Positions 1 through 64,000 of a stretch of 64,000 nt of DNA are shown here, in pieces. This DNA comes from Lysobacteraceae bacterium NML93-0399 (GTDB lineage: Bacteria > Pseudomonadota > Gammaproteobacteria > Xanthomonadales > Xanthomonadaceae). The stretch is from assembly GCA_002307375.1 (NCBI GenBank), contig NTJI01000001.1, forward strand, positions 1,116,001 to 1,180,000, read 5' to 3'. The notes beneath the pieces are model-generated. The model saw only the letters and a list, made by a program, of their open reading frames with translations, did no database searches and was not told the DNA's origin. The position numbers and the translations under genes are program-made. Within the stretch, counting starts at the first letter, position 1. Each line of letters starts with the position of its first letter.

Positions 1-225
1 TGCCAAGTCACCGGCAAGCGTACGACGCATGGCAACAACGTGTCGCACGCCATGAACAAGACCCGCCGTCGCTTCATGCCGAACCTGCATGAGCGTCGCT
101 TCTGGGTCGCCAGCGAAAACCGCTGGATCAAGCTGCGCGTGTCCACCAAGGCCCTGCGCACCATCGACAAGAACGGCATCGATGCCGTGATCGCCGAGCT
201 CCGTGCCCGCGGCGAGAAGGTCTGA
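1..225 (+). CDS. rpmB: 50S ribosomal protein L28, 5' end missing
   Basis: L28 is a structural protein of the large ribosomal subunit. The reading frame is open from the first base of the window (CQVTGKR...) and runs to a TGA at 223-225. About five N-terminal residues lie outside the window. The visible 74 residues follow L28 closely: the zinc-less N-terminal CQVTGK segment, then [14 protein letters not shown] and the NLHERRFWV core, ending in ELRARGEKV. rpmG follows ten bases downstream, which is the usual rpmB-rpmG pair. The first internal Met at 40 is not the true start because the homologous sequence continues upstream of it. Confidence 0.95.
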
Positions 226-235
226 GGAGTAGAAC

Positions 236-400
236 ATGGCAGGCAAGCGCGACAAGATCCGTCTGATTTCCTCGGCCAACACCGGGCATTTCTACACCAC
301 GGACAAGAACAAGAAGAACACCCCCGGCAAGATGGAGATCAAGAAGTACGATCCCGTCGTCCGGAAGCACGTGATCTACAAGGAAGGCAAGATCAAGTGA
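236..400 (+). CDS. rpmG: 50S ribosomal protein L33
   Basis: A 54-residue basic protein of the large ribosomal subunit. It reads [20 protein letters not shown] and ends in [10 protein letters not shown], a normal-length L33. It is the Cys-free form: the paired cysteines of the zinc-binding L33 are absent. ATG at 236 is preceded by TGAGGAG, which overlaps the rpmB stop region and provides the Shine-Dalgarno sequence. It is cotranscribed with rpmB, and the first hairpin of the downstream repeat block (503-534) probably ends the transcript. Confidence 0.95.
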
Positions 401-408
401 CCTGACGG

Positions 409-765
409 CCCACGCGCGCAGCGCGTGGCTGCCGGAAGGTCATCCCGGCGAACGCCGGAAGCGCTGATCAACAGCCGGATGGTTGGTCATCCAGTGCCTC
501 TACGAAACCCGCCGAAAGGCGGGTTTCGTGTTTTCAGCACCCGCGCTCCAGCGCGGCTGACGTTGCGTCATCCCGGCGCAGGCCGGAAGCGCTGTTCAAC
601 TGCCGGATGGCTGGTCATCCAGTGTCTTCAAGCAGAACCCGCCGCAAGGCGGTTTGTGCTTGTGGGACCCACGCGCGCAGGGCGTGGCTGCCGGAAGGTC
701 ATCTCGGCGAACGCCGGATCCCGCGCCTCTACGAAACCCGCCGAGAGGCGGGTTTCGTGTGTCTG
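409..765. repeat. Three tandem degenerate copies of a terminator-bearing repeat
   Basis: After rpmG there is no gene until 995. The first part of this gap holds three related units of about 100-130 bp (about 409-535, 538-660, 666-765). Each carries a variant of CGGAAGGTCATCCCGGCGAA or a GGATGGYTGGTCATCCAGTG segment and ends in a hairpin of the form AACCCGCC-tetraloop-GGCGGGTT. The hairpins are at 503-528, 636-655 and 732-757; the middle one is shortened. The second unit shares its core (about 595-631) with the element at 20971-21085, so this is a dispersed family. No coding function is suggested. Confidence 0.75.
503..534 (+). terminator. Rho-independent terminator of rpmB-rpmG
   Basis: Perfect 11-bp stem (CGAAACCCGCC / GGCGGGTTTCG) with a GAAA loop, followed by GTGTTTT. 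It is the first of three similar hairpins after rpmG and the only one followed by a run of four T residues. Confidence 0.8.
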
Positions 766-777
766 ACTGTGATCAAG

Positions 778-943
778 CCCTCCTCCGCCTGCGGGGGAGG
801 GTTGGGTGGGGGCGAACGATCCGAAGAGTCGAACATCGTCCCGGGCGAACCTCGCGATTCGAGCGAACGCCGGCGCAGGCATCACCTTCGCGAACGGAAG
901 CTTCGCCCCCACATCCCGACCTTCCCCCGCAAGCGGGGGAAGG
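778..943. repeat. About 166-bp element bounded by inverted C/G-run hairpins (copy A)
   Basis: The left end (778-816) is a hairpin (CCTCCGC...GCGGGGGAGG) running into GTTGGGTGGGGGCGAA. The right end (901-943) is its inverted counterpart: TTCGCCCCCACATCCC running into CCTTCCCCCGC-AA-GCGGGGGAAGG. The two ends face each other across about 84 bp. A second copy with the same layout and nearly the same length lies at 7511-7678. It lies just upstream of the cardiolipin synthase gene. It looks like a short palindromic dispersed element (MITE/REP-like); whether it is mobile is unknown. Confidence 0.65.
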
Positions 944-994
944 AGACAAGCCGGTTCACCCGTGTGGACATCCCCCGATGCCACACTCGCCTGC

Positions 995-2419
995 ATGTCG
1001 AATCACGACCTGCATGTCGGCCTGTGGATCCTCATTGCCGACTGGCTGATCCGCATTGCCGCCCTGCTCTGGATCCCGGCACGTACCCGCCCGTCGGCGG
1101 CGCGCAGCTGGCTGCTGCTGATCGGCTTCGTCCCTCTGCTCGGCCTGCCGGCCTATCTGCTGCTCGGCCACCCCTGGCTGTCGCGCGAACGGCGTGCGCG
1201 ACAGGCGCGTGCCTCGCGTCTGATCCGCCAGCGGCAGGCGCCGTTGACCGCGCTGCGATGGCAGCCGGCCGATGCCTTCTCGGCGCCGGCCGACATCGCA
1301 CGCCTGACCGAACGACTCGGCGACTTCATGCCGACCAACGGCAACGCGGTCGAACTGCTCGACGATTACGCGGGCACGCTACAGCGGCTGATCGACGACA
1401 TCGAGGCGGCGACCCGCGAAGTGCACCTGCTCTATTACCTGATGTTCGACGACGCCTCGGGTCAGACCGTCGCCCAGGCCCTGCAGCGCGCCGCACGGCG
1501 CGGTGTGCGCTGCCGGCTGCTGCTCGACGCGGTCGGTGCCAAGCGCGGCCTGCGCGCCTTCCGGCGTGAGCTGCGCAATGCCGGCGTCAGTGTCCAGGCC
1601 ACGCTGGCCGGCGGTCTGGCCTGGCGGCGCAGCGCACGCATGGATCTGCGCAACCACCGCAAGATCGCGGTCATCGACGGGCGCATCGCCTTCACCGGTT
1701 CGCAGAACCTGGCCGATCCGCACTTCGTGCCCGGCCACCCCAACCGCGAGGTCGTGGCCCGGGTGCGCGGGCCGGTGGTGGCGCAATTGCAGGCCCTGTT
1801 CGCCAGCGACTGGTACATCGAAACGGGCGAAGTGCTGGAGGTCGATGCCCCGCCGATCGCACCCAGCGGCCAGGCGCCGGCGCAGTTGCTGCCCAGCGGA
1901 CCGGCCTACCCGTTCGAGAACGCACGCGACATGTTCGTCGCCTTGCTGCAGCGTGCGCGAAGACGCGCCGTGCTCGTCTCGCCCTATTTCGTGCCCGACG
2001 AGGCGACCGTGGGCGCACTGCGCGTGGCGGCTCTGTCCGGCGTGTCGGTACAGCTGATCCTCTCGGCGACCAACAACCAGCGGCTCACCGCCTGGGCGCA
2101 GGCGGGCTTCTACGACGAACTGCTGGCGGCCGGCGTACGTATCGCCCTGTATCGGCCGCATTTCCTGCACGCCAAGCACCTGAGCATCGATGGCGAGATC
2201 GCCCTGGTGGGTTCGAGCAATCTCGACATCCGAAGTTTCATGCTCAATGCCGAAGCCGGCCTGTTGTGCTTCGACGCCGGCGTGGTCGCGCGGCTGCGTG
2301 AAATCGAGCAGGGCTACCTGCAGCAGTCCGACGCGCTCGACGCCGAAACCTGGCGCAGGCGGCCGGCGTGGCGGCGGAGTGTCGAAGGCATCGCGCGGCT
2401 GGCCGATTCGTTTCTGTGA
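995..2419 (+). CDS. cls: Cardiolipin synthase (phospholipase D superfamily)
   Basis: A 474-residue membrane enzyme expected to condense two phosphatidylglycerols (or phosphatidylglycerol with another phospholipid) to cardiolipin at the inner membrane. Two N-terminal hydrophobic segments (residues about 6-25 and 33-52) match the PLDc_N anchor. Two HKD motifs follow: HRKIAVIDG with His221, and HAKHLSIDG with His392, each followed by GSxNL. Length is normal for bacterial Cls. The frame is open far upstream through repeat DNA, but ATG 995 is the first start that gives the family's N terminus (MSNHDLHVGLW). The preceding sequence is repeat-derived and has no obvious Shine-Dalgarno sequence. Confidence 0.88.
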   Translation: MSNHDLHVGLWILIADWLIRIAALLWIPARTRPSAARSWLLLIGFVPLLGLPAYLLLGHPWLSRERRARQARASRLIRQRQAPLTALRWQPADAFSAPADIARLTERLGDFMPTNGNAVELLDDYAGTLQRLIDDIEAATREVHLLYYLMFDDASGQTVAQALQRAARRGVRCRLLLDAVGAKRGLRAFRRELRNAGVSVQATLAGGLAWRRSARMDLRNHRKIAVIDGRIAFTGSQNLADPHFVPGHPNREVVARVRGPVVAQLQALFASDWYIETGEVLEVDAPPIAPSGQAPAQLLPSGPAYPFENARDMFVALLQRARRRAVLVSPYFVPDEATVGALRVAALSGVSVQLILSATNNQRLTAWAQAGFYDELLAAGVRIALYRPHFLHAKHLSIDGEIALVGSSNLDIRSFMLNAEAGLLCFDAGVVARLREIEQGYLQQSDALDAETWRRRPAWRRSVEGIARLADSFL

Positions 2420-2491
2420 CCGGCGCGGCGCGCATCTGCCATTGCAGGAACTGATCTGTGCGAGGGGCTTGGTCGGGTCGTCGGTGAAGCA

Positions 2492-2627
2492 TCGCGCGCG
2501 AGCGCGCTCCTACAGGGGGGCGCTCGGACGCGTCCATCCGCGCGATTGCTCCGTGTAGGAGCGCGCTCGCGCGCGAAGGGCTTTGCCGGGAACGCCTGTG
2601 AAGCATCGCGCGCGAGCGCGCTCCTAC
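2492..2627. repeat. Cluster of three GTAG-type REP palindromes, alternating orientation
   Basis: Three copies of GTAGGAGCGCGCTCGCGCGCGA lie at 2492-2513 (minus), 2555-2576 (plus) and 2606-2627 (minus). Each is a near-palindrome headed by GTAG. They fill the gap between the convergent cls and DUF924 genes. GTAG-headed REPs are known from Stenotrophomonas, Xanthomonas and Pseudomonas, where they are linked to RAYT (REP-associated tyrosine) transposases. No RAYT gene is present in this window. Another pair of copies lies at 59302-59368. Confidence 0.85.
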
Positions 2628-2672
2628 AGGGGCATTCGGGCCAGGCGCATGCAACGCCCCTGCAAAGCGCCG

Positions 2673-3215
2673 CTAGAAACCGCCGCCGGCGTCGAGCCAG
2701 GCCTGCTCGTCGGGTGTATTCACCCGCCCCAGTGCACGGTTCCGGTGCGGGAAGCGGCCGAAGCGTTCGATGACCTCCAGATGGGCCTGGGCGTAGTTGC
2801 GGTACTCGACGTTGTCGACGTCGGCGAACAATTCGACCGAGCGTCGCTGGTCGGCCAGGTCTTCGGAATGCTCGAAGGGCAGATAGACGAAACCACGCAG
2901 CGCATCCTCGAACCTGCGATCGCGGCCGGCTTCGATCATCCGCTGTGCGTAATGGCGCGCCAGCGGATCGGTCGCGAAGGCATGGCCGCTGCCGCGGAAG
3001 ATGTTGCGTGGAATCTGGTCGAGCAGGATCAGCAGCGCCAGACCGCCCTCGGCCGTGTCGAGCCAGTGTTCGAGTTCGCGGCGGCCGGCGGCGAAATGCG
3101 CGTCGCGGAAACGCGTGTCGCATTCGCGGTCGAAGGCATCGCCGCCGCGGAACCAGTTCTGCATGCCGGCATCGCGCCAGAAGTCGACGACGGCCTTGGG
3201 AGTGATCGTATCCAT
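2673..3215 (-). CDS. DUF924 family protein
   Basis: A 180-residue soluble protein beginning MDTITPKAVVDFWRDAGMQN. It has the DUF924 signature: an N-terminal VxxFWR, then LALLILLDQIPRNIFRGSGHAF near residues 65-85, and a C-terminal RFGRFPHRNRALGR. Members are all-helical TPR-like proteins without an established biochemical role. It is convergent with cls across the REP cluster and divergent from the small lipoprotein gene at 3308. Length is normal for the family. I cannot say more about its function. Confidence 0.85.
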   Translation of the reverse strand: MDTITPKAVVDFWRDAGMQNWFRGGDAFDRECDTRFRDAHFAAGRRELEHWLDTAEGGLALLILLDQIPRNIFRGSGHAFATDPLARHYAQRMIEAGRDRRFEDALRGFVYLPFEHSEDLADQRRSVELFADVDNVEYRNYAQAHLEVIERFGRFPHRNRALGRVNTPDEQAWLDAGGGF

Positions 3216-3307
3216 GGCCGCAGACTAGCGCGGCCCGGTGACACGTGCACCACGCTCCGCGGCCGGTTCTATACTCGCGGCGATTCCTCATTCGCCGGAG
3301 TACATGC

Positions 3308-3727
3308 ATGACGCGTCGCCTGATCCGCCTGTTGCCTGCCCTGTTCGTGCTGTCGGGTGCGTTGTTGCTTTCGGCCTGTCAGCGCGGGGACGCCGACCGG
3401 GCGCTGCTCGATGCACCCGCAGTGGGCGACCTCTATGCCGCGCAGCTCAGCGCCTTCTCCGAATACGAGTTCAACGACGACTCGCGGGTGCCGATCGATC
3501 CGGCCCACGGCCTGCTGAAGGTGGTCGCGGCCGACGCCGACGGCGTGATCGTCATCACCGAGAACACCGCTTCGTCCGAGAAGGCGACCGCACGCAGCGA
3601 CCTGCGCGGCGACGTGTCGGCCATCGAGTTCGACGACAGCGAACGCATCGAGATCGCCAAGGCCGACCTGCACAAGGCCTACGAGGATGGCCTGATCTAT
3701 GCGGTCAGGCGGCCCTCGGCGGACTGA
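3308..3727 (+). CDS. Small hypothetical lipoprotein
   Basis: A 139-residue protein with an N-terminal signal (MTRRLIRLLPALFVLSGALL) ending in the lipobox LSAC, so Cys is near residue 23 and the protein is probably lipidated. The mature part is acidic and has no motif I recognise. The frame stays open to 3245, but only ATG 3308 puts a signal peptide at the N terminus; CGCCGGAG about ten bases upstream can serve as the ribosome-binding site. A bidirectional terminator (3749-3778) separates it from the convergent gene. Function unknown. Confidence 0.75.
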   Translation: MTRRLIRLLPALFVLSGALLLSACQRGDADRALLDAPAVGDLYAAQLSAFSEYEFNDDSRVPIDPAHGLLKVVAADADGVIVITENTASSEKATARSDLRGDVSAIEFDDSERIEIAKADLHKAYEDGLIYAVRRPSAD

Positions 3728-3748
3728 GCGAACGCTTCCCTGCTGACG

Positions 3749-3778
3749 AAGAAAGCCCGGCGATTGTCGGGCTTTCTT
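3749..3778. terminator. Bidirectional terminator
   Basis: AAGAAAGCCCG / CGGGCTTTCTT, an 11-bp perfect stem with a short loop, lies between convergent genes ending at 3727 and 3804. A/T-rich stem ends on both sides suit termination in both directions. Confidence 0.85.
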
Positions 3779-3803
3779 GCATGGGGCTGCGTGCTGAAGA
3801 GGG

Positions 3804-4580
3804 TTATTCGTCGAAGCGCAGGTGGCGCACCGACTTGCCGTGACGGCGGATCAGTTTCAGCGCTTCGATGCCGATGTTGATGTGGCGCTCGACGAAGTCG
3901 GCGCTGACCTTCGCGTCCGAGGCCTCGGTCTTGACGCCTTCGGGAATCATCGGCTGGTCGCTGACCAGCAGCAGCGCGCCCGACGGAATGCGGTTGGCGA
4001 AGCCGGCGGCGAACACCGTCGCAGTTTCCATGTCGATCGCCATGCAGCGCATCATCCGCAGCCGTTCCTTGAAGGCAGCATCGTGTTCCCAGACGCGGCG
4101 GTTGGTCGTGTAGACGGTACCGGTCCAGTAGTCGTGGCCGAGGTCGCGGATCATCGTCGAGACCGCACGCTGCAACGCGAACGCCGGTAGGGCCGGCACT
4201 TCCGGCAGCAGATAGTCGCTGCTGGTGCCCTCGCCGCGGATCGCCGCGATCGGCAGCACCAGATCGCCGAGCTGGTTCTTGCGCTTGAGGCCACCGCACT
4301 TGCCCAGGAACAGCACCGCCTTGGGCATGATCGCCGAGAGCAGGTCCATCATCGTCGCGGCGTTGGGGCTGCCCATGCCGAAGTTGATCATGGTGATGCC
4401 GTCGGCCGTGGCGCTGGGCATGGGCCGGTCGAGGCCCACGACCTCGGCCCCGGTGAGGCGGGCGAAATGGTGCAGGTAGCCACCGAAATTGGTCAGCAGG
4501 ATGTGTTCGCCGAACTGGTCCAGCGGCACGCCGGTGTAGCGCGGCAGCCAGTTCTCGACGATCTGTTCTTTTTCTTTCAT
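3804..4580 (-). CDS. AMP nucleosidase-like nucleoside phosphorylase
   Basis: A 258-residue member of the PNP/UDP phosphorylase superfamily, resembling the short AMP nucleosidase-type proteins that would hydrolyse AMP to adenine and ribose 5-phosphate. Features include NFGGYLHHFARLTGAEV near the N terminus, a phosphate-binding loop FLGKCGGLK, and the characteristic MAIDMETATVFAAGF near residue 190, where Glu contacts ribose. It lacks the N-terminal domain of E. coli Amn. The frame is open far upstream (antisense to the next gene), but ATG 4580 is preceded by a good GAGGAGACGA ribosome-binding site. Exact substrate is uncertain: AMP or another nucleotide. Confidence 0.8.
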   Translation of the reverse strand: MKEKEQIVENWLPRYTGVPLDQFGEHILLTNFGGYLHHFARLTGAEVVGLDRPMPSATADGITMINFGMGSPNAATMMDLLSAIMPKAVLFLGKCGGLKRKNQLGDLVLPIAAIRGEGTSSDYLLPEVPALPAFALQRAVSTMIRDLGHDYWTGTVYTTNRRVWEHDAAFKERLRMMRCMAIDMETATVFAAGFANRIPSGALLLVSDQPMIPEGVKTEASDAKVSADFVERHINIGIEALKLIRRHGKSVRHLRFDE

Positions 4581-4757
4581 CGTCTTCGTCTCCTCTCGTG
4601 CGCGGCATTCTCGCATGCGCCTCGCACCTGCCACAGAACGCGGCGCAGGTCGCAGCGCGTGGCGCGCGGCCGCAGGTACACTCGATAGCTGTCGCACGCC
4701 GTCCCACCGTCGTGCCGGGGAAACACCTGCCGTCCACACGTCTTCGGGGAGTCGCCG

Positions 4758-6139
<1,382 letters not shown>

Positions 6140-6143
<4 letters not shown>

Positions 6144-7441
6144 GCCGCCGTCTGCCACGCGCGATGACGCGCCTGCTGGTCACCGGCGTGCTGATCGCCG
6201 CCACCCTGCCCGTCGCCGCGCAATCGGTGCTGATTCGCGGCGCGACCGTGCACACCGCCAGTGCGCAGGGTTCGCTGCAGAACACCGACGTGCTGGTGCG
6301 CAACGGCCGCATCGCGGGTATCGGCGCAGGTCTGTCCGCCGGCGATGCGCAGGTCGTCGAAGCGCAAGGCCGTCCGCTGACACCGACGCTGTTCGGCGGC
6401 GTGACCGGCATCGGCATCGAGGAAGTCTCCGGCGAGAGCGGCACGCGCGACGACCGCCTGTCGCTCGGCGACGACAGCCACATGGCGGTGCGTCCGGAGT
6501 TCGACGTGACGCTGGCCTTCAATCCTGATTCGATCGTCATTCCGGTCGCGCGCGTGGAGGGCATCGGCTTCACGCTGATCTCGGCCGGCAGCAGCAGTTC
6601 GATCATCGGTGGCCAGGGCGCGGTGATGCGACTGGACGGCAGCGAAGAACCGGCCGGCCCGAAGGTGCTGTATCTGTCGCTCGGCGCCGACGGTGCGGCG
6701 CAGAGCGGCTCGTCGCGTGCGGCGCAGTGGATGGTGCTGGACCAGCTGATCGACGAAGCCCGCGGTCGTCTGCCGGCCGATTCGCACGTCGCCGCGCTCA
6801 CGCCCGCGGGCAAGCGTGCACTGGCGCCCTACCTCGACGGCCGCGGCACGATCGTCGTCGGCGTCAATCGCGCGTCCGACATCCGCCAGCTGCTGCGCTG
6901 GACCAAGCGCCACAACCTGCGCATCGCGATCCGCGGCGCCGCCGAGGGCTGGCGCGTCGCGGCCGAGCTCGCCGCGGCCGACGTGCCGGTATTCGTCGAT
7001 CCGCTGGTGAACCTGCCGTCCAACTTCGACCAGATCGGCGCGACGATGGAAAACGCCGCGCGTCTGCAGGCCGCCGGCGTGCGCGTCGGTTTCGCCCAGG
7101 CCAGTGACGCCTCGCACAACGCGCGCAAGCTGCGTCAGCTCGCGGGCAACGCGGTCGCGCACGGTCTGCCATGGGATGCGGGTCTCGCCGGTCTGACGCG
7201 CGTGCCGGCGGAAGCCTTCGGCGTCGGCGATGCGATCGGCACGATCGCGGTCGGTCGCAAGGCGGACCTCGTGCTGTGGTCGGGCGACCCGCTGGACGTC
7301 ACCAGCACCGCCGAGCAGGTCTGGTTCGACGGCCGTGCGATCGAGATGCGCTCGCGGCAGACGGAATTGCGGGATCGCTACCTGCCGCGTGCGACGCCGG
7401 CGAATGAAGGCGGCATGCCGCGGGCGTATCGGACGCGGTAA
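6140..7441 (+). CDS. Amidohydrolase-like protein lacking the metal-binding HxH motif
   Basis: A 433-residue exported protein (signal MTRLLVTGVLIAATLPVAAQ). It has the superfamily's N-terminal small domain (VLIRGATVHTASAQG) and C-terminal DAIGTIAVGRKADLVLWSGDP. Where active members have TPGxIDxHxH, it reads TPTLFGGVTGIG (residues about 81-92), and the later zinc-ligand His position reads AIRGAAEGW. It therefore looks catalytically dead or dependent on its partner. It overlaps the upstream intact amidohydrolase by 4 bp (ATGA), so equal expression and a heteromeric complex are reasonable inferences. The first Met (6140) is chosen because of the overlap. Confidence 0.75.
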
Positions 7442-7510
7442 GGCTCTGAGCCCTCTCGCGCGTGCGGCCCTGTCGGTGTGGTGACCAGCTGAGGTCGGGA
7501 CGCGTCGCCA

Positions 7511-7678
7511 TCCGCCCCTTCCCCCGCGCGCGGGGGAAGGCCGGGATGGGGGCGAACCTCGTCTGCCGCACGCAATGCGCCGGGCGCGATTTCACAACCG
7601 CATCTGCTTGAAATCGGTCGGGCCGTGATCGGAACCTTCGCCCCCACCCGACCCTCCCCCGCGCGCGGGGGAGGGCTT
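7511..7678. repeat. About 168-bp element bounded by inverted C/G-run hairpins (copy B)
   Basis: Same architecture as the element at 778-943. The left hairpin (CCTTCCCCCGCGCGCGGGGGAAGG) runs into CCGGGATGGGGGCGAA and ends near 7557. The right end (7637-7678) reads TTCGCCCCCACCCGACCC, then CTCCCCCGCGCGCGGGGGAG. The inner about 79 bp differ from copy A. It occupies most of the 271-bp gap between the amidohydrolase pair and the convergent response regulator and may also act as a terminator for both. Confidence 0.65.
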
Positions 7679-7712
7679 CAGATCGCCGCAAGCCGAGGCA
7701 TGGGGCGGAAAC

Positions 7713-8378
7713 TCACCGCGCGTCCGCAGGAATCTCGTCCGGATCCGGATCCACCGCCAGCTTGCCGGCGATCAGCACTGCCTGGGTGCGATTCGATGCG
7801 CCGAGCTTGCGCAGCACGGCGGTCATGTGCGCCTTGACGGTCGCTTCCGACACGCCCAGCTCGTAGGCGATCTGCTTGTTGAGCATGCCGTCGCCGAGCA
7901 TCTGCAGCACGCGGAACTGCTGCGGGGTGAGATCGCGCAGGCACGCGGCGACGTCATGTTCGCCGGGCGTCACGGCCGGCGCGGAGATCGCGGCTTCGGG
8001 CACGAAGCGGTCGCCGTCGAGCACCTGCGCCACTGCGCGTGCCAGGGTCTCGGCGTCGGCGGATTTGGGCACGAAACCCGCCGCGCCGTGATCCAGCGCG
8101 CGGCGCATCACCGCCGGCTCCTCGCGTGCGGACACCATCAGCACCGGCAGTTGCGGGAACTGCGCGCGCAGGTGCACCAGCGCGCTGAAACCGTGCACGC
8201 CGGGCATGTTGAGATCGAGCATCAGCAGGTCGGCGTCCGGTTCGGACTCGACCATGGCGTAGAGCGCGTCGACGTTGTGCGCCTCGCGCAAGCGCGCATC
8301 GGGCACGGCGCGGGCGATGGCGCCACGCAGGGCTTCGCGGAACAGGGGATGGTCGTCGGCGATCAGCAGGGTGGTCAT
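7713..8378 (-). CDS. LuxR-type response regulator, CrbR/ErdR-like
   Basis: A 221-residue NarL/FixJ-type regulator. The receiver domain has IADDHP (acidic pocket), Asp55 in LMLDLNMPG as phosphoacceptor, and Lys in FVPKSA. The C-terminal LuxR helix-turn-helix reads LTPQQFRVLQMLGDG...ELGVSEATVKAHM. In Vibrio and Pseudomonas, CrbS-CrbR (MxtR-ErdR) phosphorelays activate acs and acetate permease genes; here the regulator lies 109 bp downstream of acs in the same direction, with porin and symporter genes nearby. No CrbS-like sensor is in the window. The frame opens to 8438, but Met at 8378 matches the receiver N terminus (MTTLLIADD). Confidence 0.85.
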   Translation of the reverse strand: MTTLLIADDHPLFREALRGAIARAVPDARLREAHNVDALYAMVESEPDADLLMLDLNMPGVHGFSALVHLRAQFPQLPVLMVSAREEPAVMRRALDHGAAGFVPKSADAETLARAVAQVLDGDRFVPEAAISAPAVTPGEHDVAACLRDLTPQQFRVLQMLGDGMLNKQIAYELGVSEATVKAHMTAVLRKLGASNRTQAVLIAGKLAVDPDPDEIPADAR

Positions 8379-8487
8379 TGCGGCAGCCGGCGGGGCCCAG
8401 GAGGAAGAAAGGTGCATCGATGCATCGACGGAAAACACGAGCCGTGCCGGCGCGCGCGAGCGTCACCGGCACGACGATGTCACGGGC

Positions 8488-10446
<1,959 letters not shown>

Positions 10447-10507
10447 CGCGGGGGAGCCTCCTTCAGACGCGTCCGACCAGTGTGCCGGATTCGCCGCGAC
10501 AGGCGTC

Positions 10508-10521
10508 TAGACCTTGGTCTA
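10508..10521. promoter_or_regulatory. Palindromic candidate operator between acs and porin
   Basis: TAGACCTTGGTCTA is a perfect 6+2+6 inverted repeat, 62 bp upstream of the acs start and 137 bp upstream of the porin start. Its position suggests a dimeric regulator, and the neighbouring LuxR-type response regulator is the obvious candidate. That link is inference only. Confidence 0.5.
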
Positions 10522-10657
10522 ACCGGCGCGACGCGGTTCGGATATCGACCAATGGCGAATGGGCGACTCCGCCCCGGGCGTGCAGTCTGCAGGACGGACC
10601 GGTGGCGGCATCTTGCCGTTGCTCCGCTTTCTTGATCCAGCCCGTGGGAGGGGAACG

Positions 10658-12034
10658 ATGAACCAGACACCGAAGGCGCGGCCGCGCCTGCTGGCCACCG
10701 CGGTACTCGCCGCGCTCACGCTGCCGGGCGTCGCGTTCGCGCAGACCGCCAAGGAACGCGAACTCGAAGCGCGCGTCGCCCAGCTCGAAGCGATGGTCCA
10801 GCAGCTCGTGTCGCAGCAACAGCAGACCGACACCGCCGTGAGCGAAGTGCGTACCGCCCAGGCTGCGCAACCGGCGCCCGCACCGGCCGCGACCGGCACC
10901 GGCGCTGCCGCACCGATCCAGGCGACGACGATCACCCCGCAGGCGAATCCGGGCACCACGTTCACCGTCGGCGGCATGATCCGCACCGATGCGATGGTTA
11001 CCAAGACCACAGACGGCGACATCGCCGCCGGCACCGCCGGCCGCGACTTCTACGTGCCCGGCGCGATTCCGGTCGGCGGCGACGGCCCGGACACCTATTC
11101 CGATGCCCACCTGAAATTCTCGCGGCTGTGGTTCGACGCCAGCACCGTGCTCGATTCGGGCGACCGGCTCGGCGCACGCGTGGAACTCGATTTCTTCGGC
11201 GGTGCGCTCGGCAATACGGCCGCCACCAACACCTACGGCGCCACGCTGCGCCACGCTTACCTGACCTACAACAACTGGCTGGTCGGCCAGACCTGGTCGA
11301 ACTTCATGGACACCACCGCGCTGCTCGATGCGGTCGACTTCGTCGGCCCGACCGATGGCGTCACCTTCGTGCGCCAGCCACAGCTGCGTTACACCAGCGG
11401 TCCTTGGGCAATCTCGATCGAGAAGCCCGAGACCACCGTGCAGCCGTTCGGCGGCGGGGCGCGCGTGATCGCCAGTGACAACAGCGCGATCCCCGACGTC
11501 ATCGCCCGCTACACGCACAAGGGCGACTGGGGCCACGTGAGTTTCGCGGGCATGGCGCGCCAGCTGAAGTACGAACCCGTCGTCGGCGCCGAGAGCACCG
11601 ACACCGGCTACGGCGCGCAGGTCAGCGGTCTGGTCAAGCTCGGCGAGAGCACCGACATCCGCTACCAGCTCAGCGGCGGCGACGGCATCGGCCGTTACAT
11701 CGGCCTGGCGACGATCCAGCAGGACGCGATGGTCGACAGCGCCGGCGACATCGATGCACTCGGCGGCTGGGCCGGTTACGTCGGCCTGCGCCAGGTGTTC
11801 ACGCCGAAGGTGCGTGGCAACCTGTTCTACGCGCGGTCGCAGTGGGACAACGAGGCGTCGTGGACCGGCCTCGGCGTGACCCGCAAGGTGCATTCGGTGC
11901 ACGCCAACATGATCTGGTCGCCGGTGCCCAAGCTCGACTTCGGTGTCGAGGCCATCTGGGGCGAACGCACGCTCGAGTCGGGCACCGACGGCGAGCTGAT
12001 GCGTCTGCACACGATGGCCCGTTATTCGTTCTGA
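10658..12034 (+). CDS. DcaP-like trimeric outer-membrane porin
   Basis: A 458-residue porin. The signal peptide (MNQTPKARPRLLATAVLAAL...GVAFAQ) is followed by a coiled coil (residues about 30-65, ERELEARVAQLEAMVQQLV), a Pro/Ala linker, and a beta-barrel beginning FTVGGMIRTDAMVTK, ending in ...MARYSF. This layout matches the DcaP family, which takes up small anionic substrates. ATG 10658 has a GGGAGGGG ribosome-binding site. Its position between acs and a DUF4212/symporter pair suggests it admits acetate or another short carboxylate. The substrate is inferred from context. Confidence 0.8.
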   Translation: MNQTPKARPRLLATAVLAALTLPGVAFAQTAKERELEARVAQLEAMVQQLVSQQQQTDTAVSEVRTAQAAQPAPAPAATGTGAAAPIQATTITPQANPGTTFTVGGMIRTDAMVTKTTDGDIAAGTAGRDFYVPGAIPVGGDGPDTYSDAHLKFSRLWFDASTVLDSGDRLGARVELDFFGGALGNTAATNTYGATLRHAYLTYNNWLVGQTWSNFMDTTALLDAVDFVGPTDGVTFVRQPQLRYTSGPWAISIEKPETTVQPFGGGARVIASDNSAIPDVIARYTHKGDWGHVSFAGMARQLKYEPVVGAESTDTGYGAQVSGLVKLGESTDIRYQLSGGDGIGRYIGLATIQQDAMVDSAGDIDALGGWAGYVGLRQVFTPKVRGNLFYARSQWDNEASWTGLGVTRKVHSVHANMIWSPVPKLDFGVEAIWGERTLESGTDGELMRLHTMARYSF

Positions 12035-12040
12035 TCGACC

Positions 12041-12068
12041 GGCACGGGGCCGCAGCCGGCCCCGTGCC
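12041..12068 (+). terminator. Strong intercistronic hairpin after the porin
   Basis: GGCACGGGGCCG-CAGC-CGGCCCCGTGCC, a perfect 12-bp stem starting seven bases after the porin stop. No T run follows, so it could stabilise the porin mRNA 3' end or only partly terminate, leaving some read-through into the DUF4212/symporter genes. Confidence 0.6.
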
Positions 12069-12126
12069 ACGCCGCATCGGCGCGGCAGAGATCCATTCGC
12101 AACGGCTACGCCGTGGGAGGCGACGC

Positions 12127-12276
12127 ATGTCAGAGCCATCCGCAACACCGTGTCGTGACACCCGCGCCCTGGACGGCGCGTTGCAAGACGGCCCGGACGC
12201 CGCATCCAAGCATTCCGACTTCCACCTGCCCCGCACGCCGCGATGCGCGCCGGGCACGGCCCACCACGCCATCTGA
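12127..12276 (+). CDS. Possible 49-residue small protein or leader ORF
   Basis: ATG 12127 is preceded by GTGGGAGGCGACGC, a strong Shine-Dalgarno sequence at good spacing, and the frame runs 49 codons (MSEPSATPCRDTRALDGALQ...) to TGA at 12274. It ends 14 bases before the DUF4212 gene start. No transmembrane segment or known domain is visible, and composition is polar with several Pro. It may be a real small protein, a translated leader coupled to the next gene, or chance. The ribosome-binding site is the main support. Confidence 0.35.
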   Translation: MSEPSATPCRDTRALDGALQDGPDAASKHSDFHLPRTPRCAPGTAHHAI

Positions 12277-12290
12277 GGGGGAAACGCCAC

Positions 12291-12548
12291 ATGCTCGACA
12301 AAACCGCACAGAACTACTGGAAGGCCAACCTCAGGATCATCGGCATCTGCATGTCGATCTGGGCGCTGGTCTCGTTCGGCTTCGGCATCATCCTGCGACC
12401 CCTGCTGTCGGGGATCCGCATCGGCGGTACCGACATCGGCTTCTGGTTCGCGCAGCAGGGTTCGATCCTGGTCTTCATCGCCCTGATCTTCTTCTACACC
12501 TGGTACATGAACCGGCTCGATCGCGAGTACGGCGTGGACGAGCAATAA
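12291..12548 (+). CDS. DUF4212 domain protein, small subunit of solute symporter
   Basis: An 85-residue membrane protein with two transmembrane helices (about residues 14-38 and 50-73), beginning MLDKTAQNYWKANLRI and ending in NRLDREYGVDEQ. DUF4212 proteins are encoded immediately before sodium:solute symporters of the VC_2705 subfamily and are thought to be their small subunit. Here the symporter starts 12 bp downstream. GAGGGGGAAACGCCAC supplies the ribosome-binding site for ATG 12291. Confidence 0.9.
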   Translation: MLDKTAQNYWKANLRIIGICMSIWALVSFGFGIILRPLLSGIRIGGTDIGFWFAQQGSILVFIALIFFYTWYMNRLDREYGVDEQ

Positions 12549-12560
12549 GGAACCGCGCGC

Positions 12561-14333
12561 ATGGATCAGTTCACCATCAACCTCATCTTCGTCATAGGCT
12601 CGTTCCTGCTCTACGTGGGCATCGCGATCTGGGCACGTGCCGGTTCGACGGCCGAGTTCTACGCCGCCAACCGCGGCGTGAATCCGATCGTCAACGGCGC
12701 GGCCACCGCCGCGGACTGGATGTCGGCGGCCTCGTTCATTTCGATGGCCGGCCTCATCGCGTTCGTGGGCTACGGCAATTCCAGCTATCTGATGGGCTGG
12801 ACCGGCGGCTTCGTGCTGCTGGCGCTGCTGCTTGCGCCGTATCTGCGCAAGTTCGGCCGCTTCACCGTGCCCGACTTCATCGGTGACCGCTTCTACAGCC
12901 GCACCGCACGACTGGTGTCGGTGGCGGCGCTGCTGATCATCTCGGTCACCTACGTGATCGGCCAGATGACCGGCGCAGGCGTGGCGTTCTCGCGCTTCCT
13001 CGAAGTGGACACCAACACCGGCCTGCTGATCGCGGCGGCGGTGGTGTTCGTCTACGCCGTACTTGGCGGCATGAAGGGCATCACCTACACGCAGCTGGCG
13101 CAGTACGTGGTGCTGATCATCGCCTACACGATCCCGGCGGTGTTCATCTCGCTGCAGCTCACCGGCAATCCGCTGCCGCAGCTGGGCCTGTTCTCCACGC
13201 ATACCGAATCGGGCCTGCCGCTGCTGGCCAAACTCGACCAGGTGCTGCTGGAGCTGGGCTTCAACGACTACACCGGCGCGCACGATTCGATGCTCAACAT
13301 GGTGCTCTTCACCATGTCGCTGATGATTGGCACCGCCGGCCTGCCGCACGTGATCATCCGCTTCTTCACCGTTCCGAAGGTGTCTGATGCGCGCAAGTCT
13401 GCGGGCTGGGCGCTGGTGTTCATCGCCCTGCTCTACACGGTGGCGCCGGCGGTCGGTGCCATGGCACGTCTGAACATCATCACGACCATCTATCCGCAGG
13501 GCACCGAAGCGACGTCGATCGCCTATGACGAACGTCCCGACTGGATGCACAACTGGGAACAGACCGGTCTGCTGAAGTTCGAGGACAGCAACGGCGACGG
13601 CCGCATCCAGTACTACAACGGTGCCAACGAGGAGTTCGCCTCGGTCGCCGAATCGCGCGGCTGGGCGGGCAACGAGATGGTCACCTTCAACCAGGACATC
13701 CTGGTGCTGGCCAACCCGGAGATCGCGCAGTTGCCCGGATGGGTGATCGGCCTGATCGCGGCCGGTGGCCTGGCGGCGGCGCTGTCGACTGCGGCAGGCC
13801 TGCTGCTGGCGATCTCGTCTGCGATCAGTCATGACCTGATCAAGTCCACGCTCAGGCCCGACATCTCCGAGAAGGGCGAACTGCTGGCCGCGCGCATATC
13901 GATGGCGGTCGCGATCGCAGTGGCGACATGGCTGGGCATGAATCCACCCGGATTCGCGGCCCAGACCGTGGCCCTGGCATTCGGGCTGGCGGCTTCGTCG
14001 CTGTTCCCGGCGATCATGATGGGCATCTTCTCCAAGAAGATGAACTCCACCGGCGCCGTCGTCGGCATGCTCGTGGGCCTGGGCGCGACCGTGCTCTACA
14101 TCTTCACGTATCTGGGCTGGTTCTTCATTCCGGGCACCAACATGCTCGAGAACACCGCCGACAACTGGCTGTTCGGCATCTCGCCGCTGTCGTTCGGCGC
14201 GGTGGGCGCGGTGCTCAACTTCCTCGCCGCCTACATCGTGATGAAGCTGACCCGTCCGGCCCCGGCGCACGTGCAGGACCTGGTGGAAAGCATCCGCGTT
14301 CCGCGCGGTGCAGGCGCGGCGGTCGACCACTGA
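12561..14333 (+). CDS. Sodium:solute symporter, VC_2705 subfamily
   Basis: A 590-residue polytopic inner-membrane transporter of the SSS family, related to acetate permease ActP. About 13 hydrophobic segments are visible. Early motifs include AANRGVNPIVNGAATAADWM and YVIGQMTGAGVAFSRF; the middle has GTAGLPHVIIRFFTVP. A hydrophilic loop (about residues 320-375) contains DSNGDGRIQYY, which resembles an EF-hand loop, in a loop region characteristic of this subfamily. With DUF4212 upstream and acs nearby, uptake of acetate or a short carboxylate with sodium is the likely role. A terminator follows at 14354-14386. Confidence 0.92.
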   Translation: MDQFTINLIFVIGSFLLYVGIAIWARAGSTAEFYAANRGVNPIVNGAATAADWMSAASFISMAGLIAFVGYGNSSYLMGWTGGFVLLALLLAPYLRKFGRFTVPDFIGDRFYSRTARLVSVAALLIISVTYVIGQMTGAGVAFSRFLEVDTNTGLLIAAAVVFVYAVLGGMKGITYTQLAQYVVLIIAYTIPAVFISLQLTGNPLPQLGLFSTHTESGLPLLAKLDQVLLELGFNDYTGAHDSMLNMVLFTMSLMIGTAGLPHVIIRFFTVPKVSDARKSAGWALVFIALLYTVAPAVGAMARLNIITTIYPQGTEATSIAYDERPDWMHNWEQTGLLKFEDSNGDGRIQYYNGANEEFASVAESRGWAGNEMVTFNQDILVLANPEIAQLPGWVIGLIAAGGLAAALSTAAGLLLAISSAISHDLIKSTLRPDISEKGELLAARISMAVAIAVATWLGMNPPGFAAQTVALAFGLAASSLFPAIMMGIFSKKMNSTGAVVGMLVGLGATVLYIFTYLGWFFIPGTNMLENTADNWLFGISPLSFGAVGAVLNFLAAYIVMKLTRPAPAHVQDLVESIRVPRGAGAAVDH

Positions 14334-14353
14334 CCACGACCGCGTGCTGATTC

Positions 14354-14386
14354 GACGGCCCGTCCCCTTCCGGGGGGCGGGCCGTC
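14354..14386 (+). terminator. Terminator after the symporter gene
   Basis: GACGGCCCG / CGGGCCGTC, a 9-bp stem around a C/G-rich loop that can pair further, followed by GCGTTTCG. It ends the DUF4212-symporter transcript. Confidence 0.75.
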
Positions 14387-14478
14387 GCGTTTCGACACCG
14401 GCGACGTGCCTGCGGTGCGTCACCGGTCCGCGATAATCCGGGGCACAAGCCTCGCCCGATCACCGGAACCGCCTGCCC

Positions 14479-14997
14479 ATGCTGCTCGAGTTCATCGCCA
14501 TCATCGCCGCCGGTTTCGGCCTGGCCGGCTTCGCCCTGTCGCTCAATTTCCTCGCGCGCAAGCGCCTGCCGGGCTGGTTCGTGCCCGCCGCGGCTGGCGT
14601 CGGCATGCTGGCGATGGCGATCTGGCTGGAGTACTCGTGGTTCGACCGCGCGACCTCGAGCTATCCCGAAGGTGTCGAGATCGCCTCGACCAACCAGACG
14701 CGGTCCTGGTACCGGCCGTGGACCTACGTGGTGCCGCTGACCAATCGGCTGATCGCAGTCGACCACCGTTTCGATCGCCGCAATCCCGCGCATCCGGACA
14801 TGGTGCTGACCCAGGTCGTGCTGGCCGGCCGCTGGGAGCCGTCGCGGCAGTTCGGCGCGATGTTCGACTGCGCCGGCCACCGGCGTGCCGATCTGCTCGA
14901 CCAGGTCGTGTTCGCCGAGGACGGCTTGCTCGACAACGCCACCTGGCACCCGCTCGATCCCGCCGATCCGGTGCTGCGCACAGCCTGCGGGCGCTGA
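14479..14997 (+). CDS. Hypothetical membrane protein
   Basis: A 172-residue protein with two predicted transmembrane helices (residues about 3-26 and 34-51), then a soluble C-terminal region containing YRPWTYVVPLTNRLIAVDH. I do not recognise a named domain. It stands alone between the symporter terminator and a convergent LysR gene. Conserved-looking composition and normal codon bias support it as a real gene. Function unknown. Confidence 0.7.
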   Translation: MLLEFIAIIAAGFGLAGFALSLNFLARKRLPGWFVPAAAGVGMLAMAIWLEYSWFDRATSSYPEGVEIASTNQTRSWYRPWTYVVPLTNRLIAVDHRFDRRNPAHPDMVLTQVVLAGRWEPSRQFGAMFDCAGHRRADLLDQVVFAEDGLLDNATWHPLDPADPVLRTACGR

Positions 14998-15006
14998 GCC
15001 CGACCG

Positions 15007-15906
15007 TCAGGCGACCGATGGCGTGCCGAGCGCCTCGGCGATGAAGTCCACGAACGCGCGGATGCGCGATGACACCCCCGAATTGCGGTAGTACACCGCA
15101 TGCACCGGCTGGCGCACGTCACGGGTGTGCGGGGCGAGCAGTTCCACCAGACGGCCGGCCTCGCGGTCGTGGGCGGTGGTGAAGTCCGACAGGCAGGCGA
15201 TGCCGGCACCGGCGACTGCGAGTGCGCGCACGGTCTCGCCACTGGACGCGGCGATCGCCGGCGAGATCTCCAACGGCGCGCCCGATGCATCCGCCAACGG
15301 CCACGCATTGAGATGGGGCAGGCCGGCGAATCCGAGCAGCGTGTGAGCGTCGAGGTCGGCCATCGATGCAGGCATGCCGTGGACATCGAGGTAGCGCGGT
15401 GAGGCCAGGATCCGCAGCCGGCTGTCGAGCAGGTGCCGCGCGACGAGGCTCGAGTCCTTCAGCGCACCGACCCGGATGGCGATGTCGGTGCGCTGTTCGA
15501 CCAGATCGATGAAGCGGTCGCTGCTGGTCAGTTCCAGCGTGATCCGCGGATACGCGGCGCGGAACGCGGCCATGCGCGGCACCAGCACGTGCAACAGGAA
15601 CGAGGTTGCCGCATCGATGCGCAGCACGCCTGCCGGCCCGTCCCGCAGTGCGCGCATGCGGTCTTCGGCGGCGTCCATGCGCGCCAGCACTGCGCGCGCA
15701 TCCTCCAGAAACGCGCGCCCTTCCTCGGTCAGGGCGATGCGGCGCGTAGTCCGCTGCAGCAGTGTGGTGCCGAGCTTGTCCTCGAGCCGTCCCAGCGCGC
15801 GACTGATGGCGGACACGGTCTGTTCGAGCCGGCGCGCGGCGGCGGTGATCGAACCGCTGTCGACGACGGCGACGAAGGCCTGCAGTTCATCGAGGGTGGT
15901 CTTCAT
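15007..15906 (-). CDS. LysR-family transcriptional regulator
   Basis: A 299-residue regulator. The N-terminal winged helix reads LDELQAFVAVVDSGSITAAARRLEQTVSAISRALGRLEDKLGTTLL, followed by a substrate-binding domain of normal length. The frame opens upstream to 16086 on the minus strand but that part would overlap the divergent reductase gene; Met at 15906 starts exactly at the family's N terminus. It is divergent from the NAD-dependent reductase (start 16034) with a 127-bp shared promoter region, so regulation of that gene is the usual expectation. Inducer unknown. Confidence 0.9.
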   Translation of the reverse strand: MKTTLDELQAFVAVVDSGSITAAARRLEQTVSAISRALGRLEDKLGTTLLQRTTRRIALTEEGRAFLEDARAVLARMDAAEDRMRALRDGPAGVLRIDAATSFLLHVLVPRMAAFRAAYPRITLELTSSDRFIDLVEQRTDIAIRVGALKDSSLVARHLLDSRLRILASPRYLDVHGMPASMADLDAHTLLGFAGLPHLNAWPLADASGAPLEISPAIAASSGETVRALAVAGAGIACLSDFTTAHDREAGRLVELLAPHTRDVRQPVHAVYYRNSGVSSRIRAFVDFIAEALGTPSVA

Positions 15907-16033
15907 GACATCGGCCCGGGGCGCGCTGCGCGGATTATCGCGCAGCGCGCAAAAGACTTCTCCCGTTTGGTGCGTTTCTGCCGCGAATCCGGAGGCGCAG
16001 ACTGGCGCCCTTCCCATCCATGAGGTCTCCCCC

Positions 16034-16936
16034 ATGCAGCTGTTCCTGACCGGCGTCACCGGATTCATCGGCGGCTCGCTCGCCACAGCCCTGCTGCGCG
16101 ACGGTCATGCCATCCGCGGCCTGGTCCGCTCGCCCGAAGCGGCGGCCCGCGTCGAGGCGCTCGGTGTCACGCCGGTGGTCGGCACGCTCGACAACCGCGC
16201 CCTGCTGACCGCCGAGGCGCGGCGCGCGGACGCGGTGATCAATGCCGCCAGCAGCGATCACCGCGGCGCGGCCGAAGCGCTGCTCGACGGCCTGCGCGGT
16301 AGCGGCAAGGCCTTCCTGCACACGAGCGGCTCGAGCGTCATCGGCGACGACGTGGCCGGCAATGCGCTCTCGCCGCACGTCTTCGACGAGGACACGCCGC
16401 TGATCGTCGAGGCCGGCAAGCAGGCGCGGCACGCCGTCGACACCCTGATCCTCGCCGCGGCCGACGACGGCGTGCGCAGCGTCGTGCTGTGCAACACGAT
16501 GATCTACGGCACCGGAACGGGCATCGCCCGCGACAGCGTGCAGATTCCGCCGCTGGTGCGGCAGGCGCGCGAAAGCGGCGTGGCCCGCATCGTCGGCAGC
16601 GGCGTCAACCGCTGGTCGAACGTGCACATCAAGGACGTGGTCTCGCTGTATCGCCTCGCACTGGCGGACGCGCCCGCTGGCGCCTTCTATTTCGTCGAGA
16701 ACGGCGAGGCCTCGTACGCGGAACTGGGCGCGGCGATCGCGAAGCGACTCGGTCTGGGCCCCGTCGAATCCTGGACCGTCGAGGAGGCCGCGCAGGTCTG
16801 GGGCGAGGGCCATGCCCGCTATTCGTTCGGCTCCAACAGCCGCGTGCGCGGCAAGCGCGCGCGTCGCGAACTGGGCTGGGCGCCGCGGCACGATTCGGTC
16901 ACGCGCTGGATCGAGACGGAAATGCCGCTGGATTGA
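16034..16936 (+). CDS. NAD(P)-dependent epimerase/reductase (SDR family)
   Basis: A 300-residue atypical/extended short-chain dehydrogenase. MQLFLTGVTGFIGGSLATAL contains the GxxGxxG nucleotide-binding loop, DAVINAASSD and FLHTSGSSVIG follow, and CNTMIYGTGTG aligns with the region after the usual YxxxK. The expected active-site YxxxK is not obvious, as in several NmrA-like or atypical members. The start is the Met 12 codons from the beginning of the Rossmann fold. It is paired divergently with a LysR gene. Substrate not known. Confidence 0.82.
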   Translation: MQLFLTGVTGFIGGSLATALLRDGHAIRGLVRSPEAAARVEALGVTPVVGTLDNRALLTAEARRADAVINAASSDHRGAAEALLDGLRGSGKAFLHTSGSSVIGDDVAGNALSPHVFDEDTPLIVEAGKQARHAVDTLILAAADDGVRSVVLCNTMIYGTGTGIARDSVQIPPLVRQARESGVARIVGSGVNRWSNVHIKDVVSLYRLALADAPAGAFYFVENGEASYAELGAAIAKRLGLGPVESWTVEEAAQVWGEGHARYSFGSNSRVRGKRARRELGWAPRHDSVTRWIETEMPLD

Positions 16937-16965
16937 GCCGCGCTCTGCGCACCGCCGTGGCGGTT

Positions 16966-17340
16966 CTACCGCTGCGGCGGCGCGGCCAGTTCGCGAACGT
17001 CGAGATAACCGTCGCGATTGGTGTCCTGGCGATTGAACGTGGCCGCAAGCCGGGCCATGTACTGCGCGCGGGTCACCGGCCCGCCCTTGCCGCCCGGCAG
17101 CTCGTCGGCGGTCAGCACGCCATCGCCGTTGCGGTCCATGCGGTCGAAGGCGTAGCCCATCCAGGCCTGGTATTCGGCCAGCGACACGCGGCCATCGCCG
17201 TCGGTGTCCATCTGCGCCAGGTAGTCGCGGGTTGCGTTGACCTGCGCCGCGGCGCAGGCCATGAACGAGAAGGCGAGTAAGCCGCATCCGCCCTGCAACG
17301 CGCCACGCGCGAAGCGGCGCACGGACGCACGCTCAGGCAC
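16966..17340 (-). CDS. Exported EF-hand calcium-binding protein
   Basis: A 124-residue protein with an N-terminal hydrophobic segment (GGCGLLAFSFMACAAAQ) consistent with a signal peptide. Three EF-hand loops are visible: DTDGDGRVSLAEY (about residues 45-57), DRNGDGVLTADEL (about 70-82) and DTNRDGYLDVREL (about 105-117). The gap between the second and third could hide a degenerate fourth. Its start overlaps the desaturase stop region by a few bases on the same strand. Role in the periplasm is unknown; calcium binding is predicted from the loops. Confidence 0.8.
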   Translation of the reverse strand: MPERASVRRFARGALQGGCGLLAFSFMACAAAQVNATRDYLAQMDTDGDGRVSLAEYQAWMGYAFDRMDRNGDGVLTADELPGGKGGPVTRAQYMARLAATFNRQDTNRDGYLDVRELAAPPQR

Positions 17341-18541
17341 GCACGGCCTGCAGCGAATAGCCTTTCAGTCGCGCCGAATAGTCCTGCAGCGCACGGATTC
17401 CGCTGGCTTCGGCCTCACGGCACCAGGCCTGCAGATGCTGCAGCGTCTCGCTGGCGTTGTGCGAACGCGCTTCGAGCAGGGCCGACAGGCGCGCGCGGTA
17501 TTCGACCAGGGTGCGGATGCGCGGCCGCTGCGCGACCCAGTTCTGCAACTGCGCGCGCGCATCGGGCTTGAGCCAGCGGCCGTCGTCGACCAGGCCCTTG
17601 CGCAGCTGCCGCGGCAACAGCGCGCGGAGCTTGGCGCCCGCGGCCTGGGCTTCGTCACGCAGGGCGGGGCCCAGCACATTGCGCTGGTAGTCGGTCATCG
17701 CCTGGAAGCGGTGGGTGAGCAGCGCCTTCATCGTGTCGGTGTCGGGCACGTGGATGTTGGGGCGGATGTCGAGCGAAGGCGCAACCCGCAGCACCTTGGC
17801 CAGGCCCACCGATTCCAGGCCCTTGATGACCATCCAGCCGATGTCGAATTCCCACTTGCGCAGTGCGAACTTGGCCGAACTGGGGAACGCATGATGGTTG
17901 TTGTGCAGCTCCTCACCGCCGATCCACACGCCCCACGGCGTGAGGTTGGTCGCGGTGTCGGTGGTTTCGAAATTGCGGTAACCCCACCAGTGGCCCAGGC
18001 CGTTGACCACACCCGCTGCCCAGAACGGGATCCACGCCATCTGGATCGCCCAGACCGCGACGCCCTTGAAGCCGAACAGCACAAAGCTCAGCACCAGCAG
18101 CAGGGTGGGCCCGAGATTGGCGTGCGGCGTGTAGACCTTGCGCTCGATCCAGTCGTTGGGCGCGCCCTTGCCGTACTGCTCGATGTCGGCGCGCATGCCG
18201 CGCGCTTCGCGATACAGCTCCACGCCCTGCCAGAACACGGTCTTGATGCCCTTGAAGCGCGGGCTGTGCGGGTCGTCTTCGGTTTCGCACTTCGCATGAT
18301 GCTTGCGATGGATGGCCACCCATTCGCGCGTGATCATCGACGTGGTCAGCCACGTCCAGAAGCGGAAGAAATGCGCGATGACCGGGTGGAAATCCACGCC
18401 CCGATGCGCCTGGCTGCGATGCAGATAGAGGGTGACGGCGAAGATCGTCAGCTGGGTCGCCACCAATAGCCAGACGAGCATCGCAAGCCAGCCGAACTGC
18501 AGCAGGCCACCGGAGAGAAAGTCGAGCAGAACCGAAGACAT
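17333..18541 (-). CDS. Fatty acid desaturase with unusual C-terminal extension
   Basis: A 402-residue membrane desaturase of the DesA/acyl-CoA delta-9 type, introducing a double bond into membrane acyl chains using a di-iron centre. The three histidine boxes are present: HRSQAH (41-46), HRKHH (78-82) and HNNHH (213-217). Hydrophobic helices flank them. The last about 100 residues are soluble, helical and rich in Arg/Leu (LLPRQLRKGLVDDG...WCREAEASGIRAL), with a pattern recalling the C-terminal part of ISL3-type transposases. It is transcribed divergently from hppA. Start chosen as the first Met; no stronger alternative. Confidence 0.88.
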   Translation of the reverse strand: MSSVLLDFLSGGLLQFGWLAMLVWLLVATQLTIFAVTLYLHRSQAHRGVDFHPVIAHFFRFWTWLTTSMITREWVAIHRKHHAKCETEDDPHSPRFKGIKTVFWQGVELYREARGMRADIEQYGKGAPNDWIERKVYTPHANLGPTLLLVLSFVLFGFKGVAVWAIQMAWIPFWAAGVVNGLGHWWGYRNFETTDTATNLTPWGVWIGGEELHNNHHAFPSSAKFALRKWEFDIGWMVIKGLESVGLAKVLRVAPSLDIRPNIHVPDTDTMKALLTHRFQAMTDYQRNVLGPALRDEAQAAGAKLRALLPRQLRKGLVDDGRWLKPDARAQLQNWVAQRPRIRTLVEYRARLSALLEARSHNASETLQHLQAWCREAEASGIRALQDYSARLKGYSLQAVRA

Positions 18542-18850
18542 GGCAGGTCACGAAGTGCGCGGGGTGCCGGCATCATGGCGATCCGCGCCGGCGCTTTCCA
18601 TCCCTGCACCTGCGTACGGTGGCCGGAGGGTTCAGTCCCGCCACGTGTGTCGCATTCATGCCGCGCTGCAGCGCGCCCGCCCCGGTGGCTGTAGACCGCG
18701 TTTCGAACCGCCACCCGCATTCGCCGATGCCTTGCGCGTGACCCGTGCTGCAGCGCAGGAAACGCGCGCGGGGCGCTGTGCGATAGTCGACGCGCATCAA
18801 CGCTGCACCGCTGTTTTCGTCTTGGCATACCGACTCTGGGAGAGGTTCCA
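18542..18850. promoter_or_regulatory. Divergent promoter region, desaturase / hppA
   Basis: A 309-bp gene-free stretch between divergent genes. GGGAGAGG just before 18851 is the hppA ribosome-binding site. GATAGT at 18782-18787 could be a -10 element for hppA but has no good -35. I see no palindromic operator, riboswitch or repeat. Confidence 0.4.
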
Positions 18851-20902
<2,052 letters not shown>

Positions 20903-20970
20903 GCGGCGTACGCCCCGCTCGGCGCCTTCGCCTCGACTCTTCCGGACCCTTTGCGAGTGGCTCGGCAACG

Positions 20971-21085
20971 ACATCATCCCCGCGAACGCGGGGATGCTTT
21001 TCAACGGCCGAACGGCTGGTCATCCAGCGCCTTCAAGCTTTTGACGCGCAGAGGCACTGGATTCCCGCGTTCGCGGGAATGACGG
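20971..21085. repeat. Dispersed repeat with inverted palindromic ends
   Basis: The left palindrome CATCCCCGCGAACGCGGGGATG (20975-20996) and right palindrome ATTCCCGCGTTCGCGGGAAT (21061-21080) bracket about 65 bp. The inner segment (CCGAACGGCTGGTCATCCAG, then CGCCTTCAAGC) resembles bases 595-631 downstream of rpmG. This is a short intergenic repeat family. It fills part of the 353-bp gap between hppA and the next gene and may serve as the terminator of hppA. Confidence 0.7.
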
Positions 21086-21255
21086 TCAACGGGTGATGGT
21101 CAAAGGGCTCCGCGGCCTGGTTCTGAAAGCGTTTCCCTTCCGGGAGGGTGGAACAGGGCATGACGTGCGGAAGGGCGGGACAGAACGCTGACATCGTCGC
21201 TTCGCTGTCGAAGCCCTTCCTTGATCTGAGACGAGGTGTCTCGCGCCGGGTTGGT

Positions 21256-21924
21256 CTACGTCTCGAACCTACTGCTGGCAATGTCGAACCAGGGCGTGCA
21301 GACCGTCTTCTGTCGCGCCGCTTCGTCGAAGCTGGCGTGCCAGATTTCGATCCCGCCCACCTGTTCGGGCGCGCTGAAACGGGCCGGCTCGAACGTGGAA
21401 ACCCCCAGACACCAGCGCAGGCGCTTGGGGGCGTCGAGGCTCATCGGCGACGCCGTGAACCTGCCCTCGAGCACGCCACCACTTTCGACCTTTGCCGCCA
21501 GCGGTACCGGCGGCAACGTCGGCGACGGCGTCGGCAAGGGCTTGGCCATATGCGACAAGGTGATATCGCCGTTGCCCTCATCGCGCGTGCCGGGCTGGCC
21601 GATGTCGCCCGTGGCGTGGCGTTTGGTGAGCACGGCGTGGCGGTCGCCACGGTCGAAGACCGCAAGTGGCGCTGCGCCGATGTTCTGCAACCGGTAGTGG
21701 ACCTCGAGCGGGGCACTGGCGCGCGCTTCAAAACGCACGTCGACGACGACATCGTCCGATTCGACGCGGGTGGCATTGGACGACATGGCGGGAGTCTCGC
21801 TGGCGGCAGAAATGCGGGCGGGTGACGTCTGGGCGCAGGCAGTGGCCTGCACGAATGCGAGCAGCAGCGCCGTCGTGGCGATGTGCCGCGAGCCTCCGGT
21901 TCGACACGTGGTGGCCGATCTCAT
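21256..21924 (-). CDS. Hypothetical exported protein
   Basis: A 222-residue protein with a plausible signal peptide (HIATTALLLAFVQATACAQ). The mature region has VDVRFEARASAPLEVHYRLQNIGAAPLAVFDRG, reminiscent of an Ig-like or intracellular-proteinase-inhibitor-type beta fold, and two Cys near the C terminus. I do not recognise a family with certainty. The frame opens to 21972, but Met 21924 gives the best signal sequence. It lies downstream of the RTX-M91 gene on the same strand, 117 bp away. Confidence 0.6.
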   Translation of the reverse strand: MRSATTCRTGGSRHIATTALLLAFVQATACAQTSPARISAASETPAMSSNATRVESDDVVVDVRFEARASAPLEVHYRLQNIGAAPLAVFDRGDRHAVLTKRHATGDIGQPGTRDEGNGDITLSHMAKPLPTPSPTLPPVPLAAKVESGGVLEGRFTASPMSLDAPKRLRWCLGVSTFEPARFSAPEQVGGIEIWHASFDEAARQKTVCTPWFDIASSRFET

Positions 21925-22041
21925 GCGCACTTCCTGGATGACGACGGAAACGAGGGTAGCCGCGCGCGGCACGCAATGTGTTCATGCCGCGTCATGCCGC
22001 GCGGCGCCCTCCCTGGCGGGCCGCCGCGCGGTCGACTCCGG

Positions 22042-23595
22042 TCACGGCAACGCGTAGCTCGGACGCAGGTCCAGTCCCATTTCGCCGCGCATGCCGTTCT
22101 CTGTCAGTGCATGCGGGTTGGAACTGGTGACCCGGCCATCGCCGTAGTCGTACTCGGGATGACTGCTGGGCAGGCCGACGGCCTGGCGTTCGAGATTGGG
22201 CACGCCGGCTGCGGCGTCGCGCGCGTCGTCGGGTGTCGAGGTGCCGGTGAACGGACCGGGCATGAAGGTGCCGGTAACGCCGTTGAAGGCGTGCGACATC
22301 TCGTGATACAGGATCACCGACGGCGCCGGCAGGTCTTCGAGGAAGAACTGCGGGTTGTAGGAGATCGTCACATCGGTCGGCTGTCCGGCTTCGCCGTTGC
22401 GGATGTAGCCGGGCACCATGCTGGCGTAGCCGTTCTGTTCGTTCTGCAGTTCGCGGATGGTCACCACGTGACCGCTGGCAGCCGCCTGGTCGAACTCGGC
22501 CAGCATCTGCTGACCATTGGGCGATGCACGCAGCATTTCGATATCCGACTGCACGCGACTCACGAACGCCTCGGAACCCTCGATACGCATGCTGCGGCCG
22601 AGCGTGGGATCGATGGCCACATTGACCACGGTGTTGCGGCCGCCGTTCTCGGCGCTGATGCGGTCGCCGATCGCCTCACTGGCGTAGACCACCGACTCAC
22701 CGCCCTGATTGACTACGGTGCTGTCGTTGCCGGCGTAGACGCGGGTATCCCCGGTACCGGTATGGATGGTGTTGCTGCCGGTGCCGCCGATCAACACGTT
22801 GTTGCCCGCCACGCCTTCGATGTGGTCGTCGCCGGCACCGCCGTCGACGTAGTCGAAGCCACGACCTGCGGTGATGCGGTCGGCACCGTCACCGCCGTAG
22901 AGCACATTGCGGCCGGCGCCTTCGACGCGGATGACGTCGTCGCCGGCACCGCCGTAGACGTAGTTGTTGCCCTCGCCCACGGTGATGGTGTCGTTGCCCG
23001 CTCCGCCGATGATGCGGTCGTCGCCTCCGCCCAGCGCCGTGATCGTGTTGTCGCCGCTGCCGCCTTCGATAACGAAGTTCACGTCGACGCCTTCGGCGAT
23101 CTCGATGGTGTCGTCGCCGTCACCGCCGCGGATGGTGATCTCCTGGCCCTGGGCCAGTTCCAGCGCATAGGTTTCGCCATTGACGGCGAGCGCCAGGGCG
23201 CCGTTCGCGTCCTGGGTCACGCGGACGGTGTCGTTGCCGTTGCCGGTGGCGACCACGAGCTGGTCGGAGACCGCATACAGCTGACCGCCCTGCTCCACCG
23301 CAGTGCGCTCACGGGTGATGGTCACTTCCGTCGACTGGTGCAGCGGATCGATGAGTACCGGCTTGCCGTCGGTGGTCTGCGAGCGCGTGCGGCCGCCCTC
23401 GTTCGTCGCGTCGCCATCGATGCGGGTCGCGCCGGCGTCCACGCGACTGCCTTCGGCGCCGCGCCCGGATGCCGGATCCCAAGGCGTCTGGCCGACCACT
23501 TCCGGGTCGAGACGCGCGTGCTGATCGAACGACGGGTCCCAGACGCCTGAGCGCGCGTGGGAGGAGGACTGCACCTGGGGATCGAACGAGGACAT
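22042..23595 (-). CDS. RTX-like repeat protein with C-terminal M91-type zinc metalloprotease domain
   Basis: A 517-residue protein. Residues about 1-110 are polar and low in hydrophobics, with no Sec signal. The middle (about 155-300) is a series of Gly/Asp-rich nonapeptide-like repeats such as GGDGDDTIEI, GGAGNDTITVG and YGGAGDDVI, typical of calcium-binding beta-rolls. The C-terminal domain contains ILYHEMSHAFNG (HEMSH at 431-435) and a downstream NLERQAVG whose Glu may be the third zinc ligand, as in M91 peptidases related to NleD/HopH1-type effectors. The start is uncertain because Met 23595 has no clear ribosome-binding site. A secreted toxin or protease is inferred. Confidence 0.75.
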   Translation of the reverse strand: MSSFDPQVQSSSHARSGVWDPSFDQHARLDPEVVGQTPWDPASGRGAEGSRVDAGATRIDGDATNEGGRTRSQTTDGKPVLIDPLHQSTEVTITRERTAVEQGGQLYAVSDQLVVATGNGNDTVRVTQDANGALALAVNGETYALELAQGQEITIRGGDGDDTIEIAEGVDVNFVIEGGSGDNTITALGGGDDRIIGGAGNDTITVGEGNNYVYGGAGDDVIRVEGAGRNVLYGGDGADRITAGRGFDYVDGGAGDDHIEGVAGNNVLIGGTGSNTIHTGTGDTRVYAGNDSTVVNQGGESVVYASEAIGDRISAENGGRNTVVNVAIDPTLGRSMRIEGSEAFVSRVQSDIEMLRASPNGQQMLAEFDQAAASGHVVTIRELQNEQNGYASMVPGYIRNGEAGQPTDVTISYNPQFFLEDLPAPSVILYHEMSHAFNGVTGTFMPGPFTGTSTPDDARDAAAGVPNLERQAVGLPSSHPEYDYGDGRVTSSNPHALTENGMRGEMGLDLRPSYALP

Positions 23596-23780
23596 GGGCG
23601 TGGCCTGCGGCGTGCGGAACGGGCGTCCATATGTACGCCTGCGTATGGCGTCACCATACTGGGGCGTACCCTTGGTCGACGGCGGGAGGCTCCGTTGCAA
23701 TGGAAACCGTCGCTCCCGCTGCGCCGCAACATCGCAGGCCGTAAAATGCCCGTTCTATCGACTATCGGAAGCGCATCGCA

Positions 23781-24314
23781 ATGGGCCTGGACTCCGTCCC
23801 CACCGGCAAGAATCCGCCGGACGAAATCAACGTCATCATCGAGATCCCCAAGGACGCCGAGCCGGTCAAGTACGAGGTGGACAAGGAAAGCGGCGCGATC
23901 TTTGTCGACCGCATCCTCTCCACGCCGATGCGCTACCCCTGCAACTACGGCTACGTGCCCAACACCGTCTGCGGCGACGGCGACCCGGCCGACGTGCTGG
24001 TGGTGCTGCCGCTTCCGCTGATCCCGGGCTCGGTGATCCGCTGCCGTCCGGTCGGCGTGCTGAAGATGACGGACGAGGCCGGCAGCGACGAGAAGATCCT
24101 CGCCGTGCCGGTGGAGAAGGTGTTCGCCGGTTATGCGCACATCAACGACATCGAACAGGTTTCGGCGCATTGGCTCGAGCGCATCGGCCACTTCTTCGAG
24201 CACTACAAGGATCTCGAGAAGGGCAAGTGGGTCAAGGTCGACGGCTGGGAGAACGCGGCCGCTGCCAAGGCCGTGCTGGTCGACTCGATGGCGCGTTTCC
24301 AGGCAGAAGGCTGA
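23781..24314 (+). CDS. ppa: Soluble inorganic pyrophosphatase
   Basis: A 177-residue family I pyrophosphatase that hydrolyses cytoplasmic pyrophosphate with Mg2+. Landmarks are [34 protein letters not shown], and the metal-binding signature DGDPADVLV, followed by [20 protein letters not shown]. Length is normal. TAAAAT at 23742-23747 could be a -10. It is divergent from the RTX-M91 gene and ends at a strong terminator. Confidence 0.97.
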
Positions 24315-24338
24315 GGCGTCCTGCCAGGTGACGACGCA

Positions 24339-24364
24339 AGGCCGCCCACGAGGCGGCCTTTTTT
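24339..24364 (+). terminator. Terminator of ppa
   Basis: AAGGCCGCC-CACGA-GGCGGCCTT followed by TTTT: 9-bp stem with a U run. The same stem sequence recurs after the HDOD gene at 25882-25903. Confidence 0.9.
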
Positions 24365-24445
24365 ATGAGGCACCACCGAGGCGACGCCAGGTCGGCGTCA
24401 CCTCGCCGTGTTCCGGCTCTCCGGCACGCCTGCCGGGACCGTCGG

Positions 24446-24466
24446 GCCGTCACAGTTCGTGACGGC
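24446..24466. promoter_or_regulatory. Inverted repeat upstream of the HDOD gene
   Basis: GCCGTCAC-AGTTC-GTGACGGC is a perfect 8-bp inverted repeat with a 5-bp spacer, 88 bp before the HDOD start codon and upstream of a possible -10 (TAAGAT, 24494-24499). It may be a regulator binding site; no candidate protein is evident. Confidence 0.4.
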
Positions 24467-24553
24467 GCGCCAGACCGGACACGATGCGCTTGTTAAGATT
24501 GTCGCTGTCCAGCGTCACGGTGTACGGGGCGCGGCATCCAAGGGATCAACATC

Positions 24554-25663
24554 GTGCGTATTCTGTTTGTGGGCGGCGAAGACAGCCTGCCGTCGGCGCT
24601 CGTCGCCCTCGTCGGCGACATGGACGACAGCTGGCAGGTGCAGCGCACCGAAACCGGTCACGACGCGATCGCGCGCATTGCCGACACGCCGCAGGACGTG
24701 GTCGTCGTCGCGCCGACGCTGTCGGACATGCCGGTTGCCACGTTGCTGGGCCAGATCCGCACGCTTCGCCCTGAAACCTCCCGCATCGCGGCCATCGGAA
24801 GTCAGCCGGGCGCGCGCGTGCTGTCGCTGGCGCACCGCTTCCTGCCGATGCCGGTGGGCGACGCGCAGTTGCTCGAAGCGATCGGCAGCCTGGAAGAGCT
24901 GCGCGAGCTGCTCGACAACCCCGCGCTGCGCGAATGCATCGGCCAGATCGAAAAGCTGCCCTCGCCGCCGCAGACCTATCTCGCGCTGTCCCACGCGCTC
25001 GAAGCCGACGAGGACACGAACGCGAACGACATCGCGCAGCTCATCGCCGGCGACCCGGCGATCGCGGCCAAGGTGCTGCAGCTGTGCAACTCGGCGTACT
25101 TTTCCGCCGGCCGCACCATCACCGACCTGCGCGCCGCGGTGACGCGCATCGGTCTGTCGACGATGCGCGACCTGGTGCTGGCCAGCGAGGTGTTCTCGCA
25201 CAGCGCCCGCGTCGACATCGACCGCACTGCGATGCAGCAGCGGGCGCTGGTCGCCTCGCAGCTGGCGCGCCGCATGCTGCCCGAATCGAGTGCCGAACTC
25301 GGCGCCACCGCAGCCCTGCTGGCCGACATCGGCCTGCTGCTGCCGGGCATCCGCGACGAACGCGCCGATCCGGACACCCAACCCACCGACGCCCCCGGCC
25401 ATACCGAGGCCGGTGCCTATCTGCTGGGACTGTGGGGCCTGCCGATGCCGATCATCGAAGCGGTCGCCTTCCAGCGCACTCCGGCCCGCAGCGGCACCCG
25501 CAGCTTCTGGGTCACGGGCGCCGTCCACGTCGCGACGGCCCTGGCGGCCGGTGAGGCGGTGGACGAGGATTACCTCCAGCGCACAGGCATGCTCGACAAG
25601 CTCGAGGGCTGGCGTGGGCATGCCGAGCGGCTGCTGGGATTGGCGGATACGCAGGCGGCGTGA
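24554..25663 (+). CDS. HDOD domain protein with receiver-like N terminus
   Basis: A 369-residue protein. The N-terminal about 120 residues have the alternating pattern of a receiver domain (MRILFVGGED...DVVVVAPTLSDMP), but the phosphoacceptor Asp position reads Ala-Pro-Thr, so it is probably a pseudo-receiver. Residues about 130-330 form an HDOD domain (LPSPPQTYLALSHAL, IAGDPAIAAKVLQLCNSAYF, ITDLRAAVTRIGLSTMRDLVL). HDOD proteins are signalling outputs linked to second messengers, motility or stress, without known catalysis. The start codon is GTG, with AAGGGA upstream. Partner unknown. Confidence 0.85.
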   Translation: MRILFVGGEDSLPSALVALVGDMDDSWQVQRTETGHDAIARIADTPQDVVVVAPTLSDMPVATLLGQIRTLRPETSRIAAIGSQPGARVLSLAHRFLPMPVGDAQLLEAIGSLEELRELLDNPALRECIGQIEKLPSPPQTYLALSHALEADEDTNANDIAQLIAGDPAIAAKVLQLCNSAYFSAGRTITDLRAAVTRIGLSTMRDLVLASEVFSHSARVDIDRTAMQQRALVASQLARRMLPESSAELGATAALLADIGLLLPGIRDERADPDTQPTDAPGHTEAGAYLLGLWGLPMPIIEAVAFQRTPARSGTRSFWVTGAVHVATALAAGEAVDEDYLQRTGMLDKLEGWRGHAERLLGLADTQAA

Positions 25664-25881
25664 GGGCTGGCTGACAGCAGCGCGCGCCAGTCGTTGGAGA
25701 TTGGGCCGCCGGGCGTCGTCCTCCGCTTTTGAGCTTTCTCTTGATCGCCGTGATGTCCCGGCGGATGTGCTGCTGCATGTGCGTGCAAGAGCAGTTTGTC
25801 GCGGTGCCCTCGCCGATCTGAGCGCCTGGCAGTGGTGGGACGGCCAAATGCGCCCCCGCGGCGCGCGTCGCCGTAACAGAA

Positions 25882-25907
25882 AAGGCCGCCCTGGGGCGGC
25901 CTTCTTT
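25882..25907 (+). terminator. Terminator downstream of the HDOD gene
   Basis: AAGGCCGCC-CTGG-GGCGGCCTT followed by CTTTC. It lies 218 bp after the HDOD stop and shares its stem with the ppa terminator at 24339. Confidence 0.8.
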
Positions 25908-25930
25908 CATGTGATCAAGTCTTGAAAGCA

Positions 25931-25960
25931 CTACGGCCCCTTTCGGGGCCGTAGCGTTTT
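25931..25960. terminator. Terminator of the TonB-dependent receptor gene
   Basis: CTACGGCCCC-TTTC-GGGGCCGTAG, 10-bp perfect stem with CGTTTT on the plus-strand side. It lies 19 bp beyond the receptor stop codon (minus strand) and probably serves both directions. Confidence 0.8.
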
Positions 25961-25978
25961 ACACAGAGCTTCGATGGA

Positions 25979-28918
25979 TCAGAAGCGCTGCTGGTACTTC
26001 ATGTAGACCATGCGGCCGATATCGAACCCGCCGTAGTAGCCGTACTGGCTGTTCGGCTGCGAGTACAGCACCTGACCCTGACGGTCGAACACATTGTTCG
26101 CACCGACCGACACAGTCGCGTTCCACGGCGCGCGCCAGCGGACCTGCACGTCGTTGAACGTGTTCGAGCCGGTCTGGTTGAGCGGCTGTGCACCCGTGTC
26201 CGGCGCGATGTGGTTCGGGAGGTTGCACTCCGGTCCACCGCTCTGATCGTAAGCGCAGTTCTCCTTGATGCTGGAGAAGTAGCGCATGCCCCAGGTCGCA
26301 CCGAAGTCGCCGTAGTCCCAAGTCAGCTGCAGGTTCGAGCGGATGCGGAAATTGCCACCGAAGCCGGTGTAAACCTGCGTCGGATTGGCGCCCGTGTCGT
26401 CGACCTGCTCGTTGAGGAACGAGGTGTAGGTCGTCTGCCAATTGGCACCGAAGTCACCGAACGCGGTTTCGCGCAGGCGATAGTTGATCGCCAGGTCGTA
26501 ACCTTCGGTTTCGAGCCAACCCGAGTTCAGCATGCCCCACTGGGCGTCGACGATTTCGCCGGTTGCGGCATCACGGGTGAAGTTGCCGCAACGCGACTCG
26601 ATGCCGCGCTGGTAGCAGTCATCCAGAATCAACGTCAGCGCGTCAGCGCGGATGGAGTTCTCGATGCGGACGTTCCACCAGTCGAGCGAGATGTCCAGGC
26701 CATCGACAAAGTCGGGGCTGTAGACGAGACCAAGCGTCTTGGTGACGGCGGTTTCCGGCATCAGCTCTGGATTGGCACCGGTCATATACATCGCGTTCGA
26801 CTGCGAGTTTGGCGTCGGTGCCAAGCCGCCGCCCTGCCGGATCTGACGGTAGCCCGCGGGTACGCTCGGATCAGCCGCACAACGGGCAGCCGTGTTCGCG
26901 TTCACTGTAGCGTTTCCGAAAAGCGTATCGCAGGGATCGGTGTACGTCGCATACGTCCCCGCCAGCCCACCGTAGAGATCACCGATAACCGGAGCGCGGA
27001 AGCCCTCGCCATAGTTACCGCGCACCATCAGCTGCTCAATCGGACGCCACGTGAAGCCGCCCTTGAGATTGGTGGTATCGCCGAAGGTGTCGTAGTCCGA
27101 ATAGCGACCAGCGACATTGATGGTCAGCTCCTGCGCACCCGGCAGGTCCGCCAACAGCGGTACATTCAATTCAAGATAGGCCTCGTCCAAGCTGTACTGG
27201 CCTTGGGTGAGACCCGCCGCATTGGACGTAGTCGTGCCATTCTGCATCATCGCGTCGGGCGAGTAGAGCGCCGACTCCTTGCGATGCTCGAGGCCAGCCG
27301 CAAAGCCCAAAGTGCCTGCCGGGAGTTCAACAATCGAGCCCGAGATATCGGCCGAGAAGACTTGGGTCTCGGACTCGGACAGCGATTGGTTACGCGAGAA
27401 CAGGTAGCTCTGCACGTCCGAGTCGGACAAGGTATTGGGACCCGCGTCCCCGAAGTTGCTCAAAGGGTTCCACGGAGTGCACTGGCCAGAACCCACGCCC
27501 AGTGGAATCGGGTTGTCGGCAGTACCACACTGCACGACGCCGTCAGCGTTGAGGAACGAAGGCCCAAGCGCCCTTGCCGTATTGAGAAGATTGAAGTCGC
27601 CATAGCCGACCTTCGACCCCTCATTCTTGTTGTACATGTACCCGACGTTCCAATCGAAGAAACGTTCGCCGATCTCAAACGCGCCTTCGAACGCGGCCGA
27701 GAAGCGATAGGTCGTCAGCTTGTTGGTGGTAACGCGCGGCACTTCCCAGCCGCGGCGGAAGAACTCGGTCTCCTGCGGTGCAGCGAAGCCACTCTGATTG
27801 CCGAGCGGATTGTAGTAGCTGTCAATCGACAGATTGGTCGGCGCAACGTCGGTCCAGGCTGCGCTCTGGAACGGGTAGCCAGCGACCTGGACCTCGGTTT
27901 CTCGGCTGTTGTACAGCGCGTCCGCGACGAAGGACACGTTGTCGGTGAAATCGAAGCGACCCTGCATATATGCCGAGCGACGCTCCATCCCGCTCTTGAG
28001 CATCATCTGCTCATTGGAGTTTGACGTATCACTGCCATCAGTCTGATGGAAATCACCGAAATCGCGCGAGTTTCCACCGCGATTCAGCGTATAGAGCGTA
28101 TCGGTGATCGCTTCGCCGTCATCATCGTAGCCGACGATGTACTCGGGGCCATTCGAGATGGTGCCGAACTGGCTGACGACACTGCGACCTGCGGTCGGGT
28201 GGTAAGGGCCGTTACCAAAACGGCTATAAGGACGGTCCTTCGCCCAGACCGGATCTTCCTTCGAGTACTGGACGCTGAACAGAAGCGAGCTGCGCTCACT
28301 TGTCGAGCCGATGGTGAAGTCGCCGGTGGTGACTGCACCGTCGCCCTGGGTGTTCTGGCCGAAATAACCGTTCGCCTCGGCGCCGTCGAAGTTCTTGCGC
28401 GTGATGATGTTGACCACGCCGGCAATCGCGTCGGAGCCGTAGATGGTGGACGCGCCGTCCTTCAGGATTTCGAGGCGTTCGACGATCGAGGACGGAATCG
28501 ATGCAACGTCCTGCAGGCCTTCGGCGTTCATGCCCAGGCGCTTGCCATCCAGCAGGATCAGCGTGCGGCTCGGGCCCAGATTACGCAGGTCGATATAGGA
28601 GCCACCTGCGCTTTCGTTGGAAGCAAGTACCGACGAACGGCTGAACGACGGGCTGCCGGCGGCCGAAATGTTCTGCAGGATGTCTGCAACGGACTGGAAG
28701 CCCTGCTCTTCGATCTGAGCACGGTTCATCACGAATACGGGCTGCGCGGTTTCGGTCTGAACTGAACGGATGCGCGAGCCGGTGACCTGGATACGGTCGA
28801 GTTCGGTGGTGCCGCTGGCGGTCTGCGCCTGAGCGAACGTGACCGCCGGCGCAACGGCGGCCAGGATCGCGGCCGGCAGCAGGCCCTTCCGCAGTGCGGG
28901 AGTGCGAAGGTTCTTCAA
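25979..28918 (-). CDS. TonB-dependent outer-membrane receptor
   Basis: A 979-residue receptor. The signal peptide (MKNLRTPALRKGLLPAAILAAVAPAVTFAQA) is followed by ELDRIQVTGSRI, the usual plug entry, and plug motifs RTLILLDGKRLG and IERLEILKDGASTIYGSDAIAGVVNI. The 22-strand barrel follows, with QVRWRAPWNATVSVGANNVFDRQ near the end and a terminal Phe (YQQRF). Oar/carbohydrate- or peptide-type receptors of Xanthomonadaceae have this size and plug. The substrate is unknown. Codon choice in the barrel (27.1-28.1 kb) is less GC-biased than in neighbouring genes. An AraC gene lies 165 bp upstream on the same strand. Confidence 0.93.
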   Translation of the reverse strand: MKNLRTPALRKGLLPAAILAAVAPAVTFAQAQTASGTTELDRIQVTGSRIRSVQTETAQPVFVMNRAQIEEQGFQSVADILQNISAAGSPSFSRSSVLASNESAGGSYIDLRNLGPSRTLILLDGKRLGMNAEGLQDVASIPSSIVERLEILKDGASTIYGSDAIAGVVNIITRKNFDGAEANGYFGQNTQGDGAVTTGDFTIGSTSERSSLLFSVQYSKEDPVWAKDRPYSRFGNGPYHPTAGRSVVSQFGTISNGPEYIVGYDDDGEAITDTLYTLNRGGNSRDFGDFHQTDGSDTSNSNEQMMLKSGMERRSAYMQGRFDFTDNVSFVADALYNSRETEVQVAGYPFQSAAWTDVAPTNLSIDSYYNPLGNQSGFAAPQETEFFRRGWEVPRVTTNKLTTYRFSAAFEGAFEIGERFFDWNVGYMYNKNEGSKVGYGDFNLLNTARALGPSFLNADGVVQCGTADNPIPLGVGSGQCTPWNPLSNFGDAGPNTLSDSDVQSYLFSRNQSLSESETQVFSADISGSIVELPAGTLGFAAGLEHRKESALYSPDAMMQNGTTTSNAAGLTQGQYSLDEAYLELNVPLLADLPGAQELTINVAGRYSDYDTFGDTTNLKGGFTWRPIEQLMVRGNYGEGFRAPVIGDLYGGLAGTYATYTDPCDTLFGNATVNANTAARCAADPSVPAGYRQIRQGGGLAPTPNSQSNAMYMTGANPELMPETAVTKTLGLVYSPDFVDGLDISLDWWNVRIENSIRADALTLILDDCYQRGIESRCGNFTRDAATGEIVDAQWGMLNSGWLETEGYDLAINYRLRETAFGDFGANWQTTYTSFLNEQVDDTGANPTQVYTGFGGNFRIRSNLQLTWDYGDFGATWGMRYFSSIKENCAYDQSGGPECNLPNHIAPDTGAQPLNQTGSNTFNDVQVRWRAPWNATVSVGANNVFDRQGQVLYSQPNSQYGYYGGFDIGRMVYMKYQQRF

Positions 28919-29083
28919 AGTTCTCTCTCCAGAGTGAATGCGTTACTGACGCGTTAAGACGCCATCCGCACGTTACGTCTGGAACCGCTCGTGCCGCCTT
29001 GCCTGCAGCGCCCGCTGTCTTTGCCGATCCTGTCGCTTCGCCGCCCGGCGACACCGCGAAGCGACAGGCGTCACACCCACGTG

Positions 29084-29953
29084 TTACGCCGCTGCGTATA
29101 CCTCGTCGGCTGCCTCGGCCGCCGCGTGGCGCAAGCGCGTGCGGTAGCGGCTGGCCGACACGCCGTGGTGATTCTTGAAGGCGCGCGCGAAGCTGCAGCA
29201 GTTGTCGAAGCCGGTGGCCGCGGCCACTTCGCCGATCATCATCGACGTGGTTTCGAGCAGATGTCCTGCGCGCTCGAGCCGCAGGCGCACCGACAGCTGC
29301 TGCGGGCTTTCGTCGTAGAGCGCGTGGAAGGCCTTGGAGAAGTACCAGCTCGAGAAGCTGGTCAGGTCGGCCAGCTCGCTGATCCGCACGACGCGATCGG
29401 CATTGCCTTCCAGATACAGGCGCGCACGCTGCATGCGGCCGAAGACCTGGCGCTTGCGGCTGCGCGAACGCCCCGGACACCGCCGGACGCGCGCCGCCAG
29501 CTCACGCTGCACATGGGCGAGTTGCAGCAGGAGTGGACGCACCGACAGCGGCTCGCCGCCGGCCTGGGCCGCTTTCCGCCACAGGCGCAGCAGCATGCGC
29601 AGTTCGCCGGCGGGCAAACGTCCGCGACCGGCGTACAGGCTGCCGTCGCTGAGCGCCTGCAGTCCATCGAGCGCACTCGCATCGAGTGCGATGCCGATGC
29701 ACAGACCCTGCGGGCCGCCCTGCACGAGCGGTGTCGATTCCTTCTCGAACGCCATCCAGTCGCCGCGCCGCATCCGGAAGCGACCTTCGCGTGATTCGAT
29801 CCAGCCATCTCCGCGCACCTGGACCCACAGATTGAACATCGGCGCGTTGACCTGCAGCCCGCCCAGACGAGCGACGCCCAGACAATGAGCGGCCACCTCG
29901 GGCGCATCGAACGACAGCATCTGGCCACGCGCGGCCCACAGGCAATTCGGCAT
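29084..29953 (-). CDS. AraC-family transcriptional regulator
   Basis: A 289-residue protein with an N-terminal cupin-like sensing region and a C-terminal double helix-turn-helix (VRISELADLTSFSSWYFSKAFHALYDESPQQLSVRLRLERAGHLL, then MIGEVAAATGFDNCCSFARAFKNHHG). The frame opens to 29998, but Met 29953 (MPNCLWAARGQML) has GAGACG upstream and fits family length. It lies immediately upstream of the TonB receptor gene on the same strand and may control it; that is inference from position. Confidence 0.88.
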   Translation of the reverse strand: MPNCLWAARGQMLSFDAPEVAAHCLGVARLGGLQVNAPMFNLWVQVRGDGWIESREGRFRMRRGDWMAFEKESTPLVQGGPQGLCIGIALDASALDGLQALSDGSLYAGRGRLPAGELRMLLRLWRKAAQAGGEPLSVRPLLLQLAHVQRELAARVRRCPGRSRSRKRQVFGRMQRARLYLEGNADRVVRISELADLTSFSSWYFSKAFHALYDESPQQLSVRLRLERAGHLLETTSMMIGEVAAATGFDNCCSFARAFKNHHGVSASRYRTRLRHAAAEAADEVYAAA

Positions 29954-30063
29954 CGGAACGTCTCGTCCATCGGGGGAGCGACGTTTTGCCGGATCCACGA
30001 ATGACCGGCCCGAAATGCGACGTAGAGTTTGCCGAATTCGCTACGAATCCCGATCCGAAAGAA

Positions 30064-32388
30064 TCACGAAATCTTGTTTCTCATCAGATTCAACCACTTG
30101 GCGAGGAAATCGGCTTCGCGTTTCCGCGCGGGCATAGGCAGGGGCATGAAGCCGATGGCGCTGCCATCGTCGGACGCCAACGACACGAACCATTCGTCCT
30201 GCGTGGCCGCCAGTCCATTGGTCGCGCTGCGGGTCACCGGGTCCAAGCAGGCGCCCGTATCCGCCGCCGCGAGTTTCAGTGACTCGACCCGATAGCGGGT
30301 GATGCGGGACCAGCATGCGGTCGTGGCATCGAGGTAGGCAATCCCCGCCGCATCCACCGACCAGCTGCGGTAGCGCCAGCGCGTCGGGACCCGGTCGTCC
30401 AGGCGCACGATCGATTCCGCCGACAGGTCCGGCGCTGCCGCCCAGAGGCCGTTCGCATCGATCCGCGTATAAAGAACGCGGTCGTGCGCGGCGTCATAAC
30501 GCACCTGCGATGCGCCGTCGATGCTGCCGCCACGCCGCCAGGTCCGCCGGTCGTAGGACACCAGACGTGTGCCGCCGTCAGAAGTGCCTTCGACGATCAG
30601 CAACGAATGATCCGGCCCGAATGCCGCCTGGGCCACCTGGCGCGCCGGCACTTCCAGGCGCTCGACGCGGCCGCTGGCCGGCTCGACCTCGAGAATCATC
30701 GGCAGGTTGTCCTCGCCCAGCGCCGTCAGCAGCAGCGAGCGTCCATCGGGAGACCAGACCGGCGCCTGCCGTGTATCGGGGCGAACCCCTTCGATGGGGC
30801 GCAGCGCGTCAGGGGCATCGAGCCGGGCCCACCACAATTCGAACCGCCCTGCCCGATCGGACGTGAACACGATCTGGCGCCCGTCCGGCGCAAGCGTCGG
30901 CTGGGCATCGCGACCGGCGGAGGCGAACAACCGCTGCCAGTCGCCGGTATGTGCATCGATCCGGTACAGCCCGAACCTCGGCTGGCGGTGCACGAACGCC
31001 ATCATGCCATTGCGCGTCGAGATCGACGGCGCCTGCGCATCCTCGATTCCCAGGTCGACCAGCGCCCCGCCCGCCACGTCCGCCCGGTACAGACGCGCCT
31101 CGCTGTCCACACGCAGGCCGAACACCATGCCCGTGCTGTCGGGCGTCCAGTCCCAGCCCAGCAGCTCGGCGCCCAGCCGGGTGATCTGTTCCGGCGCGCC
31201 GCCGTCGATCGGTACGCGCCACAGGTCACCCATCTGCGGGTTGCGGATGAAGCCGATCCAGCGCCCGTCCGGTGATACCCGGGGCGCATAGTCGATGTCA
31301 CCGGGCGCGCCTGCGTAATCAAGCGCCCGCCAGCGGCCGCTGACCGGATCGAGGATGCGCAGGCGGGCAGCCTCGTCGGCGCCGGTCATCGTGCCGAACA
31401 GCAGGCCGCTGCCATCGGGCAGCCAGTCGAAGCTCAACAGATCGCTGCGGTCGCAGCGCGCGACCTCGCGCTCGTCCCCGCCGGTCGCGGCGACCAGCAT
31501 CACCCGGCAGGCGCCGTCGGCGTGCCAGCGCGCGAACGCGATCTCGCGCCCGTCGGGCGACCAGGCCGGCAGGTCGTCGCTGGCGTCCGGCGGCGGACGC
31601 GACACCGCGCGCGGCACGGCGCTGGTGGTCGTCTGGATCACGATCGCCGAACTCGATGCCGAGCCGCCCATCCGACCGGTCGCGGAATACGCGACCATCG
31701 ACGCATCCGGCGACAGGGACGGAGACAGCGCGAAACCTTCGCCGGCGGTAATCAGCCGATACGGACGGCTGACCGGCGCCGGCCCCGCGCTGCCGGACGC
31801 ATCGCCGGCGGGAAGCCGGGCGGTCTCGAACGCGGTCCATAGTCCGAGCCCGGCGACGACGACCAGCAGCAATGCCAGGCCGACCGGCAGCCAACGCCTC
31901 CAATTTCCGCCGCGCGGCGACGCGACCGGCAAGTGGACAGGCGTTGCATCCGCAGGCCCCGGAACCGCCTGGAACGCAGGGTCGGTCGTGCGCACGGCCA
32001 TGGCCTGGACGTCGTGCTCGGATGCCAGCACTTCGACCTCGACCGTCAACCGGTAGCCGCCCTTGGCGATGGTCTCGATGTAGCGCTTGCCTGCGGCCGC
32101 GCCGGCATCTCCCGCGCCGAAGGCCTTGCGCAGTTGGGTGATCGCCTGGGTCAGGACGTCGTCAGTCGGCAGCGTATCCGGCCAGACCTGCTCGAGCAGC
32201 TCGCCGCGGCCCACGACCGTACCGGGCACACGCGCCAGCATCCGCAACACGCCGATGGCTTTAGGCGTGACACGGCGAGCCCCACGCGCGCCCGGCATGG
32301 AGATCTCGCGCGTGGAGAGGTCGACGACACCGTCGCCCACGCGAAGACGCGAAGGCGCCGGCACGTCGGGAGACATCGGGTCGGACAT
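30064..32388 (-). CDS. CadC-like one-component regulator: wHTH, one membrane helix, TolB-like beta-propeller
   Basis: A 774-residue predicted membrane-bound regulator. Residues about 14-115 form an OmpR/CadC-type winged helix (GVVDLSTREI...VTPKAIGVLRMLA...PTDDVLTQAITQLRKAFG, then YIETIAKGGYRL). One transmembrane helix (WLPVGLALLLVVVAGLGLW, near 170-190) follows. The periplasmic part is a PD40/TolB-like propeller with repeated SPDG motifs (LSPDAS, WSPDGREIAF, VSPDGRWIGF, LAPDGRQIVF, WSPDGRSLLL). Two nearby starts exist (32388 and 32376); the first is used, with weak ribosome-binding sites for both. Such proteins sense periplasmic signals directly; the target is unknown. Confidence 0.85.
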   Translation of the reverse strand: MSDPMSPDVPAPSRLRVGDGVVDLSTREISMPGARGARRVTPKAIGVLRMLARVPGTVVGRGELLEQVWPDTLPTDDVLTQAITQLRKAFGAGDAGAAAGKRYIETIAKGGYRLTVEVEVLASEHDVQAMAVRTTDPAFQAVPGPADATPVHLPVASPRGGNWRRWLPVGLALLLVVVAGLGLWTAFETARLPAGDASGSAGPAPVSRPYRLITAGEGFALSPSLSPDASMVAYSATGRMGGSASSSAIVIQTTTSAVPRAVSRPPPDASDDLPAWSPDGREIAFARWHADGACRVMLVAATGGDEREVARCDRSDLLSFDWLPDGSGLLFGTMTGADEAARLRILDPVSGRWRALDYAGAPGDIDYAPRVSPDGRWIGFIRNPQMGDLWRVPIDGGAPEQITRLGAELLGWDWTPDSTGMVFGLRVDSEARLYRADVAGGALVDLGIEDAQAPSISTRNGMMAFVHRQPRFGLYRIDAHTGDWQRLFASAGRDAQPTLAPDGRQIVFTSDRAGRFELWWARLDAPDALRPIEGVRPDTRQAPVWSPDGRSLLLTALGEDNLPMILEVEPASGRVERLEVPARQVAQAAFGPDHSLLIVEGTSDGGTRLVSYDRRTWRRGGSIDGASQVRYDAAHDRVLYTRIDANGLWAAAPDLSAESIVRLDDRVPTRWRYRSWSVDAAGIAYLDATTACWSRITRYRVESLKLAAADTGACLDPVTRSATNGLAATQDEWFVSLASDDGSAIGFMPLPMPARKREADFLAKWLNLMRNKIS

Positions 32389-32741
32389 CAGTGCACCAGC
32401 AGACAAGCGGGGGAGGGTAGCCAAGGCAGGCTGAATGAAGTGCAGCCTGCGACCAGATTCCGCACATGGGCCGCCACGCTTCGGCACGGGCAGGCCCGGC
32501 GTCGAACGCTGTGGCCCGATCCGGCCTATCGGGCGCCCGCCAGTGTCGCGGTCTTCCATGACAGGCGTGCCCGCCTGCGCAATGCCGATTGCGGGTGGCG
32601 CGCCGCGCCCTGTGCGCGCGAGGATTTCAGCGGGAAGTCGCAAGCCGAAGGGCGAACGCGTCTTCCGCTCCGGCGTCGCTGCCCTCAAACAAAAAGCGGG
32701 CCGAACGGCCCGCTTTCCGGATCACAGCAGATCGACAACCC
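32389..32741. other. Gene-free stretch with one terminator
   Basis: 353 bp upstream of the wHTH-propeller gene and downstream of the DUF4136 gene. Apart from the terminator at 32693-32716 I see no gene, repeat or clear regulatory site here. Confidence 0.5.
32693..32716 (-). terminator. Terminator of the DUF4136 lipoprotein gene
   Basis: AAAGCGGGCC-GAAC-GGCCCGCTTT, 10-bp perfect stem. On the minus strand it ends in a T run (plus-strand AAAAA at 32691-32695), 25 bp after the DUF4136 stop. Confidence 0.85.
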
Positions 32742-33338
32742 TCACATTGCCGGCGCGCGCGTTCCCGCCTGGTGCGGATAATTGGCGAAAATTTCGGCAA
32801 TCGTCGTATTGATGCGCTGCACGCGCTGTTCGTTCTTGACGTTGGACACGCGGCCCACCGCGATGCCTTCCCAGACCAGCCGCTTCTGCCGCGCGTCGAC
32901 GAGATCGATGTTCATCGTGCCCTCGGTGTAGCGGTACACGCTGGTGCGCTCGTTCCAGTACGGCACCGCGAAGTAACCACGGTGGCGATAGCTGTAGTAG
33001 TACGCGTAGTCGACGGTCGGCACGCTGCTGACGTCGGTGCGGCGCTCCATGTAGGCGTTGATGTTGACCCACAGGTCCGGATCGGCGTCGGTGTAGCGGT
33101 AGCCGCGGCGCTCCATTTCGGCGCGGACGGCGTTCTTCATGATCTCGCTGTCCTGGGTTTCGTAGCCGTCCTTCTCGACGGCGAGCGGCGAATAGAACGC
33201 CCAGGTGCGATAGGTCGAGAAGTCGGCGCGCGGATCGGAATCGGTGGTGATGCGGGGGCCAGTGGCACAACCGGCAAGCAGCGCCAGGCAGCACAGCGCC
33301 GCGAGCCAGCCGGCCACGCGGGACGTCGAAGTCTTCAT
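32742..33338 (-). CDS. DUF4136 family lipoprotein
   Basis: A 198-residue outer-envelope lipoprotein. The signal ends in LALLAGC (lipobox, Cys near residue 23). The DUF4136 region begins ITTDSDPRADFSTYRTWAFY and ends with VDARQKRLVWEGIAVGRV and INTTIAEIFANYP, which are standard for the family. A Tyr-rich stretch (VDYAYYYSYRHRGYFAVPYW) sits in the middle. ATG 33338 has AAGGGAGA upstream; an in-frame extension to 33443 lacks a signal peptide. Function of the family is not established. Confidence 0.88.
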   Translation of the reverse strand: MKTSTSRVAGWLAALCCLALLAGCATGPRITTDSDPRADFSTYRTWAFYSPLAVEKDGYETQDSEIMKNAVRAEMERRGYRYTDADPDLWVNINAYMERRTDVSSVPTVDYAYYYSYRHRGYFAVPYWNERTSVYRYTEGTMNIDLVDARQKRLVWEGIAVGRVSNVKNEQRVQRINTTIAEIFANYPHQAGTRAPAM

Positions 33339-33462
33339 GTTCGGGTCTCCCTTGAGTGGAGGGATCGTGACGCGCTGTCCCGATACCGGTCCTGAACATA
33401 AGCGACCGCACGTGGACCGCACGCGACGGGCCGGCTGAACCATTCAGCCGGCCCGTCTTCGC

Positions 33463-35521
<2,059 letters not shown>

Positions 35522-35587
35522 AGGCGGATTAGAACACGCCCCGCAACCCGACCCAACGTGTCGTCGCAATCGTTACCGCGAAAACCG

Positions 35588-35617
35588 TTGACGCCCCTCG
35601 GGTCGGCGTGATCCTCT
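35588..35617 (+). promoter_or_regulatory. Predicted promoter of the thr operon
   Basis: TTGACG (35588-35593), 18-bp spacer, and TCCTCT (35612-35617) preceded by TGA (extended -10 TGn). The -10 itself is weak. The predicted +1 falls at about 35624, the A of the leader ATG. The same arrangement is seen before the ilv leader at 42646-42675, which strengthens the call. Confidence 0.45.
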
Positions 35618-35623
35618 GCGGGA

Positions 35624-35776
35624 ATGCCGCACCGCACCAACCATCATGTCGCCACTGCGATCGCCGTCCCGGCGATCTCCGGCGCGCGTGCGGCTGCCGC
35701 ATCCATGGCCACCACCGTCACCACCACGGGCACCGGTACCACCGGGCACGGGATGTGGACGCGCGCCGCCAGTTGA
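35624..35776 (+). CDS. thrL: Threonine operon leader peptide
   Basis: A 50-codon ORF (MPHRTNHHVATAIAVPAISG... to TGA at 35774). Residues 30-40 read TTVTTTGTGTT, strikingly like E. coli ThrL (TTITTTITITT). It has 11 Thr and 2 Ile codons. It precedes thrA by 87 bp. An internal Met at 35705 would give a 23-residue version. Neither start has a Shine-Dalgarno sequence; the 35624 ATG coincides with the predicted transcription start, so leaderless translation is inferred. Ribosome stalling at the Thr run would control the attenuator immediately downstream. Confidence 0.75.
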   Translation: MPHRTNHHVATAIAVPAISGARAAAASMATTVTTTGTGTTGHGMWTRAAS

Positions 35777-35814
35777 TCTGACCGCCCGCTCCGCATCCCG
35801 ACCCGGGATGCGGA
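35750..35814 (+). promoter_or_regulatory. thr attenuator with mutually exclusive stems
   Basis: Segment A, GGGATGTGGA (35750-35759), lies just after the Thr codons. Segment B, TCCGCATCCCG (35790-35800), pairs with A over ten positions with one G-U. Segment C, CGGGATGCGGA (35804-35814), pairs perfectly with B around an ACC loop. A:B is the antiterminator and B:C the terminator-like hairpin. No T run follows C, so termination may rely on the very stable GC stem or on another mechanism. Confidence 0.65.
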
Positions 35815-35863
35815 CATCCGAGTCCCTCCCGCCGGCTGCGGAGCTCCAACCAGGAGCCCTCCG

Positions 35864-38380
35864 ATGTCCGCTGTCGCCCTGTCCCACCCGCCCGCCTCCG
35901 CCGCGCCAGCGCTTGCCTGCCACGTGCACAAGTTCGGCGGCAGCAGTCTTGCCGATGCCGAGCACATCGCCCGGCTCACCTCGCTCGTCGCGACCGATGC
36001 CCGCCTGCGCGTGGTCGTGGTGTCGGCGATGGCCGCGACGACCAATGCCCTGGTCGCACTCGCGGAATCGGCCGCCGCCGGACACGACTGGACGCCCGGT
36101 TGGGCACGGCTGCGCGCGCGGCACCTCGCCACCGCCGATACGTTCGAGCCCGACGCAGTCGGCGCGCTGCACCAGGCGCTGGAAGCCGAGCTGGGCGCGC
36201 TCGCGGATGATCTGCGCACGCTCGAGATCGCGCCGGCCGCGCACGAGCTCGCCGCCTGCCTAGCGCGCATCCACGGCTGCGGCGAACAGCTGTCCTCGCG
36301 CCTGGTGCAGGCCGCGCTCGGTGCCGATTGGCTGTGGCTGGATGCGCGCGAGGTCCTGGTCGTCCATGCCGGTGAGATGGGCGCCGTCGTCGACTGGCCC
36401 GCCAGCCGCGCAAGACTCGCCGCGTGGCGGATGGCCAAGGGGGCGCGCGATGTCGTGATCACCGGCTTCGTCGCTCGCGACGCCGATGGACGCGATACCA
36501 CGCTGGGCCGCAACGGCAGCGATTACTCGGCGGCGATCTTCGCCAGCCTCTTCGACGCCGACGCGCTGACGATCTGGACCGACGTCGACGGTGTGCTGTC
36601 AGCCGATCCGCGCCTGGTGCCCGACGCGGTCTGCCTGGAGACCCTTTCCTACGCGGAAGCCTGCGAGCTGGCGTACTTCGGCGCCGCCGTGCTGCATCCG
36701 CAGACACTGGCGCCGGTGCAGACCCGCGGCCTGCCAGTGCGCATCCGCAACAGCCGCAATCCTGCCGCCCCCGGCACGCTGATCACACCCGACGCCAGCC
36801 CGGCCGTCTCGCCGGTCAAGGGCCTGAGCCTGGTGCGCGATGTCGCGGTACTCGAACTCGTCGGCAGTGGCCTCGTCGGCGTCCCCGGCATGGCCGAGCG
36901 CCTGTTCGCGGCCCTGCACGGCGCTGGGGTCTCGGTGACGATGATCTCGCAGGGCTCGTCCGAGCATTCGATCTGTTGCGTGGTGCGCGCCGAACAGGCG
37001 CAACGCGGACACGACGCGATCGTCGAGGCCTTCGCCGATGCGATCGCGGAAGGACAAGCACAGGGCGTCGCGATGAGGGGCGACCTGTGCGTGCTGGCCG
37101 CGGTCGGCGACGGCATGGTTGGCACGCAGGGCGTCGCGGCGCGTCTGTTCGACGGCCTGGCGCAGGCGCGCGTCAACATCCGTGCGATCGCCCAGGGCGC
37201 GAGCGAACGCAACATCTCCGTCGCGATCGCGCAGGCCGATGCCACGCGCGCGCTGCGTGCCGCGCATGCCGCGTTCTGGCTCTCGCCGCAGACGGTGTCG
37301 GTCGGCGTCATCGGCCCGGGCAAGGTCGGGCGGGCATTGCTGGCCCAGCTCGGCGATGTGATCCCCGCCCTGCGCGCGCGTGCCGGCGTCGACCTGCGCC
37401 TGCGTGCAATCGCCGGCAGCCGGCGCATGCATCTGAGCCAGACGCCGCTCGACCCGGGCACGGCGGCCGCGCTGCTCGACGATGCCGCCGCTGTCAGCGA
37501 TCTCGACGCCTTCGCCGCGCACGTCCGTGCCGACCACCTGCCGCACGCGATGATCGTCGACTGCAGCGCAAGCGACGCGGTTGCGGACAGGTACGCTGGC
37601 TGGCTCGCCGCCGGCATCCACGTCGTCACGCCCAACAAGCACGCCGGTAGCGGCGACTGGGCACGTTACGCGTGCATCGCCGACGCCCGCGCCACCGGCC
37701 AGAGCCGCTTCCTGTACGAGGCGACCGTCGGCGCCGGCCTGCCGGTGATCGCGACCCTGCGCAATCTGCTCGACACCGGCGACAGCCTGCATGCGATCGA
37801 CGGCATGCTCTCGGGCACGCTGGCGTGGCTGTTCAACAGCTTCGACGGCAGCCGGCCGTTCTCCGAACTGGTGCGTCAGGCACGTGCGCTCGGCTACACC
37901 GAGCCCGATCCGCGCGACGATCTGTCCGGGCTCGACGTCGCGCGCAAGCTGGTGATCCTCGCGCGCGAGGCCGGCCTGCAGCTGTCACTGGACGACGTGG
38001 CGGTCGAGAGTCTGGTGCCCGAGGCGCTGAGCCATGTCCCGCTGGACGCATTCCTCGAGCGTCTGGGCGAACTCGACGCGCCGATGCAGGCGCGCCTGGA
38101 CGCTGCGCGCGCACAGGGCTGCGGCCTGCGCCACATCGCCCGGCTCGACGCCGACGGCACGGCCAGTGTTGGCGTGCGCGCGCTTCCCGACGATCATGCC
38201 TGCATGCACACGCGTCTGACCGACAACCTCGTCCAGTTCACCACCGCCCGCTATGCCGACAATCCGCTCGTCGTGCAGGGCCCGGGCGCCGGCCCGGAGG
38301 TCACGGCCGCCGGCGTGTTCGCCGACGTGCTGGGCATCGCCCATGCGCTCGGCGCCCGCACCGGCTGGCGGCACGCATGA
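35864..38380 (+). CDS. thrA: Bifunctional aspartokinase / homoserine dehydrogenase
   Basis: An 838-residue fusion catalysing the first and third steps from aspartate to homoserine. The N-terminal kinase has [11 protein letters not shown] (near residue 25) and [13 protein letters not shown]; two ACT-type segments follow ([53 protein letters not shown]), where threonine inhibits. The dehydrogenase begins near 475 with [17 protein letters not shown] and includes [12 protein letters not shown] and [12 protein letters not shown]. Size matches E. coli ThrA (820). Good AGGAG ribosome-binding site. Its TGA overlaps the thrB ATG. Confidence 0.97.
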
Positions 38381-39321
38381 GCATCTGGGCGAGCGCGTTC
38401 GCGCCGGCGAGTGTCGGCAACATCGGCGTTGGATTCGACGTGCTCGGCCACGTCATCGACGGCCCGCGTGACATTGCCAGGGTGCGGCGCATCGACGCGC
38501 TCGAGGTGCGCATCGACGGCATCGGCGGCGATGTCACCGGCGCCGAACGGCTGCCGCTGGCCGCCAGCGACAACACCGCCGGGCGCGCATTGCAGTCGCT
38601 GCGTACGGCGCTGTCACTGCCCTTCGGTTTCGCGCTGACGCTGGAGAAAGGCATCCCGCTGGGGTCGGGCATGGGCGGCTCGGCAGCGTCCTGCGTCGCG
38701 GCATTGGTGGCGGCAAACGCGCTGCTCGCGCAACCGCTGTCGCGCGAGGCCTTGTATCCGTTCGCACTCGACGGCGAGTCGGTCGCATCGGGCGCGCGCC
38801 ACGGCGACAACGTCGCGCCGATGCTGCTCGGCGGCGTGACCCTGTCGACATCGCAGCGCGCGATCGCGCTCGACGTGCCGTCGTGGCTGCACGCGGTGGT
38901 CGTGCATCCCGATCAGGTGCTGGAAACGCGTCGATCGCGCGCCGTGCTGGCGGCGCCCTACGCGCTGCACGATGTGGTGGCGCATTCGACGCACCTGGCG
39001 CTGTTCCTGACCGGCCTGCAGCGCGGCGATCGCGAGCTGATCCGCGACGGTCTGCACGATGTGCTGGTCGAACCCCGGCGTGCGCCGCTAATTCCCGGCT
39101 TCGATGCAGTCAAGACTGCGGCGCTGGCGCACGGTGCGCTGGGCGCGAGCATCTCCGGCGGCGGCCCCAGCGTGTTCGCCTGGTTCGATTCACTCGCAGC
39201 TGCCCGCGCCGCCGCCCCGATAATGCGCGCAGGCTTTCTGGACGTCGGCATCGAGGCGCGCGCCCACGTTTCGCCGGTGGCCGCCCCCCGCGCCGAGCTG
39301 TTCGAGCGGGACGGCGCATGA
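38377..39321 (+). CDS. thrB: Homoserine kinase
   Basis: A 314-residue GHMP kinase phosphorylating homoserine with ATP. It opens [24 protein letters not shown] and has the ATP-binding GHMP loop [20 protein letters not shown] near residue 95, and a C-terminal [16 protein letters not shown] 38377 overlaps the thrA stop by 4 bp (ATGA), so translation is coupled. It also overlaps thrC by 4 bp. Length is normal. Confidence 0.97.
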
Positions 39322-40604
39322 AGTTCGTCAGCACCCGCGGCAACGCGCCTGCGGTCGGCATCGACGCAGCCCTCGTGGCCGGTCTTGCGCCCGATGGCGG
39401 GCTCTACGTGCCCGAATCGATTCCGGCGCTGGATCTGGCCACGCCGCGCGCCACGCTGGCCGAAACCGCACATGCCTGCCTCGCACCGTGGTTCGCCGGC
39501 TCGCGCATCGAGGCGACGTTGGCGGATCTGTGCGCGCATGCGTTCGCATTCGACGCGCCGCTGCGTCCGCTCACGGGCGCGGGCGACCATCTGCTCGAGC
39601 TGTTCCACGGTCCCACCGCGGCCTTCAAGGATTACGCCGCACGCTTTCTTGCCGGCACGCTCGGCGCACTGCGCGATCCGCATGCGCCGGCCACGACGAT
39701 CCTTGTGGCCACGTCGGGTGATACCGGCGCGGCGGTCGCATCGGCCTTCCATCGCCGGCCCGGGTTTTCGGTGGTGATCCTGTATCCCGAGGGCCGCGTG
39801 TCACCGCGACAGGCGCACGGGCTGGAGTGCTGGGGCGACAACGTGCGCGCGTTCCGTATCGAGGGCAGCTTCGACGACTGCCAGCGCCTGGCCAAGCACG
39901 CCCTTTCAGACCCCGACCTGCGTGCACGCGTGCCGCTCGGCACCGCCAACAGCATCAGTCTGGGGCGCCTGCTGCCCCAGGCCGCGTACTACGCGCATGC
40001 CGCCGCGCACCATCAGGCGGCGACCGGTCGGCGGCTCGGTGTCATCGTGCCCACCGGCAATCTCGGCAACGCCAGCGCCGCCTGGCTGGCACGCGCGATG
40101 GGCGCGCCGCTCGGGGACATCCGGCTGGCCTGCAATGCCAACGACACGCTGCCGCGCTATTTCGCAGGCGACGCGTATACCGCGCAGGCGACGCGCGCCA
40201 CGCTTGCCAATGCGATGGATGTCGGCGCGCCGAGCAACTTCGAGCGGCTGCGCCATTGGCATGCGGACGACGACGCGCTGCGGCAGGCGTTCGCGGCCTG
40301 CAGCGTGGAAGACCCGACCATCCGCGAGACGATCCGCTGCGCGCCGACGCGACATGGCATCGTGCCCTGTCCGCACACTGCCACCGGCCTGCATCTGCTG
40401 GAGGCGCTGCGCCACGCTGGCGACAGCGGCGACTGGGCCGTCGTCGCCACCGCGCATCCGGCGAAATTCGACGCCATCGTCGAGCCGCTGGTCGGTCACG
40501 CGGTCGCGCCGCCTCCGGCGCTTGCGCGGTGCCTCGCACGTCCGGCGCGCGGCGACCGCCTGGCGGCAACGTCCGCCGCACTCGCCAGGGCACTGGTCGG
40601 CTGA
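39318..40604 (+). CDS. thrC: Threonine synthase
   Basis: A 428-residue PLP enzyme converting O-phosphohomoserine to threonine. It begins [19 protein letters not shown]. The PLP lysine is in [16 protein letters not shown] (near residue 105), and the phosphate-binding loop is in [16 protein letters not shown]. It shares an ATGA overlap with thrB, completing a tight thrABC operon, and is followed by a bidirectional terminator. Length matches the gammaproteobacterial class. Confidence 0.97.
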
Positions 40605-40633
40605 GCCAGCCATCCGGGCCAGTCCCGAAAAAA

Positions 40634-40658
40634 AAGGGCCTCCACGTGGGAGGCCCTT
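40634..40658. terminator. Bidirectional terminator, thrC / BON gene
   Basis: AAGGGCCTCC-ACGTG-GGAGGCCCTT: 10-bp stem. It is preceded on the plus strand by a run of A residues (40628-40635), giving a strong U tract for the minus-strand BON gene; TTCTC follows on the plus side. Confidence 0.85.
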
Positions 40659-40681
40659 CTCGACACAGCGGCTCGGGGCGA

Positions 40682-41377
40682 TCAGTTGCCGCGCGCCACC
40701 CGCAGCTGACGAGTGTCGACGCGCTGCACGCCTTCGATGTCGCGGGCGACCGCTTCGGCGCGATCGATCTGTGCCTGCGACTCGACATCGCCCGACAGGC
40801 TCACGACGCCGTTGGCGGTCTCGACGCTGATGTCCAGGCCGGAGACGTCGCTCGTGGCGAGCAGATCGGCCTTCACCTTGGTGGTGATCCAGGTGTCGGA
40901 CACCGGCTGGCGGGACTCGGTGTTCGCCGCGACCGTGCGGTCCGAGCGGTCGGAATCCATGTCGCGGTCGGCGTGCGCGGCGGTGTTGCGATCATCGCGA
41001 TGGTTTGCGTTGTGGTCGGCATCGCGGCGCTCCGTATTGCCGACCCGCAGCTGCTTGGCGTCGACGGCGCGGACACCCTCGATGTCGCGTGCGACGGCGG
41101 TCGCCCGATCGATCTGTGCCTGGCTGTCGACATCGCCCGACAGGCTCACGGTGCCGTTGGCGGTTTCCACCGAGATGTCGAGACCCGACACGTCGCTTTC
41201 GGCGAGCAGTGCGCTCTTGACCTTGGTGGTGATCCAGGTGTCGGACATGGGCTGGTTCGATTCGGTCTGCGCGGCCGTCGTGCGGTCCGAACGGTCCTGC
41301 TGCGCGAATGCGGTCCCTGCAAATAGCATCGAACCGGCGATCGCGGCGGCCAGAAGGTTTTTGTGCATCGTCTTCAT
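40682..41377 (-). CDS. Periplasmic protein with two near-identical BON domains
   Basis: A 231-residue exported protein (signal MHKNLLAAAIAGSMLFAGTAFAQ). Residues 28-113 and 143-228 are close copies of one unit, each starting DRSDRT and containing SDTWITTKVK, LDISVETANG, VSLSGDV and SQAQIDRA. They are joined by an Asp/Arg/His-rich linker (114-142). BON domains bind phospholipid or envelope components, and related OsmY-like proteins are induced by osmotic stress. Start at 41377 gives MKTMHKN; the later Met is possible. Confidence 0.88.
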   Translation of the reverse strand: MKTMHKNLLAAAIAGSMLFAGTAFAQQDRSDRTTAAQTESNQPMSDTWITTKVKSALLAESDVSGLDISVETANGTVSLSGDVDSQAQIDRATAVARDIEGVRAVDAKQLRVGNTERRDADHNANHRDDRNTAAHADRDMDSDRSDRTVAANTESRQPVSDTWITTKVKADLLATSDVSGLDISVETANGVVSLSGDVESQAQIDRAEAVARDIEGVQRVDTRQLRVARGN

Positions 41378-41508
41378 GGCGATGGTCCTGAGTTTGGGTG
41401 TGTGCGGCGAGTGTGCGAAGCGTTCCGTGCCGGCGGGGTGAACATCGCCGGCTGGCGTCTCCCGACTGGTTCACGAACCCCTGATTGCGCACTTGCTATC
41501 AGCCGGCC

Positions 41509-42603
41509 ATGACATCACAGGCATCTTTACCGCCCCGCGGACCGGCTGATCCGGAGAGCGCACGCGCCGCGCGCGAAGCCGGTCTGCGCTGGGTCTGCGA
41601 CGACCAGCCCGGCCTGAGCCGGCGACGTGCGGGCACCGGATTCAGCTATCGCGATGCAGACGGCCGCCCGGTGCGCGACCGCGAGACGCTCGAGCGCATC
41701 CGCATGCTCGCCATCCCGCCGGCCTACCGCGACGTGTGGATCTGCGCGCTCGCCAACGGCCACCTGCAGGCGACCGGACGCGACGCGCGCGGGCGCAAGC
41801 AGTACCGCTACCACGCCGACTGGAGCGAAGTGCGCGGCGCCGGCAAGTTCGACCGCATCGTCGCCTTCGCGACCGCGCTGCCGCGTCTGCGTCGTGCGCT
41901 GCGTCGCGACCTCAAGCTGCCCGGCCTGCAGCGCGACAAGGTGCTGGCGATCGTCGTATCGCTGATGGCGGAAACCTTCGTGCGTGTCGGCAACGACAGC
42001 TACACGCGCAGCAACGGCTCCTTCGGTCTGACGACCTTGCGCAATCGTCATTTCGAACTCGTGCGCGGCGGGCGCGCGCGACTGAAGTTCCGCGGCAAGA
42101 GCGGGCAGGAACAGGAAATCGAACTCGACGACGCGAAACTCTCGCGGCTGGTGCGCAAGGTGCAGCAGCTGCCCGGCCAGGCTCTTTTCCAGTATCTCGA
42201 CGATGCCGGCGAGCGGCATGGCATCGACTCGGGCATGGTCAACGACTATCTGCGCGCCGCGATGGGGGGCGCGTTCACCGCCAAGGACTTCCGCACCTGG
42301 GGGGGCACGCTGATGGCGTTCCGCCGCTTCGCTGCGATGCCGCTGCCGGAAGGCCAGCGCGGCGGGGAGCCCAGCGAACGTGCCCTGACCACTCAGGAGA
42401 AGATCGTCATCGCCGACGTCGCCGACGCACTGGGCAATACGGTATCGGTCTGCCGCAAGGCCTACATCGATCCGGTGCTGTACCCGGCCTGGCGCGACGG
42501 CAGCCTGCAACGCATCGCGGCGAGCGCACGCGGCGCGCGCCAGTGGGAAGCGGCGTGTCTGCGGTTGCTGCGGCAGAAACATCGCGCAGCGCGTCGCGCC
42601 TGA
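41509..42603 (+). CDS. DNA topoisomerase IB
   Basis: A 364-residue poxvirus-type topoisomerase that relaxes supercoils through a 3'-phosphotyrosyl link. Recognisable parts are the N-terminal IPPAYRDVWICALANGHLQATGRDARGRKQYRYH, the catalytic Arg/Lys region KVLAIVVSLMAETFVRVGNDSY and KDFRTWGGTLMAF, and the nucleophile Tyr in SVCRKAYIDPVLY near residue 325. Start ATG 41509 is preferred over a TTG at 41485. Length is normal. It lies just upstream of the ilv regulatory region. Confidence 0.93.
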   Translation: MTSQASLPPRGPADPESARAAREAGLRWVCDDQPGLSRRRAGTGFSYRDADGRPVRDRETLERIRMLAIPPAYRDVWICALANGHLQATGRDARGRKQYRYHADWSEVRGAGKFDRIVAFATALPRLRRALRRDLKLPGLQRDKVLAIVVSLMAETFVRVGNDSYTRSNGSFGLTTLRNRHFELVRGGRARLKFRGKSGQEQEIELDDAKLSRLVRKVQQLPGQALFQYLDDAGERHGIDSGMVNDYLRAAMGGAFTAKDFRTWGGTLMAFRRFAAMPLPEGQRGGEPSERALTTQEKIVIADVADALGNTVSVCRKAYIDPVLYPAWRDGSLQRIAASARGARQWEAACLRLLRQKHRAARRA

Positions 42604-42645
42604 AACGCGTCGGCCAGCCCCCGGAAAACGTTGTCGAAGTAACTG

Positions 42646-42675
42646 TTGACACCCGCGTCGCGGGCGTGGTTTTCT
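42646..42675 (+). promoter_or_regulatory. Predicted promoter of the ilv-leu operon
   Basis: TTGACA (42646-42651), 18-bp spacer ending in TGG (extended -10), then TTTTCT (42670-42675). Predicted +1 is at about 42683, the A of the leader ATG. The -35 is perfect; the -10 is weak. Confidence 0.5.
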
Positions 42676-42682
42676 CGAGCCC

Positions 42683-42832
42683 ATGACGCAGCGCAACAAC
42701 CACCCGCAGACCGCCATCGCCGCACGCCTCCAGGCGCGCGACGTGCGCCTGCCGGTCGCGCTTACCTCGGCCATTCTCCTTCTCGTACTCCTTATTACCG
42801 TCCTACCAGGCGCGGGAATGGGGTTCGCTTAG
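42683..42832 (+). CDS. ilv operon leader peptide
   Basis: A 49-residue ORF ending TAG at 42830. Residues 30-41 read [12 protein letters not shown], a dense run of Ile, Leu and Val codons, followed by PGAGMGFA. This is what an attenuation leader for branched-chain amino acid genes looks like (compare E. coli IlvL). There is no Shine-Dalgarno sequence, and ATG coincides with the predicted +1, so leaderless translation is inferred. Segment A of the attenuator lies within the codons just after the control run. Confidence 0.8.
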
Positions 42833-42895
42833 CAACACGAAGAAACCCACGGTCGAAAGAACCGAAACCCCGCGCCGAGAGGCGCGGGGTTTTTG
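42809..42895 (+). terminator. ilv attenuator: terminator and competing stem
   Basis: The terminator is AACCCCGCGCC (42866-42876), loop GAGA, GGCGCGGGGTT (42881-42891), then TTTT. GGCGCGGG at 42809-42816, inside the leader ORF, is exactly complementary to CCCGCGCC (42869-42876) in the terminator's left arm and can prevent it forming. GGGGTTCG (42820-42827) could extend the alternative pairing with CGAAACCCC. A ribosome stalled in the Ile/Leu/Val run would leave this segment free and allow read-through. Confidence 0.8.
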
Positions 42896-42959
42896 TTTGG
42901 CCGATCGAAAAACCACGCCGCATCCCCGCCCTTCCACCCGCAACCGGACATCACGCCCA

Positions 42960-44021
42960 ATGAGCAATGCCACACCCTCCATCGCGATCGTCGGCTACGG
43001 CAGCCAGGGCCGCGCGCACGCGCTGAACCTGCGCGATTCCGGCTTCCAGGTCGTCGTCGGCCTGCGTCCCGGCGGCCCGACCGAACGACAAGCCAAGGCC
43101 GATGGTTTCACCGTCAGAACGCCTGCCGAAGCGGTCGCCGACGCCGACCTGGTCGCCGTGCTGACGCCCGACATGGTGCAGAAGCAGCTCTACGCCGACG
43201 TGCTGGCGCCGCACATGAAACAGGGCGCCTGCCTGCTGTTCGCGCACGGCCTCAACGTGCACTTCGACGTGATCGCGCCGCGCGCCGATCTGGACGTGGT
43301 GCTGGTCGCGCCCAAGGGCCCGGGCGCGCTGGTGCGCCGCGAGTACGAGATCGGCCGCGGCGTGCCCTGCATCTACGCGGTGCATCAGGACCCCACCGGC
43401 AACGCCGAGCAGCTGGCGCTGACCTATGCCGCGGGCCTGGGCGGCGCGCGCGCCAACATCATCCAGACCACGTTCAAGGAAGAAACCGAGACCGACCTGT
43501 TCGGCGAGCAGGCGGTGCTGTGCGGCGGCGCGTCGTCGCTGGTGCAGGCCGGCTTCGAGACGCTGGTCGAGGCGGGTTACCAGCCCGAGATCGCCTACTA
43601 CGAGGTGCTGCACGAGCTGAAGCTGATCGTCGACCTGTTCTACGAAGGCGGCATCACCCGCATGCTCGAGTTCGTGTCCGAGACCGCGCAATACGGCGAT
43701 TTCGTCAGCGGACCGCGGGTGATCGACGCCTCGGTCAAGGCGCGCATGAAGGACGTGCTGACCGACATCCAGAACGGCACGTTCACCCGCAACTGGCAGG
43801 CCGAGTACGACGCCGGTCTGCCGAACTACCGGAAGTTCCAGCAGGCCGACAAGGACCACCCGATCGAGCAGGTCGGCAAGCAGCTGCGCGCGAAGATGAC
43901 CTGGCTGGGCGAGCAGGCCGGGGCGCAGGCCGGCGCGCCGGCGCAAGCAGCAGCTCCTGTGGAAAGTCCGCACATGGAAGTGCGGGCTTCTGCGAGGAAC
44001 TCGCATACGGAAGCCGCCTGA
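42960..44021 (+). CDS. ilvC: Ketol-acid reductoisomerase with C-terminal extension
   Basis: A 353-residue enzyme that isomerises and reduces acetohydroxy acids with NADPH and Mg2+, shared by valine, isoleucine and leucine routes. [21 protein letters not shown] is the nucleotide fold, and [38 protein letters not shown] and [19 protein letters not shown] are the standard catalytic segments. Class I enzymes are about 330 residues; here the last about 25 ([12 protein letters not shown]...SHTEAA) are extra, and their DNA forms two hairpins (43968-44015). ATG 42960 replaces an in-frame TTG at 42897 lying in the attenuator. Stop overlaps the ilvG start by one base. Confidence 0.96.
43968..44015 (+). 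promoter_or_regulatory. Double hairpin at the ilvC/ilvG junction
   Basis: Hairpin 1 is CCGCAC-ATGGAA-GTGCGG (43968-43985). Hairpin 2 is GGCTTCTGCGAG-GAA-CTCGCA-TACG-GAAGCC (43985-44015), with 12 bp interrupted by a 4-nt bulge. The only Shine-Dalgarno-like stretch before ilvG (CGGAAG, 44008-44013) lies in the closing stem. This could hide the ilvG start until a ribosome finishing ilvC opens it. Confidence 0.6.
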
Positions 44022-45790
44022 TGAACGGCGCCCGCTGGCTGGTGCAGGCTCTGGAAGCCGAGGGGGTCGAGACGATCTTCGGTTACCCGGGCGGCGCGAT
44101 CATGCCGTTCTACGACGCGCTGCACGGCGCGTCGCTGAAGCACGTGCTGGTCCGCCACGAACAGGGCGCGGCGTTCGCCGCGAACGGGTTCGCACGGGCC
44201 AGCGGGCGCGTCGGTGTATGCGTTGCCACGTCCGGCCCCGGTGCGTCGAACCTGATCACCGGCATCGCCGATGCGATGCTGGACTCGGTGCCGATGGTCG
44301 TCATCACCGGTCAGGTGGCGACGCCGCTGATGGGCACCGATGCGTTCCAGGAACTGGACGTGTTCGGCATGACCCTGCCGATCGTCAAGCACAGCTTTCT
44401 GTTGCGCAGCGTCGACGAGCTGCCGAACGCCGTCAGCGAGGCCTTCCGCATCGCGCGTTCGGGCCGTCCGGGCCCGGTGCTCATCGACCTGCCGAAGGAC
44501 GTGCAGATCGGCAACGCCGAGCATCTGGGCGCACACATTCCCTCGCAGGCCGACACCATGCCGGCCTGCGCCGACCATGCACTGCACGAGGCCGCCGCGC
44601 TGATCTCGCAGGCCGAGCGTCCGGTGGTCTACGGCGGTGGCGGCATCATCCTGGGCGATGCGCTGGAGGCGTTCCGCGAGTTCGCCGATCTGACGCAGAT
44701 CCCGACCGTGCTGACGCTGCGCGCACTGGGCGCGCTGCAGCCGGCGCACCCGGCGAACTTCGGCATGCTGGGCATGCACGGCACCCGCGCGGCGAACCTG
44801 GCGGTGCAGGAATCGGATCTGCTGATCGTCGTCGGCGCGCGCTTCGACGACCGCGCGACCGGCAAGCTCGCCGAGTTCGCGCCGCATGCGCGCATCGTGC
44901 ATCTGGACGGCGACGGCTGCGAGATCGGCAAGCTGCGCGACACCGATGTGTCGGTCTGCGGCGATGTCGCCACCAGTCTGTCGCGCCTGGCCGCGCCGTG
45001 CGCGGCGCAGATGCAGGGGCGTCATGCGGTCGCCCGCAGTGCGTGGCGCGAGCTGTGCGCGCAGCGGCGCGAGACGTTCGCCGCGCGCTACGACGCACCC
45101 GGCAACAAGGTCTTCGCGCCGGCGCTGCTGAAGCGCATGAGCGAACTGGCGCCCGATGCGGTCGTCGCCTGCGATGTCGGCCAGCACCAGATGTGGGTCG
45201 CGCAGCACTGGCGTTTCGACCATCCGCGCAAGCACCTGACCAGCGGCGCGCTGGGCGCGATGGGCTTCGGCCTGCCGGCCGCGATCGGCGCGCAGATGGA
45301 AGACATGTCGCGACGCGTGGTCTGCGTCAGCGGCGACGGCTCTTTCATGATGAACGTGCAGGAGCTGGCCACGCTGAAGCGCTACCGCGTGCCGGTGAAG
45401 ATCATCCTGCTCGACAACTCGGCGCTGGGCATGGTGCGCCAGTGGCAGGAGCTGTTCTTCGAGCGCCGTTATTCCGAGATCGACCTGTCCGACAACCCGG
45501 ACTTCGCCGAAGTGGCGCGCGCGTTCGGTATCCAGGCGCTGTCGGTCGACAAGGCCGCCGATGTCGATGCCGCGTTGCAGGCGCTGCTGGCCGCTGATGG
45601 CCCGACGCTGCTGCACGTCGCCATCGACACCGCCGCCAACGTCTGGCCGCTGGTGCCGCCCAACCACAACAACGCGCAGATGCTCGACGCCGACGAGGTG
45701 ACCTCGCTCGACGTCGGCGCACCGGCCGCGCCCGCCGCCGAACCCGTTGCCACCGCCTCCAAGGAATCGAGCCATGCGTTACCAGTGTGA
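44021..45790 (+). CDS. ilvG: Acetolactate synthase, large catalytic subunit
   Basis: A 589-residue thiamine-diphosphate enzyme forming acetolactate or acetohydroxybutyrate. The start matches the family ([25 protein letters not shown]), Glu of the ThDP-activating site is in LVRHEQGAAFAANG, and the C-terminal ThDP motif is GDGSFMMNVQELATLKRYRVPVK. It ends in a Pro/Ala-rich tail overlapping ilvM by 17 bp. It starts on the last base of ilvC. The order ilvC-ilvG-ilvM is known from Xanthomonas. Confidence 0.96.
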   Translation: MNGARWLVQALEAEGVETIFGYPGGAIMPFYDALHGASLKHVLVRHEQGAAFAANGFARASGRVGVCVATSGPGASNLITGIADAMLDSVPMVVITGQVATPLMGTDAFQELDVFGMTLPIVKHSFLLRSVDELPNAVSEAFRIARSGRPGPVLIDLPKDVQIGNAEHLGAHIPSQADTMPACADHALHEAAALISQAERPVVYGGGGIILGDALEAFREFADLTQIPTVLTLRALGALQPAHPANFGMLGMHGTRAANLAVQESDLLIVVGARFDDRATGKLAEFAPHARIVHLDGDGCEIGKLRDTDVSVCGDVATSLSRLAAPCAAQMQGRHAVARSAWRELCAQRRETFAARYDAPGNKVFAPALLKRMSELAPDAVVACDVGQHQMWVAQHWRFDHPRKHLTSGALGAMGFGLPAAIGAQMEDMSRRVVCVSGDGSFMMNVQELATLKRYRVPVKIILLDNSALGMVRQWQELFFERRYSEIDLSDNPDFAEVARAFGIQALSVDKAADVDAALQALLAADGPTLLHVAIDTAANVWPLVPPNHNNAQMLDADEVTSLDVGAPAAPAAEPVATASKESSHALPV

Positions 45791-46010
45791 GATGACCCTG
45801 CGCCGGGCCGAAGGTGCGCTGGTGCGCGTGCTGGGCACGACCGAACGTCGCGGCTTCCGCCCGGTGGCATTCGAAGGTGCCGCACGCGAGGACAGCGACC
45901 GCTGGAACCTGCGCATGACCGTCGAGGGCGACCGCGCCGCGACCGCATTGCAGGGCCAGCTGGCCAAGCTCTACGACTGCCTGTCGGTGGAGGTCTCGCC
46001 GTGTCGTTGA
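45774..46010 (+). CDS. ilvM: Acetolactate synthase small subunit (ACT domain)
   Basis: A 78-residue single-ACT protein (MRYQCEMTLRRAEGALVRVLGTTERRGF ... LYDCLSVEVSPCR), the IlvM-type regulatory subunit of acetolactate synthase. IlvM-type partners are shorter than IlvN/IlvH and often give weak or no valine sensitivity. AAGGAATCGAGCC supplies the ribosome-binding site for ATG 45774. It overlaps ilvG by 17 bp and ilvE by 10 bp, so production is likely tied to both. Confidence 0.9.
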   Translation: MRYQCEMTLRRAEGALVRVLGTTERRGFRPVAFEGAAREDSDRWNLRMTVEGDRAATALQGQLAKLYDCLSVEVSPCR

Positions 46011-46930
46011 ACGTCGCCGCCGAAGCCGCGCCGGTTGCGGCGCCGTCCGTCGCCGAGACGCTGTCGCCGACCCGTCCGCAGGTCTGGTTCGATGGCGCGC
46101 TGCACGACATCGATGCGCTGCAGGCTGGCCTGACCACGCACGCAATGCACTATGGCAGCGGCGTGTTCGAGGGCATCCGCAGCTACGCGACCCCCGACGG
46201 CGCCGCGGTGTTCCGCCTGCCCGAACACATCGAGCGCATGCGCCAAGGCGCCGAGCTGCTGGGCCTGTCCTTCGATCCTGCGCAGGCGACCGACGCGGTG
46301 CTGGCGACACTGCGCGCCAACGGGCATCGCGATGCCTACATCCGGCCGCTGGCGTGGTTCGGCGAAGGCGGCTTCGGTCTCGATGTCGAAGGTCACACCG
46401 AACACATGATGGTCGCGACCACCGCCACCCGGGTGCATCTCAATGGCACCCGCGCGCGGCTGGGCATCAGCAGGTGGCGGCGCAATCCGGCCGATTCGCT
46501 GCCGCCGCTGAAGCTGTGCGGCGCCTACGTCAATTCGATCCTCGCCAAGCGCGAGAGCAAGTCGCGTGGCTTCGACGAAGCGCTGTTCACCGATGCCGAC
46601 GGCTTCGTTGTCGAGTGCACCGGCGCCAACGTCTTCATCGTCAAGGCCGGACGTGTCACTGCGGTCCAGCATCGCGACGCGCTGCCGGGCATCACCCGCG
46701 ACACGCTGGTGACCTTGAGCGGTGCCGAATCGCGCGCGGTGACCGTCGAGGAACTACGCGACGCCGACGAAGTCTTCGCCTGCGGCACCGCCGCCGAAGT
46801 CGCGCCGGTGCACGGCGTCGAGGACCGCAGCTACGGCGACAACCCGGTCACCCGCGAACTGGCCGCGCTGTACGCGCGCGTGGTGCGCGGCGAGGCGGAA
46901 GTCGCGCGCGGCTGGCTGACGGCGGTCTGA
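46001..46930 (+). CDS. ilvE: Branched-chain amino acid aminotransferase
   Basis: A 309-residue fold-IV PLP aminotransferase for the last step to Ile, Val and Leu. It begins after a short Ala/Pro-rich leader with VWFDGALHDIDALQAGLTTHAMHYGSGVFEGIRSY. The PLP lysine is in PPLKLCGAYVNSILAKRESKSRGFDEAL (near residue 170), and the phosphate-binding ECTGANVFIVK and LPGITRDTLV follow. The start is GTG 46001 with GGTGGAGG upstream, overlapping ilvM. Two bases separate its stop from the ilvA ATG. Confidence 0.95.
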   Translation: MSLNVAAEAAPVAAPSVAETLSPTRPQVWFDGALHDIDALQAGLTTHAMHYGSGVFEGIRSYATPDGAAVFRLPEHIERMRQGAELLGLSFDPAQATDAVLATLRANGHRDAYIRPLAWFGEGGFGLDVEGHTEHMMVATTATRVHLNGTRARLGISRWRRNPADSLPPLKLCGAYVNSILAKRESKSRGFDEALFTDADGFVVECTGANVFIVKAGRVTAVQHRDALPGITRDTLVTLSGAESRAVTVEELRDADEVFACGTAAEVAPVHGVEDRSYGDNPVTRELAALYARVVRGEAEVARGWLTAV

Positions 46931-46932
46931 GC

Positions 46933-48099
46933 ATGTCCGAGCCCGACGTACGCCGCGAACCGCGCGCCACCGCCAGCGATGTGCTGGCGGCGCAGGCGCG
47001 GCTGCGCCGGCATCTGGACGTGACACCGATGCACTACGCCGAGCGCTTCGGCTGCTGGCTGAAACTGGAGAACCTGCAGCGCACCGGCTCCTACAAGGTA
47101 CGCGGCGCATTGAACGCGCTGATGGCTGCGCGCGAGCGCGGCGACGACCGCACGGTGATCACCCCCTCGGCCGGCAACCACGCGCAGGGCATGGCCTGGG
47201 CCGCGTACCGGCTGGGCGTGCCGGCGATCACGGTGATGCCGAAGAACGCACCCGCCACCAAGATCGCCGGCGTCGCCCACTGGGGCGCCACCGTGCGCCT
47301 GCACGGCGAGACCTATGACGAAGCCAAAGCCTTCGCCGCCGAACTGGCCGCGCACAACGGCTTCCGTCTGCTGTCAGCCTTCGACGACGTCGACGTCATC
47401 GCAGGGCAAGGCACCGTCGGTCTGGAGATCGCAGCTGCGCTGGTGCCCGACGTGGTCATCGTGCCGATCGGTGGCGGTGGTCTGGCGTCGGGTGTCGCGC
47501 TGGCGCTGAAGTCTCAGGGCGTGCGCATCGTCGGTGCGCAGGTCGAAGGCGTCGATTCGATGGCGCGCGTGTTGCGCGGCGACCATTCGCCGTTCACGCC
47601 GGTCGCCACGCTGGCCGATGGCGTTCGGGTCAAGGATCCCGGTCTGCTGACGCGCGCGTTGCTGACCGATCTGCTCGACGACGTGGTCATCGTGCGCGAG
47701 GCCGAACTGCGCGAAACCCTGGTGCGTCTGGCGCTGGAGGAACACGTAATCGCCGAAGGCGCGGGCGCGCTGGCGCTGGCGGCCGGTCGTCGCGTCGCCG
47801 GCCGCAGCAAGGTCGCGGTGGTGTCGGGCGGCAACGTCGATGCCGGCGTGCTGGCGCAACTGCTGTCGGAAGTGCGTCCGCGCGCACCGCGCAAGCCACG
47901 GCGCCGGGTCCGCGAACCCGTCGCCGAGGTGCCGGCCATTGCGGCCGTCATCCCGACCGTGCCTGCGGCCACACCGCGCCGCCGCAACGATCTGACCGCA
48001 TCCGCGCCGTCCGGATGCGGCGAACCGCGACTTCGATGCGCGACCACCGCCCGCACCGACCGCACGCCGCACCGCATTCCCGAGGAACTCCCCGCATGA
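46933..48099 (+). CDS. ilvA: Threonine dehydratase without ACT regulatory domain
   Basis: A 388-residue PLP enzyme deaminating threonine to 2-oxobutyrate, the entry to isoleucine. The PLP lysine is in [18 protein letters not shown] (near residue 54); [13 protein letters not shown] and the glycine-rich phosphate loop [11 protein letters not shown] are intact. The catalytic core ends near residue 315. Biosynthetic IlvA carries about 200 residues of ACT domains; here only a basic Pro/Arg/Thr-rich tail (about 70 residues) remains, so it resembles catabolic TdcB. Isoleucine feedback through ACT is therefore unlikely. ATGA overlap with leuA. Confidence 0.92.
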
Positions 48100-49637
48100 T
48101 CGCTCCAGACACCATCCGCATCTTCGACACCACCCTGCGCGACGGCGAACAGTCCCCCGGCTGCAGCATGACGCCGCAGCAGAAAGTGGTGATGGCACGC
48201 GCGCTCGACGCGCTGGGTGTCGACATCATCGAGACCGGCTTTCCGGCCAGCTCCGAATCCGACCGCGAAGCGCAGCGCCTGATCGCGCGCGAAGTGCGTC
48301 GCCCGACGCTGGCCGTGCTGTCGCGCTGTCTGCCGGCCGACATCGAGGCCTCGGCGCGCGTGCTGGAAGGCACCGCCAATCCGCGCCTGCACATCTTCAT
48401 TTCCACCAGCCCGCTGCACCGCGAGCACAAGCTGCGCATGAGCCGCCAGCAGGTGCTGGACATGGCCGCGACCAGCGTGGCGCACGCGCGTCGGCTGGTC
48501 GGCGACGTCGAGTTCTCGACCGAGGACGGCACCCGCACCGAGGACGACTTCCTGGAGGAAGTGATCGCCGCGGCAATCGCCAGCGGCGCGACCACGATCA
48601 ACGTGCCAGACACGCTGGGTTACGCCACGCCCGAGGAATCGCTCGCCCTGTTCAAGCGCCTGATCGCGACGATCCCCGGCGCGCGCGACGTGATCTTCAG
48701 CGCGCACTGCCACAACGATCTGGGACTGGCGGTCGCCAACTCGCTGGCCGCGATCGAGGGCGGCGCGCGCCAGGTCGAATGCACCATCAACGGCATCGGC
48801 GAACGCGCCGGCAATGCCGCACTGGAAGAGCTGGTGATGGCGCTGAAGGTCCGCAACGCCTTCTACGACATCGACACCGGCATCGACACCCGCAAGCTGG
48901 TCCCGACCTCGCAGCTGCTGCGCCGTCTGACCGGCATGGGCGTACAGCGCAACAAGGCCATCGTCGGCGAGAACGCGTTCGCGCACGAGTCGGGCATCCA
49001 CCAGCACGGCATGCTGCGCCACCGCGGCACCTACGAAATCATGAATCCCTCCGATGTCGGCTGGCCCGATTCGAAGCTGGTGCTGGGCCGTCACAGCGGC
49101 CGCGCCGCAGTCGGCCACCGCCTGCGTGCGCTGGGCTACACGCTGGAAGAGGCGCAGCTGGAGCAGGTGTTCGTCGCGTTCAAGGATCTGTGCGAGCGCC
49201 AGCGCGTGGTCGACGACGACGATCTGGAAGCGCTGATGCATGGCGACGTCAGCGGTCAGGGCTGGCGGCTGGCGTCGATGACGGTCAGCGATCGCGGCCA
49301 GCGGGCCAGCGCGCAGATCGAACTGTCCGATCCCGACGGCACCAAGGTCTCGGAGAGTGCGTTGGGTGACGGTCCGGTCGATGCGCTGTTCGCCGCGCTG
49401 GCGGCCGCGACCGGCGTCGAGCTGGCGCTGGAGAGCTACCAGGTCCACAGCGTCGGCATGGGCCGCGACGCACGCGGCGAAGCCAGCGTCAGCGTGCGCC
49501 ACGGCGACGCCATCCACGAAGGCACCGGCACCAGCCGCGACATCATCGAGGCCAGCGCGCTGGCCTGGCTGGACGTGGCCAACCGGATCCTGCGTGCCTC
49601 GCGTAGCGTACCGGCACCGCAGGCCGCGCGCGCCTGA
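48096..49637 (+). CDS. leuA: 2-Isopropylmalate synthase
   Basis: A 513-residue enzyme condensing 2-oxoisovalerate with acetyl-CoA, the first leucine-specific step. It begins [22 protein letters not shown] and has the HMG-CoA lyase-like barrel with [18 protein letters not shown] (metal His pair) and [14 protein letters not shown]. The C-terminal LeuA dimer/regulatory domain (about residues 385-500, including [18 protein letters not shown]) is present, so leucine inhibition is expected. ATG overlaps the ilvA stop by 4 bp. Confidence 0.97.
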
Positions 49638-49675
49638 TTCCTGCCCCGCCCCTGCATCCGCATTCCGAGCCCGCA

Positions 49676-51103
49676 ATGACCGTCACTGCCCCGAAAACCC
49701 TGTTCGACAAACTGTGGGACGCGCACGTCGTGATCCCCGAGAGCGAGGCCGCGCCCGCGGTGCTCTACATCGACCTGCACCTGATCCATGAAGTCACCTC
49801 GCCGCAGGCATTCACCGAGTTGCGCGCGCGCGGCCTGTCGCCGCGCCGCCCGGACCGCACCAAGGCGACGATGGACCATTCCACGCCGACGTTGCCGGCC
49901 GGCGCCGACGGCCGCCTGCCCTATGCCAGCGCCGCGTCCGAGAAGCAGGTGCAGACGCTCGCCGACAACTGCGCCGCGTTCGGCATCGAACTGTTCGACA
50001 TGAGCTCCGACCAGCGCGGCATCGTCCACGTCATCGCGCCCGAGCAGGGCTTCACCCTGCCCGGCATGACCATCGTCTGCGGCGACAGCCACACCTCTAC
50101 GCACGGCGCGTTCGGCGCGCTGGCCTTCGGCATCGGCACCAGCGAAGTCGGCAACGTGCTGGCGACGCAGTGCCTGCTGCAGCGCCGCGCGAAGACCATG
50201 TCGATCACCGTCGACGGCGTATTGGCACCGGGTGTCGGCGCGAAGGACGTGATCCTGCACGCGATCGGCGTGATCGGCGTCAACGGCGGCACCGGTCACG
50301 TCATCGAATACCGCGGCTCCACCATCGAGGCGATGGACATGGAGCAGCGCATGACCCTGTGCAACATGTCGATCGAAGCCGGTGCACGCGCCGGCATGGT
50401 CGCGCCGGATGATGTCACCTTCGACTGGATCGCACGCACGCCGCGCGGCCCGAAGGGCGCGGACTTCGACGCGGCCGTCGCGCACTGGCGCACGCTGCGC
50501 AGCGACGACGGTGCGAGCTTCGATGTCGACGTGCACATCGACGCCGCCGACATCCGCCCGACCCTGACCTGGGGCACGCACCCGGGTACCGCGATCGGCG
50601 TCGACGTGCCGGTGCCGGCGCCGGTCGATGCGGCCGAACGCAAGGGCCAGGACTATATGCGCGTGGTCGCCGGCCAGCCGCTGGCCGGCATGCCGGTCGA
50701 CGTGGTCTTCGTCGGGTCCTGCACCAATGGCCGCCTGCGCGACATGCGCGAAGTCGCCGAGGTGCTGCGCGCGCATCGCGTCGCGCCGGGCGTGCGCATG
50801 CTGGTCGTGCCGGGTTCGGAGATCGTCAAGCGCGAAGCCGAAGCCGAAGGCATCGATGCGATCGTCCGCGCCGCCGGTGCCGAGTGGCGCGAGCCGGGCT
50901 GCTCGATGTGCATCGCGATGAACGGCGATCTGGTCGCGCCCGGCCAGCTGGCCGTGAGCACCAGCAACCGCAATTTCGAAGGCCGTCAGGGACCCGGCGC
51001 CCGCACGCTGCTGGCCTCGCCGACGACGGCGGCGTGGGCTGCGGTGCGCGGCGTCGTGGCCGATCCGCGCGAGCGCTTCGACGATCGCCGGGAGGTGGCG
51101 TGA
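49676..51103 (+). CDS. leuC: 3-Isopropylmalate dehydratase, large subunit
   Basis: A 475-residue aconitase-like subunit carrying the 4Fe-4S cluster, isomerising isopropylmalate together with LeuD. Cluster ligands are seen in [13 protein letters not shown] (near 345) and in [11 protein letters not shown] (near 405). Other motifs are [22 protein letters not shown]-like and [10 protein letters not shown]-like segments. It begins 38 bp after leuA and its TGA overlaps the leuD ATG by one base (TGATG). Confidence 0.97.
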
Positions 51104-51696
51104 TGACCGCCGAGAACGCGAGCGGCTTCCCGGTTCGCTCGGCCAGCGTGGTGCTGGCACAGACCAATATCGATACCGACCAGATCATTCCCGCGCGCTT
51201 CCTGTCGACGACCGAGCGCAAGGGACTGGGCAAGCACGCCTTCAACGACTGGCGCTGGCGCGACGACGGCAGCGCGAATCCGGACTTCGCGTTCAACCAG
51301 CCGCACAACGCCGGCCGCTCGGTGTTGCTCGCGGGCCGCAACTTCGGCTGCGGTTCCTCGCGCGAACATGCGCCCTGGTCACTGCGCGATCTCGGCCTGC
51401 AGGTCGTGGTGAGCAGCGAGATCGCCGACATCTTCCGCAACAATTCGCTGAAGAACGGCCTGCTGCCGGTCGTGCTCCCGGAAGCTGTCGTGCAGGACCT
51501 GATGACGCGTCCGGACGACGTGCTGACGGTCGACATCGAAGCGCGCGAGCTGCGCACGCCCGACGGCACCATCCACGCATTCCCGCTCGAGGCGTTCGCG
51601 CGCACCTGCCTGCTCGAAGACGTCGACGAGATGGGCTATCTGCTGGCGCGCAGCGCCGACATCCAACACTACGAGGACACGCACCATGCACGCTGA
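51103..51696 (+). CDS. leuD: 3-Isopropylmalate dehydratase, small subunit
   Basis: A 197-residue swivel-domain partner of LeuC. It has [13 protein letters not shown] near residue 22 and the conserved [15 protein letters not shown] near residue 80, followed by [19 protein letters not shown]. Length is normal. GGGAGGTGGCG before ATG 51103 lies within leuC and provides the ribosome-binding site. It overlaps leuB by 11 bp. Confidence 0.97.
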
Positions 51697-52771
51697 CATC
51701 GTCGTACTGCCGGGCGACGGCATCGGCCCCGAAGTGACCGCCGCCGCGGTGAACGTGTTGCAGGCCGTCGCCACGCGCTACGGCCATCGCTTCTCGCTGC
51801 ACGAACACCTGATCGGCGGCGCCGCGATCGACGCGACCGGCAGGCCGTTGCCCGACGACACCCTGGCCGCGGCGCGCGATGCCGACGCCGTGTTGCTGGG
51901 CGCGGTCGGCGGCCCGAAGTGGTCGGATCCCAATGCGACGGTGCGTCCGGAACAGGGCCTGCTGGCCATCCGCAAGGCGCTGGGCCTGTACGCCAACCTG
52001 CGCCCGGTGCGCCCGCACGCCGCGGCGATCGGCGCCTCGCCGATCAAGTCGCATCTGCTGGCCGGCGTCGATCTGCTGGTCGTGCGCGAACTGACCGGCG
52101 GCATCTACTTCGGCGACAAGACCCGCGATGCCGACGGCGCCAGCGACCTGTGCCGCTACTCGGTCGCCGAGATCGAACGCGTCGTGCGCCGCGCCTGTCT
52201 GCTGGCGCGTGGTCGCCGCGGCCATGTGACCTCGGTCGACAAGGCCAACGTGCTCGAGACCTCGCGGCTGTGGCGCGATGTCGCCAGCCGCATCCAGCGC
52301 GAGGAATTCCCGGACGTCACCATCGAACACCAGCTGGTCGATTCGATGGCGATGCATCTGCTGTCCAAGCCGCGCGCCTACGACGTGATCGTGACCGAGA
52401 ACATGTTCGGCGACATCCTGACCGACGAGGCCTCGATGCTGGCCGGCTCGCTCGGCCTGCTGCCCTCGGCATCGCTGGGCGAAGGCAGCGTGGGAATGTA
52501 CGAGCCGATCCACGGTTCCGCGCCGGACATCGCAGGCTGCGGCATCGCCAATCCCTACGGCACCATCCTCAGCGCCGCGCTGCTGCTGCGTTACTCGCTG
52601 GGCCTGTCGCGGGAAGCGGCGTGCATCGAGGCGGCCGTCGATTCGGCGCTCGATGCCGGCGTGTTCACCGCCGATCTCGCGCCAGAAGGCACCGCGGTTT
52701 CCACGCGTGACGCCACGGCTGCCGTGCTTGCGCGCATCGAATCCTGCAAGACCGAAGTCCTGCGCGACTGA
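51686..52771 (+). CDS. leuB: 3-Isopropylmalate dehydrogenase
   Basis: A 361-residue NAD-dependent beta-decarboxylating dehydrogenase giving 2-oxoisocaproate. [17 protein letters not shown] opens the fold; [27 protein letters not shown] and the metal/nucleotide segment [22 protein letters not shown] with [15 protein letters not shown] follow. The start lies 11 bp inside leuD. Length is normal. Confidence 0.97.
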
Positions 52772-52852
52772 CGAGACCGGTGCGGCGGCACCTCGCCGCG
52801 CCGGCCCGACTGCTGCGCTGTCCACGCCGTCCGCCGCACCCGCGAGTGATCG

Positions 52853-54697
52853 ATGCCCGAGTACCGCTCCAGAACCTCCACCCATGGCCGCAACATGGCC
52901 GGCGCCCGCGCCCTGTGGCGCGCGACCGGCATGCAGGACGCCGACTTCCACAAGCCGATCGTCGCGGTCGCGAACTCGTTCACCCAGTTCGTGCCGGGCC
53001 ACGTGCATCTGAAGGACATCGGCCAGCTGGTCGCGCGCGAAATCGAACGCGTCGGCGGTGTGGCCAAGGAGTTCAACACCATCGCCGTCGACGACGGCAT
53101 CGCGATGGGCCACGACGGCATGCTGTATTCGCTGCCGAGCCGCGAGATCATCGCCGACTCCGTCGAGTACATGGTCAACGCGCACTGCGCCGATGCGCTG
53201 GTATGCATCTCCAACTGCGACAAGATCACGCCCGGCATGCTGATGGCCGCGCTGCGCCTGAACATCCCGGTGGTGTTCGTGTCCGGCGGTCCGATGGAAG
53301 CCGGCAAGACCAAGCTCGCCGAACACGGCCTCGATCTGGTCGACGCGATGGTCGTCGCCGCCGACCCAACTGCCTCCGACGAGAAGGTCGCCGCCTACGA
53401 GCGCAGCGCGTGTCCGACCTGCGGATCGTGCAGCGGCATGTTCACCGCGAACTCGATGAACTGTCTGACCGAAGCGCTGGGCCTCGCCCTGCCGGGCAAC
53501 GGTTCGATGCTGGCGACGCATGCCGATCGCGAACAGCTGTTCCTGCAGGCCGCGCGCACCGTCGTCGAGCTGTGTCATCGCTGGTACGGCGCCGAGGACC
53601 CGACCGCGCTGCCGCGTGGCATCGCGACCTTCGAGGCGTTCGAGAACGCGATGACGCTCGACATCGCGATGGGCGGTTCGACCAACACCATCCTGCATCT
53701 GCTCGCCGCCGCGCAGGAGGCGGAAGTCGCGTTCGACCTGCACGACATCGATCGCCTGTCGCGCCGCGTGCCGCAGCTGTGCAAGGTCGCGCCGAACATC
53801 CAGACCTATCACATGGAAGACGTGCACCGCGCCGGCGGCATCGTGTCGATCCTCGGGGAACTCGCGCGCGGCGGCCTGCTGCACGTCGACCAGCCGACGG
53901 TGCACAGCCGCACATTGGCCGAGGCCATCGCACGCTGGGACATCACCGTCACCGACGACGATGCGGTGCACACGTTCTTCAAGGCCGGCCCAGCCGGTAT
54001 CCCGACGCAGACCGCCTTCAGTCAGGCGACGCGCTGGGAGACGCTCGACGACGACCGCGCCGGCGGCTGCATCCGCGACGTCGCGCATGCCTATTCGGAA
54101 GAAGGCGGCCTCGCCGTGCTGCGCGGCAACCTCGCGCCCGACGGCTGCGTGGTCAAGACCGCGGGCGTCGACGCGTCGATCCACGTGTTCGAAGGCACTG
54201 CGAAAGTGTTCGAAAGCCAGGACGCCGCGGTGAAGGGCATCCTCGCCGACGAGGTGCAGGCCGGCGACGTCGTGGTCATCCGCTACGAGGGCCCGAAGGG
54301 CGGCCCCGGCATGCAGGAAATGCTGTATCCGACGAGCTACCTGAAGTCGAAGGGTCTGGGCAGACACTGTGCGCTGCTGACCGACGGCCGTTTCTCCGGC
54401 GGCACCTCGGGCCTGTCGATCGGGCACGCATCGCCGGAAGCGGCCGCAGGCGGTGCGATCGGACTGGTGCGCGACGGCGACCGCATCCTGATCGACATTC
54501 CGCAGCGACGCATCGAACTGCTCGTCGACGACGCCGAACTGGCCGCGCGCCGCAGCGTGCAGGACGCGCTCGGCTGGGAGCCCGCGCAGGCGCGGCCGCG
54601 CAAGGTCAGCGCGGCACTGAAGGCCTACGCGCTGCTCGCGACCAGCGCCGACAAGGGCGCGGTCCGCGATCTCTCTCTGCTCGAACATCCGCGCTGA
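52853..54697 (+). CDS. ilvD: Dihydroxy-acid dehydratase
   Basis: A 614-residue iron-sulfur dehydratase converting dihydroxy acids to the 2-oxo acid precursors of Val and Ile. It begins [27 protein letters not shown]. Cluster-associated cysteines are in [12 protein letters not shown] (near 122) and [24 protein letters not shown] (near 190). The C-terminal [18 protein letters not shown] is diagnostic. It follows leuB after 81 bp and appears to be the last gene of the operon; no clear terminator is seen, though a palindrome GCCTGCCGGCAGGC lies at 54735-54748. Confidence 0.97.
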
Positions 54698-54893
54698 CCC
54701 GGGCCCGGCCGCGTCGCGTGCGTGCCACTGCCTCGCCTGCCGGCAGGCCTCAAGTCCCCGTCGCGCCTGCCGATACAGGCTCGACGCGCGTCACCGGCGT
54801 CGGTTTCCGCCCCGTGTCTCCTGTCGTCGACGCAGGCCCGCAGCCTGAGCCGGCGCGCGGGCCGCGCCGCCACGCCCGCTCTGGTGCCGATCC

Positions 54894-56102
54894 ATGTTGC
54901 GCACGATTCGAACCGATCAACTCCGCCCCGGCATGCACGTCCAGCGTCTGTGCGGGTCCTGGCTCGACCATCCCTTCTGGCGTACCTCGTTCGTGGCCAC
55001 CTCGGACGACATCGCCAGACTGCAGGGTAGCGGCGTGGACGAGGTGGTGATCGACCTCGCGCTCGGCTTAGATGTCGAGGCCGAGATCCCGCCGGTTTCG
55101 CCCGATGCTGCAGACACCATCGAAGTCACGAGCGCGTCGGAGACCGACGCGCCGACTGCCGGCATGGTCACCAGCTTCGAGGCGGAGGTCCGGCAGGCCC
55201 GGCATCTGCTGGAAACCGGCCGTCGCGTGGTCGAGGCGATGTTCGGCGAGATCCGTCTCGGCCGTGCGGTCGACACCTCGGCGGCCGTGCCGCTGGTCGA
55301 CGCCGTCTGCGATTCGGTACTGCGCAACCCGCATGCGCTGGTCAGCGTGGCGCGCCTGAAGACCGCAGACGACTACACCTACCTGCATTCGATGGCGGTC
55401 GCCGCGCTGATGGCGGGGCTGGCGCGGCAGATGGGGCTGCCCGAGGATGAAGTGCACGCCGCGGCGAAAGGCGGCCTGCTCCACGACATGGGCAAGGCGG
55501 TGTCGCCGCCGGACGTACTCAACAAGCCCGGCAGCCTCACCGATGCCGAATACCACACGATGCGCCGCCATCCCGAGGACGGGCACCGGCTGCTGGTCGA
55601 CAGCGGCGTGGACGATGCGACCGCGCTCGACATCGCGCTGCACCACCACGAGCGCGTTGACGGCACCGGCTATCCGCACCGGTTGTCCGGTGAAGGCATC
55701 TCGCGGATGGCGCGCATGGCCGCGGTCTGCGATGTCTATGACGCGATCACTTCCGACCGGTCCTACAAGCGCGGCTGGTGTCCGGCGCAGTCGCTGCGGC
55801 GCATGGCGTCATGGCACGGCCATTTCGATTCGGCGATCTTCCAGGCGTTCGTCAAAAGCCTGGGCATCTACCCGGTGGGCACCCTGGTGCGCCTTGAATC
55901 CCAGCAGCTGGCAGTGGTGATCGAGCAATCGCCGGCGTTGCTCAAACCCAAGATCCGCATCTTCCACTGCATCCGGCGGCAATCGCGCGTGCTGATGCGC
56001 GACGTCGATCTCTCCGATGCGGCGTGTGGCGACCGCATCGTGCAGGCCGAATCCCCTGACGACTGGGGCCTGCGCGATCTCGAGAAACTCTGGCTGCCCT
56101 GA
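54894..56102 (+). CDS. HD-GYP domain cyclic-di-GMP phosphodiesterase
   Basis: A 402-residue protein with an N-terminal DUF3391-type region (residues about 1-130) and a C-terminal HD-GYP domain. Visible metal and signature residues are HSMAVAALMAGLARQMG, the HD pair in GGLLHDMGKAVSPPDVLNKPG, HPEDGHRLL, HHHERVDGTGYPHRLSGEGI (the GYP motif) and AAVCDVYDAITSDRSYK. It should hydrolyse c-di-GMP to GMP or pGpG, affecting motility, biofilm or virulence. It is convergent with the RND pump gene, 15 bp apart. Confidence 0.93.
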   Translation: MLRTIRTDQLRPGMHVQRLCGSWLDHPFWRTSFVATSDDIARLQGSGVDEVVIDLALGLDVEAEIPPVSPDAADTIEVTSASETDAPTAGMVTSFEAEVRQARHLLETGRRVVEAMFGEIRLGRAVDTSAAVPLVDAVCDSVLRNPHALVSVARLKTADDYTYLHSMAVAALMAGLARQMGLPEDEVHAAAKGGLLHDMGKAVSPPDVLNKPGSLTDAEYHTMRRHPEDGHRLLVDSGVDDATALDIALHHHERVDGTGYPHRLSGEGISRMARMAAVCDVYDAITSDRSYKRGWCPAQSLRRMASWHGHFDSAIFQAFVKSLGIYPVGTLVRLESQQLAVVIEQSPALLKPKIRIFHCIRRQSRVLMRDVDLSDAACGDRIVQAESPDDWGLRDLEKLWLP

Positions 56103-56117
56103 GCGCGCCGTCACCGC

Positions 56118-59100
56118 TCACGCGGTGCCGGGCGACTCGTCGCGGCGCACCTTGAACCACGCCGCGTACAGCGCCGGCAGGAAGGTCAGCGTCAGCAGTG
56201 TCGCGACGGTGAGCCCGCCCATGATCGCGACCGCCATCGGCCCGAAGAACACGCTGCGCGACAGCGGGATCATCGCCAGGATCGCAGCGAGCGCGGTCAG
56301 CACGATCGGCCGGAAGCGACGCACCGTCGCCTCGATCACCGCATCCCAGCGCGCGTGCCCGGCGGCGATGTCCTGCTCGATCTGGTCGACGAGGATGATC
56401 GAGTTGCGCATGATCATGCCGGCCAGCGCGATCGTGCCGAGCATCGCCACGAAACCGAACGGCACCCGGAACACCAGCAGGAACAGGGTCACGCCGATCA
56501 TGCCCAGCGGCGCGGTCAGCAGCACCAGCGCCGTGCGCGAGAAGCTGCGCAACTGCAGCATCAGCAGGGTCACCACGACGAACAGGAACAGTGGCATCCC
56601 GGCCTTGATCGAATCCTGCCCCTTGCCCGAATCCTCGACCGTGCCGCCGGTCTCCAGGCGATAGCCGGCAGGCAGTCCGGCGCGGATCGCATCGAGCGTC
56701 GGCAGGATCTGCGCGACCACTGTCGGTGGCGTGACATCACCGCGGATGTCGGCGCGCACGGTGATCGTCGGCAGCCGGTCGCGGTGCCAGATGATGCCGT
56801 CCTCGAACGTCGACTCCAGCCGCGCCACCTGCCCCAGCGGCACCGATTGTCCGTTCGACGTCGGCACGGCCAGGCTTTCGAGCATCTCGAGCTGGCCGCG
56901 CTCGTCATCGGTCCCGCGCATGACGATGCCGATCAATTCGTTGCCCTCGCGATACGTGCCGATCTGCAGGCCTGACAGCGCACTCGACAGGAACTGCGCA
57001 AGCTGCTGCGAACTCACGCCGAGTACGCGCGCGCGCTCCTGGTCGACGACCAGACGCACGATGCGGCTGGGCTCGTCCCAGTCGAGGTTGACGTTGGCGA
57101 CGTGCGGGTTCGCCCGCACCTGCGTGGCGACTGCGTCGGCGATGTCGCGCACGCGTTCGACGTGCTCGCCGGAAATGCGCAGCTGCACCGGGTAGCCCAC
57201 CGGCGGCCCGGTCTCCAGACGCGTCACGCGCAACTGCAGTTCGGGAAACGCGGATGCGACCTCGTCGCTCAGCCAGGCGCGGACGCGTTCGCGCGCCGCC
57301 ACGTCGCTCGTGGTGACCACGAACTGGGCGAAGTTCGCCTGCGGCAGTTGCTGGTCCAGCGGCAGATAGAAGCGCGGCGAGCCGGTGCCGATGTAGGCCA
57401 CGCGGTTCTCGACGCCCTCGTGTCCGTCGAGCAGGGCATCGAGCCGCGCGGCGGCGGCCTCGGTCGCGCGCAGCGAACTGCCTTCGGCGAGCTCGACATC
57501 GACCATCAGTTCCAGCCGGGTCGAATCGGGGAAGAACTGCTGCGGCACGAAACGGAACAGCAGCAACGAGGCGACGAACAGCGCGACTGTCGCGGCGATG
57601 ACGATCCAGCGATGGCGCAGCGACCAGTCCAGCAGGCCGCGGAAGCTCCGGTAGAACGGCCGCTGGTAGGGATCGTGATCGTGCGCCTGCGGATCCTTCG
57701 GCGCGAGCGCGAAACCGAACGCAGGCCAGCGGTCCGCCGCGCGCAGGCGCGTGGCATGCCAGCGCGCGGACAGCGAGCCGGGACGCGGCGGCTGGGGATT
57801 GGCCAGATCCGGCAGCATCTTCGCGCCGAGCAGCGGGATGAACAGCACCGCGGCAATCCACGACACCACCAGCGCGATCGTCACCACTTCGAACAGCGAG
57901 CGCGTGTACTCGCCGGTGCTCGATGCGGCGGTCGCGATCGGCAGGAAACCCGCCGCGGTGACCAGCGTGCCGGTCAGCATCGGGAACGCGGTATGCGTCC
58001 ACGCATAACTCGCCGCCGCGAACCGGCTGTCGCCCTGTTCCATGCGGATGGCCATCATCTCCACGGCGATGATCGCGTCGTCCACCAGCAGGCCCAGCGC
58101 GAGCACCAGTGCGCCGAGCGAGATCTTGTGCAGGCCGATGTCGAACTGGTCCATCGCGATGAAGGTCATCGCCAGCACCAGCGGGATCGACACCGCGACG
58201 ACGAGGCCGGTGCGGAAGCCCAGCGAGACGAAGCTCACCAGCAGCACGATGATCACCGCCTCGGCGAGCACCTTGACGAACTCGCCCACCGAATCGCGTA
58301 CCGCGCGCGGCTGGTCGGACACCTTGCGCAGTTCCATGCCGGCCGGCAGTGTCTCCTGCAGCCGCGCGAACTCGGTTTCCAGACGCGTGCCGAGCCTGAG
58401 GATGTCGCCGCCGTCGTGCATCGCCACCGCGATGCCGATCGCGTCCTCGCCCATGAAGCGCATGCGTGGCGCGGCCGGATCGGCGAATCCGCGCTCGACG
58501 GTGGCGATGTCGCCCAGACGCACGCTGCGATCGCCGGCGCGGATCGGGAAATCGCGGATCTGCTCCACCGACCGGAACGTGCCGTCGACCCGCAACTGCA
58601 CGCGCGCACTGTCGGTCTCGAAGAAACCGGCCGGCGCCATCGCGTTCTGCTCGGCCAGCGCCTGTTGCACGGCCGCCATCGGAATGCCCAGCGTGGCCAG
58701 CCGCGTATTGCTGAGGTCGATCCAGACCTTCTCGTCCTGCAGGCCGACCAGTTCGACCTTGCCGACATCGTCGACGCGCTGCAGCTCGCGCTGGATGCGG
58801 TCGGCGTAGTCCTTCTTGATCGCGTAGTCGAAGCCCTCGCCGGTCAGCGCGTAGATGTTGCCGAAGGTGTCGCCGAACTCGTCGTTGAAGAACGGGCCGA
58901 TGATGTCCTGCGGCAACGCGGGCCGCAGATCCGCGACCTTCTTGCGCACCTGGTACCAGAGTTCGGGAATCTCGCCCGATCGCATCGAATCGCGCGCGAA
59001 GAAGATCACCTGCGACTCGCCCGGCCGCGAGTACGAGCGCACGAACTCGTAGTCGCCGGTTTCCATCAACGTGCGCTCGATGCGCTCGGTGACCTGCTGT

Positions 59101-59288
59101 GCCACCTGCTCGGCGGTCGCCCCCGGCCACTGGGTCTGGATCACCATCGCCTTGAAGGTGAAGGGCGGATCCTCCGACTGGCCGAGGCGCCCATAGGAAA
59201 AAATGCCGGCGATGGCGACGACCAGCATCATGTAGAGCACCAGCGTGCGATTGCCGAGCGCCCATTCGGAGAGGTTGAAGCGGCTCAT
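56118..59288 (-). CDS. RND efflux transporter, inner-membrane pump
   Basis: A 1056-residue RND permease expected to use proton motive force to export compounds with an adaptor and an outer-membrane channel. N-terminal helix ALGNRTLVLYMMLVVAIAGIF, two large periplasmic loops, and the TM4 proton-relay acidic pair in LGLLVDDAIIAVEMMAIRME are present. Typical ends are SIILVDQIEQDIAAG and TFLPALYAAWFKVRR. Overall resemblance is to TriC/VexF-like pumps more than AcrB. It is downstream of the adaptor gene, separated by about 103 bp that hold an inverted REP pair. Substrate unknown. Confidence 0.93.
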   Translation of the reverse strand: MSRFNLSEWALGNRTLVLYMMLVVAIAGIFSYGRLGQSEDPPFTFKAMVIQTQWPGATAEQVAQQVTERIERTLMETGDYEFVRSYSRPGESQVIFFARDSMRSGEIPELWYQVRKKVADLRPALPQDIIGPFFNDEFGDTFGNIYALTGEGFDYAIKKDYADRIQRELQRVDDVGKVELVGLQDEKVWIDLSNTRLATLGIPMAAVQQALAEQNAMAPAGFFETDSARVQLRVDGTFRSVEQIRDFPIRAGDRSVRLGDIATVERGFADPAAPRMRFMGEDAIGIAVAMHDGGDILRLGTRLETEFARLQETLPAGMELRKVSDQPRAVRDSVGEFVKVLAEAVIIVLLVSFVSLGFRTGLVVAVSIPLVLAMTFIAMDQFDIGLHKISLGALVLALGLLVDDAIIAVEMMAIRMEQGDSRFAAASYAWTHTAFPMLTGTLVTAAGFLPIATAASSTGEYTRSLFEVVTIALVVSWIAAVLFIPLLGAKMLPDLANPQPPRPGSLSARWHATRLRAADRWPAFGFALAPKDPQAHDHDPYQRPFYRSFRGLLDWSLRHRWIVIAATVALFVASLLLFRFVPQQFFPDSTRLELMVDVELAEGSSLRATEAAAARLDALLDGHEGVENRVAYIGTGSPRFYLPLDQQLPQANFAQFVVTTSDVAARERVRAWLSDEVASAFPELQLRVTRLETGPPVGYPVQLRISGEHVERVRDIADAVATQVRANPHVANVNLDWDEPSRIVRLVVDQERARVLGVSSQQLAQFLSSALSGLQIGTYREGNELIGIVMRGTDDERGQLEMLESLAVPTSNGQSVPLGQVARLESTFEDGIIWHRDRLPTITVRADIRGDVTPPTVVAQILPTLDAIRAGLPAGYRLETGGTVEDSGKGQDSIKAGMPLFLFVVVTLLMLQLRSFSRTALVLLTAPLGMIGVTLFLLVFRVPFGFVAMLGTIALAGMIMRNSIILVDQIEQDIAAGHARWDAVIEATVRRFRPIVLTALAAILAMIPLSRSVFFGPMAVAIMGGLTVATLLTLTFLPALYAAWFKVRRDESPGTA

Positions 59289-59301
59289 GCGCCGGCCCCC
59301 T

Positions 59302-59368
59302 GTAGGAGCGCGCTCGCGCGCGATGAAGCGTCACCGGGAAATCCCGTCGCGCACGAGCGCGCTCCTGC
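59302..59368. repeat. Inverted REP pair between pump and adaptor genes
   Basis: GTAGGAGCGCGCTCGCGCGCGA on the plus strand (59302-59323) faces a degenerate copy on the minus strand (59347-59368, GCAGGAGCGCGCTCGTGCGC). They can form one large hairpin in the adaptor-pump mRNA. Same family as the cluster at 2492-2627. Confidence 0.85.
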
Positions 59369-59391
59369 AGGGGTGGCGCCACTGCCGACGC

Positions 59392-60546
59392 TCACTCGGC
59401 TGCTCCCGGCGTCGGCGCTGCCGGTTCGATGGGCCGGTTCTCCCGATCCACCGGCGTCACCCGCTGGCCCTCGCGCAGCAGGTGGCCGCCGGCCGCGACC
59501 ACCAGCGCATCCGGGGCCAGACCCGACAGTACCGGCACGCTGCGCGCGCCGTACGCGCCGGTCTCGATCGCGACCGAACGCAGCCTGCCTTCGGCCGGGT
59601 CGACGACCCAGACCGCCTTGCCGCCCTCCGGGCCCGGCTGGATCGCGGTCAGCGGCACCTGCAGATCCATAGCGGATGTCGCCGCGGTGAGATACACGCG
59701 TGCGCTCTGTCCGAGCTCGATGCCGTCGACCGCCTCGTCGGCGAGCGCGACGCGCGCGGCGTACGTGCGCGCCTGCGGGTCGGCGGCGGCGGCGATCTCG
59801 CGGATCGTGCCCGGCACGCGCACGCCTGGCCGGTTCCACAGTTCGATCTCGGCCGGCTGGCCGATCGCGAACGCCGCGATGCGCGATTCGGGCAGCGCGA
59901 TGGCCACCTCGCGGCCATCGTCGCCGGCGAGCATGAAGATCGCCTGCCCGGCGGCCACCACCTGGCCGGCCTCTGCCTCGCGGCTGGCGATGACGCCGTC
60001 GCGCGGTGCACGCAGTTGCGTGTAACCGGCCTGGTTGCCGGCGACGTCGGCCTGCGCACGCGCCGCGCGCAGTTGCGACTGCGCCGCCGTGTACGCCGCG
60101 TCCTGCGCGTCCATCTGCGAGCGGCTGATCAGTTGCTGATCGACGAGCACGGCATAACGCTCACGGTCGGTACGGGCGCGGGCATATTCCGCCTCCGCCG
60201 CCGCCACCTGGGCCTGCGCCGACTGCTGCTGCAAGCGCAGATCGCCCGGTTCGATCTCGGCCAGCACCTGGCCCCGGCTGACGTGCGCGCCGGCGTCGAC
60301 GTGGCGGCGCACCAGCTGGCCACCCACCTGGAAGGCCAGCACGCTTTCCTCGCGGGCGCGGATCTCGCCAGCGTAGCGCGCAGCCGCCTGCATGCCTGCA
60401 TCGGCGGGGCGAACGACCAGCACCGGTCGCGGCGTGTCTTCGGGTGCGGCGGTTTCGCCGCAGGCGCCCAGGACCAGCACGGCGCACAGGACGCACGCGT
60501 GCGCCGCAGCGCGGGACGGGGGGAACGACCGGATCAGGCGGCGCAT
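59392..60546 (-). CDS. RND efflux adaptor (membrane fusion protein)
   Basis: A 384-residue periplasmic adaptor. The signal ends in the lipobox VLGACGE, so it is probably a lipoprotein anchored in the inner membrane. The biotinyl-lipoyl half-motif VLAFQVGGQLVRRHVDAGAHVSRGQVLAEI, a coiled-coil hairpin (about residues 105-165, QQSAQAQVAAAEAEYARAR) and LRAPRDGVIASREAEAGQVV are typical. It is the first gene of the pump operon and is divergent from the TetR gene across 75 bp that contain a palindromic operator. Confidence 0.92.
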   Translation of the reverse strand: MRRLIRSFPPSRAAAHACVLCAVLVLGACGETAAPEDTPRPVLVVRPADAGMQAAARYAGEIRAREESVLAFQVGGQLVRRHVDAGAHVSRGQVLAEIEPGDLRLQQQSAQAQVAAAEAEYARARTDRERYAVLVDQQLISRSQMDAQDAAYTAAQSQLRAARAQADVAGNQAGYTQLRAPRDGVIASREAEAGQVVAAGQAIFMLAGDDGREVAIALPESRIAAFAIGQPAEIELWNRPGVRVPGTIREIAAAADPQARTYAARVALADEAVDGIELGQSARVYLTAATSAMDLQVPLTAIQPGPEGGKAVWVVDPAEGRLRSVAIETGAYGARSVPVLSGLAPDALVVAAGGHLLREGQRVTPVDRENRPIEPAAPTPGAAE

Positions 60547-60565
60547 GGCGACCGTCCACAGGCTG

Positions 60566-60585
60566 AGGATACGGAGGCGTATCCT
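60566..60585. promoter_or_regulatory. Palindromic operator between RND adaptor and TetR genes
   Basis: AGGATACGGAGGCGTATCCT is a perfect 8-bp inverted repeat with a 4-bp spacer. It sits in a 75-bp divergent promoter region. A second, imperfect palindrome (GGTATAGTATTCC, 60604-60616) lies just before the TetR start. Likely binding sites for the TetR protein, repressing both directions. Confidence 0.7.
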
Positions 60586-60621
60586 ATATTTTCAGAACTG
60601 GCTGGTATAGTATTCCGCGCC

Positions 60622-61299
60622 ATGTCGACGCGTCCGTCCACGCCGCCCCCTGCTCCGACGCCCGAGAAGGCGCCGGCCGGCCCGGGACGCCCGAAGGACC
60701 TGGCCAAGCGCGCCGCCATCCTCGAGGCCGCCGAGCGGATGTTCCTGCAGCAGGGCTACGAAGGCGTGAGCATGGACCAGATCGCCGCCGAGGCCGGCGT
60801 CTCCAAGCTCACCGTCTACAGCCATTTCGGCGACAAGGACACCCTGTTCACCGAGGCCGCAGCGCGCTACTGCGAACAGCAGATGCCCGATTCGGTGTTC
60901 GAGCCCTCCCCCGACACGCCGCTGCGCCAGCGCCTGCTGACGGTCGCCGAAGCGTTCTTCGCGATGGTGTCCTCGCCCGAGGCCGTCGCCGGCCATCGCC
61001 TCCTGTGCACCCCGCAGATGGTCGAAAAGCGCCTGCCGCAGCGATTCTGGAAGGGCGGCCCGGAGCGCGTGCAGGGTGCGTTCGCCGCGATGTTGCGCCG
61101 CCGGATCGAGACTGGCGATCTCGACATCGACGACGCTCTGGTGCCGACCGCGGCCGCACAGTTCTTCGTACTGATCAAGGGCGACCTGCACCAGCGCATG
61201 GTGTTCGACTGCGACGACACCGGCGATTGCGCCCAGCAACGGCGCGCGCACCTGGAGGCGTCGGTGGACATGTTCCTGCGCGCCTACGGGCGCCGCTGA
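60622..61299 (+). CDS. TetR-family repressor of the RND operon
   Basis: A 225-residue regulator. After a Pro-rich start (MSTRPSTPPPAPTPEK) the TetR helix-turn-helix reads RAAILEAAERMFLQQGYEGVSMDQIAAEAGVSKLTVYSHFGDK, then an AefR-like C-terminal ligand domain. The frame is open far upstream but ATG 60622 is the first Met that leaves the operator region outside the gene. It is divergent from the adaptor-pump genes, the usual layout of a local repressor released by pump substrates. Confidence 0.9.
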   Translation: MSTRPSTPPPAPTPEKAPAGPGRPKDLAKRAAILEAAERMFLQQGYEGVSMDQIAAEAGVSKLTVYSHFGDKDTLFTEAAARYCEQQMPDSVFEPSPDTPLRQRLLTVAEAFFAMVSSPEAVAGHRLLCTPQMVEKRLPQRFWKGGPERVQGAFAAMLRRRIETGDLDIDDALVPTAAAQFFVLIKGDLHQRMVFDCDDTGDCAQQRRAHLEASVDMFLRAYGRR

Positions 61300-61436
61300 A
61301 CCCGGTCACATGCATCCCCCGCGTGCCGTCTGGGCCGGTGACTTCCGGCACTGCGTGGCCCGCACCACCCCCGCGATGATGCAAGCGCCCCCGCACCGCT
61401 AGAATTGCGCGCTGGCGAACGAAGGAACCCGCAACA

Positions 61437-62099
61437 ATGACGATCGACTACGCCAAGGCCCGCGCGGCGATGGTGGAACAACAGGTCCGGCCCTGGGACG
61501 TGCTCGACCCGCGCGTGCTCGAGACCATCTCGCGCCTGCCGCGCGAAGCATTCGTGGCCGATGCGCGCCGCGCGCTGGCCTATGCCGATCTGGAACTGCC
61601 GATCGGCCACGGCGAAACCATGCTCAAGCCGGTCGTCGAAGGCCGTGCGCTGCAGGCGCTGGCGCTCGAACAGGGTGACGAGGTGCTGGAGATCGGCACC
61701 GGCAGCGGCTATCTCACCGCATGCCTGGCGTATCTGGCACGCGACGTGGTCAGCCTGGAACAGCATGCCGACCTTGCCGACGCCGCCCGCGGCCGCCTGC
61801 AGGCGCAGGGCATCGCCAATGCCGACGTGGTCGCCGCCGACGCGTTCGCCTGGAACACCGACCGCCGCTTCGACGCGATCTGCGTCGGTGGCGCCGTCGA
61901 CGTGGTGCCCGAGCGCTTCGTGCAGTGGCTGCGTCCCGGCGGCCGTCTGTTCATCGTCCGCGGCCGCGCGCCCGCGATGGAGGCCGTGCTGGTCCACCGT
62001 GAAGGCGACGACGTCAACGCCACGCGCATCGAATCGTTGTTCGAGACCGGGCTCGCCTACCTCGCAGGCGCCGCGCCGGTGCCGCAGTTCACCCTCTGA
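61437..62099 (+). CDS. Protein-L-isoaspartate O-methyltransferase family protein
   Basis: A 220-residue SAM-dependent methyltransferase of the PCMT family, which repairs isoaspartyl residues in aged proteins. LPIGHGETMLKPVVEGRALQAL and the SAM-binding motif VLEIGTGSGYLTACLA are clear; LRPGGRLFIVRG is the later motif. It begins MTIDYAKARAAMVEQQVRPWDV, which differs from classical Pcm and marks the version found beside tolC in xanthomonads. AAGGAACCCGCAACA supplies the ribosome-binding site. tolC follows 16 bp later, so they are likely cotranscribed. Confidence 0.9.
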   Translation: MTIDYAKARAAMVEQQVRPWDVLDPRVLETISRLPREAFVADARRALAYADLELPIGHGETMLKPVVEGRALQALALEQGDEVLEIGTGSGYLTACLAYLARDVVSLEQHADLADAARGRLQAQGIANADVVAADAFAWNTDRRFDAICVGGAVDVVPERFVQWLRPGGRLFIVRGRAPAMEAVLVHREGDDVNATRIESLFETGLAYLAGAAPVPQFTL

Positions 62100-62115
62100 T
62101 CGCCGAAGGATCCCC

Positions 62116-63474
62116 ATGTTCCGCCGCCCCCTGTTCCTGTCGCTCGCGCTCGCGCTGACCTCCAGTCCCCTGCTGGCCGCCGACCTCGTCCAGACCTACG
62201 AGCTGGCCCGCACCAACGATCCGACCCTGTCGATCGCCGAGTCGCAGCGCCTGTCGACCAAGGAAGGCGCGGTGCAGGCACGCGGCGCGCTACTGCCGCA
62301 GATCGGCGGCAGCGCCTCGCTGACCGACAGCCGCGCCGCTGGCGTGTCGGGCAAGGCCCGGACGCGCAGCTACGGCGTCAATGCCAGCCAGGTGCTGTTC
62401 GATTTCGGCCAGTTCGCGACGCTGCGCTCGCAGCGCGCGCTGAGCACCGCGGCCGACTTCCAGCTCGACGCCGACAACGATTCGCTGATCACGCGCACCG
62501 CCGCGGCCTATTTCGACGTACTGGTCGCGACCGAGACGCTGGCCGCCGCCGAGGCCGCCGAGGCCGCGTTCAAGCGCCAGTTCGACTTCGCCGACAAGCG
62601 CCTCGAAGTCGGCCTGGCGCCGATCACCGACGTGCACGAGGCCCGCGCCCAGTACGACAGCGCGCGCGCCAACACCATCGTCCAGCGCAACGCGCTGCAG
62701 GATGCCTACCAGGCGCTGGGCGAGATCACCGGCCAGCCGATCGCCGACCTGCGCGGCCTGCCCGACGACTTCACCCCGCAGCTGCCGGAAGGCCGCGACG
62801 CCGAGGCGTGGGTCGCCACGGCGGTGCAGCAGAACCCGCAGCTGCAGGCGCTGCGCTACCAGGTCACCGCGTCCGAGCACAGCGTGACCGCGGCGAAGTC
62901 CGGCCACCTGCCGACGCTCGATCTAGGCGCCAGCTACGGCAAGACCGACAGCTGGGGCCGCACCAATCAGGAATCGCAGCTGCGCGCCGGCGAGACCAAC
63001 AGCATCGGCGTGACCCTGACCGTGCCGATCTTCAGCGGCGGCATCACCCAGTCGCGCGTGCGCCAGTCGATCGCCCAGCGCGACATCACCGCCGACCAGT
63101 ACGAGGCGCAGCGCCGCGCGATCGAACGCAACACCCGCAGCGCCTACCAGAACCTCGTCGCCGGCATCACCGAGGTCGAAGCGCGCCGTCTGGCGCTGGT
63201 CTCGGCCAACAGCGCCTACGAGGCCTCGCAGGTCGGCCTGGAAGTCGGTACGCGTACCGTCATCGACGTGCTGATCAACCAGCAGAACCTGTTCTCGGCG
63301 CGTCAGGCTTATGCATTCGCCAAGTACAACTTCCTGCAGAGCCGCCTGCTGCTCGAACAGGCCGCCGGCACGCTCGACATCAGCCATCTGCAGGACATCA
63401 ACCGTCAGCTGACGGTCAACGTCAACAGCATGGGCGCTTCCACCGGGGAAGGCGAAGGCACGCAGGCGCAGTAA
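62116..63474 (+). CDS. tolC: TolC family outer-membrane channel
   Basis: A 452-residue outer-membrane efflux protein that forms the trimeric exit duct for RND pumps and type I secretion. Signal MFRRPLFLSLALALTSSPLLAAD; then DLVQTYELARTNDPTLSIAESQ and GALLPQIGGSASL open the first OEP repeat; the second begins NPQLQALRYQVTASEHSVTAAKSGHLPTLDLGASYG, with NSIGVTLTVPIFSGG and VGTRTVIDVLINQQNLF. ATG 62116 with GAAGGA upstream. It could serve the RND pump in this window and export of the RTX-type protein; both are inferences. Confidence 0.95.
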   Translation: MFRRPLFLSLALALTSSPLLAADLVQTYELARTNDPTLSIAESQRLSTKEGAVQARGALLPQIGGSASLTDSRAAGVSGKARTRSYGVNASQVLFDFGQFATLRSQRALSTAADFQLDADNDSLITRTAAAYFDVLVATETLAAAEAAEAAFKRQFDFADKRLEVGLAPITDVHEARAQYDSARANTIVQRNALQDAYQALGEITGQPIADLRGLPDDFTPQLPEGRDAEAWVATAVQQNPQLQALRYQVTASEHSVTAAKSGHLPTLDLGASYGKTDSWGRTNQESQLRAGETNSIGVTLTVPIFSGGITQSRVRQSIAQRDITADQYEAQRRAIERNTRSAYQNLVAGITEVEARRLALVSANSAYEASQVGLEVGTRTVIDVLINQQNLFSARQAYAFAKYNFLQSRLLLEQAAGTLDISHLQDINRQLTVNVNSMGASTGEGEGTQAQ

Positions 63475-63486
63475 GCGCAGGGCGCG

Positions 63487-64000
63487 TCAGTGTGACGACG
63501 GCGCGGATCGCACGATCCGCGCCGTTTTCGTATCCGGTTCCGGCAGGTCGGGCTCGATCAGCGCCAGCGTGCGCGCGAGTGCGCCGCGGCCGTTGCTGAC
63601 GAGGGTGCGACCGGCTTCGGCCATGGTCGTGCGCGCATCTGCATCGTCGAGCAGCGCGGCGATGTGCTCGTGCACCGCGTCGACATCGGCGCCGATACGC
63701 AGGGCGTCTGCGCGCCCGAGCTGTTTGGCGATGTCGGCGAAGTTCTGCAGATGCGGGCCGGTGACGACCGGCGTGCCGACCGCAGCCGGTTCGAGCAGAT
63801 TGTGGCCACCGATGTCCTGCAGGCTGCCGCCGACGAAGGCGACATCGGCGCAGGCGAAGAACAGGCCCAGTTCGCCGAGCGTGTCGAGCACGAAGACGTC
63901 GTCGCCGGCATCGGGCCATGTGGTCAGCGCGCGCGTGGCGACGCGCCAGCCGGCGTCGACGCCCAGCTGCGCGGCAATGCGGAAACGTTCGGGATGGCGC
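63487..64000 (-). CDS. waaA: 3-Deoxy-D-manno-octulosonic acid transferase, C-terminal part
   Basis: The frame is open from the window edge (RHPERFRIAAQLGV...) to a stop at 63487-63489, giving about 171 residues of the C-terminal half. RHPERF, then FVGGSLQDIGGHNLLEPAAVGTPVVTGPHLQNF, are hallmarks of WaaA/KdtA, the GT-B enzyme that transfers Kdo to lipid A at the inner membrane. The N-terminal acceptor domain lies outside. It is convergent with tolC, and the tolC terminator hairpin lies inside its last codons. Confidence 0.93.
   Translation of the reverse strand, partial: RHPERFRIAAQLGVDAGWRVATRALTTWPDAGDDVFVLDTLGELGLFFACADVAFVGGSLQDIGGHNLLEPAAVGTPVVTGPHLQNFADIAKQLGRADALRIGADVDAVHEHIAALLDDADARTTMAEAGRTLVSNGRGALARTLALIEPDLPEPDTKTARIVRSAPSSH
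63498..63528 (+). terminator. tolC terminator inside the waaA coding end
   Basis: ACGGCGCGGATCG-CA-CGATCCGCGCCGT, a perfect 13-bp stem followed by TTTT. It begins 24 bp after the tolC stop and overlaps the last codons of the convergent waaA gene. Confidence 0.85.

What the first reader, a model, noticed from the sequence alone, without database searches (positions are those of the whole stretch)
35588..35814. Thr-rich leader peptide and attenuator for thrABC in a xanthomonad
Seen: a 50-codon ORF with TTVTTTGTGTT at residues 30-40, followed by segments A (35750-35759), B (35790-35800) and C (35804-35814). A and C both pair with B. A lies a few bases after the Thr codons and before the leader stop, exactly where a stalled ribosome would leave it free. 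Known: E. coli thrL works this way with a very similar Thr run. Inference: threonine starvation permits A:B pairing and transcription into thrA. Odd: no U tract follows the B:C stem, so the termination step may differ from the enteric model.
Basis: partly seen in the sequence, partly recalled or inferred. Interest (0 to 1): 0.78.

Follow-up and report, generated by a model that had tools for sequence, protein, structure and literature searches.

The report
Threonine leader switch lacking a terminator
Upstream of the threonine-making genes of Luteimonas lies a real threonine-rich leader peptide whose message can fold in competing ways, as in E. coli, but here the folding seems to end at the ribosome-binding site of the first gene instead of at a transcription stop signal, which would be a new version of a classic gene switch.

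Summary
In detail: the Thr-rich leader (35624-35776) and segments A, B, C are where stated and pair as stated. The leader recurs upstream of thrA in the family and nearby: 131 of 145 distinct regions at a crude threshold, two not credible. In 125 of 129 leaders TTGAC lies 35-39 nt before the leader ATG, so the leader mRNA is probably leaderless.

A:B, B:C and a further helix C:E are co-adapted in two deep groups tested separately; a Thr-codon:A helix and B:D have weaker support.

No run of five T occurs between leader stop and thrA ATG in 127 of 127 sequences, while the ilv leader 7 kb away has hairpin and U tract. The network runs into a hairpin over the thrA Shine-Dalgarno, strong where the leader exists and near 0 kcal/mol in three lineages without it, though one leaderless case keeps it.

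Best reading: an E. coli thrL-like sensor with a different output, thrA translation initiation, perhaps followed by Rho. The direction of control is not shown; equilibrium folding does not reproduce starvation-ON.

The parts
35588..35593 (+). -35 box TTGACG of the likely leader promoter; TTGAC lies 35-39 nt before the leader ATG in 125 of 129 leaders tested
35611..35616 (+). weak -10-like position (spacer 17); identity with TATAAT is low in the family (best match 2-4 of 6)
   Evidence: inference
35624..35776 (+). Thr-rich leader peptide, 50 aa; probably leaderless (ATG near the expected +1, no Shine-Dalgarno)
35711..35743 (+). regulatory codon run TTVTTTGTGTT (residues 30-40)
35714..35749 (+). 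segment P (Thr-codon region): possible protector helix with A
   Evidence: group 4, P with the 5' part of A, p=0.0004; group 1, P with A, p=0.008; the other two comparisons 0.097 and 0.57; a control (leader body with A) also gave 0.013 in group 1
35750..35772 (+). segment A, inside the leader codons; pairs with B
35779..35800 (+). segment B; pairs with A, C or D
35804..35814 (+). segment C; pairs with B or E
35815..35832 (+). segment E, C-rich; pairs with C
35833..35846 (+). segment D; pairs with B or with the thrA Shine-Dalgarno
35847..35859 (+). thrA Shine-Dalgarno AGGAG (35852-35856) and its flank, 3' arm of the D:SD hairpin (GCUCC 35843-35847 with GGAGC 35853-35857)
35864..38380 (+). thrA, aspartate kinase-homoserine dehydrogenase
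38377..39321 (+). thrB, homoserine kinase, overlapping thrA by ATGA; named from its position and sequence, no family search run
39318..40604 (+). thrC, threonine synthase; named from its position and sequence, no family search run

Best explanation
It is a threonine-sensing ribosome attenuator. SENSOR: a leader ORF, probably translated from a leaderless mRNA, has a run of Thr (and often Ile) codons, typically 5-10 Thr in 12 residues, just upstream of segment A. A ribosome waiting for Thr-tRNA leaves A free, and A pairs with B. A ribosome that reaches the leader stop sits in the loop of A:B and prevents it, so B pairs with C. This half is built like E. coli thrL. OUTPUT: it is not an intrinsic terminator. 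The structure continues: C can pair with E, B can pair with D, and D otherwise closes the thrA Shine-Dalgarno. So three segments (A, C, D) compete for B, and the end point is whether thrA can be translated. An untranslated, C-rich thrA 5' end would then be open to Rho. Shown by comparison: leader, promoter spacing, A:B, B:C, C:E, absence of a U tract, an unusually strong SD hairpin. Supported but weaker: P:A, B:D, and the tie of the SD hairpin to the leader (one exception). Inferred: that the SD hairpin is the regulated step, any role of Rho, and the direction (starvation = ON, by analogy only).
For: Thr-rich leader in 131 of 145 distinct regions at the crude threshold of 4 Thr in 12 (L090 and L130 among them not credible). 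Swap test within two deep groups (39 and 30 representatives): native A:B, B:C and C:E stronger than swapped at p<1/5000 in both; B:D p<1/5000 and 0.015; of ten control pairs none was below 0.05 in both groups. Longest T run between leader stop and thrA ATG is 1-4 in 127 of 127. thrA with leader: the stretch -32..-2 averages -10.6 kcal/mol (n=111) against -6.2 for 20 genes of the window (thrA itself not excluded); SD unpaired 0.21 against 0.49; Mann-Whitney about 1e-5 on 34 cluster means. thrA without leader: after a leuB-like gene (L126, L130, L136; one lineage) -1.7 to 0, after an ilvA-like gene (L171) 0, L084 -0.2 kcal/mol. Control in the same window: the ilv leader has a GC hairpin and T5; 9 of 9 clearly recognised ilv leaders, the window's own and 8 relatives, have it, while L252, with a shorter peptide, does not. 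Outside the order two thr leaders (L194, L196) end in hairpin plus U tract.
Against: The polarity does not come out of equilibrium folding: opening the SD region costs 11.0 kcal/mol with A free against 8.3 with a ribosome at the stop (costlier by >0.5 in 88 of 112, cheaper in 9, partly a length effect), and scrambling A changes it by only -0.34. The only conformer that frees the SD is B:D + C:E, which needs A masked. D:SD is co-adapted between clusters (22 of 35) but not within the two groups (p=0.59 and 0.83). A phylogeny-simulated covariation test found no significant pair (best E 0.35), and RNAalifold gave no consensus base pair on A1. Leaderless thrA are few and mixed: L102 (no leader found) keeps a -12.9 hairpin over its SD, and L184 has a -8.5 hairpin with the SD outside the stem.
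Confidence: 0.55

Rival explanations
1. Rho-dependent transcription attenuation. With threonine in plenty B:C forms, the C-rich segment E and the thrA 5' end stay bare, and Rho loads. Under starvation A:B hides B and C:E hides E, so RNA polymerase passes. D:SD only delays thrA translation. This gives the expected polarity and uses C:E.
For: C/G ratio is 1.9-2.05 in 78-nt windows starting 35821-35851 against about 1.0 for the whole window; C 41.5%, G 30.3% between leader stop and ATG over 112 sequences. E:D pairing is weaker than swapped in both groups (p 1.0 and 0.994), which keeps E free. No U tract.
Against: No Rho site can be shown by computation; E is C-rich partly because it must pair with G-rich C; it does not explain B:D.
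Confidence: 0.22
2. Classical thrL: B:C is an intrinsic terminator that works without a U tract.
For: Same A/B/C plan as E. coli thrL (recalled); B:C strong (11 pairs) and co-adapted.
Against: No U tract in 127 of 127 sequences, although the window's ilv leader and 8 relatives keep one; 0 terminator-like sites at 35400-36000; it leaves C:E, B:D and the SD hairpin unexplained.
Confidence: 0.1
3. Inverse switch: complete translation of the leader (threonine present) masks A, B pairs with D, C with E, and the thrA Shine-Dalgarno opens; failure to translate the leader shuts thrA off.
For: In the largest cluster (16 sequences) folding with a ribosome at the stop gives B:D 8.4, C:E 8.7 and D:SD 1.0 pairs, against 0.8, 6.4 and 5.1 with A free. 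Scrambling B or E closes the SD, scrambling D opens it when A is free.
Against: Physiologically backwards for a biosynthetic operon; in the larger Luteimonas and Lysobacter clusters (7, 8, 10) the stop state folds mostly as B:C with D:SD kept.
Confidence: 0.08
4. The leader only raises thrA translation by delivering ribosomes nearby (reinitiation); it does not sense threonine.
For: Proposed for leader genes in general (PMC4833913, abstract passage seen).
Against: The Thr run is kept while the N-terminal part of the leader diverges (by eye); leader stop and thrA start lie 70-109 nt apart in 123 of 126; alternative helices are co-adapted.
Confidence: 0.04

Closest known systems
E. coli thrL attenuator (Rfam RF00506 Thr_leader; E. 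coli details recalled)
   Same: Thr/Ile codon run, A just after it inside the leader, B after the stop, competing A:B and B:C, upstream of thrABC
   Different: No U tract, no Rfam match, extra segments E and D and an SD hairpin, a longer leader, and a probably leaderless leader mRNA
Translational attenuators of the ermC type (recalled; ermC is called atypical in a passage of PMC2965389)
   Same: Leader ribosome controls a hairpin that closes the Shine-Dalgarno of the next gene
   Different: Senses an amino acid through a codon run; most stall sites lie upstream of A, so a stall would not mask A as the ermC stall masks its first segment
Actinobacterial LEU element and translational T-boxes (PMC1262725, passages)
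   Same: Amino-acid gene control proposed at the Shine-Dalgarno; LEU has a leader peptide with a codon run
   Different: Other phylum; there the codon run itself pairs with the SD, or tRNA is read by a T-box
Sinorhizobium meliloti trpL (PMC7298713, passages)
   Same: Attenuator leader peptide on an mRNA that starts with the ATG
   Different: A transcription attenuator for trp, in an alphaproteobacterium

Membership tests
Enteric thr operon attenuator (thrL / RF00506) | leader ORF with a run of Thr/Ile codons upstream of thrABC | tested here: met
Enteric thr operon attenuator (thrL / RF00506) | mutually exclusive A:B and B:C helices | tested here: met
Enteric thr operon attenuator (thrL / RF00506) | terminator hairpin followed by a U tract | tested here: not met
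   longest T run 1-4 in 127 of 127; 0 sites
Enteric thr operon attenuator (thrL / RF00506) | match to the Rfam model | tested here: not met
   no RF00506 match in the window thr leader or in 12 relatives at loose E-values
Enteric thr operon attenuator (thrL / RF00506) | premature transcript under threonine excess, read-through on starvation | not testable with these tools
   needs RNA end mapping
Translational attenuator (ermC type) | hairpin closing the Shine-Dalgarno of the regulated gene | tested here: met
   (predicted structure only)
Translational attenuator (ermC type) | a stalled leader ribosome opens that hairpin | tested here: inconclusive
   equilibrium folding does not show it
Rho-dependent leader attenuator | C-rich, G-poor Rho loading region controlled by leader structure | tested here: inconclusive
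   C/G up to about 2.0 near the thrA start; Rho binding itself not testable
Leaderless leader-peptide mRNA | transcription starts at the leader ATG | tested here: inconclusive
   TTGAC 35-39 nt before the ATG in 125 of 129, SD-like sequence before the ATG in 1 of 125, weak -10; no mapped 5' end

The most novel reading that the evidence does not exclude
A family-wide amino-acid attenuator in gammaproteobacteria that has dropped its terminator: a leaderless Thr leader peptide steers a three-way competition for one RNA segment (A, C or D for B), and the winner decides whether the thrA Shine-Dalgarno is open. The E. coli-type sensor would be kept and its output moved from transcription to translation, possibly with the opposite sign.
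Probability: 0.4. Interest if true: 0.72.

Novelty: new variant of a known kind. Interest (0 to 1): 0.52.

Why it matters
The thr attenuator is a textbook case, and its output is taken to be an intrinsic terminator. Here the sensor is kept across a family and the terminator is not, while the neighbouring ilv leader, here and in relatives, keeps its terminator. That makes a concrete test of how attenuators change output, and it warns that terminator-based surveys miss such elements. Nothing on a xanthomonad thr leader was seen in the held library with the searches (listings, plus passages of four papers); subscription papers, including a 2004 comparative study of proteobacterial attenuators (recalled, not seen), could not be checked.

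Tried and rejected
Covariation with a phylogeny-simulated null: nothing significant; the null was very wide because low-change columns split deep clades, so I used swap tests and report both. RNAalifold found no consensus base pair on A1, so model R1 is sequence-only and was not used for searching. Equilibrium SD accessibility with and without A does not settle polarity. A stall that masks A was considered as the ON trigger: most Thr codons lie too far upstream, so rejected except perhaps for the last one (lastThr state). An intrinsic terminator was rejected on the U-tract count. Two terminator-detector hits among the 127 thr leaders (L019, L025) I ascribe to a T-rich stretch inside the leader codons (GTGTTTAT in L019), as no T-rich window follows B:C there.

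Rows dropped: one search left out 6 loci with too little upstream DNA (L127, L061, L086, L089, L098, L104) and the two distant hits L106 and L107; 175 regions became 145 after removing duplicates. Some places listed were left out, mostly near contig ends; of the 110 computed there, 80 were fetched. One search found an SD-preceded thrA start for 126 of 131; 4 were set by hand and L090 dropped; L130, L043 and L087 were then dropped, leaving 127, and 112 after removing rows over 97% identical. In one search only groups 1 and 4 were large enough. One search used 68 of 112 sequences. Of 23 regions read, L204 showed coding sequence (probably wrong orientation) and is not counted.

Full report
What is there. 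The window lies in a Luteimonas-like genome: the closest named relative by ThrA is L. terrae, 87% identical in the best segment. A 50-codon ORF, 35624-35776, carries TTVTTTGTGTT at residues 30-40. It precedes thrA, 35864-38380, with the Pfam domains of aspartate kinase and homoserine dehydrogenase; thrB (38377) and thrC (39318) follow with overlapping starts and are named from position and sequence. The 124-nt stretch 35740-35863 is far more stable than shuffles (z -3.87).

Conservation. I collected 175 thrA upstream regions of the family and near relatives in the order, 145 distinct. 131 hold an upstream ORF with at least 4 Thr in 12 residues; L090 and L130 among them are not credible on inspection, and some of the 14 below threshold (L177, L046, L094, L118) show sparser Thr/Ile leaders by eye. 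The tail of the leader is conserved as RNA: in most, the A segment (GGTGCGG or close) sits about 21 nt before the leader stop, B (CCGCACC or close) after it, C (GGGTGCGG or close) next. In the order outside the own family, 22 regions were readable: the leader is seen in family f175 (4 genomes) and in 2 of 6 of f166 (G510, G516), and not in the sampled members of f165, f167, f168 and f172-f174. Outside the order 2 of 12 upstream regions of thrA-like genes (L194, L196) have a Thr leader, both with a hairpin and a U tract.

Promoter. In 125 of 129 leaders TTGAC lies 35-39 nt before an in-frame leader ATG (36-38 in 119), and only 1 of 125 has an SD-like sequence before it. With usual promoter geometry the ATG is at or near +1, so the leader is probably translated from a leaderless mRNA; median leader length 44 aa. 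The -10 is weak (best match to TATAAT 2-4 of 6). The ilv leader of this window has the same spacing (TTGACA 42646, ATG 42683); of 10 ilv loci tested, the window's own included, 9 have TTGAC 36-37 nt before the leader ATG and L252 does not. Leaderless attenuator leaders are known from S. meliloti trpL (PMC7298713, passages).

Co-adaptation. I asked whether a segment pairs better with its own partner than with the partner from other lineages. Over 112 sequences in 35 clusters, A:B, B:C, C:E, B:D and D:SD were better native (0 of 2000 permutations), while A:C, A:E, A:D, B:SD, C:SD, E:SD, B:E and E:D were not and C:D was marginal (0.036). Inside two deep groups separately (39 and 30 representatives) A:B, B:C and C:E held at p<1/5000 in both; B:D held at p<1/5000 and 0.015; D:SD did not hold (0.59, 0.83). 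Of ten control pairs, E:D was weaker than swapped in both groups, and single low values appeared for A:E in group 4 (0.037) and B:E in group 1 (0.025). With only the 5' part of D, B:D fell to 0.038 and 0.34. The Thr-codon region with A gave 0.008 (group 1) and 0.57 (group 4), and with the 5' part of A 0.097 and 0.0004; but the leader body upstream of the run, a control, also gave 0.013 with A in group 1, so support for an enteric-style protector is weak. The permutations treat clusters as exchangeable and do not model the tree; a tree-based null gave no significant pair.

No terminator. Between leader stop and thrA ATG the longest T run is 1 (36 sequences), 2 (66), 3 (19) or 4 (6) of 127; in the 8-nt windows after C at most 4 T occur, in 3 of 112. 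Rfam's Thr_leader gives no match in the window thr leader or in 12 relatives; the only family above its gathering score in the window is a TPP riboswitch on the other strand. Seven kb away the ilv leader (42683-42832) is followed by a GC hairpin and TTTTT. Among 30 ilvC upstream regions I recognise 9 branched-chain leaders (the window's own and 8 relatives); 9 of 9 have hairpin plus T-rich tail; L252, with a shorter peptide, has none; 5 further regions have such a hairpin without a recognised leader; the detector hits 2 of 127 thr leaders, both inside the leader codons as far as I can see. So the lack of a U tract is particular to the thr leader.

Shine-Dalgarno hairpin. D and the thrA SD form a hairpin: for example GCUCC-loop-GGAGC in the window and GGCCUC-loop-GAGGUC or GUCUCC-loop-GGAGAC in relatives. 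The stretch -32..-2 averages -10.6 kcal/mol in 111 thrA with leader against -6.2 for 20 genes of the window (20 of 34 candidate ORFs had a usable start; thrA itself not excluded), with SD unpaired 0.21 against 0.49. GC is somewhat higher (0.68 against 0.63), and against shuffles of the same letters 51 of 112 have z below -1 (mean -1.04). thrA that sits after a leuB-like gene (L126, L130, L136) or an ilvA-like gene (L171; gene names by eye), and L084, has no leader and no hairpin (-1.7 to 0). Other cases are mixed: L184 -8.5 with the SD outside the stem; L102, no leader found, -12.9 over the SD; L101, where A seems lost, -11.6; L090, L185, L186 and L187 have no clear start.

How it works. The sensing logic follows E. 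coli thrL (recalled): a ribosome waiting at Thr codons leaves A free and A:B forms; one at the leader stop sits in the A:B loop and B:C forms. What A:B and B:C do next must differ, because there is no U tract. Compatible sets are I (A:B, C:E, D:SD), II (B:C, D:SD) and III (B:D, C:E, SD free). Only III opens the SD. Folding with a ribosome at the stop gives III in the largest cluster and mostly II in the larger Luteimonas and Lysobacter clusters; with A free the mean over 112 is A:B 7.7, B:C 2.8, C:E 3.7, B:D 1.0 and D:SD 4.7 pairs, closest to I. Scrambling D opens the SD in the A-free state by 1.2 kcal/mol, scrambling B or E closes it by 1.0-1.8, scrambling A does almost nothing (-0.34). So equilibrium folding supports D as the SD-closing element and B and E as opening elements, but does not show starvation opening the SD; if anything the opposite. 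Either co-transcriptional kinetics decide, or Rho supplies the output (C/G reaches about 2 near the thrA start), or the sign is inverse. I put the SD/translation output first because the hairpin is unusually strong and mostly goes with the leader, and mark the direction as unknown.

Known or new. The sensor is a known kind. An output without intrinsic terminator, ending in an SD hairpin, with a leaderless leader, is a variant I saw in no paper of the held library (searches; passages of PMC1262725, PMC2965389, PMC4833913 and PMC7298713 seen). Rho-dependent leaders with codon-run peptides are recalled for Salmonella mgtCBR; only a search listing with abstract openings was seen.

Noticed in passing
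window 42646-42895: Branched-chain leader peptide (42683-42832...[27 protein letters not shown]) before ilvC, followed by a GC hairpin and T5: a canonical attenuator, also with TTGACA 37 nt before its ATG, so probably leaderless. Matches Rfam leaders only below their gathering scores.
   Followed up: partly
window 35431-35525, minus strand: TPP riboswitch upstream of the divergent thiC-like gene (named by eye), back to back with the thr leader promoter.
   Followed up: no
L126, L130, L136; L171; L084: thrA behind a leuB-like or ilvA-like gene, or otherwise without leader, and without the SD hairpin.
   Followed up: partly
L101 upstream of thrA: B, C, D and the SD hairpin are present but the A segment seems missing between ACG codons and B; a natural test case or an assembly fault.
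   Followed up: no
L102 upstream of thrA: No leader found, yet a D-like strong SD hairpin remains, preceded by a repeated GACCCCGTGCTC motif.
   Followed up: no
segments E and D, SD and early thrA codons in relatives: Pairing of E with D, and of the SD with the first 45 nt of thrA, is weaker natively than after swapping in both groups, as if avoided.
   Followed up: no
L002 (G000:C2:393625-394809, minus): Second homoserine dehydrogenase-like gene in the same genome, 47% identical over residues 417-828, with a TGA inside the matched stretch.
   Followed up: no
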